NCBI RefSeq assembly: GCF_029626235.1 | Contig: NZ_JARUBO010000005.1 | Span: 5,552,001-5,616,000, forward strand | DNA from: Micromonospora sp. WMMD1120 | GTDB taxonomy: Bacteria; Actinomycetota; Actinomycetes; Mycobacteriales; Micromonosporaceae | Length of the DNA stretch: 64,000 nt | Direction: 5' to 3' | Shown here: in pieces, positions 1-64,000 of the stretch | Position numbering within the stretch: the stretch's first letter is position 1 | Layout of the letters: each line of letters opens with the position of its first letter | Made by a program: the position numbers and the translations under genes | The notes under the pieces: generated by a model | What the model was told of the DNA's origin: nothing | Seen by the model: the letters and a program-made list of their open reading frames with translations, nothing else | Database searches by the model: none

Positions 1-293
1 TCCTTGATCTGCGCCACCAGCCCGGAGCGGGCCTGGCTGCGCCCCGGCTCGTCGGCCACCGTCTGCCGGTACGCCACAGCGAACAGGAAACCCAGCAACA
101 CCACCACGACCAGGCTCACCGACCGCGCCGACCGGGCCCGCCACCCCGGCGTCGACCCGGACGCCGACGAGCGACGCCGCGCCGCGGCCGCGTCCGCATA
201 GCCTGGGTCCAGCGGGTTGCGGAACAGCTCGGTGAGGAAATCCGGCGCGTACACCCGGTCCTGACCCGGCTTCCCGGGCCGCGGCGCGCTCAC
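1..293 (-). CDS. DUF881 family protein, N-terminal part (gene runs off the window)
   Basis: About 97 residues from a GTG start at 293 are present; the rest lies before position 1. The start overlaps the stop of the upstream phosphatidyltransferase as GTGA, a sign of translational coupling. A basic cytoplasmic N-terminus (about 55 residues, rich in Arg, Ser and Ala) is followed by one membrane segment (SLVVVVLLGFLFAVAY) and then an extracytoplasmic stretch that begins like DUF881 proteins. DUF881 genes commonly follow a CDP-alcohol phosphatidyltransferase in actinobacteria, near small division-associated proteins, which supports the call. The biochemical function of the family is not established. 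Confidence 0.7.
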   Translation of the reverse strand, partial: MSAPRPGKPGQDRVYAPDFLTELFRNPLDPGYADAAAARRRSSASGSTPGWRARSARSVSLVVVVLLGFLFAVAYRQTVADEPGRSQARSGLVAQIK

Positions 294-922
294 GCCACCG
301 CCCTCGGACCACGGACCGCGCGCACCAGACGCGCCGCCTGCACGACGTACATCCCGCCGGCGACCCAGTAGAGCACCAGGCCCCACCACGCCAGCGCCCA
401 GCCGATCGCGCTCGCCGCCGTCGCCACCCCGGTCGCCGCGGTGGCCAACAGCAACACCGGGAACGCCGCAAGCAGCAGGAACGTCGCGGTCTTACCCATG
501 TAGTGCACCGGCGGCGGCCCGTACCCGTGCCGACGCAGCACCGCCAGCGAGGCGAGCAGGAGCAGCTCGCGGGCCAGCAGCGCGGCGGTGAACTGCCACG
601 GCACCACCTCGCGCGCGGTGAAGGCGACCAGGGTGGCGAGGATGTAGAGCCGGTCGGCGAGCGGGTCGAGCAACTCGCCGAGGCGGCTCACCTGACGCAG
701 CCGACGGGCGATCCACCCGTCGACCCAGTCGGTGGTGCCGCCGATGGCCAGCACGACGACCGCCGCCACGTCGGACCGGGCGACCAGGAACAGGTAGAGG
801 AAGAGCGGCACGCCCAGCAGCCGCCCGAAGCTGATCAGGTTGGGCAGGGTGAGCACGCGGTTGCCGGGACCCTGGTCACCGGTGTCCGGCGGTTGCTCTG
901 CCCGAGCCGGCCGACGCGACAC
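290..922 (-). CDS. CDP-alcohol phosphatidyltransferase, integral membrane
   Basis: A 210-residue membrane enzyme that transfers a phosphatidyl group from a CDP-linked lipid to a small alcohol, hence phospholipid synthesis. The family signature DG-x2-AR-x8-G-x3-D-x3-D is complete (DGWIAR, then G in RLGELL, then DPLAD), so the metal-binding Asp residues are present. Several hydrophobic segments follow. The start chosen is GTG at 922, preceded by a strong GGAGGAGG at 927-934; longer readings to about 1174 are low-complexity Arg/Gly/Pro and lack a ribosome site. The acceptor alcohol (glycerol phosphate, inositol phosphate or other) cannot be told from sequence alone. It is coupled to the downstream DUF881 gene by a 4-bp overlap. 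Confidence 0.88.
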   Translation of the reverse strand: MSRRPARAEQPPDTGDQGPGNRVLTLPNLISFGRLLGVPLFLYLFLVARSDVAAVVVLAIGGTTDWVDGWIARRLRQVSRLGELLDPLADRLYILATLVAFTAREVVPWQFTAALLARELLLLASLAVLRRHGYGPPPVHYMGKTATFLLLAAFPVLLLATAATGVATAASAIGWALAWWGLVLYWVAGGMYVVQAARLVRAVRGPRAVA

Positions 923-1047
923 CGATCCTCCTCCACGGCACGCGGGCCCCCGGCCGACGCCGGGCGCGGCCGAGGGTCGTACGCGTTGTCGGGCCGACCA
1001 CCGCCGGCGCTCCCCCGCGGCCCCGGGCGGGGCCCCGTTCCTGATGC

Positions 1048-1074
1048 GGCCCGCGGTCGTCATGACCGCGGGCC
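1048..1074 (-). terminator. Perfect 11-bp hairpin, probable terminator of the MarR gene
   Basis: The arms GGCCCGCGGTC (1048-1058) and GACCGCGGGCC (1064-1074) pair perfectly around a 5-nt loop. It lies between the MarR stop (1218) and the phosphatidyltransferase start (922), both on the minus strand. There is no T-tract, as is usual in actinomycetes. The remaining sequence of this gap shows no gene; a TATAGT at 1090-1095 (minus) could be a -10 box but has no convincing -35. Confidence 0.5.
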
Positions 1075-1217
1075 GGGTAGGTGCGCTGCCACTATATCGG
1101 GCTCCCTCTTGCTGCCCGGCTCCCGTTGTCCGCCGGTCGGTGCGGTTGTGTCGCGTTGTGGCGGGCGTCACCACGCGTAGAGCGTCCTAGGACACCAGTG
1201 GACAGCGGGGATGCCGC

Positions 1218-1679
1218 TCAGGCGGTGCGGACCGCCGGATCGACCTGCGGCTCAGGCACCGACGTCGCCGCCCGGGCGAACGCGACCAACGCCAGCAACA
1301 GGTCGTGCTGCGTCCGCGTCGGCATCCGGTCGAGCACCGACTGCACCGCCCGTTGCCGCCGCTGGGCCAACTCCTCCAGCAGCGTCAGCGCGGCGGCGGT
1401 CGGCACCAGGCGCACCTCCCGCCGGTCGCGGGGGTCGGCCACCCGGCGCAACAGGCCGGTCGCCTCCAACCTGTCGCACAGTCGGCTGGCCGACGAGGGC
1501 ACCACGTCCAGCAGCTCGGCCAGCCCGTTGACGTTGGTCTCGGGTCGATCGCTGAGCAGCGTCAAGACCCGCAGCTGGGTGGGCGGCAACCGGTGCCGGG
1601 ACGCGGCCGAGTCGAGCACGGCGACGAGAGTCTGGGCAGCCGCGTCGATCGCTGCGGCGAGATCCGCAGGTCGCTCCAC
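1218..1679 (-). CDS. MarR family transcriptional regulator
   Basis: A 153-residue DNA-binding protein. The winged-helix region lies at about residues 35-100, with the LPPTQLRVLTLL helix, a recognition helix around DVVPSSASRLCDRLE and the wing DPRDRREVRLV (the DxR signature of MarR proteins). The GTG start at 1679 has AGGGGA a few bases upstream; the longer frame adds only Arg/Gly-rich sequence. It follows the SpoIIE phosphatase on the same strand with a 56-bp gap and may be co-transcribed. Ligand and targets are unknown. Confidence 0.85.
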   Translation of the reverse strand: MERPADLAAAIDAAAQTLVAVLDSAASRHRLPPTQLRVLTLLSDRPETNVNGLAELLDVVPSSASRLCDRLEATGLLRRVADPRDRREVRLVPTAAALTLLEELAQRRQRAVQSVLDRMPTRTQHDLLLALVAFARAATSVPEPQVDPAVRTA

Positions 1680-1735
1680 CTGATGTCCCCTGCCGTCGTC
1701 GCGCTGGTGCCCGCCCGGCGAAGCGGCGGTGAACC

Positions 1736-2914
1736 TCACCCCCTGCCCCGCCCGTCCGGACCGTGCCAGTCCAGACAGACCACCACGGCGTCGTCGCGCA
1801 GATCGGACTCCGCGTGGTAGGCGTGCAGTTCGCGCATCACCGTACCAACCGCCTCGGCCGGCGGCTGCAACCGCGTGGCGCGCAGCGACCGCGCCATCAT
1901 CTGCTGGCCGTACGGCTCCCGGCCCGGCGGCTCCGCGGCCCACACCCCGTCGCTGACCACGAAGAGCCGGTCACCCGGCTCCAGGTGCAGATCCTGCAGC
2001 TCGTACCGCGTCTCGGCGAACATGCCCAGCGGCAGCTGTTGATCCAGCTTGATCGGCTCGACCGACGACCCGCGCATCCGCAGCAGGTGGGGCGAGCCCG
2101 CGTCGACCGCCCGCACCCGGCCGGCGCGGGTGTCCACCTCCAGCAGCAGCGTCGCCACGTACCGTGCGCCCCGGTGCTGGTAGAAGACGGTGTCCGAGGC
2201 CAACTCGGCCTGTTCCACAAGGCCGCCGCCGGAGCGACGGGCGTTGCGCATCGCGTTGACGGTGACGGCGGTCAACAGCGACGCCGCCAGGCCACTGCCG
2301 TCGCCGTTGAGCACCGTCACGGTGAGCCGGTCACCGTCGAGGGACCAGTCGAAGTGGTCCCCGCCCACCGTGTACGCCGGTTCGAGCTGGCCCGCCAGGT
2401 CGAACGCGTGGTGCGCCACCCCACGCCCGGGCAGCAGGTCCCACTGCATCTCGGCGGCCATCGTCAGCCGCTCCCGGCGGCGGGCCCGCCGGTACCTGTC
2501 GGTCTCCCGGTCGGCCGCGCGCATCGCCACCGCCAGGGCGTCGGCGACGTCCGTCGCCCGAGCGGTCAGCGCCGCGTTCGGAACCGCGGGAAGCTCGATC
2601 ATCAGCACGCCCAGCCGCTCCCCCCACACCGTCAACGGCAGGTAGAGCCGGCACGGGCCCTCACCGGCGGCGTCACGCACCGGTTGCTGACTGCTGAAGC
2701 ACCGCTGGGCCACGGTGTGGCAGGCCAGGAATCCGGCGGCCGGCAGCTCCGGGTCCAGCACCGGCCAGAGCCCGCTGATCCGGTAGTCGGCGACGAAGAC
2801 GTCGGTGCGCGACGCGCCCAGCGTCGAGCGGATCGCCCGGTCCGCCGCCTCCGCCAACTGGTCGGGCGGAGCCTCGCGCAGCGCGCGCGACACCACGTCC
2901 GGCGCGTCTACCAT
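1736..2914 (-). CDS. SpoIIE-type PP2C phosphatase with N-terminal GAF-like sensor
   Basis: A 392-residue protein. Residues about 15-160 look like a GAF-type sensor (the LPLTVWGERLGVLMIEL segment), followed by a short helical linker with RRARRRERLTMAAEMQWDLLP, typical of the segment preceding a SpoIIE phosphatase. The catalytic domain contains VGGDHFDW and the late VVSDGVW motif, which carry metal-binding Asp residues. Such proteins dephosphorylate anti-sigma antagonists in partner-switching stress pathways; no antagonist or anti-sigma kinase gene is adjacent, so the partner is unknown. ATG at 2914 was chosen because GGGGAGGA lies just upstream; an ATG 11 codons earlier has no such site. Confidence 0.85.
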   Translation of the reverse strand: MVDAPDVVSRALREAPPDQLAEAADRAIRSTLGASRTDVFVADYRISGLWPVLDPELPAAGFLACHTVAQRCFSSQQPVRDAAGEGPCRLYLPLTVWGERLGVLMIELPAVPNAALTARATDVADALAVAMRAADRETDRYRRARRRERLTMAAEMQWDLLPGRGVAHHAFDLAGQLEPAYTVGGDHFDWSLDGDRLTVTVLNGDGSGLAASLLTAVTVNAMRNARRSGGGLVEQAELASDTVFYQHRGARYVATLLLEVDTRAGRVRAVDAGSPHLLRMRGSSVEPIKLDQQLPLGMFAETRYELQDLHLEPGDRLFVVSDGVWAAEPPGREPYGQQMMARSLRATRLQPPAEAVGTVMRELHAYHAESDLRDDAVVVCLDWHGPDGRGRG

Positions 2915-2985
2915 GATGGTCCTCCCCAGAAACTTGCTATAGGGCAAGCATCATACGGGCCACCCCGACGCGACGATCAGCGCGG

Positions 2986-3732
2986 TCAGTCGACGGCGCG
3001 GGTCGCGAGCACGGCGTGGAACGCGTCGGGCACCGGCGCGGGAGCACCCTCCGGCCGCCACTCGGCCACCGGGACGATGCCGTCCACTGTCGGCGCCCAG
3101 CGGCCCAGCAGCGACGCGAACGTCGACGGCGCGCGCATCCGGAACTGCGGGCCCATCATGGCCAGCGCCTCCGGATGGCCCGCCAACTCCTCGGTGTCGA
3201 AGTCCACGGCGAGCATGCTGCCCGGCGCCGCCGCCGCGTACAGCTCGTCGAGGGTGCGGGTCAGCGTGGCGTCGTCCAGGAACGCGGCCAGCCCCAGGAA
3301 GACCACCCCGACCGGACGCCGACCCCAGCCCGGGACGAAACGGTGCAGCTGCGCCCTGTCGATCGAGCCGACATCGGTCGCGTCGCCGAAGCCGTAGCCG
3401 GCCCGGTCGCTGCCGGCGAGAATGCTCTGGCCCAGCCGGATGGTCACCGGATCGACGTCGGTGTAGAGCACCGTGGCGTCCGTGGCGACCTCGTGCACGT
3501 TGCCCATCGTGGGCACTCCGGCGCCGAACACCAGGAAACCGTCCACGCCGTGCTCGAGCATCGCCCGCACCGCGCGGCCCAGGAACGCCCGCAGCTCCCG
3601 GAACACCGGCGCACAGGGCCCGTACGCCCGCTCGAACGCGGTCGCCGCGGCCACGTCCACCGGGAAGTGGTGCCGGCCGCCGAGCCAGAAATCGATCATG
3701 CGTGCGGTGCTCGGCTGGTCTGGTTCACCCAT
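2986..3732 (-). CDS. SAM-dependent methyltransferase, SAV2177/DUF574 family
   Basis: A 248-residue cytoplasmic protein of a family common in actinomycetes. The N-terminus has the characteristic STARMIDFWLGGRHHFPVD region, then the nucleotide-binding fold with VLYTDVDPVTIRLGQ where the acidic residue would contact SAM. The motif GFLVFGAGVPT replaces the usual DLGTGLPT of the family, so the first SAM-binding loop is atypical. ATG at 3732 follows a GGGAG site. It is divergent from the universal stress gene, with a 116-bp shared upstream region. The methyl acceptor is unknown. Confidence 0.8.
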   Translation of the reverse strand: MGEPDQPSTARMIDFWLGGRHHFPVDVAAATAFERAYGPCAPVFRELRAFLGRAVRAMLEHGVDGFLVFGAGVPTMGNVHEVATDATVLYTDVDPVTIRLGQSILAGSDRAGYGFGDATDVGSIDRAQLHRFVPGWGRRPVGVVFLGLAAFLDDATLTRTLDELYAAAAPGSMLAVDFDTEELAGHPEALAMMGPQFRMRAPSTFASLLGRWAPTVDGIVPVAEWRPEGAPAPVPDAFHAVLATRAVD

Positions 3733-3848
3733 CGGCGACGCTCCCTCTCCGGCCGGTCGTCGCCAGCGTACCGATCCCGACGCGGTCGGCGGTATCGCGC
3801 CGCGAGGGCGTCCGGGCCAGCGATACTGGCCGCGAGCGGAGGTGGGCG

Positions 3849-4730
3849 GTGAACTCGGCGAACAACGCGGCGGTGGTCGTCGGCGTGGACGGCTCCGAGC
3901 CGGCGCTGCGTGCGGTACGCCTCGCCGCCACCGAGGCGGCACGCCGGGGCCGGCCACTGCGGATCGTGCACGGCTTCATCTGGCCGCTGCTGCACGTGCC
4001 GGCCTCCCCCGCGCCGGACGCACCGCCCGGCGGTGGGCTGCGCCACCAGGCCCGCGAGCTGGTCGACGCCGCGGTGGCCGAGGCCGAGGCGACAGCGCCG
4101 GGGCTGACCGTCTCCGGCGAGATCATCGACGGCGAGGCCGCCGCGGTGCTCGTCGGAGAGTCCCCCACCGCCGCGCTCCTCGTGCTCGGCGACCGCGGAC
4201 TGGGCGGCTTCTCCGCGCTGGTGGTCGGTTCGGTGGCGGTACAGGTCGCCGCGTACGCCGACTGCCCGGTGCTGGTGGCCCGCGGCGCGTGCCGTCCCGA
4301 CCAGCCGGTGCTCGTCGCGGTGGACGGCTCGGAGGCGTCCCGGCTGGCCGCCGACGTCGCCGCCGAGGCCGCCGTGGCGCGCGGCGTGCCGCTGGCGGCG
4401 GTGCACGCCTACCGGCACCCCGGCAGCAGCGGCCCCGGCGACATGCAACCCCTGGTGTACGACGAGGCGGCGCTGCACGGCGAACAACAGCGGATGCTCG
4501 CCGAGTGGCTGGACGGGCTCACCGGGCGGCACCCCGGGCTGCGGTTGACCTGTCGGGCGGTGCACGGTCGCCCCGGCACGGTGCTCGCCGAGGCGACCCG
4601 CGACGCCCAACTGGCGGTGGTGGGCGGGCAGGGGCGCGGCGAGGTGACCGGGTTGCTGCTGGGGTCGGTGAGCCAGTCGTTGCTGCACCACGCGCGGTGC
4701 CCGGTCGTCGTGGTGCGCGGGCCGCGTTGA
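3849..4730 (+). CDS. Universal stress protein with two tandem UspA domains
   Basis: A 293-residue protein made of two UspA folds (about 8-143 and 150-293). Each starts with a hydrophobic strand and acidic turn (VVVGVDGSEPA, VLVAVDGSEAS). Each ends in the ATP-binding pattern G-x2-G-x9-GS (GDRGLGGFSALVVGS and GGQGRGEVTGLLLGS). Tandem UspA proteins usually bind ATP and accumulate under hypoxia or stress. The GTG start at 3849 has GGAGG six bases upstream; the longer frame overlaps the divergent methyltransferase gene and was rejected. Confidence 0.92.
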   Translation: MNSANNAAVVVGVDGSEPALRAVRLAATEAARRGRPLRIVHGFIWPLLHVPASPAPDAPPGGGLRHQARELVDAAVAEAEATAPGLTVSGEIIDGEAAAVLVGESPTAALLVLGDRGLGGFSALVVGSVAVQVAAYADCPVLVARGACRPDQPVLVAVDGSEASRLAADVAAEAAVARGVPLAAVHAYRHPGSSGPGDMQPLVYDEAALHGEQQRMLAEWLDGLTGRHPGLRLTCRAVHGRPGTVLAEATRDAQLAVVGGQGRGEVTGLLLGSVSQSLLHHARCPVVVVRGPR

Positions 4731-4829
4731 CCGCCGGGGTTGGTCGGTCACCAGACGGGTAGACGGCCGCGGTAAGGCGACCCAGACGAGGCCGGGAGCG
4801 GATGCCCCGACCGACGAAGGAGGCAGCCA

Positions 4830-5042
4830 GTGCCAGGACCACGGCCGGGCAGTAACGCCTACGACAAGCAGCGCGCGCGGTTGCGCAACGCGATCGACGA
4901 CTCCGGACGACGGGTGCCCGACGGCAAGGCCAACCAGGTCGCCAACCGGATCCTCCAGGAGGATCGCGGCCAACGGGGTGTGGTGCGCGGTGATCGGACG
5001 TACGGGCCGAAGAGCGAGCGCGAACCGGGCGACCCGAAGTGA
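4830..5042 (+). CDS. Small basic hypothetical protein (70 aa)
   Basis: A hydrophilic, charged 70-residue protein with no membrane segment; GKANQVANRILQED in the middle is likely helical. The GTG start is well supported by GAAGGAGG eight bases upstream. The last codons overlap the GTG of the next gene (GTGA), so the two are probably translated together. I do not recognise a function. Confidence 0.7.
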   Translation: MPGPRPGSNAYDKQRARLRNAIDDSGRRVPDGKANQVANRILQEDRGQRGVVRGDRTYGPKSEREPGDPK

Positions 5043-5515
5043 GGGCGGTCGACGTTGCCGACGGCGCCATCGCGGGCGCCGTCGGCAGCACCGCGCTGAA
5101 CGTGGTCAGCTACCTGGACATGGCCCTGCGGGGCCGGCCGGAGAGCGACGTCCCGCAGGAGACGGTCGACCGGCTGGCCGGGATCGCACACGTCGATCTC
5201 GGCGCCGGGGACCGCCGGGCCAACCGCCGCTCCGGCCTCGGGCCGCTGATCGGCTACGGGCTCGGCGTGGCCGCGGGTGTCGCGTTCGCGCTCTACGCCG
5301 GTAATCGCCGCCAGCCCCTGCCGGTGGCCACCGGGCTGCTCGGCGCCGGCGTCATGACCATGACCGACGGGTCGATCACCGTGCTGGGCATCAGCGACCC
5401 GCGCACGTGGCGGCGCGCCGACTGGATCGCCGACATCGTCCCGCACCTCGCGTACGGGCTGGCGGCCGCCGCGACCTGGAACAGGCTGCGACGGCCGCCG
5501 GGTCGCGGTCGGTAA
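5039..5515 (+). CDS. Small membrane protein of unknown function (158 aa)
   Basis: The protein begins with ADGAIAGAVGSTALN, a glycine/alanine-rich helix, and has hydrophobic stretches at about residues 70-90 (LIGYGLGVAAGVAFALYA), 95-115 and 137-150. The last includes PHLAYGLAAAATW. It is coupled by a 4-bp overlap to the 70-residue protein upstream. No catalytic motif was recognised; a membrane-associated stress or envelope role is only a guess. Confidence 0.65.
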   Translation: MRAVDVADGAIAGAVGSTALNVVSYLDMALRGRPESDVPQETVDRLAGIAHVDLGAGDRRANRRSGLGPLIGYGLGVAAGVAFALYAGNRRQPLPVATGLLGAGVMTMTDGSITVLGISDPRTWRRADWIADIVPHLAYGLAAAATWNRLRRPPGRGR

Positions 5516-5522
5516 CTCCAGC

Positions 5523-5726
5523 TCAGCGGGTGTCGCTGTCGTCCTCGGCCACCGGCTCGCCGGCCGGCCCGTACGGCGACACCTGCCCCCTGGGCACCGG
5601 CCGACCCTCGTCACCGCGGGACGAGCCACGGTTGAGCGGGTGCCCGGTGGGTGTCGGCCCCCTGCTGTCCTGGCTGGTGGCGCCCTTGGCGTTACGGCGG
5701 AACTCTTCCTGCTGCGGGTTGACCAC
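5523..5726 (-). CDS. Small hydrophilic hypothetical protein (67 aa)
   Basis: A disordered-looking, Gly/Pro/Arg/Glu-rich protein starting VNPQQEEFRRNAKG. The GTG at 5726 is chosen because GGAGGGAG lies six bases upstream; a GTG-less extension to 5756 has no ribosome site. It converges with the 158-residue membrane protein gene, whose stop is 7 bp away. Function unknown. Confidence 0.6.
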   Translation of the reverse strand: MVNPQQEEFRRNAKGATSQDSRGPTPTGHPLNRGSSRGDEGRPVPRGQVSPYGPAGEPVAEDDSDTR

Positions 5727-5857
5727 TGGTGTCTCCCTCCGGCTGGGAAGCGGCATCGACCGCCTCCACCGCCGGCATACCCGCCCGCCCCGGCGGCATA
5801 CCCGGCCCCCGACGCCGGCTCGACGGCTAGCGCGGCGCGCAGCGGGTATCCGACGGT

Positions 5858-6508
5858 GTGCGCGATGACCGAACCGTGGTACGGGTCCTGCTGGACCGGC
5901 GTGGCAGCACGTACGCGCAGGAGGCCGGCATCCGGCTCGCCGACCGGCCTGGTCCGCTGTACCAGCTGCTGGTGCTGACCACCCTGTTGAGCACCCGGAT
6001 CCGGGCGTGCGTGGCGGTGGACGCCGCGCGGGAGCTGTTCGCCGCCGGCTACCGCACCCCGCAGGCGATGGAGGCGGCCGGTTGGCAGGACCGGGTCGAC
6101 GCGTTGGGCCGGGGGCACTACCGCCGCTACGACGAGCGGACCGCCACCATGCTCGGCACCGGGGCGCGGTTGTGCCTGGACCGCTGGCACGGTGACCTGC
6201 GCCGCCTGCACCGCGAAGCCGAGGGCGACCCGGCCGGGCTACGGCGGCGGCTCACCGAGTTCCCCGGCATCGGCCCCACCGGGGCGGACATCTACCTACG
6301 CGAGGCGCAGGCGGTCTGGCCGGACCTGCGCCCGTACGTCGACCGTCGGGCCCTGGCCGGCGCGAAGCGGCTGGGCCTGCCGGGCTCGCCGGACCGGCTG
6401 GCCGGCCTGGTGGACGAACCGGACTTCGGCCGCTTGGCCTCCGCCCTGGTACGCGTGGCGCTGGGCGAGGAGTCCGCCGGCGAGGTCACCCGGGTCGCCG
6501 GCCGCTGA
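5858..6508 (+). CDS. HhH-GPD superfamily protein, endonuclease III-like
   Basis: A 216-residue DNA repair-type protein. The helix-hairpin-helix is at LTEFPGIGPTGADIYLRE, and the downstream YVDRR supplies the Asp that is essential in this superfamily. The position of the endonuclease III catalytic Lys is occupied by Thr, and the C-terminal Cys cluster for a 4Fe-4S centre is missing. It is therefore not a standard bifunctional Nth; a monofunctional glycosylase or a non-catalytic DNA-binding member is possible. GTG at 5858 gives the full fold, but no strong ribosome site was seen, so the start is uncertain. Confidence 0.7.
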   Translation: MRDDRTVVRVLLDRRGSTYAQEAGIRLADRPGPLYQLLVLTTLLSTRIRACVAVDAARELFAAGYRTPQAMEAAGWQDRVDALGRGHYRRYDERTATMLGTGARLCLDRWHGDLRRLHREAEGDPAGLRRRLTEFPGIGPTGADIYLREAQAVWPDLRPYVDRRALAGAKRLGLPGSPDRLAGLVDEPDFGRLASALVRVALGEESAGEVTRVAGR

Positions 6509-6514
6509 CGGCGG

Positions 6515-6709
6515 TCACTTCACCGTCTTGTCACCGGGGCGGGTCAGGTGCCACACCAGCAGCGCGGCGAGCACCCCCAGGACGATCACCCCGCCGGAGA
6601 CGCCACCGCCCTCCTCGGGGTCCCGGCCGGCGCTGCCGAAGTAGATCACCGCGAGGCCGGCCAGCACCGTGACGAACGTACGCAATCCTCGGTCCTTCAC
6701 GTGTCGCAC
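6515..6709 (-). CDS. Small two-helix membrane protein (64 aa)
   Basis: Two hydrophobic segments (about residues 11-25 and 39-55, the second VSGGVIVLGVLAALLVW) are joined by a short acidic Gly-rich loop, with a basic N-terminus. The GTG at 6709 or the GTG three codons later could start it. It converges with the HhH-GPD gene, whose stop lies 6 bp away. Function unknown. Confidence 0.5.
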   Translation of the reverse strand: MRHVKDRGLRTFVTVLAGLAVIYFGSAGRDPEEGGGVSGGVIVLGVLAALLVWHLTRPGDKTVK

Positions 6710-6772
6710 GCTAGGCCGGCGGCGTCCCCGCGGAGGCGGATTCCGCCGTGCTGTCGCCCGTCCGGGTGAGGG

Positions 6773-6970
6773 TCACTCCACCTCCAGGTCGTCGAGTGAG
6801 ATGGCGTGCGTCATCAACCAGCGGGCCAGCGCCGTCATGCCGAACAGCCACAGCGGCACCGACTCGGTGGGGCCGTTGGTGGCGTAGATGGCGAAACGCA
6901 GGTCCGGCGCGCGGTACGCCTCGATCCGCCACCGGTGCTGCTTGTCCCGCCAGACCGCCGAAGGGTCCAT
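6773..6970 (-). CDS. Small conserved-looking protein downstream of selB (65 aa)
   Basis: A compact 65-residue protein starting MDPSAVWRDKQHRWRIEAY, with alternating strands and an aromatic-rich helix (SVPLWLFGMTALARWL). Its composition is unlike a shadow frame: it has balanced Trp, Phe, Tyr and acidic residues. It starts 34 bp after the selB stop on the same strand and may be the last gene of the selenocysteine operon. No good ribosome site was found upstream of the ATG at 6970. Function unknown. Confidence 0.55.
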   Translation of the reverse strand: MDPSAVWRDKQHRWRIEAYRAPDLRFAIYATNGPTESVPLWLFGMTALARWLMTHAISLDDLEVE

Positions 6971-7004
6971 GGCGTCACCGTAGGTGACGACGAGCCACCA
7001 GGGG

Positions 7005-8759
7005 TCAGGTGACGACGATCCGGGCGTCGTCGGGCAGTCGTCGGGTCGCGCCCCGCCGGTCCAGCAGCTCCAGCAGCGGCACCGCCACCCGACGGGTGGT
7101 GTCCAGCGCCTGCCGGGCCGCGGAGAGGGTGAACGGCTGCGGCAGCCCGGCCAGCACCCGGACCGCGTCGTCGAGCGCGTCGGGCAGCAGCACCACGTTG
7201 TCGGCCAGCCGCAGCAGCGCGCCGGCGCGCACCGCCGCGCCGATCTCCCGGGGACCCAGACCGATCTCCACGAGCCGGTCCGCCTCCGGGGCGCGGAACG
7301 GCCGGTCACCGTACTCGTCGCGGACGCGGCGCACGGCCCGTGCCACCGGTTCGGGCAGCGCGTCGGCGTCCGCCGCGGCGACGCGCCCGGCGTGGATCCG
7401 CAGCGGCGGCCGAACCAGCGCCTCGACCAGCGCCCGGTCGGGCAGGGCGAGGCGCTGACGCAGCGCGTCCACCGGCATGCCCGGCGCCAACGGGTTCTCC
7501 CGCGCGTGCCGGGCGACCTCCTCGGTGACCCTGTCGCGCAGCCGCCGCCAGTGCTCGGGGTCGGCCAGCCAGTCCCCGGCCACCGGCTCGGCGTGCGCCG
7601 GCACCCCCATTCGGCGCAGCGCGCCGGCCCGCACCAGCCCTCGGCGGCGCAACTCACCCGCCAGGTCAGGGTGACCGTCCAGCTCGGCGAGGACCTCGGC
7701 GCGGGCGGCGGCCGCACCCCGGCGGACCAGCGGTGGCGGCGCCACGTCCAGCACCCGCACCCCACCGCTGACGTGGTGCCGGCCCGGGTCCCGCAGCAAC
7801 GCCCGGTCACCCACCAACAACGGCAGCGCACGGGCCAGCCGCAGTCGTACCGTGTCCGGGCCGATCGGTCGGACCCGCGCCGGCACCGCGGCGGACCCGA
7901 CGTGCAGGGTGAGGGTGGCCGGCAGGTCGGCGGCCGGGTCGCCGACCAGTCGAACGTCGAGCAGGTCGGTGTGGTGGAAGCGGCCCGGGGTGAGCAGCGC
8001 GTCGCCCCGGCCCAACCGCTCGCGGGGCGTACCCCGGAGGTTGACCGCCACCCGGGCCACGGCCGTGACCTCCGGTCGGGCCTCGCCCAGCGACTGCAGG
8101 CCCCGGACCCGGACCCGGTCGTCGGCGCCGGCCACCTCCAACTCGTCGCCCACCCGCAGGCGACCGGCGCCCAGGGTGCCGGTGACCACGGTGCCGCTGC
8201 CGCGCACGGTGAAGCTGCGGTCGATCCACAGCCGCACCGGCTCGTCGGGCGTCGGCGCGGGCAGCCGCGCGGCGAGCCGGTCCAGGGCGTCCCGCAGCTC
8301 GTCGAGGCCGGCGCCGGTCCGGCCGCTGACCGCCACCGCGGGCACCGCGCCGAGACTGGTCGTGGCGATCTCCGCGCGGGCGTGGGCCAGCGCCGGCCCC
8401 GGGTCGGCCAGGTCCGCGCGGGTCACCACCAGCAGGCCGTACGCGACACCGAGCGCGTCGAGCGCGGCCAGGTGCTCGGCGGACTGCGGCATCCACCCCT
8501 CGTCGGCGGCCACCACGACCAGCGCCGCCGGCACCGGGCCGACGCCGGCGAGCATGTTCGGCACGAACCGCTCGTGCCCGGGCACGTCGACGAACGCCAC
8601 GGTGCCGCCGGACGGCAACCTCGTCCAGGCGAAGCCCAGGTCGATGGTCATGCCCCGGCGGCGCTCCTCGGCCCACCGGTCGGGTTCCATCCCGGTCAAC
8701 GCCCGGATGAGCGTCGACTTGCCGTGGTCGACGTGCCCGGCGGTGGCGACGACGAACAC
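7005..8759 (-). CDS. selB: Selenocysteine-specific translation elongation factor SelB
   Basis: A 584-residue GTPase that delivers Sec-tRNA to the ribosome at UGA codons marked by a SECIS element. The EF-Tu-like N-terminus has G1 GHVDHGKST (residues 8-16), G3 DVPGHE and a G4-like TRAD. Translational beta-barrel domains follow (RSFTVRGSGTVVTGT), and the C-terminal third is the winged-helix array that binds the SECIS hairpin. The GTG at 8759 lies 2 bp after the selA stop. A longer frame reading into selA adds only Arg-rich nonsense. SelB should act on the formate dehydrogenase mRNA a few kb upstream. Confidence 0.96.
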   Translation of the reverse strand: MFVVATAGHVDHGKSTLIRALTGMEPDRWAEERRRGMTIDLGFAWTRLPSGGTVAFVDVPGHERFVPNMLAGVGPVPAALVVVAADEGWMPQSAEHLAALDALGVAYGLLVVTRADLADPGPALAHARAEIATTSLGAVPAVAVSGRTGAGLDELRDALDRLAARLPAPTPDEPVRLWIDRSFTVRGSGTVVTGTLGAGRLRVGDELEVAGADDRVRVRGLQSLGEARPEVTAVARVAVNLRGTPRERLGRGDALLTPGRFHHTDLLDVRLVGDPAADLPATLTLHVGSAAVPARVRPIGPDTVRLRLARALPLLVGDRALLRDPGRHHVSGGVRVLDVAPPPLVRRGAAAARAEVLAELDGHPDLAGELRRRGLVRAGALRRMGVPAHAEPVAGDWLADPEHWRRLRDRVTEEVARHARENPLAPGMPVDALRQRLALPDRALVEALVRPPLRIHAGRVAAADADALPEPVARAVRRVRDEYGDRPFRAPEADRLVEIGLGPREIGAAVRAGALLRLADNVVLLPDALDDAVRVLAGLPQPFTLSAARQALDTTRRVAVPLLELLDRRGATRRLPDDARIVVT

Positions 8760-8761
8760 CG

Positions 8762-10066
8762 TCAGTCGTCCCCGGGTACCCGCAGCACCGCCGCCCGGAC
8801 GGCCTCGTCGGCGGTGGCGGGCACACAGCGCAGGTCGAGCAGGAGTCGACCGCGCACCACCCGACCGAGCACCGGCTGGTCCCCGGTGCGCAGCGGGCCC
8901 GCGTACCGTTCGGGCAGGCTCAACGCCCACGAGTCCAGCTCCACCCCCGGGCCGCCCCCGCCGCCGACGACAGCGACGGACGGCACCACCTCGGCCTTGC
9001 GGCCGTCCGCGCCGAGCCGGTCGCGCAGCCGTTCCACCCGTCGGCGCAGGTCGCCCGGGTCGGCGTGTAGCGCCGAGCGGGTGGGGGTGTCCGGTCGGTG
9101 CAGGGTGGCGGCGAGCGCGGCCAGGGTGAGCTTGTCCACCCGCAGCGCCCGGGCCAGTGGGTGCCGGCGCAGCCGGTCGACCAGTTCGGCGTTGCCGAGC
9201 AGCAACCCCGCCTGCGGCCCGCCGAGCAGTTTGTCGCCGCTGGCGGTGACGAGCGCGGCGCCCGCCCGCAGGGTGCTCGCCGCGTCCGGCTCGTCGGGCA
9301 GCAGCGGGTCGGCGTCGAGCAGGCCGGAGCCGATGTCGGCGACCACCGGCACCCCGAGGGTGGCCAGGTCCCGGACGCCGACGGCGGCGGTGAAGCCGGT
9401 GATCTGGAAGTTCGACGGGTGCACCTTGAGCACGAAACCGGTCCGCGGGCCGAGCGCGGCGGCGTAGTCGGCGAGCGTGGTGCGGTTGGTGGTGCCCACC
9501 TCGCGCAGCCGCGCGCCGGTGCTCTCCAGCAGGTCGGGCAGGCGGAAGCCGTCCCCGATCTCGACCAGCTCGCCACGGCTGACCACGATCTCCCGGCCCG
9601 CGGCCAGCGCGGTGGCGGCCAGCACCAGCGCGGCGGCGCCGTTGTTGACCACGTGCACCGCGCCCGCGTCGGGCACGGCGGCGGCCAGCGCGTCCAACGC
9701 GTCGCGACCCCGGCGGGCCCGCCGGCCGGTGACCAGGTCCAGTTCGACGTCGGTGTGCCCGGCGGCGGCCACCACCGCGTCCACGGCGGCGGCGGAGAGC
9801 GGGGCCCGGCCCAGGTTGGTGTGCAGCACGACGCCGGTGGCGTTGAGCACCACCCGGGAGCCGGTCGCGGGCAGCGCGGCGACGGCGGCGTCGCGTACCT
9901 CGTCGGGGTCGATCTCGCCGCGCCGGGCCCGCTCCTGCGCGTGGGACACGACCGCCTTGACCCGCTCCCGGCCGAGGGTCACGCTGGCCGCGGCCAGCAG
10001 TGGGTCGGCGAGCAGCGTGTCGGTGCGGGGCACCCGCCGTCGCGGATCCACCGTGGCGTCGCCCAT
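8762..10066 (-). CDS. selA: L-seryl-tRNA(Sec) selenium transferase SelA
   Basis: A 434-residue PLP enzyme that converts Ser-tRNA(Sec) to Sec-tRNA(Sec) using selenophosphate. The family segment RVVLNATGVVLHTNLGRAPLS is recognisable, and the PLP-binding Lys lies in SGDKLLGGPQAG. An N-terminal domain (about 1-70) of the type that binds tRNA-Sec is present. ATG at 10066 is preceded by AGGAG at eight bases. The gene begins only 23 bp beyond the 3' end of the tRNA-Sec gene, so the tRNA is probably processed from the same transcript. Confidence 0.96.
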   Translation of the reverse strand: MGDATVDPRRRVPRTDTLLADPLLAAASVTLGRERVKAVVSHAQERARRGEIDPDEVRDAAVAALPATGSRVVLNATGVVLHTNLGRAPLSAAAVDAVVAAAGHTDVELDLVTGRRARRGRDALDALAAAVPDAGAVHVVNNGAAALVLAATALAAGREIVVSRGELVEIGDGFRLPDLLESTGARLREVGTTNRTTLADYAAALGPRTGFVLKVHPSNFQITGFTAAVGVRDLATLGVPVVADIGSGLLDADPLLPDEPDAASTLRAGAALVTASGDKLLGGPQAGLLLGNAELVDRLRRHPLARALRVDKLTLAALAATLHRPDTPTRSALHADPGDLRRRVERLRDRLGADGRKAEVVPSVAVVGGGGGPGVELDSWALSLPERYAGPLRTGDQPVLGRVVRGRLLLDLRCVPATADEAVRAAVLRVPGDD

Positions 10067-10089
10067 GACGTCATCTCCTGCGGTGCTGT

Positions 10090-10185
10090 TGGCGGAGACG
10101 GACGGGAATCGAACCCGCCTGGCCCGGGTCCCGGACCACACCGGTTTTGAAGACCGGGAGGGGCACCAGCCGCCTGAACGCCTCC
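10090..10185 (-). tRNA. selC: tRNA-Sec (anticodon UCA)
   Basis: Read on the minus strand, the 96-nt gene starts GGAGGCG and ends with an encoded GCCA. The anticodon loop is TTCAAAA flanked by CCGGT/ACCGG, placing TCA as anticodon, which reads UGA. The T-arm is GGGTTCGATTCCC, and between the anticodon and T stems lies a long GC-rich variable arm (GGTCCGGGACCCGGGCC) typical of tRNA-Sec. Length, CCA end and overall plan match bacterial selC. It sits 13 bp after the fdh membrane-subunit gene and 23 bp before selA. Confidence 0.95.
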
Positions 10186-10198
10186 ACCGGACATTCGA

Positions 10199-11338
10199 TC
10201 ACACCGCGGGCGGGGCCGCCTGATCAGATGGAAGTTCCGCGCCGGTCCGCCGCGCATCGAGCCGCGCACGTTGCGGCACCACCGTGTAGCGCGGGTCCCG
10301 GGCGGAGGCGACGCCGCCGTAGAAGATGCCGAACCGGGTCAGCACCGAAGCGGCCAGCAGTGAGCTGCCGGCCAGCGCCCCGACCACCCGGCTGCGCCGG
10401 CCCAGCAGGGCGCCCGCCACCCCGCCGGCGGTGAGCAGCCGCCCGGCGCGCAGCAGCCGGCCCGGCCGGCCCTGCCGGTAGGGCTCGCTGAGCAGACCCA
10501 GGCGGGTCTCCACCCGATGCGCGCCGTACAGCTCCAGGGCCGCGCCGGCCACCGCCATCCGGCGGGCCGGTCCGGCCTGGGCCGGCGGCGCGGCGAGCAG
10601 ACCCACGCCGGCGCCGCTGGCCAGCGCGCTGCCCGCGAAGATCACCGGCAGCTCGGGGTACGCCTCGTGCCAGGACGGCACCGCCGTGTCGGCGAGCAAC
10701 ACCCCGGTGTACGTCGCCAGCGCCGGCGCGGTGCCCGCGGCGAGCAGCCCCGCGGCGTGCCCGATCGGCGGCAGGACCCGACCGGCCAGCCCGAGCACCC
10801 CGTGGCGGGGCAGCGCCCCGGCCGCCTCGGCGATCGCGGCGACGCCGGCCGCCGGCCCGTACGCGGTGAGAATCCAGGTGCCCACCGACATCGGCGAGGT
10901 CGGCTTGGCCACCCGCAGCATGTGGTGGAACCGCGCCGGCCGGCCCAGGTCCCTGATCAGGAAGACGGTGCTGGCGCTGACGGCGGCCAGCGCGGTGACC
11001 CGACCGGCGCGCCGCAACGCGGGCCGGCCGGTCAGTTGCCCACCGGCGGCGAGCAGCGACGAGCCGGCGGCCAGCCCACCGGTGAACAGGTACGCGGCGA
11101 TGTCCCACTTCCACACCGGCGGCTTGAGGATGGGCCGGCCGTAGTACGAGGTGAACTCGGCCTCCGGCACCCGCAGCTCCTCGCCGCCACCGCGCCCCCC
11201 GCGTCGACGGCCCGGGTGGCGGCCGTCCGGCGGGGCGGCCTGCCGCGGCGGGGCGGCCTGCGGGTCGGCGGTGTCGCTGGTCAGCCGGTCGCGGAAGCGG
11301 CGGAACCGGTCGCCCACCTCGGGACGGTACGCGCTCAC
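10199..11338 (-). CDS. NrfD-type membrane subunit of formate dehydrogenase
   Basis: A 379-residue protein with a charged, disordered N-terminus of about 75 residues, then TSYYGRPILKPPVWKWDIAAYLF, the typical entry to NrfD/PsrC proteins, and about eight to nine membrane helices. NrfD subunits anchor molybdoenzyme complexes and exchange electrons with quinone. The GTG at 11338 overlaps the fdhB stop (GTGA). It is the third subunit gene after the catalytic and iron-sulfur subunits. Using an NrfD-type rather than a FdnI-type cytochrome b subunit means haem ligands are not expected. Confidence 0.88.
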   Translation of the reverse strand: MSAYRPEVGDRFRRFRDRLTSDTADPQAAPPRQAAPPDGRHPGRRRGGRGGGEELRVPEAEFTSYYGRPILKPPVWKWDIAAYLFTGGLAAGSSLLAAGGQLTGRPALRRAGRVTALAAVSASTVFLIRDLGRPARFHHMLRVAKPTSPMSVGTWILTAYGPAAGVAAIAEAAGALPRHGVLGLAGRVLPPIGHAAGLLAAGTAPALATYTGVLLADTAVPSWHEAYPELPVIFAGSALASGAGVGLLAAPPAQAGPARRMAVAGAALELYGAHRVETRLGLLSEPYRQGRPGRLLRAGRLLTAGGVAGALLGRRSRVVGALAGSSLLAASVLTRFGIFYGGVASARDPRYTVVPQRARLDARRTGAELPSDQAAPPAV

Positions 11339-12276
11339 GAGGACCCCCCGACGAACACCGCGACGGTCGCCGCCGCCATGGCGAGCGCGGCGAGGCCGGC
11401 GCGTCTCCACATCTTCGGCAGGTCCCGGGTGGTGACGATCGGGTCGGGGGGCAGCCCGTACACCTCGGGCTCGTCGAGGAGCAGGAAGAACGCCCCGTCA
11501 CCGCCGACGCCGTCGTCCGGGTCCTCCCCGTACAACCGCGCCTCGGCAACCCCCCGCTGGTGGAGTGTCGCCACCCGCGCCGCGGCCCGCTCCCGCAGCT
11601 CGTCGAGGGGACCGTACTGGATCGACTCGGTCGGGCACGCCTGCGCGCACGCGGGCGTCATCCCCGCACCGAGGCGGTCGTAGCACAGCGTGCACTTCCA
11701 CGCCCGACCATCACCCTTACGCTGGTCGATCACCCCGTACGGACACGCCGAGATGCAGTACCCACACCCGTTACAGATGTCCTCCTGCACCACCACCGTG
11801 CCGAACTCGGTCCGGAACAACGACCCCGTCGGACACACGTCCAGACACGCCGCATGGGTGCAGTGCTTACAGACGTCCGACATCATCAACCACCGGAAGT
11901 CGGTGCGCTGCTCGGCGCCGGTGTCCCGCCCCGGCGGTCGCGCGCCGGGCATCCCGAGGAACTCCGGGCCCGCGCCGGCGGCGGGAGCGGCGGCGACCGG
12001 CGCGCCGAGCACGTCGGCGGTGCGGGGCTGCTCGACGAACGCGACGTGCCGCCAGGAGTTCGCCGTCAACGCCCCGGTGTTGTCGTACGACATGCCCAGC
12101 AGGTCCAGGCCGCTCTCCGGGACGCCGTTCCACTCCTTGCAGGCGACCTCGCACGCCTTGCAGCCGATGCAGACGCTGGTGTCGGTGAAGAACCCCATCC
12201 GCGGCGGCGCCGACGACCACCCGGCGTCCGGCGCCGGGTCCAGCGGACCGTACAGACTGTTCGGGTCAGGAAGCAC
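11335..12276 (-). CDS. fdhB: Formate dehydrogenase iron-sulfur subunit
   Basis: A 313-residue electron-transfer subunit with four ferredoxin-type Cys clusters: CIGCKACEVAC, CKHCTHAACLDVC, CNGCGYCISAC and CTLCYDRLGAG...CAQAC. It should carry four 4Fe-4S centres between the catalytic subunit and the membrane subunit. A hydrophobic segment near the C-terminus (AGLAALAMAAATVAVFVGG) is the membrane anchor seen in FdnH/FdoH-type proteins. The GTG at 12276 overlaps the end of fdhA by 11 bp and has GGGGAGGAG just upstream, inside fdhA. Confidence 0.93.
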   Translation of the reverse strand: MLPDPNSLYGPLDPAPDAGWSSAPPRMGFFTDTSVCIGCKACEVACKEWNGVPESGLDLLGMSYDNTGALTANSWRHVAFVEQPRTADVLGAPVAAAPAAGAGPEFLGMPGARPPGRDTGAEQRTDFRWLMMSDVCKHCTHAACLDVCPTGSLFRTEFGTVVVQEDICNGCGYCISACPYGVIDQRKGDGRAWKCTLCYDRLGAGMTPACAQACPTESIQYGPLDELRERAAARVATLHQRGVAEARLYGEDPDDGVGGDGAFFLLLDEPEVYGLPPDPIVTTRDLPKMWRRAGLAALAMAAATVAVFVGGSS

Positions 12277-15200
12277 CCGACTCCTCCCCCGTGCCGTCGG
12301 TGACCACCGGCGCGTGCTGACCCGGGGTGATCCCGGCCCGCCGCTGGTAGTCGGCGACCAGTTCCACCAGCGCCGGCCCGGTGGGACGACGTCCGGGCCG
12401 GACGTCGCAGGTGCCGACCTTGCTCTCCTGGATCAGCACGTTCGGGTCGAGGCTGATGCCGAACAGGTCGTTTGCCGAGTCGCCGGTGACCAGGCCCTCG
12501 AACCCGAAGTGGTACGGCAACCACACCTGGTGGATGACCCGCCCGTCCACCCGCAACGGGGTCAACCGGTCGGTCACCAACACCTTCGCCTCGATCACCG
12601 CGCGACCACTGACCAGGTGCGCCCACCCCAGGTGCGCCAACCCGGCCTCGGCGGCCAGGTCCGGTGACACCTCCACGAACATCTCCGGCTGCAACTCGGC
12701 CAACGGCGACACCGTGCGGCTCATCCCACCGGCGGTGTGGTGCTCGGTCAGCCGGCTGACCGTGAACACGTACGGGAACACCTGACTGTGCTCCTGCGGC
12801 GGGCTCGGGTTCACCGAGTTCACCGGGTGCGCGTACATCTTGCGGGTCGGGTTGGCCTGTTGCCGGTACAGCGGGTTGCGCACCGGCGACTCGACCGGCT
12901 CGTAGTGCGTCGGCAGCGGCCCGTCCAGCACGCCGCTCGGCGCGTACAGCCAGCCCTTGCCGTCGCCCTGCATGACGAACGGGTCGTCACCCGCGATGCC
13001 CTCGGTCCCCGACGCGCCGGGTGGCGGCCGGTACGACGGTGGCTTGGTCTTCTCGAAGTCCGGCACGTCGTAACCGGTCCACTCGCCCTTGTCGGCGTCC
13101 CACCACACGTAGCGCTTGCGCTCACTCCACGGGTTGCCGTCCGGGTCGGCCGACGCCCTGTTGTAGAGGATGCGCCGGTTCGCCGGCCACGCCCACCCCC
13201 ACTCGGCGGCCACCCAGTCCTGCTCGTGCCGGGACTTGCGGCGGGCGGCCTGGTTCACGCCGTCGGCGTACACGCCCGTGTAGATCCAGCAGCCGATCGC
13301 TGTGGAGCCGTCCGGGCGCGCCTCGGCGAAGCTGGACAACGGCGCGCCGGTCGTCACGTCGTACCCGTTGATCTCGCGCAGCACCGCCTCGGCGCTCGGC
13401 TCCGCGTGCGGGCCGTGCGTGGGGTAGTCCCAGGTCAGGTCGAGCAGCGCCCGGTCGCGCGGCAGCCTGGAGGCGGCGAGCTTCTCCCGGATCCTCCGAC
13501 CGAGGTGGTAGAAGAACCACAGCTCGGAGCGGGCGTCGCCGGGCGGCTCGACGGCCTTCTCCCGCCACTGCAACAACCGCTGCGTCTGGGTGAACGTGCC
13601 CTCCTTCTCCACGTGCGACGCCGCCGGCAGGAAGAACACCTCGGTCCGGCACTCCTCCGGCACGATCTCCCCGGTGGCCACCTCCGGGCCGTTCTGCCAG
13701 AACGTGGCACTCTCGATCATGAAGAGGTCCCGGACCACCAACCAGTCGAGATTGGCCATGCCCAAGCGCTGCGCCCGACCGTGCGCCGAACCGACCGCCG
13801 GGTTCTGACCGAGCAGGAAGTACCCCTTGACCTTCCCGTCGATCATGTTGAGAACCTGCTGGTACGTGCCGTGGTCACCGGTCATCCGGGGCAGATAGCC
13901 GTAACAGAAGTCGTTCTCCGGGGTCGCCGCGTCCCCCCAGTACGCCTTGAGCAGGCTCGCGGCGAACGACCGCGCGTTGCCCCAGAAGCCCTTCTGCCCC
14001 GGGTGCCGGATGCTGTCCACCCACTCGTCGAAGGTGGGGTGCTCCGCGTGGTGCGGCATCGGCAGGTAGCCCGGCAGCAGGTTGAACAACGTCGGGATGT
14101 CCGTCGAGCCCTGAATGCTCGCGTGCCCGCGCAGCGCCATCACCCCGCCACCCGGGCGGCCCATGTTGCCCAACAACAGCTGGATGATCGCGCCGGTGCG
14201 GATGTACTGCACCCCCACGCTGTGCTGCGTCCACCCCACCGAATAGATCAGCATGCCGGTCCGCTCGCGACCGGAGTTCTCCGTCCACGCCCGCGCCAAC
14301 TCCAGGAACTGCTCCTGCGAGATGCCGCACACCCGCTCCACCATCTCCGGGGTGTAGCGGGCGAAGTGCCGCCTGAGGATCTGGAACACGCAGCGCGGGT
14401 GCTGCAACGTCTCGTCCCGCTCGGTCTGCCCACCGACCGGCGCGCCGTGCGACTCGTGCGTCAACCCCGAGGCGCTGTCCCGCTCCTGCGCGGTGTGCCC
14501 GCTGCCCGACGAGCGCTCGTGCCCCTCGTACTGCCAGCTGTCCTGCACGTACGTGCCGGTCGCCGGGTCGAAGCCGGAGAAGAGGCCGTCACCGTCCTCG
14601 GTGTCGCCGAACTCCTCGCTGACGATCGTCGCCGCGTTCGTGTACGACAGCACGTACTCCCGGAAGTCCAACTCGTTGTCCAGGATGTACCGCACCACCC
14701 CGCCGAGCAGGGCGATGTCGGTGCCCGCCCGGATCGGCAGGTACGAGTCGGCCAGGGCGCTGGTCCGGGTGAACCTCGGGTCGACGTGGAACACCTTCGC
14801 GCCCCGGCGCTTGGCCTCCATCACCCACTGGAAACCCACCGGGTGCGCCTCGGCCATGTTCGAACCCTGGATGACGATCACGTCAGCGTTGGCGATGTCC
14901 TGCTGGAAGTCCGTCGCACCGCCACGACCGAAGCTGGCCCCCAGACCGGGGACGGTGGCGGAGTGTCAAATACGGGCCTGGTTCTCGATCTGGAGCGCCC
15001 CCATCGCGGTGAACAACTTCTTGATGAGGTAGTTCTCCTCGTTGTCCAGCGTCGCCCCACCCAGGCTGGAGAAACCCAGCGTGCGGTTGAGCGGCCGGCC
15101 CTGCGTGTCGACGTCCTCCCAGGTCTGCTCGCGGGCGGCGAGCATCCGGTCGGCGATCATGTCGAGCGCGGTGTCGAGCTCCAGATCCTCCCACTGCGTC

Positions 15201-15535
15201 GAGTACGGGCGGCGGTAGCGCACCCTCGTCTGCCGCAGCGGACTGGTCACCAGACTCTTGCTCGCCGACCCCTTGGGACAGAGCCGACCCCGCGAGATCG
15301 GGCTGTCCGGGTCACCCTCGATCTGGCAGACCTGCCCGTCCTTGACGAACACCCGCTGCCCGCAGCCGACCGCGCAGTACGGGCAAACCGACCGGGCCAC
15401 GCTGTCGGCGGTCTCGGTGCGCGCGGTCAGGCCCGCCGAACGGGCGGACTGCGCAGCCAGGCCCCGGCCGAGCGGGTCCGTGCCGGTGAGCTGCCGGTAG
15501 ACCGGCCAACCCTCGATGAACGTCCGCAAGCCCAT
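12266..15535 (-). CDS. fdhA: Formate dehydrogenase catalytic subunit, selenocysteine-containing
   Basis: A 1,089-residue molybdopterin enzyme if the in-frame TGA at 14966-14968 is read as selenocysteine (Sec190). It oxidises formate to CO2. The 4Fe-4S motif CPYCAVGC...GRLCPKG lies at about residues 50-90. The active-site context ARI-Sec-HSATVPGL matches the ARV-Sec-HGPSVAGL context of E. coli FdhF. A SECIS hairpin follows the TGA, and selC, selA and selB are adjacent. The frame is open on both sides of the TGA and both halves are homologous to one enzyme, so it is not a broken gene. ATG at 15535 has GGGAGGGGG at eight bases. No twin-arginine signal is visible near the start, so the subunit may face the cytoplasm. 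Confidence 0.95.
14938..14952 (-). promoter_or_regulatory. Bacterial SECIS hairpin after the fdhA UGA
   Basis: On the transcript, CCCC and GGGG (plus one U-G pair) form a stem closed by the loop GGUCU. Counting from the U of UGA, the loop occupies nucleotides 22-26, the same distance as in E. coli fdhF, where the GGUCU loop is the SelB contact. The hairpin lies inside the coding sequence, as in other bacterial selenoproteins. Confidence 0.88.
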
Positions 15536-15612
15536 ACCCGACACCCCCTCCCTCGCGAGCGACCCCATGAACATAGGTCACCCGAGACAGGTTCGCGAGT
15601 GGGGAAAGCGAC

Positions 15613-15649
15613 AGCGCCGCCCCCGGCCCGGTGGGTCGGGGGCGGCGCT
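15613..15649 (-). terminator. Perfect 13-bp inverted repeat upstream of fdhA
   Basis: The arms AGCGCCGCCCCCG (15613-15625) and CGGGGGCGGCGCT (15637-15649) are perfect complements with an 11-nt loop. It is 78 bp upstream of the fdhA start. If the fdhA promoter is at about 15722, this hairpin lies in the 5' leader and could act as an attenuator. Otherwise it blocks read-through from upstream. Confidence 0.45.
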
Positions 15650-16080
15650 GGTGTCGGTGTGCAGGTCGCCTCTCGGCGAGTGGCGCGACGCGGCTCCAGC
15701 CGAACGGTATTCCGCGAGGGCAATATAGGTGAGGCCCGGGGACACTGAGTCACACCGACACCCCACACAACCAGCCGACGGTGCCCCTTGTTCCCACCCT
15801 CGTCACTCCTCCCTCGGCGGCGGCGGCCCCGCTGACGACGACATTGCCCAGGGCGGCGGCTTCGCCCGAGGCGGCTTCGCTCGAGGCGGCTTCGTTGCCC
15901 GCACCGCGACTCCACCCCCGGGCCAGCTTCGCGGCGCGGCGACCCACCTGCGCGGCGAGCCCGGGAAACCGGCTCCGCAGGCGCGGCGAGGTATCGCCGT
16001 GGCTCCACGCGGTGGACTCTCGTCCGACCGGCCCGCACCGCGACCTGCGCACGGCCGGGTTCGAGACGCGCGAGCCACGA

Positions 16081-16127
16081 GATCTTGGACAGTTTCCGTC
16101 ACGCGTGAACGGAAACTGTCCAAGATC
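16081..16127. repeat. Long perfect palindrome, GATCTTG family
   Basis: The arms GATCTTGGACAGTTTCCGT (16081-16099) and its exact complement (16109-16127) flank a 9-nt centre CACGCGTGA. It is AT-richer than the surroundings, and no gene spans it. It resembles the arms of the inverted repeat at 33461-33529, so it may belong to a dispersed intergenic repeat family. Confidence 0.75.
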
Positions 16128-16140
16128 GGCGAAAACGCCG

Positions 16141-16174
16141 ACGGGCCGGCACCCGGTCAGGGGTGCCGGCCCGT
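16141..16174 (-). terminator. Terminator hairpin of the first lysozyme-like gene
   Basis: A 14-bp perfect stem, ACGGGCCGGCACCC (16141-16154) with GGGTGCCGGCCCGT (16161-16174), and a 6-nt loop, begin 8 bp after the stop at 16183. The paralogous gene has a matching hairpin at 26051-26086. Confidence 0.8.
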
Positions 16175-16182
16175 GGTGCGGG

Positions 16183-16749
16183 TCAGCTGTTCCAGTGCTG
16201 GGCGACGAGGTCGGTGGCCTGCTGCTCCCACTGGGCGTACGCGTCCGGGTACGCCGAGACCTGCACGGTCTGCGCGGCGTCGGTCAGCGGCATGTCCTGC
16301 CACCCGTCGACCTGCTTGAGGCCCTTCAGAAACGCGGTGGTGGAGTACTCCGGGTCGGTGATCTGCTCGGGGGTGCCCCAACCGCTGGACGGGCGCTGCT
16401 GGAACAGGCCCAGCGAGTCGTGGTCGTTGGCGTCACCCAGGTGACCCAGGTTCTCCAGCTTCGACTCCTGCAGGCTCGTCGCGATCGAGATCACCGCGGC
16501 CCGCTCGGGCAGACCGGCCTTCTTCGTCGCGGCGATGATCGCCTTGACGTTGGCGGTCTGCTCGTCGTTGAGGGTGATGTGCGACTGCTCGCCCTGCGGC
16601 TTCGGCGCCTGCACGGCCACCGCGGCGGTGGTGGCGGGCTTGGCGTCCACGGCCGGCGCGGCGTGCGCGGCGACCGGACCGGCGAAGATCCCACCGGCGA
16701 ACGCGAGACCGGCGACGGACAGCACGCTCTTACGCATGATCGTGTTCAT
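16183..16749 (-). CDS. Secreted lysozyme-like (SLT-fold) protein, copy A
   Basis: A 188-residue exported protein. Residues 1-30 form a Sec signal peptide (MNTIMRKSVLSVAGLAFAGG, then AAHA-A). The mature domain has helices with the putative catalytic Glu in TSLQESKLEN and the SLGLFQQRPSSGWG loop, the arrangement of transglycosylase/lysozyme-like folds. Peptidoglycan cleavage is likely but not proven; such proteins are often mislabelled. ATG at 16749 follows AAGGAG. The gene has a 91-bp leader conserved with copy B (26104-26694) and an upstream array of sigma-R-like promoters, suggesting control by thiol or oxidative stress. Confidence 0.85.
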   Translation of the reverse strand: MNTIMRKSVLSVAGLAFAGGIFAGPVAAHAAPAVDAKPATTAAVAVQAPKPQGEQSHITLNDEQTANVKAIIAATKKAGLPERAAVISIATSLQESKLENLGHLGDANDHDSLGLFQQRPSSGWGTPEQITDPEYSTTAFLKGLKQVDGWQDMPLTDAAQTVQVSAYPDAYAQWEQQATDLVAQHWNS

Positions 16750-16840
16750 GGGGTGAGCTCCTTCGGGGGTAAGGACACCCCTGCGCGATGCGGGGGTGTG
16801 AGCACCTCGTCCGGCGCTGCGAAAGTCTGGGGGTTGGCAC
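16750..16840 (-). promoter_or_regulatory. Conserved 5' leader of lysozyme-like copy A
   Basis: These 91 bp are identical to the leader of copy B (26695-26786) except for one substitution and one G insertion. It holds a stable hairpin (ACACCCC...GGGGTGT, 16775-16799) close to the AAGGAG ribosome site and a conserved upstream block GTGCCAACCCCCAGACTTTC. Conservation in a non-coding leader may reflect recent duplication or a regulatory RNA. I do not see the ydaO-type c-di-AMP aptamer motifs. Confidence 0.5.
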
Positions 16841-16936
16841 ACCCGGTGTGCCGGGGATGGCGGTGTTCAGGCCCGGGGGGCCCGTCACGCCAGGTCGGCG
16901 GCCTCCGAGCGGGGGCTCGTGGCACCGGGGTCCAGG

Positions 16937-17263
16937 TGTAACGACCGGCCGACCGGGGTCATTCCCGGGGGCGACCACCTGCGGCCGTGGGGTCTGCAAC
17001 GCCCCGCCGACCGGGGTCATTCCCGGGGCAGCCGCGTGCGGCCGTGGGGTCTGCTGTAACGACCGGCGGCCCGGGGCCATTCCGGGGCGACCACCTACGA
17101 CCGTGGGGCCTGTAACGACCCGCCGACCGGGGTCATTCCCGGGGGCGATGGCAGCCGGCGCGGCTGTTGACGACAGCGCGGGGGACGGCATTCCGAGCCC
17201 GGTTCGGGTCGGCGCTTCCGCGATCGTCAGGGTGTGTAACGACCCCGACCCGGCCACGATTCC
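16937..17263 (-). promoter_or_regulatory. Tandem array of five sigma-R-like promoters (copy A)
   Basis: Read on the minus strand, five units match GGAAT-N18-GTT: 16937-16965, 16995-17023, 17055-17083, 17111-17139 and 17235-17263. A degenerate sixth is at 17166-17194. All have exactly the same internal spacing, and most read GGAATG-N16-CGTTACA. The first four are about 56-60 bp apart and embedded in a degenerate tandem repeat. The pattern equals the known Streptomyces sigma-R / Mycobacterium SigH consensus. The promoter nearest the gene would give a leader of roughly 180 nt. Confidence 0.65.
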
Positions 17264-17341
17264 GGCCCACGGGTGCGGTCGGCCACACCTCAGATCCGGA
17301 CAAACCACCCACCGCGCCTCGGCTGGCCGCCCGAGCGGGCG

Positions 17342-17419
17342 TGATCCACTCGGGTTGCCGGGAACCTGGGCTATCCAGGCGCGGCAGACACCCCGACATC
17401 AGGAAAGACGAGTCGATCA
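17342..17419. repeat. 77-bp palindromic repeat element, copy 1
   Basis: It begins TGATCCACTCGGGTT and ends CGAGTCGATCA, so the ends are inverted repeats with one mismatch; the interior arms pair imperfectly. Copies 2 and 3 are at 27093-27168 and 57207-57283. It lies between the promoter array and the divergent gene at 17534. Confidence 0.75.
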
Positions 17420-17533
17420 TGGCGGACACCGACACCGTACGGACCGGGACGCCGACCCCGTACGGACCGGACGCGAGGCGGTGGACGGCGCATCGTCAGC
17501 GACACCGGCTGAGGTGGGCGTTACCCTGACACC

Positions 17534-17875
17534 ATGCAGGCCGTCTCCTCCACCGCGACCGGCGTGGCGTTTCTGGCCCGCCCGGGTCGCCCCGCCGTGG
17601 TGGCGCGGACGCTCACCGAGCTGGCCGGCCCTACCCGGGGCGTGGTGGAGTTGCCGGTGCGGTTGATGTGGAACGCCGAGCGCACCTTCGACCTCGCCGA
17701 CCCGGACCAACTGCTCTGGATGTACGAGAACGTCCTGCGCGAGACCACCCGGGCCGAGGACCTGCGGGCCCTGATCAACGGGCGGACGCTGCGGCGGGTG
17801 TGGCGACTGCTGAACCTGCCCCGGGGCGTACGCCAGGCGTGGGAGAGCCGGCACCGCGGCCTGCGCGCCGCGTGA
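17534..17875 (+). CDS. Hypothetical partner protein of an AbiEii-type nucleotidyltransferase (113 aa)
   Basis: A basic, helical 113-residue protein, with central LPVRLMWNAERTFDLADPDQ and an Arg-rich C-terminal half. Its position directly before, and 4-bp overlap with, a nucleotidyltransferase gene recalls antitoxin-toxin pairs of the AbiE type. I do not see a clear winged-helix AbiEi domain, so an antitoxin role is inference. ATG at 17534 has only a distant GAGGTGG, so translation may be leaderless or weak. Confidence 0.65.
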   Translation: MQAVSSTATGVAFLARPGRPAVVARTLTELAGPTRGVVELPVRLMWNAERTFDLADPDQLLWMYENVLRETTRAEDLRALINGRTLRRVWRLLNLPRGVRQAWESRHRGLRAA

Positions 17876-18531
17876 CCGAGCCGCACCTGCACGACTTCTA
17901 CCGGGAGGTGGCCAGGGTGGCGCTGTCCGCCGCCGGGCCGTACCGGTTCGTCCTGGGCGGTGGGGTCGCCTGGGCGGCGCACGGGCTGGTCGCCCGGCCG
18001 ACGGAGGACGTCGACCTCTTCGCCGATGTGGAGGGGGCGGCAGCGGCGGCGTCCGCCGGGGTGCGGGTGGCGTTGCAGCGCGCGGGTTTCGTGGTCAGCG
18101 ACGCCGACCCGGACAGTGAGCTGGCCGAGCTGTTCGACGGGTACGGGCAGGACATGAAGGACTTCGTGGTCAGTCGGGACGGGCGGCAGATCCGGCTCAG
18201 CCTGGCCCGGCTGGACCGCCGGCAGAGCCCCGTGGTGATGGACCTCGGGCCGGTGATGGACGTGCGGGACCTGGTCGCCAACAAGATCGCGGCGTTGGTC
18301 AACCGGCGGGAGGTGCGGGACTTCATCGACGTCGCGGCGGCCCTCGACCACTACGGCGTGACCGAGCTGTTGGTGCTGGCCCGCCAGGTCGACCCCGCGC
18401 TGGACCCGGACGACGTCCGCGCCGCCGGCCGCTACCTGGACCGCCTCTCCGACCAGCGCTTCGGCCGGTACGGCCTGGACGCGGCCGAGGTCGCCGAGAT
18501 CCGACGACGCTTCGCCGGCTGGCCGCGTTGA
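17872..18531 (+). CDS. AbiEii/AbiGii-type nucleotidyltransferase domain protein
   Basis: A 219-residue protein with the minimal nucleotidyltransferase fold: FVLGGGVAWAAHGL followed by TEDVDLF, giving the GG...DxD metal-binding pattern. Later NKIAALVNRREVRDFIDVAAAL matches the Lys/Asp region of the AbiEii family. Family members are toxins that use nucleotides to modify RNA such as tRNA, in phage defence or stress. The GTG at 17872 overlaps the stop of the 113-residue gene (GTGA), so the pair is an operon. Confidence 0.82.
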   Translation: MTEPHLHDFYREVARVALSAAGPYRFVLGGGVAWAAHGLVARPTEDVDLFADVEGAAAAASAGVRVALQRAGFVVSDADPDSELAELFDGYGQDMKDFVVSRDGRQIRLSLARLDRRQSPVVMDLGPVMDVRDLVANKIAALVNRREVRDFIDVAAALDHYGVTELLVLARQVDPALDPDDVRAAGRYLDRLSDQRFGRYGLDAAEVAEIRRRFAGWPR

Positions 18532-18614
18532 CGCATTCCGACCGAACCAAGCGCGCACGGGCCCACGCCCGGACGCGACACGTTGCCCACCGGAGTGCCA
18601 CCGACGAGTCACAT

Positions 18615-18648
18615 CGCCGGGTGGGCGTCCGCGGACGCCCACCCGGCG
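18615..18648. terminator. Bidirectional terminator, 17-bp perfect palindrome
   Basis: CGCCGGGTGGGCGTCCG (18615-18631) is followed immediately by its exact complement (18632-18648). It lies between the converging nucleotidyltransferase (stop 18531) and SDR (stop 18653) genes, so it can serve both. Confidence 0.75.
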
Positions 18649-18652
18649 GTGG

Positions 18653-19555
18653 TCACTTGGTCGGTCGACCGCCGGTGACGCCGAGGATCTCGCCGGTGAC
18701 GTAGCTGGACTCCTGCGAGGCGAAGAAGACGTACGCGGGGGCCAGCTCGGCCGGCTGACCGGGGCGTCCCTCCGGGGTGTCGGTGCCGAACTGCTTCACC
18801 TTCTCCTCCGGCATGGTCGCCGGGATCAGCGGCGTCCAGACCGGGCCGGGAGCGACGGCGTTCACCCGGATGCCCTGCTCGGCCAGGTCGGCGGCGAGGG
18901 CCTTGGTGAAGTTCGCGATCCCCGCCTTGGTGGTGGCGTAGTCGAGTAGCTGCGGCGACGGGTCGAACGCCTGGATCGACGCAGTGTTGATGATCGCCGC
19001 CCCCTCGGACAGGTGCGGGATCGCCGCCTTGCAGAGCCAGAACATCGCGTACAGGTTGGTCTTGAGCACCCTGTCGAACTGCTCGGTGCTGATGCCGAGG
19101 ATCCCCTTGTCCTGCGACATCTGGTACGCCGCGTTGTTGACCAGGATGTCCAGGCCGCCGAGGTCGCGTACCGCCCGGTCGACCAGTTCCTGGCAGTGCG
19201 CCTCGTCGGTGATGTCCCCGCGTACCGCGACGCCCCGCCGACCGGCCTCCTCGACCAGCCGGATGGTCTCCCGGGCGTCGGCGTCCTCCTCCTCGCCGAG
19301 ATACGAGATGAGCACGTCCGCGCCCTCCCGGGCGAAGGCGATGGCGACCGCCCGGCCGATCCCGGAGTCGCCCCCCGTGATCAGCGCCCGCTTGCCGTCG
19401 AGCTTGCCGCTGCCCCGGTACGACTCCTCCCCGTGATCCGGCCGGGGACTCATCCGCGCTGTCGAGCCCGGCGCGGACTGCTGCTGTGCGGGCTGACCCG
19501 ACTGCTGGCCGTACTGGCTGGTGGGGTCCTGTTGGGTGTGCTGGTCCTCAGTCAC
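18653..19555 (-). CDS. SDR family oxidoreductase, general stress protein 39-like
   Basis: A 300-residue NAD(P)-dependent dehydrogenase. A Gln/Ser-rich, disordered N-terminus of about 48 residues precedes the Rossmann fold with TGGDSGIGRA (cofactor loop), NNAA, the catalytic Ser in NTASIQAF and the Tyr/Lys pair YATTK. The long hydrophilic N-terminus and the KGILGI segment are features of the YghA/GSP39 subgroup linked to stress. Substrate unknown. The GTG at 19555 has GGAG six bases upstream. Confidence 0.9.
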   Translation of the reverse strand: MTEDQHTQQDPTSQYGQQSGQPAQQQSAPGSTARMSPRPDHGEESYRGSGKLDGKRALITGGDSGIGRAVAIAFAREGADVLISYLGEEEDADARETIRLVEEAGRRGVAVRGDITDEAHCQELVDRAVRDLGGLDILVNNAAYQMSQDKGILGISTEQFDRVLKTNLYAMFWLCKAAIPHLSEGAAIINTASIQAFDPSPQLLDYATTKAGIANFTKALAADLAEQGIRVNAVAPGPVWTPLIPATMPEEKVKQFGTDTPEGRPGQPAELAPAYVFFASQESSYVTGEILGVTGGRPTK

Positions 19556-19750
19556 CGATGTCTCCGAAGTCTCCTCGCGCCGCGCGGAAGGTGGTGCGCT
19601 CCCGCGAAATTCCGTCCCCGACCGCCCTACCCCCGGTGGACCTGTGGAAACCGGTGCAACGGTCGGGGCTGCCGTGGCGGGAGGGTCTGGCGGTGGTTAT
19701 GGTGCGCGAGGCGCCCACGAAGCGCGTCCACCCCCATGGAAAGGCACGTC

Positions 19751-21541
<1,791 letters not shown>

Positions 21542-21554
21542 TCCAGCGGTGACC

Positions 21555-21588
21555 GACGGGCCGTGGGTGGCGACACCCGCGGCCCGTC
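21555..21588 (+). terminator. Terminator after the nucleotidase gene
   Basis: The arms GACGGGCCGTGGGTG (21555-21569) and CACCCGCGGCCCGTC (21574-21588) pair over 15 bp with one G-T wobble and a 4-nt loop. It begins 13 bp after the nucleotidase stop and lies between convergent genes. Confidence 0.75.
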
Positions 21589-21597
21589 GCGCGTCTC

Positions 21598-21771
21598 TCA
21601 GCCCTGCACGTTCCAGCGCACCGGGTCTTCGGCCACCTCCGACCGGTTCCGTCCCGGGTCCGTCTCGGTCAGGGCGACGAGCTCGTCCGGCCGGACCGGG
21701 GGCGGCAACTCCCCGAACCGGACGTGCCGCAGGAACGCGTACTCGTCGTCGGTGAACGGTTGCTCGGTCAT
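21598..21771 (-). CDS. Small acidic hypothetical protein (57 aa)
   Basis: A 57-residue hydrophilic protein beginning MTEQPFTDDEYAFLRHVRFG and ending DPVRWNVQG. ATG at 21771 has GAGGAGG five bases upstream, which decides the start. Its composition with balanced aromatics and acids suggests a real small protein. It converges with the nucleotidase gene. Function not recognised. Confidence 0.65.
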   Translation of the reverse strand: MTEQPFTDDEYAFLRHVRFGELPPPVRPDELVALTETDPGRNRSEVAEDPVRWNVQG

Positions 21772-21852
21772 CGCCGCCTCCTCGTGCTGTCCCCCGATTC
21801 TCGTCGCCACGGGTGGCGCGGCATCAGCGTGGCGCACACCCTCTATGGCGTC

Positions 21853-23013
21853 CTAGGATCCTGGTTGACTGCTGGTGAGCGGGCGGGATGGTTGGGGCAG
21901 CCGGTCGAGCAGCGCGAGGGCGGCCCTGATCCGCCGGTGCCCCAGCATCTCGTCGAAGCTCGCCTGCCCCTGGCAGAACCGCACGAACATCCGCCAGCCC
22001 GGCGGGGTCGCCAACAGGGCGTGGAACACGTCCGGACGGCGGGTGAACACGTCGAGCAACCGGAACCCCGCCCGCATCTCCGGCAGCAGGCGCTCGGCGA
22101 CCGCCCGTTCGTACCCGGCGAGGTCGCCGGCCGCGACCGCCGCGCCGGCCAGCTCACCGGAGCGCAGCGCGAAGCTGATGCCCTCCCGGCTCCACGGCTC
22201 CAGCAACCCGGCCGCGTCCCCCACCACCAGCACCCGGCCGGTACGCAACGGCGAGTCCTCCGCACGGCACCGGGTCAGGTGACCGGAGTCGTGCTCCGCC
22301 GGCAGGCCGGCCAACCCCAACCTGTCGACGAACTGCCGCAGGTAGTCACGGGTCCCCTCCCCCGCGCCCCGGGCGGCGATCACACCGACGGTCAACCGGT
22401 CCCCCTTGGGAAAGACCCAGGCGTACGAGCCGGGCATCGCACCCCAGTCCAGCAGCAGCCGGCCACGCCAGCGCTCCTGCTCGGCCGGCGGCACCGGAAT
22501 CTCCAGCTCCAACCCCAGATCCACCTGCCGGTACCGGACCCCCACCTGCCGCGCGGTCACCCCGGACGAGCCGTCCGCGCCGATCACGGCACGGGCCGCG
22601 ATCGTCGTACCGTCGGCCAGTCGCAGGCGTACCCCCTCGGGGTCCTGCTCGATCCCGCGGACCGCGACCCGCTCCCGCAGCTGCGCGCCGGCGGCCACCG
22701 CCGCCGCGCGCAGCCGGTCGTCGAACTCCTCGCGGCGCACCATGGTCAGCACGGGACCGGCGTTGCGGCGGGTGAACTCCCGGCGGCCGTCGCGGGTGAA
22801 CGTCACCCGGTCGACCCGGTCGCTGGCGGGCACCTCGATCCGGCCCGCGACGGCGGCCAGGGAGGTGCCGATCAGGCCACCGCCGCAGGTCTTGTAGCGC
22901 GGGTGCGCGGCCCGCTCGACGACAAGGGTGGAGACGCCCGCACGGGCAGCCGCGTGGGCCGCGGAGAGCCCGGCGGGGCCGGCGCCGACGACGACGAGAT
23001 CCCAAATGATCAC
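21853..23013 (-). CDS. FAD-dependent oxidoreductase, geranylgeranyl reductase family
   Basis: A 386-residue flavoprotein. The FAD-binding GAGPAGLSAAHAAARAG is at the N-terminus. YKTCGGGL is the conserved Cys-containing loop of geranylgeranyl reductase-type enzymes, and the second FAD motif is VLVVGDAAGLLEPWSREGI. Such enzymes reduce isoprenoid double bonds (menaquinone side chains, archaeal-type lipids, carotenoid or chlorophyll precursors); a menaquinone or polyprenyl substrate would suit an actinomycete but is inference. GTG at 23013 begins at the first strand of the Rossmann fold. Confidence 0.85.
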   Translation of the reverse strand: MIIWDLVVVGAGPAGLSAAHAAARAGVSTLVVERAAHPRYKTCGGGLIGTSLAAVAGRIEVPASDRVDRVTFTRDGRREFTRRNAGPVLTMVRREEFDDRLRAAAVAAGAQLRERVAVRGIEQDPEGVRLRLADGTTIAARAVIGADGSSGVTARQVGVRYRQVDLGLELEIPVPPAEQERWRGRLLLDWGAMPGSYAWVFPKGDRLTVGVIAARGAGEGTRDYLRQFVDRLGLAGLPAEHDSGHLTRCRAEDSPLRTGRVLVVGDAAGLLEPWSREGISFALRSGELAGAAVAAGDLAGYERAVAERLLPEMRAGFRLLDVFTRRPDVFHALLATPPGWRMFVRFCQGQASFDEMLGHRRIRAALALLDRLPQPSRPLTSSQPGS

Positions 23014-23170
23014 GGAAGCAGCCTAGGGCACCACCGAACCCCCGACGCCGCGCCACAGCGGTGGCGGTTCCCTCCGGGACCCCCGATCGGGTGGGCATCT
23101 TCGGTCAGCCAGGGGGTAACCGGCGCACGGCAACCGGCCGCCGCGACGGCGGGCGAGCGAAGGAGGAGTC

Positions 23171-23407
23171 ATGCAGCAGGTGCCACTGTCGGAGGCCGAG
23201 CAACGGGTGTACGAGGCGGTCACCACGCTGGAGGCGCGCGGGCAGGTGCCCTACCCGGACCTGATCGCCGAGGAGTCCGGCCTGACCGAGGAGCAGGTGG
23301 GCAGCCCGCTGCACCTGCTCACCGAGAAGGGTCTGCTGCACCGCGAGGACTCGCCGATGGCCGGCCTCGACTTCGGCCCCCGGTTCTGCGCCCGCCAGAT
23401 GGCGTGA
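23171..23407 (+). CDS. Small winged-helix-like protein (78 aa)
   Basis: The 78-residue sequence predicts a helix-turn-helix (SEAEQRVYEAVTTLEARG, then TEEQVGSPLHLLTEKGLLH). This is the layout of a minimal winged-helix domain, possibly a regulator or nucleic-acid binder. ATG at 23171 has AAGGAGGAG immediately upstream. It is divergent from the flavoprotein gene. No homologous system recognised. Confidence 0.7.
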   Translation: MQQVPLSEAEQRVYEAVTTLEARGQVPYPDLIAEESGLTEEQVGSPLHLLTEKGLLHREDSPMAGLDFGPRFCARQMA

Positions 23408-23492
23408 CCCACCCGCACACCGGAAAGGGTTCACCCCCCGTTGGCAGGGGTAGCGGTCAACGATGCGTGATCGACGGTCAACGGGGGACACC

Positions 23493-24959
23493 ATGAGCGC
23501 GGCGCAGCCGCCGCAGCCGGTCACGGAGGCCGAGAACCGACGACGCTGGCAGGCTGTGGGCGTCGGGTTGGTCGCCGCGTTCATGACGCTGCTCGACGTG
23601 AGCATCGTCAACGTCGCGGTCCCGTCCATCGACAAGGCGCTGCGCGCGTCACCGAGCGACCTGCAGTGGGTCCTCTCCGGGTACGCGCTGACCTTCGGCC
23701 TGGCGCTGGTGCCGGCCGGGCGGTTCGGCGACGCCCGGGGGCGGCGCAACGCGTTCGTGCTCGGCATCGCCCTGTTCACCGTCACCAGCGCGCTCGCCGG
23801 CCTCGCCACCTCCCCGACCTGGCTGGTCCTCGCCCGACTGTTGCAGGGCGCCGCCGCCGGCATCGTCAACCCGCAGGTCATCGGCCTGATCCAGCAGCTC
23901 TTCCGGGGGCCGGAGCGGGCCCGACCGTTCGGGCTTCTCGGCGCCACCATCGGCATCTCCACCGCCGTCGGGCCGCTGCTCGGCGGGCTGCTCATCGCCA
24001 TCGGCGGCGAGGAGCACGGCTGGCGGTGGGTCTTCTTCGTCAACGTGCCGGTCGGCGTCCTCGCGGTGATCCTCGGCTGGCGTCTGCTGCCCGGCCGCCC
24101 CGCCGGTCAACCCGGCTGGCGTCAACTGGACCCGGTCGGTGTGCTCCTGCTCGGCGTCGGCGTGGTCCTGCTCCTGCTGCCCCTCGTCCAGGAGCAGCAG
24201 TGGAAGAGCCCGTGGAAGTGGGCGCTCATCCCGGCGGGACTGGCGGTCCTGGTCGTCTTCGGGCTCTGGGAGCGACGGTACGCACGCCACCACGACCCCC
24301 TGTTCGACCTACGCCTGTTCGGCGTCGGGTCGTACACCCTGGGGTCGATCCTGGCGCTCGTCTACTTCGGGGGCTTCACCGCGATCTTCTTCATCTTCAC
24401 CCTGTTCCTGCAGATGGGCCTCGGCTACAGCGCGCTCGTCGCCGGCCTGGCCATCACCCCGTTCGCCCTCGGGTCGGCGGCCGCCGCCGTGCTGGGGGGC
24501 CGCATCGTCAACCGCTTCGGCCGGCCACTCGTCGCCATCGGCCTGCTCACGGTGGTGGTCGGGCTGGTCGCGACGGTGATCGCGCTGCGGCTCGCGCCGG
24601 ACGCCCCCGCGCCGTGGGTCGCCGCCGGTCCCCTGCTCATCGCCGGCATCGGCAGTGGCCTGGTCATCGCGCCCAACCAGACGATCACCCTCTCCGAGGT
24701 GCCGGTGGAGCAGGCGGGCAGTGGCGCGGGCATGCTCCAGACAGGCCAGCGGATCGGCGCCGCAGCCGGCATCGCCGCCGTCGGCTCGCTGTTCTTCTCG
24801 TCGCTGGCGGACACCCGCGACTGGACCACCTCGTTCGAGCGGTCGCTCATGCTGGCCGCCGGCATCATCGTGCTCGCCCTGGGCTGCGCGTTGATCGACA
24901 TCTTCCGCACGAGAGCCCGCGGGTTCGCGAATTCGGAAGCCCCGAGACGCGGGAACTGA
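23493..24959 (+). CDS. MFS drug/proton antiporter, DHA2 (EmrB/QacA) type
   Basis: A 488-residue inner-membrane protein with about 14 hydrophobic segments, the DHA2 hallmark. The first helix carries LDVSIVNVAVPSI, the loop 2-3 signature is GRFGDARGRR, and motif C-like glycines are in LLGATIGISTAVGPLLGGLL. It likely exports small toxic compounds or antibiotics using the proton gradient. ATG at 23493 follows GGGGGA; a frame 10 codons longer lacks a ribosome site. No adjacent TetR regulator, but a small winged-helix protein is just upstream. Confidence 0.9.
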   Translation: MSAAQPPQPVTEAENRRRWQAVGVGLVAAFMTLLDVSIVNVAVPSIDKALRASPSDLQWVLSGYALTFGLALVPAGRFGDARGRRNAFVLGIALFTVTSALAGLATSPTWLVLARLLQGAAAGIVNPQVIGLIQQLFRGPERARPFGLLGATIGISTAVGPLLGGLLIAIGGEEHGWRWVFFVNVPVGVLAVILGWRLLPGRPAGQPGWRQLDPVGVLLLGVGVVLLLLPLVQEQQWKSPWKWALIPAGLAVLVVFGLWERRYARHHDPLFDLRLFGVGSYTLGSILALVYFGGFTAIFFIFTLFLQMGLGYSALVAGLAITPFALGSAAAAVLGGRIVNRFGRPLVAIGLLTVVVGLVATVIALRLAPDAPAPWVAAGPLLIAGIGSGLVIAPNQTITLSEVPVEQAGSGAGMLQTGQRIGAAAGIAAVGSLFFSSLADTRDWTTSFERSLMLAAGIIVLALGCALIDIFRTRARGFANSEAPRRGN

Positions 24960-25075
24960 CGTACCCGTCGTCGAGTGCTAGGGGTTCGCGAGCTGGCGTG
25001 TCGGTCCTGGGTCGCCAGGCGTGTCGGACGGTGTTCCGTCGGCCCTGGGGTTGGGACCACGCGCGGCTCGGGGCG

Positions 25076-25873
25076 TCACGGTGTCCTGGGCGCGATCGCG
25101 AGCCGGTTCCGGTACCGCTTGGTGATCTCTCCGTCGTAGACGTTCTCGATCAGGTGGGTGATGCAGGCGAACAGCCCGTCGCGTGCCTGGTGTGCCAGGG
25201 CGCGGTGGCCGGAGTACGTCATGAGCAGGTTCCGGTACTCGTCGGCGGTGTAGGTCTGCTGCCACTCGTAACGGCGGAACTCCACCGGCCCGAAACGGGC
25301 CGACCGCTCGAACTCCGCCGTCTCGTCGGCGGTCTCGTCGTCGGTGGTCAGGCGCATGCCGGGCGGTGTGCTGGGGTCGAATCGCTCGTAGCATCGTTGT
25401 GCGTCGGCGAAGAAGGCGTCCGTTCCGCCGGCGATGTGGTGGGTGGAGACGATGGCGAGCGCTCCGCCGGGGCGCAGCAGGTCGGCTGCTCTGATCATGC
25501 GTACGTCGGGGTCGAGCCAGTGGAAGGCGGTCGCGGAGAGCACCGCGTCGAAGGGTTCGCCGGTGGGCCGCCAGTCCTCGAACGCCGAGGTGACGACGGT
25601 GACGTTCGGGAACTGGGCGAGATTACGTCGTGCGACGGCGACCATGTCGGGACTGAGGTCCATCGCCACGACGGCGCATCCCAGCCGTGCCAGGGGCAAC
25701 GTCGCTTGGCCGGTGCCGCATCCGATCTCCAGCACCCGAGCGTGCGGGCCGAGACCGGCGAGTGTGGCGAGGTCGGTGAAGAGCGGGGGCGGGTAGCTGG
25801 GACGGCACCGGTCGTACAGTTCGGCGTCCTCGCCGAACGTGGTGCGCAGCTCTTCGCGGTCGGCGCGGGTCAT
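25076..25873 (-). CDS. Class I SAM-dependent methyltransferase
   Basis: A 265-residue methyltransferase starting MTRADREELRTTFG. The SAM-binding motif I is VLEIGCGTGQ, motif II-like VVAMDLSPDM follows, and LSATAFHWLDPD is the post-II region of the UbiE/TehB-like Methyltransf_11 group. The C-terminal part (QTYTADEYRNLLMTYSGH) is typical of small-molecule methyltransferases of this kind. Substrate unknown. The ribosome site at ATG 25873 is weak (AGGGA at a distance), so a slightly different start is possible. Confidence 0.85.
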   Translation of the reverse strand: MTRADREELRTTFGEDAELYDRCRPSYPPPLFTDLATLAGLGPHARVLEIGCGTGQATLPLARLGCAVVAMDLSPDMVAVARRNLAQFPNVTVVTSAFEDWRPTGEPFDAVLSATAFHWLDPDVRMIRAADLLRPGGALAIVSTHHIAGGTDAFFADAQRCYERFDPSTPPGMRLTTDDETADETAEFERSARFGPVEFRRYEWQQTYTADEYRNLLMTYSGHRALAHQARDGLFACITHLIENVYDGEITKRYRNRLAIAPRTP

Positions 25874-26050
25874 CGTGGCTGGTCGTCCCTTACGGTGCGC
25901 GGGTTGTCGGTGTTCGGGCGACGGGGATGAGGTCCGGGGCACCCGCGGCATCTTCCCATCGGGGTCCGCGGTTGGCGACGGCTTTGGCGTCAGCCGCGGA
26001 TGGCGGTCTCGTCGATGCGCGGACGCCGACGGAGCTGGCCCGGGTACGCC

Positions 26051-26086
26051 GCTGGCCGGCACCCCTGTGTTGGGGTGCCGGCCAGC
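26051..26086 (-). terminator. Terminator hairpin of the second lysozyme-like gene
   Basis: A perfect 15-bp stem, GCTGGCCGGCACCCC (26051-26065) with its complement (26072-26086), and a 6-nt loop, 17 bp after the stop of copy B. Confidence 0.8.
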
Positions 26087-26103
26087 GGTCGGTGGTGCGG
26101 GGG

Positions 26104-26694
26104 TCAGCTGTTCCAGTACTGGCCGACCAGGTCGGCGGCCTGCTGCTCCCACTGGGCGTACGCGTCCGGGTACGCCGAGACCTGCACGGTCTGCGCGGCC
26201 TCGGTCAGCGGCATGTCCTGCCACCCGTCGACCTGCTTCAGGCCCTTCAGGAACGCCGTCGTCGAGTACTCCGGGTCGGTGATCTGCTCCGGCGTGCCCC
26301 AACCAGAGCTAGGGCGCTGCTGGAACAGGCCCAGCGAGTCGTGGTCGTTGGCGTCACCCAGGTGACCCAGGTTCTCCAGCTTCGACTCCTGCAGGCTCGT
26401 CGCGATCGAGATCACCGCGGCCCGCTCCGGCAGGCCGGCCTTCTTGGTCGCGGCGATGATCGCCTTGACGTTGGCGGTCTGCTCGTCGTTGAGGGTGATG
26501 TGCGACTGCTCGCCCTGGACGCCGTGCGGGATCAGCGCGGCGGGGTCAGGCTTGGCAGCCTGCACCGCGACGGCGGCGGGCTTGGCGTGCACCGTGTGCG
26601 CGTCCATGGTGTGCGCGACCGGGCCGGCGAAGATGCCACCGGCGAAGGCGAGACCGGCGACGGACAGCACGCTCTTACGCATGATCGTGTTCAT
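26104..26694 (-). CDS. Secreted lysozyme-like (SLT-fold) protein, copy B
   Basis: A 196-residue paralogue of the gene at 16183-16749. The signal peptide and the catalytic-type domain are almost identical, including TSLQESKLEN and SLGLFQQRPSSGWG. The difference lies in the linker after the signal peptide, which here is longer and His-containing (HTMDAHTVHAKPA). The nucleotide sequence, the leader and the promoter motifs are also conserved, so the pair arose by duplication of a whole transcription unit. ATG at 26694 follows AAGGAG. Likely acts on peptidoglycan outside the membrane. Confidence 0.85.
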   Translation of the reverse strand: MNTIMRKSVLSVAGLAFAGGIFAGPVAHTMDAHTVHAKPAAVAVQAAKPDPAALIPHGVQGEQSHITLNDEQTANVKAIIAATKKAGLPERAAVISIATSLQESKLENLGHLGDANDHDSLGLFQQRPSSGWGTPEQITDPEYSTTAFLKGLKQVDGWQDMPLTEAAQTVQVSAYPDAYAQWEQQAADLVGQYWNS

Positions 26695-26786
26695 GGGGGT
26701 GAGCTCCTTCGGGGGTAGGGACACCCCTGCGCGATGCGGGGGTGTGAGCACCTCGTCCGGCGCTGCGAAAGTCTGGGGGTTGGCAC
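26695..26786 (-). promoter_or_regulatory. Conserved 5' leader of lysozyme-like copy B
   Basis: Ninety-two bp nearly identical to the leader of copy A, including the hairpin ACACCCC...GGGGTGT (26721-26745). Similarity drops sharply beyond the GTGCCAACCC block, which may mark the boundary of a functional RNA or simply divergence after duplication. Confidence 0.5.
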
Positions 26787-26894
26787 CGACGTGCCGGGAA
26801 GGGTCCGTGGTGCCGGATCGGCGATCGTCAGGTGTGGGCCTGTCCCGCCGGGTCCGGCGGCCGTCGAGCGGGGGCTCGTGGCGGCCGGGCCAGA

Positions 26895-27013
26895 TGTAAC
26901 GGGCGGCCGGCCCGGGTCATTCCCGGTTGGCCATCCGCCGGCGGATCGGGTTACCGCTCGGGCGGTCCTGCGATCGTCGGAGTGTGTAACGACCCCCGTC
27001 CCGCCAGCATTCC
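26895..27013 (-). promoter_or_regulatory. Two sigma-R-like promoters upstream of copy B
   Basis: On the minus strand GGAAT-N18-GTT occurs at 26895-26923 and 26985-27013, both as GGAATG-N16-CGTTACA. The distal one is flanked by sequence that also flanks the distal copy-A promoter (CGATCGTC...GTGTGTAACGAC on the plus strand), so these two are true counterparts. Confidence 0.65.
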
Positions 27014-27092
27014 GGTCCGCGGGTGGAACCGAGCATTGGCCATAACCGGACAAATCGCTTTAATCCGGCTCGGCCAGCGGATACAGCGCCGC

Positions 27093-27168
27093 TGATCCAC
27101 TCGGGTTCCAGGAAGTCGGGGCATCCCGGGCGGCGGAGACCCCGACTTTCAGGACGTCGAGTCGATCA
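27093..27168. repeat. 77-bp palindromic repeat element, copy 2
   Basis: The ends are TGATCCACTCGGGTT and CGAGTCGATCA. The inner arms pair further (AAGTCGGGG with CCCCGACTT), making a long imperfect hairpin. As with copy 1 it lies just beyond a sigma-R-like promoter array. Confidence 0.75.
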
Positions 27169-27205
27169 ACAACCCCGAAGCGGACAACGGGAACGGTGGG
27201 GACGG

Positions 27206-27241
27206 GCTGACGCCCGCCGGATTGCTCCGACGGGCGTCAGC
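27206..27241 (-). terminator. Terminator after the LPXTG protein gene
   Basis: The arms GCTGACGCCCG (27206-27216) and CGGGCGTCAGC (27231-27241) are perfect complements around a 14-nt loop, 53 bp after the stop at 27295. Confidence 0.6.
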
Positions 27242-27294
27242 GGTGGTGCGGTCCGGACTCAGCCCGGCGATCCGGGGCCAGCCCGGCGATGCGG

Positions 27295-27918
27295 TCAGTG
27301 CGCGGCACCGCCGAAGCGCTGGCGACGACGCCAGGCCATGGTCAGCAGCAACATGATCGCGCCGGCGCCGACCAGGCCGCCGCCGAGCTTCATCGGCGTG
27401 CCGAGGCTGTCACCGGTGACCGGCAGCGGCTGCTTCTTGGGCAACACCCGCAGCTCGGTGCTCGCCGTACGGCCGGACTCCCGGCCTACCGCGGTGAAGG
27501 TCAGCAGACCGGTCACCGACGGCTTGTAGTTCCGGGTGAAGCGCCCCTGGGCGTCGGTCTGCGCCGTGAAACTCAGCGGCGCGCTCGCCTGGAAGGCCAC
27601 CGGGGTCATCGCCACGGTGCTGCCGTCGCTGCGGCGAGCCGGTGCCTGGCCGCCGGCCGGCGCGGCCAGCGGTGTCACCGTCACCGTGATGTCGACTGTC
27701 TCGTTCGGGCCGAAACCGACGCCGGTCAGCACGACCGTCTCGCCGATGAAGATCGTCGGCCGGTTGACGGTCAGAGCCGGGTTCTGCGGCGTGTACGGCG
27801 GCGGTTGGGTCGGACCGGTGCTGGGCGTTGGCTGCGGCTGCGCCGCCCCCGCTGCCGTCGGCACGGCCACCACGGCCAGGCCGACCGTGAGCGCCATGAT
27901 GATGCGGGATAGCCGCAT
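27295..27918 (-). CDS. LPXTG-anchored cell-surface protein
   Basis: A 207-residue exported protein. Residues 1-26 form a signal peptide ending in AAGAA; a Pro/Gln/Thr-rich linker follows, then a beta-rich domain (FIGETVVLTGVGFGPNETVDITVTV) resembling an Ig-like surface domain. The C-terminus has the sortase signal LPVTG (165-169), a hydrophobic stretch (GGGLVGAGAIMLLLTMAW) and a basic tail RRRQRF. It should be covalently attached to peptidoglycan; no sortase gene is in the window. ATG at 27918 follows GGAGGGA and lies 13 bp after the DUF4012 gene. Confidence 0.88.
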   Translation of the reverse strand: MRLSRIIMALTVGLAVVAVPTAAGAAQPQPTPSTGPTQPPPYTPQNPALTVNRPTIFIGETVVLTGVGFGPNETVDITVTVTPLAAPAGGQAPARRSDGSTVAMTPVAFQASAPLSFTAQTDAQGRFTRNYKPSVTGLLTFTAVGRESGRTASTELRVLPKKQPLPVTGDSLGTPMKLGGGLVGAGAIMLLLTMAWRRRQRFGGAAH

Positions 27919-27931
27919 GATTGGTTCCCTC

Positions 27932-29716
27932 CTACTGGTCACAGCTTGGTGCGGAATGAACTTGGGTGGTCCAGGGGCTGGCGGTGGGGGTCAACCGCAA
28001 CTCGGCCTGCCCGACGCCGGTCTTGGCCGTCAGGAGGGTGACCTCCAGCGCCCGCTCGGCGCCGGGGCCGACGTCGACGCTCGCCGTCGCCACCTGACGG
28101 CGACGTTCGGTGCCGCTGCCGAGCGCCGTCTCGGCCCCGTCCAGGCGGGCCTCGAGCACCGCTCCGCCCGCCGGGCTGTAGACCGACACCAACGTGCGGG
28201 CGGTGTACGGGTCGCCAGCCATACCGAGACCGAGGACGGACTCGCTGAGTCCGGACCTCGGCGCCGTCGAGCGCAGGGTCACCCGCAACCGGAGCTCACG
28301 GCGGCCGTCGGGCCGGCACGCGCCGACCGTCACGTTCGCCGTCGGCCGCAGGTAGTAGCCGAGCTTCGCGCCGCTGCCGTCGTTGAGGAACACGCCGACA
28401 GTCGGCACGGTGTCCTGTTCCGGAAGCGTCCCGGCCATCCGGCTGTCGCCGAAGGTCCGCTGTTCTTCAGGTCGGGCACTCCAGAACAATATCCGTCGTT
28501 CGGTGATAGCACGGTCAAATGCGGACAACAACACCCGTGGGTTGACATTCTTCTTGAAGAAGGCGTCGAACACCGAGGCCGCCGAGGCCGCGAAGAACTC
28601 GTCCTGCTCCTTGACGCTCAGCCGCTGGTAGCTCTCGTTGAGCAGGGTCTGCACGACCTTCTCGCTCGCCAACGGCACACCACCGGGCACCAGGACCGGG
28701 CCGGTCGCCTTCAACAGGTACGACAGCACCACCGGGTCGACCGCGAGCACCCCGTCGACGGTGGTGCCGGTCTTGCGCCGGAACATCTCCCGGTAGAGCG
28801 AGGCGGCGGTCGGGAAGTGCGGCGTCAGGTTGACGTCGGCGGGGTAGATGCCCGGCAGGTCCGTCCAGAGCGCCCGCGTCTCGGCGGGCAGTTTCAGCGC
28901 CGGAGTGAACCGCCCGAGCGAGGCGGTGCTGCCCTGCCTGCCCATCCGGACCGCGCCGTCCTCCGCCTGCATCAGCGCGTACGCGCCGAACATGCCACCG
29001 GTCGCGCGCAGCTCGGCGAGGTTCTGCGAGACCAGCAGGTAGCGCCGCGGGCCGTTCACGCCGAGCAACGGTGGCAGCAGGCGGGCGCCCTGATCGGCGG
29101 CGGTGGTGAGCCCGGCCAGCCGGTCGATCTCGCCGCGCAGGTCGGTCAACGCCTGGCGGACCTGGCTGACAAGACTGTCGGCGGGCACCGCCGCCAGGTT
29201 CCGGCGCGTGCGTTGCACCGACTCGTTGGCCTGGGACACCTCGGCGGACACCGCTGTCAGCCGGGCCAGGTCCAGTCGCCCTCCGGCCGGCACCAGGCTG
29301 CTCAGGTCGGTCCGCAGCAGTGTCGGGAACGCCTGCCGGGCCAACTCGTCGATGGCGACCGCGATCTGCTGGACGGCGTCGAGGTCGTCCCCGGCCACCG
29401 GGGTGTGCCGGGCGAGCCGCCAGCTCGGGTCACTCGTGGCGCCACGGGCGGCCCGGGACTGCTCCTGGAGGGCGGCGAGAGTTCGCAGCGCCCGGTCGGT
29501 GTCCCCACCGACCACCTGGGCGCTCAGCTCGCGGGCCAGCCCGGCGGCGTTGACCAGGTGGGCGCGCGCCTGCCAGCCGCGAAAGCCGATCCAGCCGACG
29601 GTGGCCAGCAGCAGCGAGCCGACCACCAGGGCGCCGAGGAGGGCCCGACGCAACCGGGCACGCCGGCGACGTCGCGACCGGCTCCGCCGCCGGATCGGTC
29701 GTTCGCTTCCCGTCAC
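27932..29716 (-). CDS. DUF4012 family membrane-anchored extracellular protein
   Basis: A 594-residue protein with a very basic N-terminus (SRSRRRRRARLRRA), one membrane segment (ALLGALVVGSLLLATVGWIGF) and a large extracytoplasmic part. The central RRYLLVSQNLAELRATGGM segment is the DUF4012 signature. The family is found near polysaccharide and cell-surface genes but has no established activity. The GTG at 29716 has GGGGAG six bases upstream. It is followed after 13 bp by the LPXTG gene, so the two likely form an operon acting in the same envelope structure. Confidence 0.85.
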   Translation of the reverse strand: MTGSERPIRRRSRSRRRRRARLRRALLGALVVGSLLLATVGWIGFRGWQARAHLVNAAGLARELSAQVVGGDTDRALRTLAALQEQSRAARGATSDPSWRLARHTPVAGDDLDAVQQIAVAIDELARQAFPTLLRTDLSSLVPAGGRLDLARLTAVSAEVSQANESVQRTRRNLAAVPADSLVSQVRQALTDLRGEIDRLAGLTTAADQGARLLPPLLGVNGPRRYLLVSQNLAELRATGGMFGAYALMQAEDGAVRMGRQGSTASLGRFTPALKLPAETRALWTDLPGIYPADVNLTPHFPTAASLYREMFRRKTGTTVDGVLAVDPVVLSYLLKATGPVLVPGGVPLASEKVVQTLLNESYQRLSVKEQDEFFAASAASVFDAFFKKNVNPRVLLSAFDRAITERRILFWSARPEEQRTFGDSRMAGTLPEQDTVPTVGVFLNDGSGAKLGYYLRPTANVTVGACRPDGRRELRLRVTLRSTAPRSGLSESVLGLGMAGDPYTARTLVSVYSPAGGAVLEARLDGAETALGSGTERRRQVATASVDVGPGAERALEVTLLTAKTGVGQAELRLTPTASPWTTQVHSAPSCDQ

Positions 29717-29774
29717 ACCACACTCCCCATCGACGAACCGGACAGAAGACTCATTTCCTTGACGTTCTTAGCAC

Positions 29775-29796
29775 AGACCATGAAAATTCGTGGTCT
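29775..29796 (-). terminator. AT-rich hairpin between glycosyltransferase and DUF4012 genes
   Basis: AGACCATGAA (29775-29784) pairs with TTCGTGGTCT (29787-29796), ten pairs with one wobble and an AA loop. It lies 8 bp after the glycosyltransferase stop in an unusually AT-rich stretch (about 29745-29820). This stretch probably also contains the promoter of the DUF4012 gene. Confidence 0.5.
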
Positions 29797-29804
29797 TATT
29801 GCTT

Positions 29805-31061
29805 CTATGTAGCATTAGGAGAGATTCCCTCACGAATGGGGCGGGGTTCCGCCGCCCGTCCCGCCGCCTCGTACAGCAGCCGCTCGATCTGGTCGACGCC
29901 GGCCGGCAGCGACATCTCCCGCAGGTAGGCCGCCCGCCCGCGACGCCCCATCTCGGTACGCGTCGGCGGAGGAATCGTGGCGGCCAACCAGAACCGGTCG
30001 GCGAGCGCCGCCCAGTCCTCCGGCGGGCAGGACAACCCCGCCCGGGCCCGTTCGACGAGCTCGGCGGTATCCCCGCCAGCCGACGCGATCACCGGCGCGG
30101 CACACGAGAGCGCGGCCTGGAGCTTGCCGGGCACCGTGCCCCGCAGCTCCGGAAGGTCGCGCAGCATGACCAACTGATAGTCGGCGGCGGCGTACAGCTC
30201 GGGCATGTCGACCGGCGAGCGTCGCTCCAGGAAGCGCACGTTCTCCGCGCCCAGCTCGGCGGCGAGCCCCCGCACCCGCCGCTCGGCCCCACCCGACCCG
30301 ACCAGGACCAGATCCATCGTCCGGTCCAACGCCGCGGCGGCCCGGACCGCCGTCTCCAGCCCCTGCCGCGCGCCGATGGTCCCGGCGTGCATCACCACGC
30401 ACCGCCCGTCCCGGCGGACCAACCGCCGGGCCGCCGCCCCGGGCGTCGCCGGGCGGAAGATCCGCTCGTCGGTCCAGTTCAACACCAGCCGTACCCGGCC
30501 CGGGTCCGCGCCGGCGGCGATCACCAGGTCCCGCATCGACGGGGCGGCGACGGCGATCCGCGTCGCCGCCCGGTAGATCCGGGTCATCGCGGCGCCCAAC
30601 CGCTGCGCCCAGCGCCCCTCGCCCGCCTCGTCCGCGCCGTCGCGGGCCCAGACGTCCTGCACGTGCAGCACGGACGGCACCCGTGCGAGCAACCGGAGCA
30701 CGGCGGCGGCGGCGAAGGTCGTGGCCGGTAGTTGGAACACGTAGAGCGCGTCGATGCCGGCGAGGAACCGACGTGCCGCCAACGTCGCGCTGCCGGCGAA
30801 GGAGAGGTAACCAGCCATCCTCGCCCCGGTGGACGCGGCACCGCCGGGAAGCCTCGGCACCCGCTTGACGCTCAGCCGCTCGCTGTGCGTCTCGTGGTGC
30901 CAGCGCTGCCGCCAGCCAGGGTAGACGTGTCCACCCGGATAGTCCGGGAATCCGGTGAGCACCCGGACCTCGTGCCCCCGCGCGGCCAAGGCCTCGGCGA
31001 GGCTTCCCGGGATGAACGCCGGCTCCGGCGGGAAGTGGTAGGACAGGATGCCGATGCGCAC
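29805..31061 (-). CDS. GT4-type glycosyltransferase (WcaI-like)
   Basis: A 418-residue cytoplasmic or membrane-associated sugar transferase with the GT-B fold. The N-terminus RIGILSYHFPPEPAFIPGSL is typical of WcaI-like GT4 enzymes. The acceptor half ends with HVQDVWARDG, and the donor half has VVMHAGTIGARQGLETAV and the EX7E-like region PELRGTVPGKLQAALSCAAP. It probably builds a polysaccharide repeat unit with the BY-kinase and phosphatase next door. GTG at 31061 gives the native start of the first strand, with GGGGG upstream. Confidence 0.87.
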   Translation of the reverse strand: MRIGILSYHFPPEPAFIPGSLAEALAARGHEVRVLTGFPDYPGGHVYPGWRQRWHHETHSERLSVKRVPRLPGGAASTGARMAGYLSFAGSATLAARRFLAGIDALYVFQLPATTFAAAAVLRLLARVPSVLHVQDVWARDGADEAGEGRWAQRLGAAMTRIYRAATRIAVAAPSMRDLVIAAGADPGRVRLVLNWTDERIFRPATPGAAARRLVRRDGRCVVMHAGTIGARQGLETAVRAAAALDRTMDLVLVGSGGAERRVRGLAAELGAENVRFLERRSPVDMPELYAAADYQLVMLRDLPELRGTVPGKLQAALSCAAPVIASAGGDTAELVERARAGLSCPPEDWAALADRFWLAATIPPPTRTEMGRRGRAAYLREMSLPAGVDQIERLLYEAAGRAAEPRPIREGISPNAT

Positions 31062-31229
31062 CGCTACGCCCCCGCCCGGCCGCGAGCGCCGTCGATCGGC
31101 GCGGCACGGCAACCGACGGACGCCGCGCGCGCGTACGATGCCGGCAACCCCTCCCCGCGCGGCCCCCGACGTCGACGCGCCGCCCTCGCGGCGCGGACGC
31201 CGGTGTCCGCACCGACGAGAGGGGCACCG

Positions 31230-31784
31230 ATGCCTGACCGCGTGTTGTTCGTCTGCCACGCCAACCTGTGCCGGTCACCGATGGCCGAGTACCTGGCCCG
31301 CCGGCTGCTGGCCGACCGCTCGGTCGCCGTCGCCAGCGCCGGCACCGACGCTGTCGACGGGCTGGGCATGCACCCGTACGCGATGGAGGTCGCGGCCGAG
31401 AGCGGCGCGGACCCGGCGGAGTTCCGGACCCGAGGGCTACGCCCCGAGCACCTGAACGACGCGACGCTGGTGCTGACCGCGACCCGGCGGCAACGTTCGG
31501 TCTGCACCGCGCTGGCGCCGGGCGCGCTGCACCGGACGTTCACACTGCGCCAGTTCGGGCGGCTCGCCGCCGCGGCGGAGCCGCCCACCGAGCCGGTCGA
31601 CGACTCGTTGCGGGCGGCGATCACCGCCGCTGCCCAGGCCCGGGGTCGACTGCAGCCCGCCGTCGGGGACGACGACGACCTGCGGGACCCGATCGGCGGC
31701 ACGTCGGCAGACTTCCGGCGCTGCGCCGAGGAGATCGAACGCGCGCTGCGGCCCCTCGCCGCGCTCATCGGGGCAGCCGGGTGA
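31230..31784 (+). CDS. Low-molecular-weight protein-tyrosine phosphatase
   Basis: A 184-residue phosphatase. The P-loop at the N-terminus is CHANLCRSPMAEYL (C-x5-R-S), and DDLRDPIGG provides the general-acid Asp; the usual DPY Tyr is Ile here. Such enzymes dephosphorylate BY-kinases of polysaccharide export systems. The neighbouring convergent gene is exactly such a kinase, and the two stops overlap by 20 bp. ATG at 31230 follows GAGAGGGG. Divergent from the glycosyltransferase gene. Confidence 0.92.
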   Translation: MPDRVLFVCHANLCRSPMAEYLARRLLADRSVAVASAGTDAVDGLGMHPYAMEVAAESGADPAEFRTRGLRPEHLNDATLVLTATRRQRSVCTALAPGALHRTFTLRQFGRLAAAAEPPTEPVDDSLRAAITAAAQARGRLQPAVGDDDDLRDPIGGTSADFRRCAEEIERALRPLAALIGAAG

Positions 31785-33228
31785 GTTCCTGGGTGTGGTC
31801 GGCGACGCCGTTGACCCCGTCGGCGCTCGCGCTGTGCCGACCGGATGTGGCCCGGTCGGTCGGCACCCCCGCCGTGGGCGTCGAGGCGACCACCCGGTAG
31901 GCCTCGTACTGGTACGCCTCGGCCTTGGCCACCTTGGCCATGTTCAGCACGCAGCCGAGCAGGCGGACGGAGACCGAGTGCAACGCGCGGGCCGCCGCGG
32001 CGACCTGGGTCCGTGAGGTACGCCCCTGCTGCGTCACCAGCAGCGCGCCGTCGGCCTGCACGGCCACCACCACACCGTCGGTCACCGCGAGCAGCGGAGC
32101 GGTGTCGATGATCACGATGTCCGCCGACTCGCGCAGGGCCAGCAGCAGGTCCGCCATCGCCTTGGAGCCGAGCAGTTCGCTCGGGTTCGGCGGAGCGGAG
32201 CCGCTGGGCAGGACCAGCAGCGACTTGTCCCCCCACCGCTGCACGACGTCGCCGACCTTGACGTCACCGACCAGCACGTCGGTGAGGCCCACGCCGGCGT
32301 CCAGGCCCAGGTAGTCGTCGACCTTCGGGCGGCGCAGGTCGGCGTCGACGAGCAGCACCCGCCACCCCGCCTCGGCCAGGGCGATGGCCAGGTTGCAGGA
32401 GAGCGTGGTCTTGCCCTCGCCCTGCAACGCGCTGGTGACGGCGATGACCCGGGCCGGCTCGTGCACGTCCACGAAGCGCAGGTTGGTCCGCAGCTTGCGC
32501 ACCGCCTCGGCCCGCGCCGAGGTGGCGGCGTCACCGACGATCAGCGGCGCGCTGCGGGCGGTGCCCTCGAACGGAATCTCGCCGAGCAGCGGACTTCCGG
32601 TGGCCCGTTGCAGACCGGCGGCGTCGCGCAGCCGGACGTCGGCGATGCCACGCAGGATCGCCAGGCCGATGCCGAGGAGCAGACCGACCAGGCCGCCGAG
32701 GGTGAGGTTGCGGACCGGCTGCGGCGACACCGGGTTGGGGGTCACCCGGGGGCCGCTGACGATCTCGATCTTGATCGGCGTCTTGCCCTCGGGTGTCGTC
32801 TCGACCTTCTGGACCAGGTCGACGAACTTGTTGGCGAGACTCTCGGTCACCCGCAACGCCCGGGTCTGGTCGGTGTCGGTGACCGTCGCCCGCAGCAGGA
32901 CGGTGCCGGCCTCGGTGGAGGTTCTCACCCGACGCTGCACCTCGTCGGCGGTCAGACCCACCGGCGTCTCGGCCACCACGCTCTGCGCCAGCCGGTCACT
33001 GCTGAGCAGGTCGGCGTACGACTTGACGCGCTGCTGGAGGAAGAGACCGCCCTGGTACGCCTCACTGACGCCCGAGTTGGGGGTGGTGACGAAGAAGGTC
33101 ACCGAGGCGACGTACCGGGGTTGGGCCCGGACGGTCAGGAACGCCGCGACACCCAGCGCCACCATCACCGTGACGAGTGGGACCCACCAGTGCCGACGCA
33201 CGTGGCGCAATTGGCGGAGCAGGTCCAT
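31765..33228 (-). CDS. Polysaccharide biosynthesis tyrosine autokinase (Wzz/BY-kinase fusion)
   Basis: A 487-residue inner-membrane protein. Residues about 1-190 are the Wzz chain-length domain between two membrane helices (WWVPLVTVMVALGVAAFL and LTLGGLVGLLLGIGLAIL). The cytoplasmic ATPase has Walker A QGEGKTTLSC, Walker A' VLLVDADLRRP and Walker B IVIIDTAPLL. Near the C-terminus a Tyr cluster (AYQYEAY) is the likely autophosphorylation site. It controls polymerisation or export of an exopolysaccharide. ATG at 33228 follows GGAGG; the earlier ATG at 33309 lacks one. The upstream DNA is AT-rich and likely holds the promoter. Confidence 0.93.
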   Translation of the reverse strand: MDLLRQLRHVRRHWWVPLVTVMVALGVAAFLTVRAQPRYVASVTFFVTTPNSGVSEAYQGGLFLQQRVKSYADLLSSDRLAQSVVAETPVGLTADEVQRRVRTSTEAGTVLLRATVTDTDQTRALRVTESLANKFVDLVQKVETTPEGKTPIKIEIVSGPRVTPNPVSPQPVRNLTLGGLVGLLLGIGLAILRGIADVRLRDAAGLQRATGSPLLGEIPFEGTARSAPLIVGDAATSARAEAVRKLRTNLRFVDVHEPARVIAVTSALQGEGKTTLSCNLAIALAEAGWRVLLVDADLRRPKVDDYLGLDAGVGLTDVLVGDVKVGDVVQRWGDKSLLVLPSGSAPPNPSELLGSKAMADLLLALRESADIVIIDTAPLLAVTDGVVVAVQADGALLVTQQGRTSRTQVAAAARALHSVSVRLLGCVLNMAKVAKAEAYQYEAYRVVASTPTAGVPTDRATSGRHSASADGVNGVADHTQELTRLPR

Positions 33229-33460
33229 CAGGAGCGCCTCCGCGTCGGTCCGGTTACGCCAAGAAACTTCACGAAAACCCCCAAGGTCGTCTCTAAACTC
33301 GTGAACCATTAAAGCCGCTCATAGGGCTTATGTCCGGAGTTACGTATTTTCCGACAACGCGCTGCGCACCCCCGCATGACCAACCCGACAAACGTCCTTT
33401 CGGCTGCGGGGCGGGAACGGGGAAAAGTCAAAAAGCGATCAGACCTGGCGACACCCGCGC

Positions 33461-33529
33461 CGATCTTGCAGTTGGCGACGTCGTTACGCCCCTTTCGGCG
33501 CTTATGCCGCCGCAGGGAGTGCAAGATCG
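33461..33529. repeat. Inverted repeat, GATCTTG family
   Basis: CGATCTTGCA (33461-33470) and TGCAAGATCG (33520-33529) are perfect complements separated by 49 bp. The arms share GATCTTG with the long palindrome at 16081-16127. Confidence 0.55.
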
Positions 33530-33838
33530 CCGAGGGTCCGGGCTTTCACGGCCACGGCGGTGCTGGCGCTGGGCTGGTCACGTCGCCCACGGCTTACGGG
33601 ATTCCTGCTCGCTCCCGGGCGGCTGACGACTCTTCGCGATCGGCACCACCACCGCGCCGTCATCCACCCGGCCGGCGTCCACACCGTCGCGCCGGCGCCG
33701 GTCGGCGGGCGCGGCGCGGCCGTACCTGATGGTGGGTGTTGATCTGCCCGTGATCACCGCGCGGGCACGCAGGCACACCACGCGGGGTGTGCGCGCCGCC
33801 GCCGTGCTCGACCGCACGGTCCCGGAGCCGCCGGGCCG

Positions 33839-33985
33839 GGCGGCGGCCAGGAAGCCGCCGGGCCAGACCAGCGGCCAGGAAGCCGGCGCGGCCAGACCAG
33901 CGGCCAGGAAGCCAACGGAACCAGGCGGACAGGGAGCCGGCGGACAGCGAGCCGGCGCGCCGAGCGGCGGACAGCAAGCCGGCGG
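33839..33985. repeat. Degenerate tandem repeats built on GGCCAGGAAGCC
   Basis: Three units of about 29 bp start GCGGCCAGGAAGCC and continue to CCAGACCA. They are followed by shorter units of about 15-18 bp based on GGACAGCGAGCCGG. The block looks like slippage-grown intergenic DNA. Confidence 0.55.
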
Positions 33986-34119
33986 GCCGGTTGACCGGCG
34001 GTGGGCGCTGCCGGCGCGCCGGGGACGTCGACGGACGGCCGGCGCACACCGGTGGCCCGATCGCCGGTGGAGGGGCCGCCGAGGCCAGACCGTCGGGCGG
34101 CTCCGCGAACCCGGGTGGC

Positions 34120-34317
34120 CTACTGCTGGCGGTCGGCGGGCGGGAGGTCCTCGGTCTCCTCGACCACCGCGTCGGCCGCCGGTCCGGTGAGGTCGTCGCC
34201 CGGGACCGCCACCGCCTCCACGCGGTCCTGCTCGTCGGGCTTGCCGCCCGGCGGCGGCTCGGGAGCGGTGGCGCCGCCGGAGTAGCCGTACTCGTTCGGT
34301 TCGTCGTGCCGGCTCAT
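34120..34317 (-). CDS. Small acidic hypothetical protein (65 aa)
   Basis: A disordered, Pro/Glu/Asp-rich protein starting MSRHDEPNEYGYSGG. ATG at 34317 has GGGAGG eight bases upstream, which makes it credible despite its low complexity. It lies 32 bp after a small membrane protein gene on the same strand and may belong to that operon. Function unknown. Confidence 0.6.
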   Translation of the reverse strand: MSRHDEPNEYGYSGGATAPEPPPGGKPDEQDRVEAVAVPGDDLTGPAADAVVEETEDLPPADRQQ

Positions 34318-34349
34318 CTGGTAAACCTCCCGCTCGGCCCCGGCTCTCT

Positions 34350-34652
34350 CTACCCCTCAGCGCCAACGGTAGGGGGTGATCGACGTCGGCGCAGGGCGGC
34401 GCGGATTGTCGCCCCCGACCACGGGGGCGGACCGCGCAGCGCCGCCCCGAGAAGTTGCCGCAGGGCGATGATCGCCACCGCGCCGGCCAGGCCGTTCCAC
34501 CCCGGGTCGCCGGCGAGCCGGAGCAGACCGGCGGCGGTCAGCAGGTCCAGCACCAATCGCACGGCGGTCCGCAGCGACCCGGTGCCGAGCGCGGTGACGA
34601 CGCCGACGACCAGGGCCAGCGCGGTGACCACCAGCACCAGGGCGCCCGTCAC
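34350..34652 (-). CDS. Small membrane protein (100 aa)
   Basis: Two to three hydrophobic segments (ALVLVVTALALVVGVVTALG; LVLDLLTAAGLLRL; AGAVAIIALRQLLGAAL) followed by a basic tail. The GTG at 34652 overlaps the DUF1622 stop as GTGA, so it is coupled to that gene. It resembles DUF1622 proteins in hydropathy, but no motif was recognised. Confidence 0.7.
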   Translation of the reverse strand: MTGALVLVVTALALVVGVVTALGTGSLRTAVRLVLDLLTAAGLLRLAGDPGWNGLAGAVAIIALRQLLGAALRGPPPWSGATIRAALRRRRSPPTVGAEG

Positions 34653-35011
34653 GTACGCCGCTCGCCCTCGGCCACCTGGCGCTGCTCCTCGCGGATCTCG
34701 CGGCCCAGGAAATAGTTCAGCGCGGTCCTGATCGTCGCGATCGCCGCCAGTTGGCCGATCTGCGTGAACGACGGGGACACCGCGGTGCGCAGCACGTCCG
34801 CCGCGAGCTGGAATTCGAGGCCGAGGGTGAGAAACCGGCCCAGCGAGAGCCGGATCTGCGTGAACCGGGCGGCGCTGCGGTGTCGCAGTCCCTCGACCAC
34901 GAACCGCCCCGCCGCCCACACCGCGCCCACGAAGATCACCAGCGCGCCGGCCGCCTCCACCACGGCGACCAGCACCTGGTCGCCGTGGCGTAACACGTCG
35001 GCCGGCTCCAC
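34649..35011 (-). CDS. DUF1622 family membrane protein
   Basis: A 120-residue protein with a hydrophobic first helix (VLVAVVEAAGALVIFVGAVWAAG), then RFTQIRLSLGRFLTLGLEFQLAADVLRTAVSP, the signature region of DUF1622. The C-terminus (TALNYFLGREI) is also typical. Family function is unknown; members are small multipass membrane proteins. GTG start at 35011. The stop overlaps the next small membrane gene. Confidence 0.82.
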   Translation of the reverse strand: MEPADVLRHGDQVLVAVVEAAGALVIFVGAVWAAGRFVVEGLRHRSAARFTQIRLSLGRFLTLGLEFQLAADVLRTAVSPSFTQIGQLAAIATIRTALNYFLGREIREEQRQVAEGERRT

Positions 35012-35077
35012 CCCGGGCCGTTACCCGCCGCCGGGGCAGCTAGGCCCTGTCGCGTACGGCGGTCACCACGAGAAGCC

Positions 35078-35665
35078 TCAGGTCAGCTCGTTCACCGCCT
35101 CCAGGATCAGCCAGAGACCGGAGATCGCGAAGAGGATCGCGGCACCGTACTTGATGGTCTTCTCCGGCAACCGCCGGCCGAGCATCCGGCCGACCAGGAT
35201 GGCCAGCGCGTCGGCGGCCACCATGCCGAGGGTGGAGCCGAGCCAGGTGCCGAACCAGCCGTGCTGGGTGGCGAGCGTGATCGTGGCGAGCATCGTCTTG
35301 TCACCCAGCTCCGCGAGGAAGAACGCCACCGACACCGCCACCAGCGCGGTCTTGTTGGTCCGCTCCGCCTTGCGCTTCTCCTCCTCGGTGAGCGAGTCCC
35401 CGCGCAGCGTCCAGGCGCCGAACCCGAGGAACGCCACGCCCGCCACCAGGGAGATCCACTCGGTCGGCAGCACCGCACCGAGGCCAGCGCCGATGGCGAC
35501 CGACGCCAGGTGCACCACCGCCGTGGCGACGGTGATACCGATCAGCACCGGGACCGGTTTGAACCGCGTGGCGAAGGTCAACGCCATGAGCTGGGACTTG
35601 TCCCCCAGCTCCGCGACGAAGATGACGCCGAAGCTGATGACCAGCGCGGCGAGAAAACCCTCCAT
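35078..35665 (-). CDS. TMEM165/GDT1 (UPF0016) family cation transporter
   Basis: A 195-residue membrane protein with six predicted helices and two copies of the family motif E-x-G-D-K-S/T: AELGDKSQLM (from residue 18) and AELGDKTMLA (about 118). Bacterial members export Mn2+. The upstream yybP-ykoY riboswitch strongly supports manganese as the substrate. ATG at 35665 follows GGGAAGGA. A long basic linker (EEEKRKAERT) separates the two repeats. Confidence 0.93.
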   Translation of the reverse strand: MEGFLAALVISFGVIFVAELGDKSQLMALTFATRFKPVPVLIGITVATAVVHLASVAIGAGLGAVLPTEWISLVAGVAFLGFGAWTLRGDSLTEEEKRKAERTNKTALVAVSVAFFLAELGDKTMLATITLATQHGWFGTWLGSTLGMVAADALAILVGRMLGRRLPEKTIKYGAAILFAISGLWLILEAVNELT

Positions 35666-35733
35666 GACGTCCTTCCCGTTCACGCCGGGAGGAGGTACAG
35701 GGGCGCCCTCGACCCGGCTGCGACAGCCTGAGT

Positions 35734-35827
35734 CGAAGGTCTCGCCCGCCCCGGAGACCGGGGCCGCGTGGCCGGATGCGGAACGCACCAGTATGTCGAC
35801 CACGACATTGGGGGCTACTCCCCTTCG
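35734..35827 (-). promoter_or_regulatory. yybP-ykoY manganese riboswitch
   Basis: The transcript contains the two conserved blocks of this aptamer: AAGGGGAGTAGC at the 5' end and GGCGAGACCTTC at the 3' end. CGACATACTGG, the L3-type block, lies between them. P1 forms by CGAAGG (5', 35822-35827) with CCTTCG (3', 35734-35739). Downstream, a GGGTCGAGG could pair with CCTTCGACTC of the aptamer end and act as the switching helix (inference). High Mn2+ should raise expression of the adjacent exporter. The 5' end is only about 55 bp after the egtD stop. Confidence 0.9.
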
Positions 35828-35881
35828 CGCGGCCAGCCTATCCGATCACCCACCGGACCCGTCGGGGCGGGGGGAACGGGC

Positions 35882-36847
35882 TCACCGCGCCCGGGCCAGG
35901 GTGACGCCGAAGAGCGCGTCCGGGTCGGTCCAGAACGCCGTCCGGGTGAAACCCGCCTCGGCCAGCTCCGCGGCGACCCCGTCCGGACGGAACTTCGCGG
36001 AGACCTCGGTACGCAGCTCCTCGCCACGCGCGAACTCGACGGTCATGCCGAGCACCCGGACCCGCATCGGTCGCGTCGCCCGCAACCGCATCTCGATCCA
36101 CTCGTGCTCCGGGTCCCAGAGGGCGACGTGCGCGAACGCGTCCGGGTCGAAGTCGGCGCCCAACTCCCGGTTGATCACGCGCAGCACGTTGCGGTTGAAC
36201 TCGCCGGTGACGCCCGCCGCGTCGTCGTACGCGGGCACGACCACCGACGGGTCCTTCACCAGGTCGGTGCCGAGCAACAGCCAGTCGCCGGCCTCCAGCG
36301 CGGCGCGCATGGCCGACAGGAACCCGGCCCGCTCCGCGGGCAGCAGGTTGCCGATGGTGCCACCGAGAAACGCCACCAACCGTCGGCCGCCGGTGGGCAG
36401 CCGGTCCAGGTGCCGGGTGAAGTCACCCACGATGCCCCGGACCCGCAGGCCCGGATAGTCGGCGGCGATCTGGGCGGTGGAGTCCCGTACCGCGCTGACC
36501 GACACGTCCAGCGGCACGAACGAACCCAACCCGCCGTGTCGGGTGAAGGCGTCCAGCAGCAGTCGGGTCTTCTCCGACGAGCCGGAGCCCAGCTCGATGA
36601 GCGTCTTGGCGTCGGTCAGCGCCGCGATGTCGGCGGCGTGCGCCGCCAGCACGGCCCGCTCCGCCCGGGTCGGGTAGTACTCGGGCAGCCTGGTTATCCG
36701 CTCGAACAACTCGCTGCCGCGAGCGTCGTAGAACCACTTCGGCGGCAACCACTTCGGATCCGCGCTCAGCCCGGCGCGGACGTCGTGGCGGAGACCGCGC
36801 TCCAGGTCGCTCGCCTCCAGGTAGATCTCCAGCGGTTCCGCCGTCAT
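35882..36847 (-). CDS. egtD: L-histidine N-alpha-methyltransferase EgtD
   Basis: A 321-residue SAM enzyme that trimethylates histidine to hercynine, the first step of ergothioneine synthesis. The N-terminus has LRHDVRAGLSADPKWLPPKWFYDARGS, and the SAM motif is LIELGSGSSEKTR. Later FLGGTIGN and the substrate-loop region match EgtD. ATG at 36847 overlaps the egtC stop (ATGA). It is the last gene of the egtA-B-C-D operon. Confidence 0.95.
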   Translation of the reverse strand: MTAEPLEIYLEASDLERGLRHDVRAGLSADPKWLPPKWFYDARGSELFERITRLPEYYPTRAERAVLAAHAADIAALTDAKTLIELGSGSSEKTRLLLDAFTRHGGLGSFVPLDVSVSAVRDSTAQIAADYPGLRVRGIVGDFTRHLDRLPTGGRRLVAFLGGTIGNLLPAERAGFLSAMRAALEAGDWLLLGTDLVKDPSVVVPAYDDAAGVTGEFNRNVLRVINRELGADFDPDAFAHVALWDPEHEWIEMRLRATRPMRVRVLGMTVEFARGEELRTEVSAKFRPDGVAAELAEAGFTRTAFWTDPDALFGVTLARAR

Positions 36848-37644
36848 CGGTTCGCCTTCCTGTTCGATGAGCCGTTGCCGGCCGACCCGCCGTCGGGCAC
36901 CGGGGTCGGCAGTGGACGTGCCCGCACCTCGCCCACGGTGGCGACGACGAGATGCCCCTCCGGCACCGCCCGCCACCCGGGGTCGTCGTCGTGCGGCTCG
37001 GAGGCGAGCAGCACCGAGTCGGGCGACTCCCGGACCGACAGCGCGTGCCCCGCCGCGCTCGCCACCACCCGGTGGCCGTCGGTCAGGAGCAGGTTGAGCC
37101 GTGAGCCGGGAGCGGCGGCGGCGACAGCGCTCACCGTCCGCCCGACCGCGTCGGCCGGGTCCGCGCCGGCGCGGAGCCGATGCCGCACCAACGCCCAGAG
37201 CAGCGCCGAGTCGGTGGCGGCGTCCAGCGTGAGCAGGTCCCGCACCGGCAGGCCGGCGGCGAGCGGCACCACAGCGTCCGGCCAGCCGCGCACCACCCCG
37301 TTGTGGCTGAACAGCCACCGCCCCTCGGCGAAGGGCGCCGCCGCGCCGTCGAGCACCGCCATCCCCACGGTGGCCGACCGCACCGCCGCCAGCACGGCCG
37401 CCGACCGGGTCACCGCCGCCAGTTGCGCGATGGTCGGGTCGCTCCAGATCGGCTGCGCCCGCCGGTAGCGAACCGGCGGGCCGTCGTCCGGGTACCAGCC
37501 GACGCCGAAGCCGTCGGCGTTGATCGTGCCGCCGCCGCGCATGTCACGCGGCGCCCACGACTGCCGCATTAGGGAGTACGGCGGTTCGAACAGCAGCTCG
37601 GCCAGGGTTACCGGCGGCCCGAGGTAGGCCAGGTGCCGACACAT
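36844..37644 (-). CDS. egtC: Gamma-glutamyl-hercynylcysteine sulfoxide hydrolase EgtC
   Basis: A 266-residue class II glutamine amidotransferase-type hydrolase that removes glutamate in ergothioneine synthesis. The N-terminal MCRHLAYLG exposes Cys2 as nucleophile, and INADGFGVGWY and LFSHNGVV match the family core. Overlaps egtD by 4 bp and begins 40 bp after egtB. Confidence 0.94.
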   Translation of the reverse strand: MCRHLAYLGPPVTLAELLFEPPYSLMRQSWAPRDMRGGGTINADGFGVGWYPDDGPPVRYRRAQPIWSDPTIAQLAAVTRSAAVLAAVRSATVGMAVLDGAAAPFAEGRWLFSHNGVVRGWPDAVVPLAAGLPVRDLLTLDAATDSALLWALVRHRLRAGADPADAVGRTVSAVAAAAPGSRLNLLLTDGHRVVASAAGHALSVRESPDSVLLASEPHDDDPGWRAVPEGHLVVATVGEVRARPLPTPVPDGGSAGNGSSNRKANR

Positions 37645-37684
37645 CAGCGGCCCGCCCCCGCCGGGCCGCCGGTCGTCCGACACC

Positions 37685-39169
37685 TCACCGGTACGACTCG
37701 TCCGGTCGCGCGTCGCGGGCGCAGCGGAAACCACTGAAGATCTGCCGCCGGATCGGATAGTCCCAGTTGCGGAAGGTGCCCCGGCAGGCCGACCGGTCGG
37801 TGCCGAACGAACCACCGCGCAGCACCCGGTAGTCGCCGCCGAAGAAGACCTCCGAGTACTCGCGGTAGGGGAACGCGGTGAAACCCGGGTGCCCGTCGAA
37901 CGCCGTCGAGGTCCATTCCCAGACGTCCCCGATGAGCTGGTGCACCCCCAACGGCGACGCACCCCCGGGGTACGCGCCCACCGGCGCCGGCCACAGATGA
38001 CGCTGGTCCAGGTTGGCGTGCGCCTCGGTCGGGTCCTCGTCGCCCCACGGGTACCGGCGGGACCGGCCGGTCGACGGATCCCACCGCGCCGCCTTCTCCC
38101 ACTCCGCCTCGGTCGGCAGCCGCCTGCCCGCCCACGCCGCGTACGCCTGCGCCTCGTACCAACACACGTGCACCACCGGCTCGTCGGCGCGGACCCGGCT
38201 CCACCTGCCGAACCGCCGGTACGACCAGCCGTCGCCGTCGCGACGCCAGTGCATCGGCGCGACCAACCCCTCCCGGACCCGGTGCTCCCAACCGGCCGGG
38301 CTCCACCACCGCTGATCGGCGTAGCCGCCGTCGTCGATGAAGGCCGCGTACTGACCGTTGGTCACCGGGGCGGCGTCGATCGCGTACGCCGGCAGGTCGA
38401 CGCGGTACGCGGGCCGCTCGTTGTCCAGCGCCCACGGGTCCGTGTCGGTGCCCATGGTGAACTCGCCGGCCGGCACCAGCACCTCCGCGCCGACCCGCGC
38501 CGAGGGTTCCGGCGGCGCCGGCGCGTGCAGCACCGCCGGCCCCGCCCGTAGCTGGTGGGTGGCCAGCATGGTCTCGTCGTGCTGCTGCTCGTGCTGCACG
38601 ATCATCCCGAAGGCGAACCCGTCGGCGACCAACGGCCGCTCGGTGAAGGCCACCGCGTCCAACAGGTCGTGCACCTTGTCCCGCACCGTGCCCAGATAGG
38701 CGCGCGCCTCCTGCGGACGCAACAACGGCAACGCCGGGCGGTCCCGCCTCGGCTGCTTGAACGCGTCGTACAGCTCGTCGATGTCACACCGGACCGGCTC
38801 CCGGCCCCCGACATCCCGGACCAACCACAGCTCCTCCTGATTGCCCACGTGGGCGAGGTCCCAGACCAGCGGCGACATCAACGGCGAGTGCTGACGCATC
38901 AGCTCGGCCTCGTCGACCACCTCGGTCAACGACGTGGTCCGGGCGCGGGCCCGCGCCAACTCCGCCGCGATCCGATCCCGCAACCGCGCTGGTCCGTCTT
39001 CCGTTCGCGACTGCGGGGCTCGCAACCCCGGCTCACTCCTCGCACTCACCGAGCCGTCTTCCGTTCGCGACTGCGGGGCTCGCAACCCCGGCTCACTCCT
39101 CGCACTCACCGAGCCGTCTTCCGTTCGCGACTGCGGGGCTCGCAACCCCGGCTCACTCCTCGCGCTCAC
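37685..39169 (-). CDS. egtB: Hercynine oxygenase EgtB with 3 x 20-residue N-terminal repeat
   Basis: A 494-residue non-haem iron enzyme that joins hercynine and gamma-glutamylcysteine. The DinB-like domain carries the iron motif HEQQHDE (H-x3-H-x-E) with MRQHSPLMSPLVWDLAHVGNQEE before it. The C-terminal FGE-sulfatase-type domain has TEAEWEKAARWDP, VWEWTST and LRGGSFGTDR. Uniquely, residues 1-60 are three copies of SARSEPGLRAPQSRTEDG, encoded by a 60-bp tandem repeat. The GTG at 39169 overlaps the egtA stop and has GGGGAGGAG upstream. GTGs in the later repeat units could give shorter forms. Confidence 0.92.
   Translation of the reverse strand: MSARSEPGLRAPQSRTEDGSVSARSEPGLRAPQSRTEDGSVSARSEPGLRAPQSRTEDGPARLRDRIAAELARARARTTSLTEVVDEAELMRQHSPLMSPLVWDLAHVGNQEELWLVRDVGGREPVRCDIDELYDAFKQPRRDRPALPLLRPQEARAYLGTVRDKVHDLLDAVAFTERPLVADGFAFGMIVQHEQQHDETMLATHQLRAGPAVLHAPAPPEPSARVGAEVLVPAGEFTMGTDTDPWALDNERPAYRVDLPAYAIDAAPVTNGQYAAFIDDGGYADQRWWSPAGWEHRVREGLVAPMHWRRDGDGWSYRRFGRWSRVRADEPVVHVCWYEAQAYAAWAGRRLPTEAEWEKAARWDPSTGRSRRYPWGDEDPTEAHANLDQRHLWPAPVGAYPGGASPLGVHQLIGDVWEWTSTAFDGHPGFTAFPYREYSEVFFGGDYRVLRGGSFGTDRSACRGTFRNWDYPIRRQIFSGFRCARDARPDESYR
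38990..39169 (-). repeat. Three in-frame 60-bp direct repeats at the 5' end of egtB
   Basis: The unit begins GTGAGCGCGAGGAGTGAG (minus strand). Units are 39110-39169, 39050-39109 and 38990-39049; two are almost identical throughout and the third differs only at its edges. Sixty bp keeps the frame, so copy number can change without breaking egtB. Each unit has its own GTG. Confidence 0.95.
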
Positions 39170-40398
39170 TGGACTCCTCCCCTGGTGGCGGCCCGTCTCT
39201 GCCGTACTCCTCGCTGGATTTCCTCGTGCCGGCCGGCCGGCAGCTCCAGGCGGGGCAGCGCGGCCAGGGCCAGGTCGAGCAGGGCCGCCGCCGCGGTGGC
39301 CAACGCGCCGTCGGCCAGGCCGTGCCGCGCGGCTGCCGACCAGCGATGCGCCACCGGCGCGGCGATGGTGTACGCCTCGCGCACCGTGCCCGGAGCGGCG
39401 AAGAGAGCCGTCACCACCGCCAGTGGGAGCCGCCAGTCCCGATCCGGTTGGGTGTCCAGGTAGCGCAACTCCAGGTAGCCGCGCGGGCGTACCGGCGGGA
39501 ACAGGGTGCTCACGTGGTAGTCGAGGTCGTCGGCGGTCGGTGCCTGCGGCAGGGCGCCGTCGAGCCAGTCGGCGAAGGTCACGCCCGGCGGGGCGACCCA
39601 GTCGGAGGTGTCTCGGCGCAGGCAGAGCAACGGCGCGTCGAGCACGTACCGCGCCCAGGTGGCCGTGGGGTCCTCCCCGGCGCGTCCCGGCGTCCAGACC
39701 GGGCGGGTGCGGCTCGGGTCGATCGCCTGCCAGGCGGCCATCCGGGCGGAGGCCCAGCCGGTGGGCCGGCCGGCGTGGCGCGCGGCGGACGCGAACGCCG
39801 CGAGCAGCGGGGGCCCGACGGCGTGCGCGGCGGCCCAGCGCTCGGCCACCTGCTCCGGCTCGCCCGCGTCCAGGCAGACCTGGAGACCGGCGGTGCTGTA
39901 CATCATGGTGCGACCGGCCGGACCTCGTCGATCGAAGGCGGCACGCATCGCGCGGTAGCGGGGGGTTTCCAGCACCGGGCGGGGCCGGCGGTGCGGGTCG
40001 ATGCCGCTGCGACCGAGGACCAGCCCGGCGGCGGCCAGCAGGTCGGTGACCTGGGCGATATCGGCCTCGGTGGCGTGGATCAACGCGGCGACCGAGGGGC
40101 GGGGCGGTGTGGAGATCTCCAGCTGGCCGCCCGGTTCGAGGGTGACGACGCCACCGTGTCGCAGAGGGTCGGCGGGGCTGGTCGCATCCAGCGTGGCGGG
40201 GCTGTGTCGCCCCAGTGCCGCCCGCAGCCGCGCCGCCGTGAGGGGGCGGGTCGGCTCGGCGGCGTCGTGGACGGTCCATTCCAGTTCGACGCCGGTGTGG
40301 GTGGGTGGCCCGGTCTTGAAGCAGATCCGGGCGAGATGTCGGGTTGCCGCTGCGGAGTCGCGCAGGATCACGCCGCGGTCCAGGTCGGGTGACGTCAC
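39166..40398 (-). CDS. egtA: Glutamate-cysteine ligase EgtA
   Basis: A 410-residue GCS2-family ligase making gamma-glutamylcysteine for ergothioneine. TGPPTHTGVELEWTVHD holds the substrate-binding Glu residues. LEPGGQLEISTPP and MMYSTAGLQVCLDAG are family motifs, and PRGYLELRYLD is the C-terminal active-site segment. Start is uncertain: GTG at 40398 fits the domain limits, but the AGAGGGGG site is some 15 bp away. Overlaps egtB by 4 bp. First gene of the egt operon; no egtE lyase is seen in the window. Confidence 0.92.
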   Translation of the reverse strand: MTSPDLDRGVILRDSAAATRHLARICFKTGPPTHTGVELEWTVHDAAEPTRPLTAARLRAALGRHSPATLDATSPADPLRHGGVVTLEPGGQLEISTPPRPSVAALIHATEADIAQVTDLLAAAGLVLGRSGIDPHRRPRPVLETPRYRAMRAAFDRRGPAGRTMMYSTAGLQVCLDAGEPEQVAERWAAAHAVGPPLLAAFASAARHAGRPTGWASARMAAWQAIDPSRTRPVWTPGRAGEDPTATWARYVLDAPLLCLRRDTSDWVAPPGVTFADWLDGALPQAPTADDLDYHVSTLFPPVRPRGYLELRYLDTQPDRDWRLPLAVVTALFAAPGTVREAYTIAAPVAHRWSAAARHGLADGALATAAAALLDLALAALPRLELPAGRHEEIQRGVRQRRAATRGGVQ

Positions 40399-40580
40399 CA
40401 AGGGTCGGGCCCCCTCTCCGTGTGCCGGTTCCCGGCACTGTGCCACCGTAGGCCCATCCTCCGACACCGTCGGCGGATGTGCACGGCGGCACCAACCCCT
40501 GTCTAGCAGACGAACTTCTGGCGCAGGGCGGAACGGAACCGTGCCCGGCGGCCCTTCCCGGCCCCGGGAGCGCGGGCCGG

Positions 40581-41384
40581 TCAGCCGGGGGTACGCAGGC
40601 CCGGCGGCAGCGGTGACGGCGGAGTCTTCGCCGGTGGCGACGGCTTGGCCCGCGGCGGTCCGGCGGGCGTCGGCGTCACCGGCGACGCGGTGGGCGTGCC
40701 TTCCGGCACCAGCCGCTGGCAGTACGCCTCGACCTGGGCGGGACCACCGGCGGCCGCCACCAGCCCCTCGAATCTCGGCGTCCGGAGCGCCTTCTCCCGC
40801 TGGGCGGGCTTCTTGGCCTGCCACGCCCGGCACAGGTCGTCCAGGTCGCCGGCCGGCGGGAGGCCCGCCGACGGGGCGCCGGTGACGGGCGGCGGCAGGG
40901 CCGGCGACGGCGTGGCGGGGCCCGCCGGCCGGCTGGGCTCGGTGGACCGGTGCGTGCCGGGCGTCGGTGTCGGCGCGGTGCGCGCCGGGGGCGGCGGGAC
41001 CGGCTCCGGCGCCCGGTCCCGGGTGACCGCGGCGAAGGCGGCCCCGGCGGTGGCGGTCGCCGCCACCGCGCCGATCCAGGCCACCGCGCCGGTGGTCAGT
41101 CGACGGCGGCCGGATCGGTCCGCAGCGGCCGGCGTCGGGTCGGCGCGGGCGGCGCGGAACGCGGCCACCGCCGCCTCCTCCCCCGCCATCTCGCCGGCCC
41201 GGCTGGGAGCGGCGGCGGCGGCGAGCAGCGCGGCGACCGGGTCGGCCGGGGAGCGCGGAGGGAGCTGCCTCGGCGTCGCGTGCTCGTCGGGCCGGTTCTC
41301 GTCCGGCGCGGTTCCGGTCCGCGCGCGGGCCGAGTCGAGCAGCCGCTCGCTCGCCACCTGGTCGGCCCGCCGGAACGGGTTCAT
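40581..41384 (-). CDS. Single-pass membrane protein, possible anti-sigma partner of the ECF sigma factor
   Basis: A 267-residue protein starting MNPFRRADQVASERLLDSAR. A cytoplasmic part of about 95 residues is followed by one membrane helix (AVAWIGAVAATATAGAAFAAV) and a Pro/Thr-rich outer region containing DLDDLCRAWQAKKPAQREKAL and CQRLVPEG, with two Cys. The layout and the 16-bp distance to the sigma factor gene suggest a regulator of that factor, but no zinc-binding anti-sigma motif (HxxxCxxC) is visible, so the role is inference. ATG at 41384 has GAGGGGA upstream. Confidence 0.7.
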   Translation of the reverse strand: MNPFRRADQVASERLLDSARARTGTAPDENRPDEHATPRQLPPRSPADPVAALLAAAAAPSRAGEMAGEEAAVAAFRAARADPTPAAADRSGRRRLTTGAVAWIGAVAATATAGAAFAAVTRDRAPEPVPPPPARTAPTPTPGTHRSTEPSRPAGPATPSPALPPPVTGAPSAGLPPAGDLDDLCRAWQAKKPAQREKALRTPRFEGLVAAAGGPAQVEAYCQRLVPEGTPTASPVTPTPAGPPRAKPSPPAKTPPSPLPPGLRTPG

Positions 41385-41400
41385 CGGAAATCCCCTCACG

Positions 41401-42033
41401 TCAGCCGTCCGCCGGTTCCACGTGCGGCGTACGCACTGACGAACCACCGCCCGCGCGCGGCGACGGCACCCCCTCGCTGCCGACCGACACCCCGGCCGGC
41501 CGCTGCCGCTCCAGCAGCACGGCGAGCCGTCGCAGGCCCCGGTGGGCGGCGGTCCGGACGGCGCCGGCCCGTCGACCCAGGACCCGGCCGGCGGATTTCG
41601 CGTCCAACCCGATCACCGCACGCAGCAGGACCGCCTCGGCCTCCCTGGGTGGCAGGGTCGCGATCAGCGCCAGGGCGGTCTCGGTGCCGATCGTCTCGTC
41701 GGCCCCTTCGGCGGTGTCCGCGTCGCCGGCCAACCCGGTGAGCGCCTGCACCGGGACCGGCAGCACGGGTCGGCGACGCATCCGGCGCAGGTGGTCCATC
41801 GCCCGGTTGCGGGCGATGGTGACCGTCCACGCACGGAACTCCCCACCGGTGAAGCGCGGCAGGTCGCGGGAGATCTGCAACCAGGTCTCGGAGGCGACGT
41901 CCTCGGCGTCCGCGCCGACCAGAGCGGTCAGGTACCGCAGGAGCCCCGGCTGGAGACTGCGGTAGAGGAAACGGAACGCGTCCTCGTCTCCGGCCTGCGC
42001 CGCGCTGACCGCGTCGGACAGGTCGCTTGTCAT
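41401..42033 (-). CDS. ECF-type RNA polymerase sigma factor
   Basis: A 210-residue sigma factor. Region 2 spans DEDAFRFLYRSLQPGLLRYL to FRAWTVTIARNRAMDHLRR; region 4 spans LPPREAEAVLLRAVIGLDAKSAGRVLGRRAGAVRTAAHRGLRRL. A tail of about 30 residues is disordered. It directs transcription of an unknown regulon. ATG at 42033 lacks a clear ribosome site. The downstream membrane protein is a candidate regulator. The 535-bp upstream gap to the divergent kinase may hold its autoregulated promoter. Confidence 0.9.
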   Translation of the reverse strand: MTSDLSDAVSAAQAGDEDAFRFLYRSLQPGLLRYLTALVGADAEDVASETWLQISRDLPRFTGGEFRAWTVTIARNRAMDHLRRMRRRPVLPVPVQALTGLAGDADTAEGADETIGTETALALIATLPPREAEAVLLRAVIGLDAKSAGRVLGRRAGAVRTAAHRGLRRLAVLLERQRPAGVSVGSEGVPSPRAGGGSSVRTPHVEPADG

Positions 42034-42568
42034 GCGCGGCCCGCACGTCGCCGGAGGCGTGCTCGCCGTGTCCGCCCGGTCGATGGGGGCGCGGGGACGC
42101 GCGTCGTCCATTCGATCAGCAACCGCACCACCCTCCCCCGTTCTGCATTCTGCCCGTGACCGAGATTGTCGGGGCGGTCGGTCCAGGGTCGACGCCGGGG
42201 TGGTCGGCGCGACCCACGGCACGCCGAGGTCGCCGGGCGGGACCCGAGCCGGGCTAACGCTAGGAGGGGGTCCGTGGTACGACAAGTCGGGCTCGTGTCA
42301 CGGAAGAGTGACAATTATCAACGGTGTGGAACGGCGTGTCGCCGTAACATTCCGTCACTCTGGGACGCCCGCGGCCCGCGCGGGCGCTGTGACGCCACCG
42401 TCGAGCCGCCGCGCGTCGAAAATTATCGCGTTTCGTCACACAGCGTTCTCGCAGCGTCACGGAGACGTGTCGTCCACACAGGTCAGGCCGAACCGGCTGC
42501 CACCGACCGGCCGTCCGGCGGCAGGGCCGTGGCGCGCCGCCGCGCGCCACTCTAGGTACGGTAAGGCG
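42034..42568. other. Divergent regulatory region between ECF sigma and Ser/Thr kinase genes
   Basis: No gene called in 535 bp. It contains the inverted repeat TGTCAC-N6-GTGACA (42296-42313), a relatively AT-rich tract around 42310-42350 and another near 42420-42440. Both are candidate promoter zones. Open frames reading into the kinase from here have no ribosome site. Confidence 0.45.
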
Positions 42569-43936
42569 GTGTTGTCATCGGAGGTCGTGCTCAGCGGTCG
42601 CTACCGCCTGGACGAACGTGTCGCCACCGGCGGCATGGGCGACGTCTGGCGTGGCTCCGACCTGATCCTCGGCCGGCCGGTCGCGGTCAAGGTCCTGCTG
42701 CCGGCGCTGGTCTCGGACCCCGACTTCATCGCCCGGTTCCGGGCCGAGGCGCGGATCATGGCGGCGCTGCGGCACCCGGGCATCGTCCAGGTCTTCGACT
42801 GCGGCGCGGACGACCTGCCCGACGGCGGCCACGCGGACTACCTCGTCATGGAGTTCGTCGACGGTGAGCCGCTGTCCAAGCGGATCGAGGCCGCCGGGCG
42901 ACTCGACGTGGCCGAGACGATGTCGATCGTGGCCCAGGCGGCCGCGGCGCTCCACGCGGCGCACCGAGGCGGCATCGTGCACCGCGACGTCAAGCCCAGC
43001 AACCTGCTGGTGCAGGAGGACGGCAGCGTCGTCCTGGTCGACTTCGGCGTGGCGCGGTCCACCGACATCACCAGCATCACCAGCACCAACGCGGTGCCCG
43101 GCACGGCTCTCTACATGGCTCCCGAGCAGGCGGCCGGCCGCCCGGTCAGCGGCGCCACCGACATCTACGCGCTCGGCGCGGTCACCTACTGCTGCCTGAC
43201 CGGGAGTCCGCCGTTCACCGGGGACAACCCGTTGCAGGTCGCCGTCCGGCACCTGGACGACGAGCCGCCGGAGCTGCCGCACGACATTCCGGAGGCGGTG
43301 CGCGCCCTGGTGTCGCGGGCCCTGGCCAAGGATCCGTCGGAGCGGTTTAGCAGCGGCGCGGCGATGGCCGAGGCCGCCCGGACGGCGGTCACCGGTGGCG
43401 AGCCGCCGACGGCGATGGCGTCGTCGGTCCCGCTGCGCGACGCCGGGCCGGGCACCCGGGCGGACGTCCCGGTCGGCGCGGCGGTGGCGGACGGCACGCC
43501 GGGCGCCCGACGGCGTGGGCCGCTCGTCGGCGCGGCGGCGGTCGTGCTGGTCGCGCTGGTCGGGCTCGGCGCGGCACTGGGCGCGGCGCGCAGCGCCAGC
43601 GAGAACCCGGCGGTCAAGCTGCCCACCCCCTCGCCGACGGTGGCGCCGGCCGGACCGCAGGAGGTGCCGGCGGCGAACGAGCAGGCCCCCACCGGAGATC
43701 CAGTGCGCCCCGACCGGCCGTACGCGCCGAACACCACCCCGTCGGCGTCGCTCACCGCCAAGCCGACGACGACGCCCAGCCAGTCGACGGCCCCGACGAC
43801 GTCGGCTCCGCCGGCCAGCACGGGGCCGACGAGCGCGCCGCCCACGACGGGTGCGCCCAGCGAGCCGCCGGCACCGTCGGACCCGCCACCCACCACGAGC
43901 GCGCCGACCGATCCGGAGGCTCCGACGGGCGGCTAG
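42569..43936 (+). CDS. Transmembrane Ser/Thr protein kinase (PknB-like)
   Basis: A 455-residue signalling kinase. The kinase domain (about 10-270) has the Gly loop VATGGMGDVW, the ATP Lys in VAVKVL, catalytic HRDVKPSN, DFG in LVDFGVA, and APEQ. After a juxtamembrane linker comes one membrane helix (LVGAAAVVLVALVGLGAAL), then a Pro/Thr/Ser-rich extracellular tail without PASTA domains, probably a flexible wall-spanning sensor. GTG at 42569 is 2 bp after AAGG; longer frames run through the divergent promoter region and were rejected. Confidence 0.92.
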   Translation: MLSSEVVLSGRYRLDERVATGGMGDVWRGSDLILGRPVAVKVLLPALVSDPDFIARFRAEARIMAALRHPGIVQVFDCGADDLPDGGHADYLVMEFVDGEPLSKRIEAAGRLDVAETMSIVAQAAAALHAAHRGGIVHRDVKPSNLLVQEDGSVVLVDFGVARSTDITSITSTNAVPGTALYMAPEQAAGRPVSGATDIYALGAVTYCCLTGSPPFTGDNPLQVAVRHLDDEPPELPHDIPEAVRALVSRALAKDPSERFSSGAAMAEAARTAVTGGEPPTAMASSVPLRDAGPGTRADVPVGAAVADGTPGARRRGPLVGAAAVVLVALVGLGAALGAARSASENPAVKLPTPSPTVAPAGPQEVPAANEQAPTGDPVRPDRPYAPNTTPSASLTAKPTTTPSQSTAPTTSAPPASTGPTSAPPTTGAPSEPPAPSDPPPTTSAPTDPEAPTGG

Positions 43937-44059
43937 GCCGCGCGTCGTACCAGTCCCGGCAGCCCCGATAGCACCGATATCCCCAAAACGGACTTACGGC
44001 GCCGACGACGCCCCTAGGCTCTCAGCAGGTCATATCCACCAACTGCTGCGGGAGCCTGG

Positions 44060-45322
44060 GTGAGCGCTGAAAAGCTGGTCGTGATCGGTCAGGGATACGT
44101 CGGACTGCCGCTGGCGATGCGCGCGGTCGAGGCGGGGCTCGACGTGGTCGGCCTCGACGTGGACGCCGACCGGGTCAAGCGCCTCGCCTCCGGCGAGTCG
44201 TTCGTCGAGGACATCCCGACCGACCGGTTGGGCCGGGCGTTGGGTAGCGGTCGCTACCACCCCAGCACCGAGTACACCGCCGCCGAGGGCTTCGACATCT
44301 GCGTCATCACGGTGCCGACCCCGTTGCGCGACGGCACCCCCGACCTCAGCTTCGTCGAGCAGGCCGGCATCGGCATCGGCCCGTACGTGCGCGCCGGCTG
44401 CACGGTGATCCTGGAGTCGACGACCTACCCCGGCACCACCGAGGAGCTGCTGCGCCCGCTGTTGGAGTCGGCCAGCGGGTTGACCAGTCCCGGCGACTTC
44501 CACCTCGGCTACAGCCCGGAACGGATCGACCCGGGCAACCCGAGCTGGCGGTTGGAGAACACTCCGAAGGTCGTCTCCGGCGTGGACCGGGCGTCGCTGA
44601 CCCGGGTCGACGAGTTCTACCGGCGCCTGGTGGACCGCACCGTGCCGGTGGACTCCACCCGGGTCGCCGAGCTGACCAAGCTGATCGAGAACACCTTCCG
44701 CCAGGTCAACATCGCGTTGATCAACGAGTTGACCATGCTCTCGCACCACCTCGACATCGACGTCTGGCAGGCGATCGACGCCGCCGAGACCAAGCCGTTC
44801 GGCTTCCTGCCGTTCCGCCCCGGCCCCGGCGTCGGCGGGCACTGCCTGCCGATCGACCCGTGCTACCTGTCGTGGCAGGTGAAACGCCGACTGGGTCGAC
44901 AGTTCCGGTTCATCGAGCTGGCCAACGACGTCAACCACGAGATGCCCGAACACGTCGCGCAACGGATCATGGCGGGGCTGAACCGGGCCGGCCGGGCCGT
45001 CAGCGGCGCCCGGCTGCTGCTGCTCGGTCTGGCCTACAAGAAGAACACCGGCGACATGCGGGACTCCCCCGCCGTCGACGTGGCCCGCCGGCTGCAGGCC
45101 CTCGGCGCCGAGGTGCACGCCGTCGAGCCGTACGCGGAGGCGCACCAGATCCCCGCCGGGGTGACGGTGGTCGGGTTGACCGAGCGGGAGGTGCGGGCGG
45201 CCGACGCGGTGGTCGTGGTCACCGACCACGACGCGTTCGACTACGACCTCGTGGTCCGGCACGCCCGCTACGTCTTCGACACCCGCAACCGGTGCTCCGG
45301 CCCGATGGTCGAGCGCCTCTAG
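44060..45322 (+). CDS. Nucleotide-sugar dehydrogenase (UDP-GlcNAc/ManNAc or UDP-glucose 6-dehydrogenase family)
   Basis: A 420-residue NAD+-dependent enzyme that oxidises a UDP-sugar to the uronic acid. NAD motif GQGYVGLPLA (residues 9-18), VPTPL, ESTTYPGTT, the Glu/Lys-containing TKLIENTFRQVNIALINE, and catalytic Cys in GVGGHCLPIDP are all present. The ordering and PVD-type loop are closest to the WecC/TviB group, so UDP-N-acetyl sugars are more likely than UDP-glucose. It can feed the exopolysaccharide locus at 27-33 kb. GTG at 44060 follows GGGAG. Confidence 0.93.
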   Translation: MSAEKLVVIGQGYVGLPLAMRAVEAGLDVVGLDVDADRVKRLASGESFVEDIPTDRLGRALGSGRYHPSTEYTAAEGFDICVITVPTPLRDGTPDLSFVEQAGIGIGPYVRAGCTVILESTTYPGTTEELLRPLLESASGLTSPGDFHLGYSPERIDPGNPSWRLENTPKVVSGVDRASLTRVDEFYRRLVDRTVPVDSTRVAELTKLIENTFRQVNIALINELTMLSHHLDIDVWQAIDAAETKPFGFLPFRPGPGVGGHCLPIDPCYLSWQVKRRLGRQFRFIELANDVNHEMPEHVAQRIMAGLNRAGRAVSGARLLLLGLAYKKNTGDMRDSPAVDVARRLQALGAEVHAVEPYAEAHQIPAGVTVVGLTEREVRAADAVVVVTDHDAFDYDLVVRHARYVFDTRNRCSGPMVERL

Positions 45323-45335
45323 ACCCGGCACCGCT

Positions 45336-45372
45336 GGCCGGTCCCGTCGCCAGGACGAGGGCGGGACCGGCC
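45336..45372. terminator. Bidirectional terminator between dehydrogenase and FtsX permease
   Basis: GGCCGGTCCCG (45336-45346) pairs with CGGGACCGGCC (45362-45372), 11 perfect pairs with a 15-nt loop. It lies between converging genes (stops at 45322 and 45401). Confidence 0.65.
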
Positions 45373-45400
45373 GGCGGATGTCCGTCGCGACGGTCGCCGG

Positions 45401-47875
45401 TCACTGGTCGGCGAGGGCCTGCACGACCGGACGGGACAGCGCCCGGCGGGCCGGCAGCACCGAGGCGAGCAGGGCGGCGAGCACCGCGACACCGAGGGTC
45501 AGCCCGAGTTGACCAAGTGGCAGCACCACGTGGAAGTCGCCGCCGAGGCGGTCCAGCAGGGCCATCGCGGAGGCGCTGACGCCGGTGCCCAGTCCGACGC
45601 CGAGCACCGCGCCGACCAGCGCCATCAGCGCCGCCTCGACCGCGAGCACGGCTCGCAGCCGCCCCCGGGTGAGCCCGACCGCCCGCAGGACGGCGTTCTC
45701 CCTGGTCCGCTCGACCACCGACAGGCTCAGCGTGTTCGCCACGCCGACCAGGGCGATCACCACCGCGAGGCCGAGCAGCGCGGTGACGAGGGCGAGCACC
45801 ATGTCCACGGTGCCGGTGAGCATCTTCTTGTACGCGCCCTGGTCCATCAGGTTCACCGTCGGGTAGCGGCTCAGCACCGCCTCGATAACGTCCCGGGCCC
45901 GTTGCGCGCTCACCCCGGCGGCCGGGTCGATCTCCGCCAGAAAGCCCCGCTGCGCGGGGAAGAGCGCGGTGAAGTCCTCGTCGGCCAGGTCGATGACGTG
46001 TCCGGTGGGCGCGTCGCGGCCGGTGGTGTCGTCGGTGACGATGGCTACCACCCGCAGCTCCCGTCCACGAACGGTCACCGTGGAGCCCACCTGCCAACCG
46101 CGCGCCCGCGCCAGCTCACGGTGCGCCAGCACCCGGCCCGGACCGACCTGGGCGGCGTCGCCGGCCAGCACCGCGCCGAGCGTCCGACCGACGAGCGCCG
46201 GGTGGGCGGCGCGAACCTCGACACCGTCGGCGACAGTGGCGCGTTGTTCGTGCACCACCCCCAGGTCGGGGCGGGCGGCCAGCTCGCCGACCAGGGCGGC
46301 GGGCAGCTCCTGACCGATCCCGCTCACCACGAAGTCGGTGCCGACCTGTGCGTCCACGCTGCGTTCGATGCCGTCCTTGGTGCTGCGCGCGCCGACCATG
46401 AACGCCGACACCAGCCCGATCCCGATCACCAGGGCGGTGGCGGTCGCAGCGACCCGGCGCGGGTTGCGCACCGTGTTGGCGACCGCCAGGGCGCCGGTGG
46501 CGCCGAGCACCCGACGGACCGGCCAGCCGAACACCCGGGCCAGCGCCGGCACGAGCACCGGCCCGAACAGCACGATGCCGAAGAACGTCAGCACCCCGCC
46601 GACGGCCACCAGCAGCAACTGACCGGCGCTGGCGGCGCCGACCAGCGCCGCGACACCGACGGTCAGCACGACCGCGCCGACGGACAGCCGGACCCGGCCG
46701 GCGCCCCGGCTGGGCTGCACGGCCGCGTCGGTGAGCGCGGCGACCGGGGCGACCCGGGTGCCCCGCCAGGCCGGCAGCAGGGCGGCGCACACGGTGAGCA
46801 CGGTGCCCAGCAGGAGCCCGGTCACCACCGTCGACGCGGTCACGGTCAGGCCACCGGCGACCGGCACTGTCGTTCGGGCCATCAGCAGGCGCAGCCCGGC
46901 GGCGAGCGCGACGCCGAGGAGCACCCCGAGCGTCGCGGCGACGAGCCCGAGCAGCGCCGACTCCAGCAGGGCGGCCCGGAAGACCTGCCCCCGGGTGGCG
47001 CCGATCAGGCGCAGCAGCGCGGTCTGCCGGGTGCGCTGGGCCAACACGATCGCGAAGGTGTTGGCGATCACGAAGGCGGCCACCACCATCGCGACCCCCA
47101 CGAAGATCGACAGCAGCATCCGGAACTGGTCGGCGTCGCGGACGGCGTCCTCGACGGCCTCGTCCAGGATCTGCTGGCGGCTCTTCACCGTGGCGTCGGC
47201 ACCGACCACCGCGCGTACCCGGTCGGTCACCGCGGCGACCGGCACACCCGGTCGGGCCGCGACCATGACGCGGCCGTAACCCCGCTCACCGGTGCGGGCC
47301 AACGCGTCCGAGCCGACCAGGCCGACGAACGGACCGCCGACGTCGCGGGCGGTGCCGGCCACGTCGACGGTGCCCACCAGGGTGTACGCGCGGGCCGCGC
47401 CACCGCTGCCGCCGACGCGCACCGGCGCGCCGAGCGCGAAGCCCTGTTCGGCGGCCGTGGGCGCGTCGAGCACCATCTCCCCGGCCCGGTCGGGCAACCG
47501 GCCGGCGACCACGTCGTACGAGCGCAGGGCGTCCTCGGTCGGGATGGACACCAGCATGGTGAAGCCGAGCACCGGGTGACCGTCGGCGCCGACGATCCCG
47601 CCGGTGTTCGTCAGCTCGCCGGCCGCGGCGGCCACCCCGTCGACGGCGCGCACCTTCTCGACGAGGGCCGGCGACAGCAGCTCCTTGCCGGTGGCGTAGA
47701 CGCCCAGGTCGGTGTGCCGGTCGAAGGCGCCCGCCCGCTCGTACGCGCCGGCGCGCATCCCGTCGACGAAGATCATGGTGCCGGCGACGAACGCGACGCC
47801 CAGCACGACGGCCAGCGCGGAGAGCAGCAGGCGCAGCGCCTCGGCACGCAACGAGCGCAGGGTCAGGCGGATCAC
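45401..47875 (-). CDS. ABC transporter permease, FtsX/MacB type, two FtsX domains
   Basis: An 824-residue membrane protein with about ten helices. The first helix is SALAVVLGVAFVAGTMIF, followed by a periplasmic-type MacB core. FtsX domains lie around residues 255-385 (IFVGVAMVVAAFVIANTFAIVLAQRTRQTALLRLIGA) and 700-815 (VIALVGVANTLSLSVVERTRENAVLRAVGL). Such permeases export lipoproteins, peptides or antibiotics, or transmit force. The ATPase partner is not in the window. A two-component system follows on the same strand, a common arrangement for bacitracin-type resistance and envelope stress. GTG at 47875 follows GGGAG. Confidence 0.92.
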   Translation of the reverse strand: MIRLTLRSLRAEALRLLLSALAVVLGVAFVAGTMIFVDGMRAGAYERAGAFDRHTDLGVYATGKELLSPALVEKVRAVDGVAAAAGELTNTGGIVGADGHPVLGFTMLVSIPTEDALRSYDVVAGRLPDRAGEMVLDAPTAAEQGFALGAPVRVGGSGGAARAYTLVGTVDVAGTARDVGGPFVGLVGSDALARTGERGYGRVMVAARPGVPVAAVTDRVRAVVGADATVKSRQQILDEAVEDAVRDADQFRMLLSIFVGVAMVVAAFVIANTFAIVLAQRTRQTALLRLIGATRGQVFRAALLESALLGLVAATLGVLLGVALAAGLRLLMARTTVPVAGGLTVTASTVVTGLLLGTVLTVCAALLPAWRGTRVAPVAALTDAAVQPSRGAGRVRLSVGAVVLTVGVAALVGAASAGQLLLVAVGGVLTFFGIVLFGPVLVPALARVFGWPVRRVLGATGALAVANTVRNPRRVAATATALVIGIGLVSAFMVGARSTKDGIERSVDAQVGTDFVVSGIGQELPAALVGELAARPDLGVVHEQRATVADGVEVRAAHPALVGRTLGAVLAGDAAQVGPGRVLAHRELARARGWQVGSTVTVRGRELRVVAIVTDDTTGRDAPTGHVIDLADEDFTALFPAQRGFLAEIDPAAGVSAQRARDVIEAVLSRYPTVNLMDQGAYKKMLTGTVDMVLALVTALLGLAVVIALVGVANTLSLSVVERTRENAVLRAVGLTRGRLRAVLAVEAALMALVGAVLGVGLGTGVSASAMALLDRLGGDFHVVLPLGQLGLTLGVAVLAALLASVLPARRALSRPVVQALADQ

Positions 47876-48019
47876 TGGGACTCCCGGTGGGTGGCGGATC
47901 GGGCCCCTCCGACGCTATGGCCGGCACCGGTCGGTCGATCTCCACCTGCGCGCTCGACAGCTCTGCGCCAGGGGTCGCGCCGCGCCCGGCGCGGGCTACG
48001 ACCCAGGTCGTACGCGGCG

Positions 48020-48685
48020 TCAGCCGCCGGGCGTGACCAGCCCGCTCTCGTACGCCAGGACGACCGCCTGCACCCGGTCGCGGAGCTGGAGTTTCGCCAG
48101 GATGCGCCCGACGTGGGTCTTCACCGTCGCCTCGGCGACGTGTACCCGGGCGGCGATCTCGGCGTTGGACAGGCCCTGGGCGACCAGCAGCAGCACCTCG
48201 CGTTCCCGGTCGGTGAGCTGCGCGAGCCGGGGGTCCGCGCTCGGGGCGGCCCCGAGCTGACCGGCGAAGCGGTCCAGCAACCGTCGGGTGATCGAGGGGG
48301 CCACCACCGAGTCGCCCTGGGCGACCACCCGGATCGCGGCCAGCAGCTCCTCCGGCGGGACGTTCTTGAGCAGGAACCCGCTCGCCCCGGCCCGCAGGGC
48401 GGCGAACGCGTCCGCCTCGGTGTCGAAGGTGGTCAGCACCAGCACCCGGGGTGGGCCGGCGGGCCGGTCGGCGCAGAGCCGCCGGGTCGCCTCCACCCCG
48501 TCCATGGTGGGCATCCGGATGTCCATCACCACGACGTCGGCCTCGGTGCGGGCGAGCACCCGCAGGGCGTCAGCGCCGTCGATCGCCTCCCCGACGACCT
48601 CCAGGTCGGGTTGGGAGTCCAGCACCATCCGGAACCCGGCGCGCACCAGCGCCTGGTCGTCCACGATCACCACCCGGACCGTCAT
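48020..48685 (-). CDS. NarL/LuxR-family response regulator
   Basis: A 221-residue two-domain regulator. The receiver domain starts VRVVIVDDQALVRAG with phosphoacceptor Asp in VVMDIRMP and Lys in GFLLKN. The C-terminal LuxR helix-turn-helix is LTDREREVLLLVAQGLSNAEIAARVHVAEATVKTHV. ATG at 48685 overlaps the sensor kinase stop (ATGA), which fixes the pairing. It probably regulates the FtsX gene 145 bp downstream or its own operon. Confidence 0.95.
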   Translation of the reverse strand: MTVRVVIVDDQALVRAGFRMVLDSQPDLEVVGEAIDGADALRVLARTEADVVVMDIRMPTMDGVEATRRLCADRPAGPPRVLVLTTFDTEADAFAALRAGASGFLLKNVPPEELLAAIRVVAQGDSVVAPSITRRLLDRFAGQLGAAPSADPRLAQLTDREREVLLLVAQGLSNAEIAARVHVAEATVKTHVGRILAKLQLRDRVQAVVLAYESGLVTPGG

Positions 48686-49887
48686 GCCGCGATCACCTCC
48701 GATGCCGGCTCCGACGGTAGCGGTAGCCGGACCTCGACCCGCCAACCCCCGGTCACCCGGGGCCCGACGGTGAGGCTGCCGTCGTACACCGTCACCCGCT
48801 CCCGCATCCCGAGCAGGCCGTGACCGCCGGACGGGGCGGGACTGACCAGGGGGCGACCGCGACCGTCGTCGACCACCCGGACCACGACGGCCTCGGCGGT
48901 GTACGCCAGCCCGACCTCGACGGCGGCGCCGACGCCGGCGTGCTTGAGCGCGTTCGTCAGCGCCTCCTGCACCACCCGGTAGACGGTCAGCTCCAGGCCC
49001 GGCGGCAGGTCCGGTGGCGTGCCGGTGACGGTCTGGATGACGCGCAGCCCGGCGTCGTCGAACCGGGCCAGCAGGTCGGGCAGCTCGGCCAGGGCGAGGC
49101 GTCGGTGCTCCGGGTCGGCCGCCACCGCCGGCCCGTCGATGCCGGCGGGGTCGGCGTCGCGGAGCACGCCGACCAGCCGGCGCATCTCCTCCAGCGCCTG
49201 TCGGCCGGTGTCGGCCACCACCTTCACCGCGGCGCGGGCCTGATCGGGGTCGCGGTCGAGCATGAACCGGGCGCCGTCCGCCTGGACGATCATCACGGCC
49301 ATGCTGTGCGCGACGACGTCGTGCAGCTCGCGGGCGATGCGGGTGCGCTCCTCGGCGACCGCCGCCCGGGACTCGGCCTCCCGTTCCCGCTCCAGGGTCG
49401 CGGCGCGCTCCTCCAGGCTGAGCACGTAGAGCCGGCGGGTTCGCACGTTGAGCGCGGCCAACCACACCGCTCCGGTGACCAGCGCGTACCACAGCGCGGT
49501 CACCCAGAACTGGATGACGCCGGGGGTCTGGGCGGCGGCGAGCAGCACGCCGACGGCGGCCACCGCGCCGGCGAGCACGCCGTCGCGCAGCCGCTCGCCG
49601 TACTTGACCACGCTGTAGAGCACGATCAGCACCGCGACGTCGTAGGGCAGTGGACCCCACCCGGCGATGACCTGGACCAGGGCGAGCACCGCGACGGCCA
49701 CTGTCGCCGCCCTCGGGTGGGTGCGGCGGAACAGCAGCGCCACCGCCATCCCCGCGCCGACGGCCGTGGCTGCCCAGCCGCCCTGCTGGTTCACCGCGGC
49801 CACCAGGGAGACGAGTGCCACCAGCCCGGAGACCGCCACGTCGAAGGCGACGCCGCGCAGCGGGCGACCGAACACTGTGCGTCTCAC
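48682..49887 (-). CDS. Sensor histidine kinase, NarL-partner (HisKA_3) type
   Basis: A 401-residue kinase. Five or so membrane helices in the first 150 residues have no large extracellular loop, so it likely senses membrane stress. A coiled-coil linker (SLEERAATLEREREAESRAAVAEERTRIA) leads to the dimerisation helix with phospho-His in ARELHDVVAHS. The ATPase domain has N-box VQEALTNALKHAG and DDGRG plus GHGLLGMRER. GTG at 49887. Coupled to the response regulator by a 4-bp overlap. Confidence 0.94.
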   Translation of the reverse strand: MRRTVFGRPLRGVAFDVAVSGLVALVSLVAAVNQQGGWAATAVGAGMAVALLFRRTHPRAATVAVAVLALVQVIAGWGPLPYDVAVLIVLYSVVKYGERLRDGVLAGAVAAVGVLLAAAQTPGVIQFWVTALWYALVTGAVWLAALNVRTRRLYVLSLEERAATLEREREAESRAAVAEERTRIARELHDVVAHSMAVMIVQADGARFMLDRDPDQARAAVKVVADTGRQALEEMRRLVGVLRDADPAGIDGPAVAADPEHRRLALAELPDLLARFDDAGLRVIQTVTGTPPDLPPGLELTVYRVVQEALTNALKHAGVGAAVEVGLAYTAEAVVVRVVDDGRGRPLVSPAPSGGHGLLGMRERVTVYDGSLTVGPRVTGGWRVEVRLPLPSEPASEVIAA

Positions 49888-49942
49888 GGTGGTTCAGCGT
49901 ACGTGCCGGACCGTCGACGCCCCCGCCGCGCGGGGCGGGGGG

Positions 49943-50644
49943 TCACCGGGCGAGAACCTCGCGCATGCGGTCGATCTCCACGGACTGCTCGGTGGCGACG
50001 GAGTTGGCGAACTCGTTGAGGGTCAGGTCGGAGCCGACGGTGAGCAGGTCGGTGGCCAGCGCGATCGCGCCCTCGTGGTGCGCGGTCATCATCTGGACGA
50101 AGAGCCTGTCGAACTCCGCGCCACGGGTCGTGGCGAGCTGCCGCATCGCCTCGGCGGACTGCATCCCGCGCATCGTGCCGTGGTCGTGCCCCGGCGCCTC
50201 CGCCGGCAGCCCCCTGGTCTGCAACCACCCGCGCATCAGGCCCATCTCCGGGCCCTGGCTGGCGCGGATCCGCTCGGCGAGGGCCCGGACGTCGGGGTCG
50301 GCGGCCCGGTCGGGGGCCAGCTCCGCCATCGCGAGGGCCTGCGCGTGGTGCGGGATCATCATCCGCACGAACCAGACGTCCATCGCGTTGTGCGGGGCCG
50401 GACCGGCGTCACGGACCTCGTGGGCGGCGCGGGTGCTGGCCGACTCGCCGGGACGCCCGGGTGCGATGACGGTCAGGTCGGTCGGCACCGGACTGACCGT
50501 CGGGGACGCGGCGGCGGGCGCGGAGACCGGTCGCGCGGCGTCCGTGCCGGCGTCGTCCCCGGAGCGGATCACGATGATCGCCACCAGCGGCAGCACGAGC
50601 GCCAGTGTGACGAAAGCCAGTGTTCGCGCGCGCCGCTCAGTCAT
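49943..50644 (-). CDS. DUF305 family exported protein, possible copper-binding
   Basis: A 233-residue protein anchored by an N-terminal helix (LAFVTLALVLPLVAIIVI), then a Pro/Thr linker and a helical DUF305 domain with paired His motifs MMIPHHAQALAMAE and MMTAHHEGAIALA. A Met/His segment GHDHGTMRGMQ lies between them. The Met/His pairs suggest metal (often copper) binding outside the membrane. ATG at 50644 follows GGGAG. Divergent from the LVIVD gene across a CRP-type palindrome; the two may form a functional pair. Confidence 0.88.
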   Translation of the reverse strand: MTERRARTLAFVTLALVLPLVAIIVIRSGDDAGTDAARPVSAPAAASPTVSPVPTDLTVIAPGRPGESASTRAAHEVRDAGPAPHNAMDVWFVRMMIPHHAQALAMAELAPDRAADPDVRALAERIRASQGPEMGLMRGWLQTRGLPAEAPGHDHGTMRGMQSAEAMRQLATTRGAEFDRLFVQMMTAHHEGAIALATDLLTVGSDLTLNEFANSVATEQSVEIDRMREVLAR

Positions 50645-50702
50645 GGGCCACTCCCGGAAGTCGAGGTCATCGCGATGCTATCCATAGACAAACTCACTTT
50701 GG

Positions 50703-50718
50703 TGTGACCCGGGTCACA
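50703..50718. promoter_or_regulatory. Perfect CRP/FNR-family palindrome TGTGA-N6-TCACA
   Basis: TGTGACCCGGGTCACA is a perfect 16-bp palindrome in the 138-bp gap between the divergent DUF305 and LVIVD genes. It matches the CRP/GlxR consensus in every defined base. Its position, 59 bp from one start and 65 bp from the other, allows control of both promoters. Confidence 0.7.
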
Positions 50719-50782
50719 TCGACGTTCTTCGTCGAGCGGTAACGTCTCAGCCATCGTGTCCCCCTCACGAAGGACCCCGCCG

Positions 50783-52216
<1,434 letters not shown>

Positions 52217-52225
52217 GAACCGCGC

Positions 52226-52275
52226 ACGACGGCCGGGTCCGGTCCCCCGCTCGCCGGAGGTCCGGGCCCGGTCGT
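52226..52275 (+). terminator. GC-rich hairpin after the LVIVD gene
   Basis: ACGACGGCCGGGTCCGG pairs with CCGGGCCCGGTCGT with small bulges, beginning 10 bp after the stop. It is imperfect but strong. Confidence 0.5.
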
Positions 52276-52349
52276 CGGTTCGTGCTGTCGGTCACCAGGA
52301 CCAGGGGTTGCCGGGCGAGGGGCCCGGTCCTGTGCCAACGTGACCAGAC

Positions 52350-53561
52350 GTGACGCGTACCGCCCCGCTCGAGCCGGCCACCCGCTGGCGACCCCACCCC
52401 CTGGACCTGGTGGCGGTCGTCCTCGCCGGGCTCGGCGCGGCCTGCGCGCTGAGCGGGCTGCTGCCGCGCGCGGAGACGACCGCCACCCTGCACCGGATCC
52501 TGCCGCTGCTGCTCTTCCTCGGCACCGTGATCGTGCTCGCCGAGCTGACCGCCGTGGCCGGCGTCTTCGACGTGCTCGCCAGCCGGTTGGCGATCGTCTC
52601 CCGAGGCAGTTGGGCGGCGCTGTTCCTGCTCTGCGGCGGCCTGGCGACGCTGACCACCCTGGTGCTCAACCTCGACACCACCGCCGTGCTGCTCACTCCG
52701 GTGCTGCTCGCGTTGGCCCGGACCCTGCGGGTGCCCGCCGCGCCACTCGCGGTCACCACCGTCTGGTTGGCGAACACCGCGAGCCTGCTGTTACCGGTCT
52801 CCAACCTGACCAACCTGCTGGCCGCCGACCGGGTCGGGCTCGCGCCGCTGACCTACGCGAGCCGGATGGCGCTGCCGCAGGTCGCCGCCGTGGCGGTCAC
52901 CATGGCGCTGCTGTGGTTCGGGTGGTGGCGGCGGGACCGGCCGGCCGGCGGGCGCTTCGTCCCACCGGCCCGGCACGTGCCGGCCGACCCGGTGCTGCAC
53001 CGCACCGCGCTCGCCGGCTGCCTGATCTTCGTCGCCGGCATCCTCGCCGGCGTGGAGATCGGGCTCGCCTCCACCGTCGCGCTCGCGCTGGTGCTGGTCG
53101 GGTTCGTCGTGCGGTCCCCGGCCACGCTGCGCCCCGGGCTGGTCCCGCTGCGTCTGCTGCTCTTCGTCACCGGCCTCTTCCTGGTGGTGCAGACCGTCGG
53201 CCGGCACGGACTCGACGACCTGGTCGGCTACCTGCTCGGCGCCCACGGCGGCACGCTGGGCGCGCTGCGCGCCGGGGGCACCGGCGCCCTGCTGGCCAAC
53301 GCGGTGAACAACCTGCCCGCCTACCTGGCCGGCGAGTCGGTCCTGCCGACGGTGGACCACACCCGCCTGCTGGCCCTGTTGATCGGCACCAACGTCGGCC
53401 CGCTGGCGGCCCCCTGGGCGTCACTGGCCACCCTGCTGTGGTTCGAGCGGTGCCGGGCGGCCTGGGTGTCCGTGCCGGTGCGGCGCTTCGTGCTGACCAG
53501 CACGCTGCTCGCGGTCACCGGCACGCTCGCCGCCGTCGGCGCGCTCGTGCTGGTCAGCTGA
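52350..53561 (+). CDS. ArsB/NhaD-like (ion transporter superfamily) membrane protein
   Basis: A 403-residue protein with about 10-11 hydrophobic segments. LNLDTTAVLLTPVLLALAR, NTASLLLPVSNLTNLL and the later LLANAVNNLPAYLAG plus LIGTNVGPLAAPWASLATLLW are the paired conserved elements of ArsB, NhaD and CitM transporters. It may export arsenite or another anion. No arsR or arsC is adjacent, so the substrate is uncertain. GTG at 52350. The stop lies 4 bp from the stop of the converging MerR gene. Confidence 0.85.
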   Translation: MTRTAPLEPATRWRPHPLDLVAVVLAGLGAACALSGLLPRAETTATLHRILPLLLFLGTVIVLAELTAVAGVFDVLASRLAIVSRGSWAALFLLCGGLATLTTLVLNLDTTAVLLTPVLLALARTLRVPAAPLAVTTVWLANTASLLLPVSNLTNLLAADRVGLAPLTYASRMALPQVAAVAVTMALLWFGWWRRDRPAGGRFVPPARHVPADPVLHRTALAGCLIFVAGILAGVEIGLASTVALALVLVGFVVRSPATLRPGLVPLRLLLFVTGLFLVVQTVGRHGLDDLVGYLLGAHGGTLGALRAGGTGALLANAVNNLPAYLAGESVLPTVDHTRLLALLIGTNVGPLAAPWASLATLLWFERCRAAWVSVPVRRFVLTSTLLAVTGTLAAVGALVLVS

Positions 53562-53565
53562 GCGC

Positions 53566-54396
53566 TCAGGCCCGGCGCACGGCGAGTTGCAGCTCGGTGA
53601 CGCCCTTCTCCGGGGCGTCCGCGCAGTACTCCAGGTACACCTCCCGGGCGTACCCGTCGGCGCGGTAGCCGTTCTCGTCGACCCACCGGGCGAGCGCCTG
53701 CATGCTCGGCTCCACGTCCTCCATCGCGCCCTCGTGGATGACCGTCGCGGCGGTCCGTACCGCCGGCAGGTCCACGACCGCGACGTCGGCGACGGCGTCC
53801 GCGCCGACCGCGACGGCCACCCCGGCGTGCACCAGCACCGCGTCCCCGTCATCGCCGGGAGCGGGCTCGTACCAGGCGAGCGCCGGGCCGGTCGGCGTGA
53901 TCCCGGCGGCGTCCAGCCGTCGGAACAGCTCCGGGTAGAGCGGCTGGATCACCGGGCCGATGTCGTGGCCCTGGTAGCTGGGCGCGACCGCGGCGAGCGC
54001 CGCGACGCGGACCGGCGGAATCTCCTTGAGTACGACGTCCTGGGTGGTCATCCGACCCTCCGACTCGATCGTCCGGAGCCTCGCCTCCACGGCGGCCAGC
54101 CGGGCGGTGTCCGCCGCCACCTGCGCCGCCAACTGGTGCCGGCGCAACCGCAGCATGCCGCGCAGCTCGGTAACGTCGACGGCGTCGTCGACGATCGCGC
54201 GCACCTGCTCGAGGGTGAGACCCAGGCCCTTGAGGGCGATCACCCGGTTGAGCCGGCGCAGCTGGTCGGCGCGGTAGGAGCGGTACCCGGTGTGCGGGTC
54301 GACGCTGGCCGGCCGCAGTAGGCCGATGCTGTCGTAGTGGCGCAGCATCCGCACCGACACCCGGCCGAATCTGGCGAAGTCTCCGATGGTGAACAT
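53566..54396 (-). CDS. MerR-family regulator with GyrI-like effector domain (BmrR/TipA type)
   Basis: A 276-residue regulator. The N-terminal helix-turn-helix (FTIGDFARFGRVSVRMLRHYDSIGLLRPASVDPHTGYRSY) is textbook MerR. A coiled coil spans about residues 78-115, and the C-terminal half is GyrI-like with a hydrophobic ligand pocket (EYCADAPEKGVTELQLAV). Multidrug binding is expected. ATG at 54396. Its own promoter has a palindrome next to a TTGACT -35 (54416-54436). Confidence 0.92.
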   Translation of the reverse strand: MFTIGDFARFGRVSVRMLRHYDSIGLLRPASVDPHTGYRSYRADQLRRLNRVIALKGLGLTLEQVRAIVDDAVDVTELRGMLRLRRHQLAAQVAADTARLAAVEARLRTIESEGRMTTQDVVLKEIPPVRVAALAAVAPSYQGHDIGPVIQPLYPELFRRLDAAGITPTGPALAWYEPAPGDDGDAVLVHAGVAVAVGADAVADVAVVDLPAVRTAATVIHEGAMEDVEPSMQALARWVDENGYRADGYAREVYLEYCADAPEKGVTELQLAVRRA

Positions 54397-54415
54397 GGTT
54401 CCCCCAGGCTCGTCC

Positions 54416-54436
54416 CTGACACCGTGTCAGAGTCAA
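54416..54436 (-). promoter_or_regulatory. Putative MerR operator/promoter
   Basis: On the minus strand TTGACT (54436-54431, a good -35) is followed directly by the perfect palindrome CTGACAC-G-GTGTCAG (54430-54416). MerR proteins bind a palindrome between -35 and -10 with a long spacer. The -10 is not obvious here. Confidence 0.55.
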
Positions 54437-54455
54437 GCCCGCGGCGCACCGTCGC

Positions 54456-56045
54456 TCACCGGCGGGCGGGGCGGGGGCCGACCAGTCGGCGGACCATCGG
54501 AGCGGCGTTCCACCTCGCCGCGCCGACCAGGTCACGGGCGTGTTCCAGGACGGTGTAGTCGGGTCGGGTGGACCCGTCGACGATGGCCCGGTCCAGGTCG
54601 TTGCCGCAGCGGCGGAGCACGCTGTCGAAGTCCCGACGGACCGGCTCCTGCAGGTCGTAGCCGAACGAGCGGTGCAGCCGCGCGAACAGCGGCTTGTACA
54701 GCCGGACCCGCTCGTGCAGGCCGGACGAGTACGACATCGGGTTCTTGCGGCGGCGGACGATGTAGTCGGGCAGCACGTCCGCGAACGCCCGCCGGACGAT
54801 CCACTTCTCCTGTCCGGCGCGCAGCTTCAACTCCAGCGGCAGTCGCATCGCCAGCTCCACCACGCTGAGGTCGAGGAACGGCACGCGGGCCTCCACACCG
54901 TGTCCCATGGCCGTCCGGTCGACCCGTTGCAACTCGGTACGGCACAGGTTGCGGATCCGGTGCAGGAACAGCCGGCGGGCGGCGGCGGGGCCGACCTGGT
55001 GGTACATCGGGTACCCGCCGAACAGCTCGTCGGAGCCGTCGCCGGTGAGCACCACCTTGACGCCCAGGTCGCGTAGCCGCCGGAAGATCGGCACCGAGAC
55101 GACGGCGTTGATGATGTCGCCGTACTCGGTCAACTCGGCGATCCGGATCGCCTCCCGGACGTCGGCGAGCCGGATGTCGCGCGGACGCAGCTCGACGACG
55201 ACGTGCGGCACGTCGAGGTCGGCGGCGAGCCGCCGGGCGTACGCCACGTCCGGGCTGTCCGCCACGCCGACAGTCACCGCGACGCAGTCCGGGTGGATGT
55301 CGCGCACCTGGCGCAGGATCACCGAGCTGTCCAGACCGCCGGAGAGCACCACCCCGACGGTCAGGTCGGTCTCCACCCGCATCCGGATCGCGTCGCTGAG
55401 CGCGGCACGGACCAGCAACGCGGCCTCGTCCGGGTCGTCGACGACCGGCAGACCTTCGCCGATGGTGAGCAGGTCGACGTACGGGCCCAGCCGCACCGGC
55501 CCCTCGGCCCGCGCCCAGCCGTGGTGCCCCGGTGGCACCTCGACGATCGGCGCGCCGTGCCCGACCAGCGCCTTGACCTCGGAGGCGAGGTGCAGGCATC
55601 CCGGCCGGCGGGACCAGTACAGCGGTTTCACCCCGAGCGGGTCGCGGGCCAGGTAGGCCCGGCCGGTGGCCCGTTCGCCGACGACGAAGGCGTACTCGCC
55701 GCGCAGCCGGTTCACCGCCGCCTCGCCCCACCGCTCGAACGCGGCGAGCAGCACCTCGGTGTCGCCGTCGGTCCGGAAGACGTGCCCCAGGCGGGTCAGC
55801 TGCGCCCGCAGTTCGCGGTAGTTGAAGATCTCGCCGTTGAAGCAGAGCAGCCAGCGTTCGTCGGTCGACGTCCACGGCTGCACCGCCCGTTCCCGGTCGA
55901 CGACCCGCAGCCGGCGGGTGCCGGCGAGCAGTCCGGTCTCGGAACGGGTCTCCGTCACCTCGCCGCGTGGGGCGAGGGCGGCGAGCATCCGCCGGAAGGT
56001 GGCCGGGTCGGCCTCGGGGCCGATGCTCAACGCGATGCCGCACAT
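54456..56045 (-). CDS. Asparagine synthase-like glutamine amidotransferase/ATP-dependent ligase
   Basis: A 529-residue two-domain enzyme. MCGIALSIG exposes Cys2 for glutaminase activity; FNGEIFNYRELR and GDTEVLLAAFERWG complete the class II amidotransferase domain. The synthetase domain has the PP-loop VVLSGGLDSSVIL and LTGDGSDELFGGYP. It is shorter than housekeeping AsnB enzymes, with a divergent C-terminus. It starts 4 bp after the stop of the M15-like gene, so the two are one operon. Substrate may be a peptide, peptidoglycan or natural product carboxylate. Confidence 0.9.
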   Translation of the reverse strand: MCGIALSIGPEADPATFRRMLAALAPRGEVTETRSETGLLAGTRRLRVVDRERAVQPWTSTDERWLLCFNGEIFNYRELRAQLTRLGHVFRTDGDTEVLLAAFERWGEAAVNRLRGEYAFVVGERATGRAYLARDPLGVKPLYWSRRPGCLHLASEVKALVGHGAPIVEVPPGHHGWARAEGPVRLGPYVDLLTIGEGLPVVDDPDEAALLVRAALSDAIRMRVETDLTVGVVLSGGLDSSVILRQVRDIHPDCVAVTVGVADSPDVAYARRLAADLDVPHVVVELRPRDIRLADVREAIRIAELTEYGDIINAVVSVPIFRRLRDLGVKVVLTGDGSDELFGGYPMYHQVGPAAARRLFLHRIRNLCRTELQRVDRTAMGHGVEARVPFLDLSVVELAMRLPLELKLRAGQEKWIVRRAFADVLPDYIVRRRKNPMSYSSGLHERVRLYKPLFARLHRSFGYDLQEPVRRDFDSVLRRCGNDLDRAIVDGSTRPDYTVLEHARDLVGAARWNAAPMVRRLVGPRPARR

Positions 56046-56049
56046 CGGC

Positions 56050-57018
56050 TCAGATCCCCATCTCGGCCTCGTACGCGCGCCGGAAACGCCGTCGGGCGCC
56101 GGGCGCGAGGCACAGGTGCCAGGCCTGCCCCTCGTCGATCACGTTGATCTCCCCGGACTCCTGCCGGGCCAGCAGCAGGTCGGCGAGGGTGTCGCGGGCG
56201 CCGAAACGCGCGAACCAGGCCAGCTCGACGTCGACCGAGTAGCCGAGGCAGTGCCCGCTGGGCAGCATCGCCGCGTACCCCAGGCGGCGCAGCCGGTACT
56301 GGTGCTCGGCGCTGCGGACCAGGCTGGTCACCCAGAGCGGCGGGGTGGCCGGCGGCGCGGCGGCGGCGAACTCCCGCCCGATGTCGTTGAGCAACGCCAC
56401 GACCTCGCGCCGGGCGCGGCGGAACAGCAGCCCGGCGGTGTGCGGGGTGGCGTCCGGGCGGAGCCGGCGACGCAGCCCACGCGCGGCGCGGCCCAGCACC
56501 GTGGCGGGCTGCTCCTGGTAGCGGAAGCGCAGCAGGTCGCGCCGGCGCAGCCATTCCAGGTCGACCAGCTCCGCGCTGCCGTTGACCTGGTCGTCGGTGA
56601 CGAACGTCGGCGCGTCCTGCCACCACAGCACGTCGATCCGGGAGAGCAGGTAGATCCGGACCAGCGCGGTCAGGTCCCGGGCCGAGGTGCGCTCGTTCGG
56701 TTGGTAGCGGGCCATCTCCAGCAGCAGCGTCTCGCGCGCGCCGAGCAGGCCCTGCGGCGTGGCGTCGAGCACCGCGGCCAGCGCCGGCTCCCGCAGCCGT
56801 TCGTCGATGAGCATCTGCCGGGCCCGGGTGCTCGGCGCGTCGGCGAGGGCGCCGACCTCGACCAGCAGCTCGGCGACGGCGGCCCGGTAGGCGGCCAGGT
56901 CCGGCGCGGTGGCGGGCATACGGCGGGCAGCGGTGCCGGAGGGCCGGCGGCGGGCCGGCGCGGTGGGTGACGGGGGCGAACCGGGCTGCTGTCCCGGGCT
57001 GCGGCTGGGCACTCGCAT
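56050..57018 (-). CDS. Unknown protein with M15-peptidase-like zinc motifs, partner of the AsnB-like enzyme
   Basis: A 322-residue protein. The first 35 residues are Pro/Arg-rich and disordered. The C-terminal region (about 225-322) starts TSLVRSAEHQYRLRRLGY. It has SGHCLGYSVD (His256, Asp263), which fits the S-x-H-x2-G-x-A/S-x-D zinc pattern of D-Ala-D-Ala carboxypeptidase-type (M15/hedgehog fold) proteins. IDEGQAWH (His301) fits the later E...WH motif. The middle is helical (ARDLTALVRIYLLSRIDVLWWQ). No signal peptide, so probably cytoplasmic. ATG at 57018 follows GGAGAAGGGA. The peptidase assignment rests on motifs only. Confidence 0.65.
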   Translation of the reverse strand: MRVPSRSPGQQPGSPPSPTAPARRRPSGTAARRMPATAPDLAAYRAAVAELLVEVGALADAPSTRARQMLIDERLREPALAAVLDATPQGLLGARETLLLEMARYQPNERTSARDLTALVRIYLLSRIDVLWWQDAPTFVTDDQVNGSAELVDLEWLRRRDLLRFRYQEQPATVLGRAARGLRRRLRPDATPHTAGLLFRRARREVVALLNDIGREFAAAAPPATPPLWVTSLVRSAEHQYRLRRLGYAAMLPSGHCLGYSVDVELAWFARFGARDTLADLLLARQESGEINVIDEGQAWHLCLAPGARRRFRRAYEAEMGI

Positions 57019-57324
57019 GACGGGGTCCCTTCTCCGGTCACGACATGGGGTGGTTCGCCCTGTAACACACCGTAATCGCCGGGACCGGAGCCGACCGAAC
57101 AATCCTCCTATCTACCCCGAAGGGAGCGAACCGTCCGGTTGACGCCGGGTACGCAGGCGCGGCCGAGCACCCCAGCCGGGCAGCCGTGCGCGCCGGCCCA
57201 GTCAGGTGATCCACTCGGGTTTCGTGAAGTCGGGCCCTCCGGCTTACGGGATGGCCCAGTTTTCCCGGAAGCCGAGTCGATCACGTCGTTGTGCGGGTGG
57301 CTCGTGTCTGGGCGTCGTCAACAA
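57019..57324. other. Intergenic region with palindromic element, no gene
   Basis: About 300 bp between the M15-like gene and the 2H phosphoesterase. The first 100 bp is the likely promoter region of the M15-like/asnB operon, with an AT-richer patch at 57100-57118. The 77-bp repeat copy 3 fills 57207-57283. Confidence 0.5.
57207..57283. repeat. 77-bp palindromic repeat element, copy 3
   Basis: Same ends as copies 1 and 2 (TGATCCACTCGGGTT at the left, CGAGTCGATCA at the right). The inner arms of this copy pair through GGGCC/GGCCC and GAAGCC-type blocks. It lies downstream of the 2H phosphoesterase gene. Confidence 0.75.
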
Positions 57325-57879
57325 TCAACCCCACTCTCGATCGAGCCGGGCGGGACCGTCCTGGTCGACACGGGTCAGCGGGGTCACGGTTCGGCCTGTG
57401 CCGTCGTAGCTGCGGGCGCTGTCGAAGTCGCCAACGGGGCGCTGCCCACCGGTGACGGCCCGGGCCAGCCGGAGGTCCGCGTCGCGGAACCGCAGGGCCA
57501 GGCTCAGGTGCGGCACCCAGACGCCCGGCGCGTGCCACGGGCGGTGTCCCTCGGCCCCGGCGAGGACGTCCCACACGGCGGCGTGCAGCGAGGTCAGCTC
57601 CGGTGTGGGTCGCACCAGCCAGACCAGCGGCGCGCTGCCGTCGAGGACGACGACCCGGTCGAGGGTGACCGGCACCGGCAGCGCGGCGTCGAACAGCTCG
57701 GCCAGGCGGTGCTCGACCCCGGGAGGGAGGTCGTCGACGGCCGCGAGGGTGAGGTGCGGGCGGTTGGTCGGGTGGACGTTGCGGGCCAGGCTGGGCAACC
57801 CGACGGCGGCCAGACGGCTCCAGACCGCCCGGACCGCGACCTCCAGGCCGGGCGAGCACACCAGTTCCACGGTACGCAC
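57325..57879 (-). CDS. 2H phosphoesterase / 2'-5' RNA ligase-like protein
   Basis: A 184-residue protein with two H-x-T/S-x motifs, HLTLAAV and HLSLALRF, spaced as in LigT-type 2H phosphoesterases, which act on cyclic phosphates or RNA ends. The N-terminal MRTVELVCSPGLE and LDRVVVLDG strands fit the duplicated fold. GTG at 57879. It follows the response regulator gene on the same strand by 24 bp and may be co-transcribed. Confidence 0.85.
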   Translation of the reverse strand: MRTVELVCSPGLEVAVRAVWSRLAAVGLPSLARNVHPTNRPHLTLAAVDDLPPGVEHRLAELFDAALPVPVTLDRVVVLDGSAPLVWLVRPTPELTSLHAAVWDVLAGAEGHRPWHAPGVWVPHLSLALRFRDADLRLARAVTGGQRPVGDFDSARSYDGTGRTVTPLTRVDQDGPARLDREWG

Positions 57880-57903
57880 GGCTCCACGCTATCGGGACCG
57901 CCG

Positions 57904-58509
57904 TCAGAGCCAGCCGTTGTCCCGGGCGGTACGGACCGCCTCGGCCCGGTCCGTCGCGCCGAGCTTCTGCACGGCGGCGGAGAGATGGTTGCGCACGGTG
58001 CCGGCCGACAGGTGCACCCGCCGGGCGATCACCGCGACCGGTGCCCCCAACTCGGCCAGCCGCAGCGTCTCCAGTTCCCGTGGGGTGAGCGGGCACGGGG
58101 GCAGGGACAGCGCGTCGGCGGCCAGCGACGGGTCCACGTAGCGGCCGCCGGCGTGCACCCGGCGGATCACGTCGGCGAGCGCCCCGCCGGGCGAACCCTT
58201 CGGCAGGAACCCTCGGGCGCCGGCGGTCAGCGCCTGACGCAGGTGGCCGGGACGACCGTGTCCGGTCAGCACGACCACCGCGCACCCGGGTCGGACCCGG
58301 GTCAGCTCGGCGGCGACCGCGATGCCGTCCAGACCGGGCATCTCCAGGTCCACCACCGCCACGTCCGGGCGGTGCGCCAGCGTCGCGCTGACCGCCGCCG
58401 GCCCGTCCGCCGCGTGGGCCACCACCTCGATGTCCGGCTCCAGGTCGAGCAGCGCGGCGACGGCGACCCGGATCAGGTCCTCGTCGTCGGCGAGCAGGAC
58501 GCGGATCAC
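57904..58509 (-). CDS. NarL/LuxR-family response regulator (DesR-like)
   Basis: A 201-residue regulator. The receiver begins IRVLLADDEDLIRVA, with Asp in VVDLEMPG and Lys in GFLPKG. The LuxR helix-turn-helix is LTPRELETLRLAELGAPVAVIARRVHLSAGTVRNHL. GTG at 58509 overlaps the sensor kinase stop (GTGA). It is closest to DesR-type regulators, which respond to membrane state. Confidence 0.94.
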   Translation of the reverse strand: MIRVLLADDEDLIRVAVAALLDLEPDIEVVAHAADGPAAVSATLAHRPDVAVVDLEMPGLDGIAVAAELTRVRPGCAVVVLTGHGRPGHLRQALTAGARGFLPKGSPGGALADVIRRVHAGGRYVDPSLAADALSLPPCPLTPRELETLRLAELGAPVAVIARRVHLSAGTVRNHLSAAVQKLGATDRAEAVRTARDNGWL

Positions 58510-59660
58510 GACGCCACCGGCACGGTGGCCTCGAGGGTGAAGACCGCGCCCTCGCGGCGCACCCGCAGCTCGCCACCGGCAACGGCGAGCCGGTCGGCCA
58601 GCCCGCGCAGACCGTGACTGTGCGCGTCGGGGTCGCCGCCGTCGGCGCCGTCGTTGGCGACAGTCATCCTGGCCACGTCGTCCTCCCGCTCGATGCGGAT
58701 CCGGCACCAGTCGGCCCGGCTGTGCCGCAGCACGTTGGTGCCGGCCTCACGCACCACCGCCGCCAACTCGATCGCGGCGCTCTGCGGCAGGTCCGGTGGT
58801 GGCGGCAGGACGATGCACCGCACCCCGCAGGAGCGCAGCACCCCCGCCACCGCGGCGAGCTGCTCGTCGAGGTCGACAACCCGGTAGCCGTGCACGGTCT
58901 CCCGTACCTCAGTCAGCGCGGACGCGGCCAACCGTTGCGCCTCGGCGGCTTCCCGCCCGGCCCGCTCCGAATCGACAGGGGCGAGCCGGGCAGCGAGTTC
59001 GGCCTTCAACGCGATCACCGTGAGGCTGTGCCCCAGCACGTCGTGCACGTCCCGGGCGAAGCGCAGCCGTTCCTCGACCGCGACCAGCCTGGCCTGCGCG
59101 GCCTGACCCTGCCGGGCCTCCACCAACAAGTCCCAGAACCAGACCTGGAACCCGTTGACGGCCGCGACGGCCACGCCGATCCCACCGGTCACCGCGAGGT
59201 GACGCGGGACGGAACCGCCGGTCCACCAGGCCACCGACACCGACACCAGCAACACACCGCCGGCCACCGCCAGCGCGGCCGGCAACCGCACCAGCAGTGG
59301 TGTCATGCCGATCAGCGCCGCACCGAGCCAGGCCCAGGTCGGCCACCTGCCGGCCGCCACCGGGCCCACCAGCGGCACGGTCAGCACCGCCACCGCGGCC
59401 AGGCCCCACTCGGCGCGACGCCGCCAATGCGGGTCGAGCCACGGCGTCACGGCCGCGTACAGCACAGCGGTCTGCGCGATCACGAAGCCGAGGATGCCGA
59501 CCGCGCCGAGCACCACCCGGCCCCGGTCCGGCTCGCGGCTCAGGCCGACCGCCGGCAGGAGGACGCACGCACAGACACCGGTGGCCAGCGACACCAGCGT
59601 CGCCTGCCGGGCACGGCGCAGCCGGCGGTCCGCCCGGGGAGTCACCGCCTCGCTTGCCAC
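58506..59660 (-). CDS. Sensor histidine kinase, DesK-like
   Basis: A 384-residue kinase with about five to six membrane helices in the first 175 residues. The phospho-His motif is RFARDVHDVLGHSLT, followed by LTEVRETVHGYR, typical of DesK proteins, and the ATPase domain VVREAGTNVLRHSRA with SHGLRGLADRL. It probably senses lipid order or another membrane signal. GTG at 59660 was kept; another GTG six codons later (before TPRADRR) is preceded by GAGG and could be the real start. Confidence 0.92.
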   Translation of the reverse strand: MASEAVTPRADRRLRRARQATLVSLATGVCACVLLPAVGLSREPDRGRVVLGAVGILGFVIAQTAVLYAAVTPWLDPHWRRRAEWGLAAVAVLTVPLVGPVAAGRWPTWAWLGAALIGMTPLLVRLPAALAVAGGVLLVSVSVAWWTGGSVPRHLAVTGGIGVAVAAVNGFQVWFWDLLVEARQGQAAQARLVAVEERLRFARDVHDVLGHSLTVIALKAELAARLAPVDSERAGREAAEAQRLAASALTEVRETVHGYRVVDLDEQLAAVAGVLRSCGVRCIVLPPPPDLPQSAAIELAAVVREAGTNVLRHSRADWCRIRIEREDDVARMTVANDGADGGDPDAHSHGLRGLADRLAVAGGELRVRREGAVFTLEATVPVAS

Positions 59661-59790
59661 GCACCGATCCTAGGACCGCCGCACGCCCGGTCCACCCTGC
59701 GGAACGTCACGGTTGGACCGTGCGGCCCGCACGGTTTTCCGATGACGGACGCGTCTGCCCCAGCACCGCCAGCACCGGCAGGGTCGAGGC

Positions 59791-60693
59791 ATGGACAACA
59801 CACGGATGTACGCGGACACCGCTCTCGCCGTACCGTCACCCGCGCCCCTGCCCACCGACCAGGCGGCGGCGCCCACCCGCGCGGCACGTCCCAGCAACAG
59901 ACGACGGCTGCTGTGGCACCTCGGCGAGATGGCGCTGGCCATGGTCGCCGGGATGCTGCTGCTCGGCCCACTCTGCGACACGGTCGGCGGCGCGCTGGGG
60001 CTCGCCGCGGCGCTGGCCCGTCCGGACGTGGCCGCGCTGGTGATGGCCACCACCATGACCGTCGGGATGACGGTGTGGATGCGCTACCGGGCACACCGGT
60101 GGCGTGGGGTCGGCGAGATGGCCGCCGCGATGTACGTTCCGTTCCTGCTGCTGCTCGTACCCTATGAGGTTGGCCTTCTCGACGGTGACACGCTGCTGCT
60201 CGGCGGTCACCTGCTGATGGTCCCGGCGATGGTGCTGGTGGCGGTACGCCACCGGCACGAGACGCCGGCGGTGGTGCGCCGGCACCCGGCCGTGGTGGCG
60301 CTCGCCCGCCGCTGGCCCACCGGGCTGGCGCTGCTGATGACCGTCGACATGTGGGTGGACCCGAGGGTGCTCAGCCCGTGGACGATGCTGGTCCTGCCCG
60401 CCGGGTACCTGCTGATCGGCGTGGTCCGACGAACGCTGCGCGGGCCGGGCGTGCTCGCCACCCAACTCGTCGGTCTGGCCGTCTGGGTCACCGTGACGGT
60501 TGTCGCGGTCGCGACCGGTGGGCGGGTCGCCGCCTGGTTGGTGGCGGTGGGCTGGCTGGCGCACGCCCTGTGGGATCTCGTCCACCACCGTCGGAACGGG
60601 GTCGTGCCGCGCGCCTACGCCGAGTGGTGTGGGGTGCTCGACCTGACGCTCGCCGGGGGCATGATCCTGGCCATCCTGAGCGTCGACGCCTGA
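59791..60693 (+). CDS. Multipass membrane protein of unknown function (300 aa)
   Basis: A hydrophilic N-terminus of about 40 residues is followed by seven to eight membrane helices. Notable features are MRYRAHRWRGVGEMAAAMYVPFLLLLVPY and AWLVAVGWLAHALWDLVHHRRNGVVPRAYAEWCGVLD, a His-rich loop between helices. It lies divergent to the DesK-like kinase (130-bp gap) and could be its target. No known family was recognised. Confidence 0.7.
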   Translation: MDNTRMYADTALAVPSPAPLPTDQAAAPTRAARPSNRRRLLWHLGEMALAMVAGMLLLGPLCDTVGGALGLAAALARPDVAALVMATTMTVGMTVWMRYRAHRWRGVGEMAAAMYVPFLLLLVPYEVGLLDGDTLLLGGHLLMVPAMVLVAVRHRHETPAVVRRHPAVVALARRWPTGLALLMTVDMWVDPRVLSPWTMLVLPAGYLLIGVVRRTLRGPGVLATQLVGLAVWVTVTVVAVATGGRVAAWLVAVGWLAHALWDLVHHRRNGVVPRAYAEWCGVLDLTLAGGMILAILSVDA

Positions 60694-60765
60694 GGGGAAC
60701 GGGGGCGCGCCGCTCTTGTGCCGGTCGGCGCAACGGCCCGGACGGCGTGATGAAAGGCTTGACCC

Positions 60766-62499
60766 ATGAGTTCCGCACCCGCGCAGCACGACGCACCGAC
60801 TGACGCCATCCCCGCCGACACCGACGAGGTGAGCGCGTTCACCGAGCTGGGGCTGCGCACCGAGCTGCTGGGCGCGCTCGCCAGCCTCGGCTACGAGGAG
60901 CCGACCCCGATCCAGCGGGAGGCGATCCCGCCGCTGCTCGCGGGTCGGGACCTGCTGGGCCAGGCGGCCACCGGCACCGGCAAGACGGCCGCGTTCGCGC
61001 TGCCGCTGCTCAACCTCATGGCGGCCCAGCGCCGGGGCGGCGACCCGGTCGCGCTGGTGCTGGTGCCGACCCGGGAGTTGGCGGTGCAGGTCTCCGAGGC
61101 GTTCCACCGCTACGGCAAGGACCTGGGCGCCCGGGTGCTGCCGATCTACGGTGGGCAGCCCATCGGGCGGCAGCTACGGGCGCTGGACGCCGGTGTCGAC
61201 GTGGTGGTGGCCACCCCGGGCCGGGCGCTCGACCACATCGCCCGGGGCACCCTGCGCCTCGGTGGGCTGGCCACCGTCGTGCTCGACGAGGCGGACGAGA
61301 TGCTCGACATGGGGTTCGCCGAGGACATCGAGGCGATCCTGGAGCACGCTCCGCAGCAGCGTCAGACGGTCCTCTTCTCGGCCACCATGCCCTCGCGCAT
61401 CGACGGGATGGCCCGCCAGCACCTGCGGGAGCCGGTCCGGATCGAGATCGGCCGGGAGCAACCGGTCGCCGGCGAGGCGCCCCGGGTGCGGCAGAGCGCG
61501 TACATCGTGACGCGGGCGCACAAGCCGGCCGCGTTGGGCCGGGTGTTGGACGTGGAGTCCCCGACCGCCGCCATCGTGTTCTGTCGCAGCCGGGAGGAGG
61601 TCGACCGGCTCACCGAGACGATGAACGGCCGGGGCTACCGCTCGGAGGCGCTGCACGGCGGCATGAGCCAGGAGCAGCGTGACCGGGTCATGGGCCGGCT
61701 GCGGGCGGGCACCGCCGACCTGCTGGTGGCCACCGACGTGGCGGCCCGCGGGCTGGACGTCGAGCAGTTGACCCACGTCGTGAACTACGACGTGCCGTCC
61801 GCCCCGGAGTCGTACGTGCACCGGATCGGCCGGGTGGGCCGGGCCGGGCGCGAGGGGGTGGCGATCACCCTGGCCGAACCGCGCGAGCACCGGATGCTCA
61901 AGACCATCGAGCGGGTGACCGGCCAGCGAATCACCATCGACAAGATCCCCACCGTCGCCGACATGCGCACCCGCCGGCTGGAGCTGACCCAGGGCGCGCT
62001 GCGGGAGAGCCTGCTGGAGGACGACCTCGACCCGTACCGGGTGATCGTGGAGACGCTGACCGACGAGTTCGACCTGATGGAGGTCGCCCTCGCCGCCGTG
62101 AAGCTGGCCCACGAGGTGACGTCGCCGGGCTCCGACGACGAGGAGGAGATCCCGCAGGTACCGGTCCGCGGTCCGCGCGAGGGTCGGCCGGACACCGGCG
62201 GCCGGGGCGGCGACCGGCGCGGCGGGGGGCGGCCACGCTCGGGCGGCGGCAACACCGTGCAGGTCTTCGTCGGCCTGGGCCGGCGCGCCGGGGTGCGCCC
62301 GCAGGACCTGGTGGGCGCTATCACCGGCGAGACCGGGATCCGTGGTCGGGACATCGGCTCGATCGAGATCGCCGACCGGTTCTCGCTGGTGGAGGTGCCG
62401 CAGGGGGTGGCCGACGAGGTGATCTCCGGACTGCGCGGCAGCACGATCAAGGGCCGCAAGGCCACGGTGCGCCGCGACCGCGGACGCGACGAGCGCTGA
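60766..62499 (+). CDS. deaD: DEAD-box ATP-dependent RNA helicase (DeaD/CsdA type)
   Basis: A 577-residue helicase. Q-motif TPIQREAIPPLL, Walker A ATGTGKTA, PTRELA, DEAD in LDEADEMLDMGF, SAT, and C-terminal HRIGRVGRAGREG are complete. A Gly/Arg-rich linker (about 470-500) leads to a DbpA-type RNA-binding domain (NTVQVFVGLGRRAGVRPQDLV), which targets structured RNA such as rRNA. Likely assists ribosome assembly or cold adaptation. ATG at 60766; a GAAAGG lies upstream. Confidence 0.95.
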   Translation: MSSAPAQHDAPTDAIPADTDEVSAFTELGLRTELLGALASLGYEEPTPIQREAIPPLLAGRDLLGQAATGTGKTAAFALPLLNLMAAQRRGGDPVALVLVPTRELAVQVSEAFHRYGKDLGARVLPIYGGQPIGRQLRALDAGVDVVVATPGRALDHIARGTLRLGGLATVVLDEADEMLDMGFAEDIEAILEHAPQQRQTVLFSATMPSRIDGMARQHLREPVRIEIGREQPVAGEAPRVRQSAYIVTRAHKPAALGRVLDVESPTAAIVFCRSREEVDRLTETMNGRGYRSEALHGGMSQEQRDRVMGRLRAGTADLLVATDVAARGLDVEQLTHVVNYDVPSAPESYVHRIGRVGRAGREGVAITLAEPREHRMLKTIERVTGQRITIDKIPTVADMRTRRLELTQGALRESLLEDDLDPYRVIVETLTDEFDLMEVALAAVKLAHEVTSPGSDDEEEIPQVPVRGPREGRPDTGGRGGDRRGGGRPRSGGGNTVQVFVGLGRRAGVRPQDLVGAITGETGIRGRDIGSIEIADRFSLVEVPQGVADEVISGLRGSTIKGRKATVRRDRGRDER

Positions 62500-62508
62500 C
62501 GCGCCGCC

Positions 62509-62533
62509 GGCGACCGGGAGGCGCCCGGTCGCC
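62509..62533. terminator. Terminator between deaD and doxX-like genes
   Basis: GGCGACCGGG (62509-62518) pairs perfectly with CCCGGTCGCC (62524-62533) around a 5-nt loop, between converging genes (stops at 62499 and 62545). Confidence 0.7.
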
Positions 62534-62544
62534 GACGGCCCGGG

Positions 62545-62949
62545 TCAGAAGGCGTACGGGCCGAAGCGCCCCCACGCCACCACGGCGGCGAGCACGAGCA
62601 GCACGCTGCACATGATCACGCCCTGGGTCTCCAGCTGCCGCTCCTGGGGCGTCTCGCGCCTCGCCCGGTCGCGCAGGTGCACGAGGATGGCGCCGATCAT
62701 GACGATGACCAGGCCGACGGCCGCGAGCGGGGTCAGCACCGTGGCGATGCCGGTGAGCGGGGGCAGCACCAACCCGATCGCACCCAGCACCTCGACCGCG
62801 CCAAGCGCCTTGACCTGTGACAACGGGACCGGGTCGACCCACTTCATCCGGTCGCGCAGCTTCTCCTTGGGCTGGGTCAGCTTGGCCAGACCGGCGCCGG
62901 CGAAGATGACGGCGAGCAGGATCTGAATGATCCAGAGCACCAGGTTCAC
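62545..62949 (-). CDS. DoxX family membrane protein
   Basis: A 134-residue protein with four helices. The first, VLWIIQILLAVIFAGAGLAKLTQP, carries the DoxX pattern, followed by VKALGAVEVLGAIGLVLPPLTGI. The family includes thiosulfate:quinone oxidoreductase subunits and redox partners of superoxide dismutase. No partner gene is adjacent, so the role is open. GTG at 62949 follows GGAGGAA, which rules out the longer frame to 63033. Confidence 0.88.
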   Translation of the reverse strand: MNLVLWIIQILLAVIFAGAGLAKLTQPKEKLRDRMKWVDPVPLSQVKALGAVEVLGAIGLVLPPLTGIATVLTPLAAVGLVIVMIGAILVHLRDRARRETPQERQLETQGVIMCSVLLVLAAVVAWGRFGPYAF

Positions 62950-63030
62950 GGGCTTCCTCCAGGGGCGTCCGCCTCGCGGCGGAAAGATCGTTGAAGGTTC
63001 ACGCGAACAGTAGCCGCTATGGGCGTACGT

Positions 63031-63070
63031 CAATGACCCCCGCCGTCCGGCGGGACGGCGGGGGTCATTG
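63031..63070 (-). terminator. Strong terminator after lon
   Basis: CAATGACCCCCGCCGTCC (63031-63048) pairs perfectly with its complement (63053-63070) over 18 bp with a 4-nt loop, 10 bp after the lon stop at 63081. Confidence 0.85.
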
Positions 63071-63080
63071 GTTCGGGGCG

Positions 63081-64000
63081 TCAGGCGGTGGCGAGAGCCG
63101 GACCGTCGAGCGCCTCGACGTCGGCCGGGCGCAGCGCCAGGGCGAGCACGTCGGCCACGTCGGCCAGGGTGTGCACGGTCAGCGCCGCGCGCACCTCGTC
63201 CGGCAGGTCGTCCAGGTCCGGCTCGTTGCGGGCCGGGATGATGACCTCGGTGAGGCCGGCCCGGTGCGCGGCGAGCAGCTTCTGCTTCACCCCGCCGATC
63301 GGCAGCACCCGGCCGGACAGGGTCACCTCGCCGGTCATCCCGAACTCGGGTCGGACCGGCCGACCGGTGACCAGCGACGCCAGGGCCGTGACCATGGTGA
63401 TGCCGGCGCTCGGGCCGTCCTTGGGCACCGCGCCCGCCGGGAAGTGGACGTGGATCCGCCGCCCGGCCAGGGCGTTCGGGTCGATGCCGAACCGTCGCCC
63501 GTTCGAGCGCAGGTACGACAGGGCGATGTGCGCCGACTCCTTCATCACGTCACCGAGCTGACCGGTCAGGGTCAGCCCCGGCTCGCCCTCCATGCTCGTC
63601 GCCTCGATGAAGAGCACGTCCCCACCGGCGCCGGTCACGGCCAGGCCGGTCGCCACGCCGGGCACCGCGGTGCGCTCGGCCGACTCCGGGGTGAACTTCG
63701 GCCGCCCCAGGTAGCGGGCGAGGTTGTCGCGATCGACGCGGACCGGGGTCGGGTCGGTCGCCAGCTCCACCGCCACCTTGCGCAGGATCTTGGCCAGGCC
63801 GCGTTCGAGCTGCCGGACGCCGGCCTCCCGGGTGTACTCGCCGGCGATCAGCGCGAGCGCCCCGTCGGCGACGCCCACCTCGTCGGCGGTCAGCCCGGCC
63901 CGCTCCCGCTGCCGGGGCAGCAGGTGGTCGCGGGCGATGGCGACCTTCTCGTCCTCGGTGTACCCGTCCAGCATGACCAGCTCCATCCGGTCCAGCAGCG
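63081..64000 (-). CDS. lon: Lon-type ATP-dependent protease, C-terminal part (gene starts beyond the window)
   Basis: The last 306 or so residues of a Lon protease; the 5' part lies beyond position 64000. Seen here are the end of the AAA+ module (DGYTEDEKVAIARDHLLPRQ, and YTREAGVRQLERGLAKILRK, the sensor-2 region) and the protease domain. The catalytic Ser lies in PKDGPSAGITMV and the Lys in GGVKQKLLAAHRAG. It degrades damaged and regulatory proteins. Ends with a strong hairpin terminator. Confidence 0.95.
   Translation of the reverse strand, partial: LLDRMELVMLDGYTEDEKVAIARDHLLPRQRERAGLTADEVGVADGALALIAGEYTREAGVRQLERGLAKILRKVAVELATDPTPVRVDRDNLARYLGRPKFTPESAERTAVPGVATGLAVTGAGGDVLFIEATSMEGEPGLTLTGQLGDVMKESAHIALSYLRSNGRRFGIDPNALAGRRIHVHFPAGAVPKDGPSAGITMVTALASLVTGRPVRPEFGMTGEVTLSGRVLPIGGVKQKLLAAHRAGLTEVIIPARNEPDLDDLPDEVRAALTVHTLADVADVLALALRPADVEALDGPALATA

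Follow-up and report, generated by a model that had tools for sequence, protein, structure and literature searches.

A probable selenocysteine formate dehydrogenase gene in Micromonospora sp. WMMD1120, and the base preceding the Sec codon in its relatives

The window, a 64,000-nucleotide stretch of the Micromonospora sp. WMMD1120 genome, contains the gene for the alpha subunit of a putative selenocysteine (Sec)-containing formate dehydrogenase (FDH), in an operon with genes for an iron-sulphur beta subunit, an NrfD-type membrane subunit, tRNA-Sec(UCA), SelA and SelB (Table 1). The selD gene is located elsewhere in the genome, and tRNA-Sec is the only tRNA gene found within the window. From its ATG at 15535 to its final TGA (12266-12268), the alpha frame contains a single internal stop, a TGA at codon 190 in the context ENQARI-U-HSATVPGLG, in agreement with the original prediction of a frame open on both sides of this codon and a joined product of 1,089 residues.

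Table 1. Features of the FDH and Sec gene cluster (window positions)
Feature	Position	Strand	Model match or remark
FDH alpha subunit, predicted to contain Sec, 1089 residues	12266..15535	minus	
TGA codon predicted to be read as Sec, residue 190	14966..14968	minus	
ATT codon (Ile189) directly 5' of the Sec codon	14969..14971	minus	A/T at the third base in every Sec homologue read
Core hairpin of the SECIS element	14937..14953	minus	loop GGUCU at 14943-14947
Iron-sulphur beta subunit	11335..12276	minus	Fer4 domains; one C-terminal hydrophobic helix (293-311)
NrfD-type membrane subunit	10199..11410	minus	PF03916, 73.4 bits; start codon uncertain
tRNA-Sec	10090..10185	minus	anticodon UCA; 3' GCCA encoded
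selA, L-seryl-tRNA(Sec) selenium transferase	8762..10066	minus	TIGR00474, 404.8 bits (cut-off 267.9)
selB, Sec-specific elongation factor	7005..8762	minus	TIGR00475, 261.7 bits (cut-off 242.25); SelB-wing_3; start approximate

The alpha subunit scores 1960.4 bits against the actinobacterial FDH model NF041513 (formate_DH_Act, cut-off 1400), with residues 6-1066 spanning positions 2-1067 of its 1067, and contains the Fe4S4, molybdopterin and dinucleotide-binding domains (PF04879, PF00384, PF01568). Alignment to FdhF/FdnG-type enzymes had been proposed as a check, and the model scores favour the latter: the FDH-N alpha model TIGR01553 is matched above its cut-off (944.6 bits vs 814.2), while the FdhF-like model TIGR01591 is not (342.1 vs 666.25), assigning the protein by model score to the FDH-N (FdnG) type. 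Residue 190 aligns with U196 of E. coli FdnG and with the residue shown as X in PDB 1h0h and 1kqf, which we take to be Sec, bearing out the reading of ARI-U-HSATVPGL as a Sec active-site context. The rest of the complex departs from FDH-N. The beta subunit is FDH-beta-like, yet misses the TIGR01582 equivalog cut-off (180 bits vs 334.7), and the third gene encodes an NrfD protein in place of a cytochrome b gamma subunit, with a topology for which a hydropathy count is too coarse to set the orientation. A twin-arginine motif was not found at the alpha N-terminus, nor a hydrophobic segment anywhere in alpha, and the Tat signal and periplasmic active site of FDH-N are thus not seen here. A crude twin-arginine pattern matched 25 of 164 homologue N-termini; among the 10 matches printed, eight fall at the likely start or ahead of it and two inside the protein (L097, L166), and no clear hydrophobic stretch behind them was seen by eye. 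The genome also contains the FDH sulphurtransferase gene fdhD (146.9 bits, cut-off 140.9), and carries a second Sec paralogue. Among bacterial selenoproteins, FDH alpha and SelD are named as those with the widest distribution (PMC5029168).

Across 164 actinobacterial loci, codon 190 is TGA in 141, TAG in one, TGC in 21 and TGT in one, and it is TGA in all of 11 further genus paralogues. The gene is present in 58 of 61 genomes of the genus sample, and TGA occupies codon 190 in every genus locus that was read across the site, so that the Cys codon or real stop in close relatives that would have counted against the original prediction was not encountered; in one draft genome (G024), both copies lack the Sec site through apparent in-frame deletions. 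Repeated Sec-to-Cys conversion was considered and rejected, since the 22 Cys genes need only one change on a FastTree tree of the 164 rows. Three loci that may be damaged or misread were kept unchanged in the counts (L105, TAG at 182; L164, TAG at 618; L167, a Cys gene with TGA at 862), and a second TGA at residue 1073 or later in some relatives, L103, L104, L166 and L168 among them, was taken as the normal end. Excluded were duplicates (L116, the L168 gene; L127, the L204 gene), short pieces without the site (L117, L134, L140) and loci with the site deleted (L101, L102); L245-L255 were counted apart from the 164, and L256 is the L030 gene. Ten further matches lie outside the site counts (G001, G041, second copies in G028 and G054, two pieces each in G040 and G139, G048, G134), of which six cover residue 190 with one TGA each, by the search's count, and four stop short.

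The TGA is followed by a hairpin with stem GUCCCC/GGGGGC, whose GGUCU loop starts 18 nt 3' of the codon, the same distance as in E. coli fdhF, as originally predicted. Folding of the stretch after the TGA, proposed as a further check, shows no unusual stability: the 48-nt fold has a z of 0.52, with 139 of 200 shuffles at least as stable, and folding energy was therefore rejected as evidence. The evidence lies instead in conservation. The loop occurs at the exact site in all 141 TGA loci (GGUCU 124, AGUCU 11, AGUUU 6), and of 105 distinct sequences, 99 pair without interruption over 6-7 stem positions, the other six being interrupted after 3 or 4; elsewhere in the same genes, 0.47% of 148,735 same-phase windows reach 6 pairs. 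Stem pair 17-29 (CG 59, TA 29, TG 9, GT 5, GC 1 and GG 2 of the 105) is kept through compensatory changes on both sides. Counted outwards from the loop, pairing in the Cys genes breaks off at 0 pairs in 12 of the 22 and after 2 pairs in the other 10. The hairpin is thus kept in TGA and TAG genes, and broken in Cys genes.

The occurrence of tRNA-Sec follows the same division. In the class sample, 83 of the 87 genomes that carry a TGA gene (86 from reading the site, G139 from the stop count of the search alone) have a tRNA-Sec, vs 2 of the 20 that carry a Cys gene alone (G264, G373), a contrast with a Fisher p of 1e-14 in a test that ignores relatedness. The four class TGA genomes in which it was not found are G082, G118, G280 and G428 (93, 84, 100 and 63% complete), and the five genus-sample TGA genomes with no tRNA-Sec match are all drafts of 530-990 contigs. 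The genome of the TAG gene (G448, same order as the window) has a tRNA-Sec with anticodon CUA. These observations bear on the alternative that a suppressor or near-cognate tRNA inserts Cys or Trp at the TGA, for which the Cys found at the site in some relatives could be adduced. This reading is very unlikely, given that the tRNA with anticodon UCA in the window is tRNA-Sec itself, that the TAG codon is paired with a CUA tRNA-Sec in the same genome, that the hairpin is intact only where the codon is TGA or TAG, and that the gene's own end is also TGA.

Cut forms of the protein are common in collections: among the best 120 of 7,996 protein matches, 72 are short forms of 800-909 aa that do not include the Sec site, all six short proteins whose starts were inspected begin 3' of the TGA, and the remaining 48 are full-length, with Cys at the Sec site in all. 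The expectation that automatic annotation splits the gene thus held for the collection searched; a dedicated NCBI model (NF041513) exists, and therefore an up-to-date pipeline may not need to do so. At residues 191-218, which separate the TGA from the next start codon, the amino acid is changed in 8.1% of compared codons (124/1,540), vs 9.5% (778/8,194) at residues 41-189, and the third bases of codons 189 to 203 are nearly frozen. A crude nonsynonymous/synonymous ratio is 0.76 at 191-218 and does not fall below the 0.48 found 5' of the TGA (0.48-0.57 for 1-189, 219-330 and 371-1060; 1.63 for 331-370), and was dropped as an unhelpful test of selection, partly because synonymous change is also suppressed at 191-218. 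A real stop or sequencing error, leaving a pseudogene or two genes, would accord with this ratio, with gene callers ending the frame at the TGA and with the 871-aa, GTG-start ORF 3' of it, and is the least probable reading of all in view of the same TGA in the 141 loci and 11 paralogues, the frozen third bases and the low rate of amino acid change.

The frame, the position of codon 190, the conserved hairpin, the machinery and the codon-anticodon match in the TAG relative make it highly probable (about 0.96) that the window gene encodes an FDH whose in-frame UGA is translated as Sec. In the proposed mechanism, SelB would bind the GGUCU hairpin and then bring Sec-tRNA(Sec) to the UGA, with tRNA-Sec, SelA and SelB supplied by the gene cluster itself and SelD from outside it. 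The Sec should bind the metal, presumably Mo or W, of a bis-MGD cofactor in the active site, and electrons from formate would pass via the beta-subunit clusters and the NrfD subunit to the quinone pool. A cytoplasmic orientation of the active site is most likely, because alpha lacks a Tat signal, and the physiological role is probably the disposal of formate from aerobic metabolism.

A further feature of these genes lies directly 5' of the Sec codon. In the genus and class samples, the codon before TGA or TAG ends in A or U in all 142 FDH genes, although 96% of their other Ile codons end in C and their mean GC3 is 0.935. The same holds for the 11 further paralogues and for all 27 loci with TGA in the top 30 loci fetched from a phylum sample (one of them a gene also present among the class loci). 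A UGSC-type Sec gene was not matched in the window's genome by a model search, of which one run also matched no control genome; the model matched 15 of 296 class genomes, the window's not among them, with TGA in one of the 22 matches listed, and this single Sec UGSC gene has T before its TGA (GAT TGA). On balance, we lean slightly towards the Sec signal of Actinomycetota mRNAs including a 5' base, such that only A or U is accepted immediately 5' of the UGA, perhaps through a weak P-site wobble pair that disfavours termination or helps SelB delivery. Somewhat less probable, though a serious contender, is a by-product of RNA structure or shared ancestry: C at this base stabilises the predicted fold (-3 to +59) in 41 of 114 distinct sequences, but leaves it unchanged in 70 and makes it less stable in 3, and ancestry alone is insufficient, because the codon switched at least 24 times among ATT, ATA and GTT and never to one ending in G or C. 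The T in the UGSC gene, from another family, also argues for a signal, whereas in enterobacterial fdnG the codon at this place is GTC in 78 of 80 loci, and hence no universal rule applies. The A or U may represent an undescribed 5' context signal for Sec insertion in Actinomycetota. A literature search by title and abstract start, mostly outside subscription journals, showed, among the papers listed, none on a 5' base requirement for bacterial Sec, and the available part of a study of RF2 competition in E. coli treats that competition, not the base 5' of the Sec codon (PMC4513850).

The window gene provides a clean example of a selenoprotein with close relatives that appear in truncated form in protein collections; because of these, and because the genome keeps two Sec paralogues, the genus may have more formate metabolism and selenium use than its annotation shows. 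Should the base 5' of the Sec codon prove to matter, the picture of codon plus downstream hairpin would be incomplete for Actinomycetota, and the base could aid selenoprotein prediction and engineering in GC-rich hosts. The Sec FDH system itself is of an already known kind, represented by NF041513, from which the near full-length match reveals no difference, and by Streptomyces incarnatus; the new detail is the A or U before the Sec codon in the relatives examined. No paper on such a gene was found by title in a search for Micromonospora and selenocysteine. Compared with E. coli FDH-N (FdnGHI, PDB 1kqf), 398 of 1045 aligned alpha columns are identical (38%), with Sec opposite Sec, and the beta subunit likewise has one C-terminal hydrophobic helix, a feature of the E. 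coli protein. The window alpha differs in about 26 extra residues near 342-367 and in lacking a Tat signal, where E. coli FdnG starts MDVSRRQFFK, and an NrfD-type protein takes the place of cytochrome b FdnI. As reported, S. incarnatus NRRL8089 contains a Sec FDH-O with a selABCD cluster, in which the UGA is directly followed by a SECIS (PMC4498112); the in-frame UGA with SECIS and the sel genes near alpha are shared with the window, which differs in having selD outside the cluster and in belonging to a genome with two Sec paralogues. Geodermatophilaceae, according to a paper citing Mukai et al. 2016 (PMC5330540), contain the same kind of enzyme with UAG read as Sec by tRNA-Sec(CUA), an arrangement likewise found in the sampled TAG genome, whereas the window gene pairs UGA with tRNA-Sec(UCA).

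Judged by its sequence, the locus in Micromonospora sp. WMMD1120 is a complete, ordinary selenocysteine (Sec) formate dehydrogenase (FDH) system of a known kind. The alpha frame contains a single internal TGA (14966-14968, residue 190) and carries Fe4S4, molybdopterin and dinucleotide-binding domains. It scores 1960.4 bits against NF041513 (NCBIfam, actinobacterial formate dehydrogenase; cut-off 1400), an entry by which NCBI now models this actinobacterial family, and 944.6 against TIGR01553 (FDH-N alpha; cut-off 814.2). The product joined across the TGA, which the original prediction held to be a Sec enzyme and proposed to align to FdhF/FdnG-type proteins, aligns with E. coli FdnG at 38% identity across 1045 columns, with Sec opposite Sec. 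In the best solved relatives, 1h0h and 1kqf, residue 190 is faced by a special residue printed as X, which we take to be Sec. The accompanying expectation that gene callers would split the gene fits the protein collections searched: among the best 120 of 7,996 matches, 72 measure only 800-909 aa and do not include the Sec site, and the 48 of full length have Cys there in every case.

Features of the FDH locus
Feature	Position	Strand	Placement
FDH alpha ORF	ATG 15535 to stop TGA 12266-12268	minus	
Beta subunit, iron-sulphur domains	11335-12276	minus	downstream of alpha
NrfD-type membrane protein	10199-11410	minus	downstream of alpha
tRNA-Sec, anticodon UCA	10090-10185	minus	downstream of alpha
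selA	8762-10066	minus	downstream of alpha
selB	7005 to about 8762	minus	downstream of alpha

Outside the cluster, selD (376.9 bits) and fdhD (146.9 bits; cut-off 140.9) are found elsewhere in the genome, and the tRNA-Sec of the window is the only one over the family cut-off in the whole genome. A second alpha gene (L100, G000:C5:6016001-6019243) is 85% identical, has TGA at the same codon and adjoins its own beta and NrfD genes; the genome search placed no tRNA-Sec at this second operon, and a SelA/SelB domain was found in 0 of the five neighbouring ORFs scanned. Pairing by hand of the window tRNA-Sec leaves the eighth acceptor pair mismatched (U.C), with an extra T-stem pair possible instead (7+6 rather than 8+5), and base 8 is U, as in all 30 genus loci printed (L043-L072). 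A plus-strand ORF (17668-18531) contains an AbiEii nucleotidyltransferase domain (PF08843, 49.4 bits), a kind known from type IV toxin-antitoxin systems.

The reading of the TGA as Sec is supported by its distribution. In the genus sample, the FDH gene is present in 58/61 genomes and tRNA-Sec in 55/61. Across the loci read, after removal of two duplicates, codon 190 is TGA in 141, TAG in 1, TGC in 21 and TGT in 1, and TGA recurs in 11/11 further genus paralogues. Within the class sample (394 genomes), tRNA-Sec occurs in 83 of the 87 genomes with a TGA gene (one, G139, assigned by the search's stop count only), in 2/20 that have a Cys gene alone and in 22/285 without an FDH match; the four TGA genomes without a tRNA-Sec match include G280, a draft rated 100% complete. 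The genome of the TAG gene has a tRNA-Sec with anticodon CUA, and this match of codon and anticodon in one genome ties codon 190 to tRNA-Sec. A passage of PMC5330540 reports the same arrangement for Geodermatophilaceae.

Several genomes show individual peculiarities. In the draft G024, both FDH copies (L101 and L102) show in-frame deletions, either a real loss or an assembly fault. These start right after Arg188, take out the Sec codon together with the hairpin, and stop at different points in the two copies; the genome has a tRNA-Sec scoring over the cut-off. The single-contig genus genome G043 gave no match to this FDH in the genome search and has a tRNA-Sec (L106), followed by ORFs resembling selD, selA and selB by eye. 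The class-sample genome G333 has two tRNA-Sec genes over the family cut-off (76.0 and 66.8 bits).

The SECIS hairpin, which would bind SelB, has its loop start 18 nt after the TGA in both the window gene and E. coli fdhF, as originally predicted. All 141 TGA loci counted have a loop of GGUCU (124), AGUCU (11) or AGUUU (6). The unbroken stem has 6 or 7 pairs in 99 of 105 distinct sequences (4 pairs in 4, 3 pairs in 2), against 0.47% of same-phase windows from other parts of these genes that reach 6 pairs; among the Cys genes, 22 in all, it has 0 (12) or 2 pairs (10). One stem pair is seen as C-G, T-A, T-G, G-T and G-C, and is thus kept through changes on both sides. Third bases hardly vary over codons 189 to 203 among 55 genus loci, codon 197 being GGT in 55/55. 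Folding energy taken alone is not unusual.

Every actinobacterial Sec FDH read, paralogues included, has A or T as the base preceding the Sec codon (14969 in the window), and this base is the part of the system worth testing. Codon 189 is ATT (111), ATA (28) or GTT (3) in the 142 Sec genes (141 TGA and 1 TAG, genus and class samples) and GTC or GTG in 22/22 Cys genes. Elsewhere in these Sec genes, whose mean GC3 is 0.935, Ile codons end in A/T in 202/5,401 cases (3.7%), and twelve other conserved Ile positions are ATC in 90-100%; the tree requires at least 24 changes among A/T-ending codons at 189. FDH matches were obtained in 127/396 phylum-sample genomes. The best 30 of these loci comprise 27 with TGA, all preceded by ATA, GTT or TTA (L287 being the same gene as L240, so that one is a repeat), and 3 with Cys, preceded by ATC, TTG and TTG. 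The sole Sec gene found in the UGSC family has GAT before its TGA. With C at this base, the predicted fold stays unchanged in 70 of 114 sequences, gains stability in 41 and loses it in 3. The A/T ending is likely, though not proven, to act as a 5' context signal; among the publications listed by literature searches, none treats a 5' base requirement for bacterial Sec codons by its title or the opening of its abstract. In contrast to the actinobacterial genes, E. coli fdhF and fdnG have GTC before the Sec codon, as do 78/80 fdnG loci, whose titles are nearly all enterobacterial, so the A/T ending would at most be characteristic of this phylum.

From the protein families involved, Sec would be bound at the metal and formate oxidised by alpha, with electrons passing through beta to NrfD and quinone. 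The window alpha has no hydrophobic segment and, unlike E. coli FdnG (N-terminus MDVSRRQFFK), no N-terminal twin-arginine motif, which argues that the active site is probably cytoplasmic. The complex differs from FDH-N in this respect and in the presence of an NrfD subunit.
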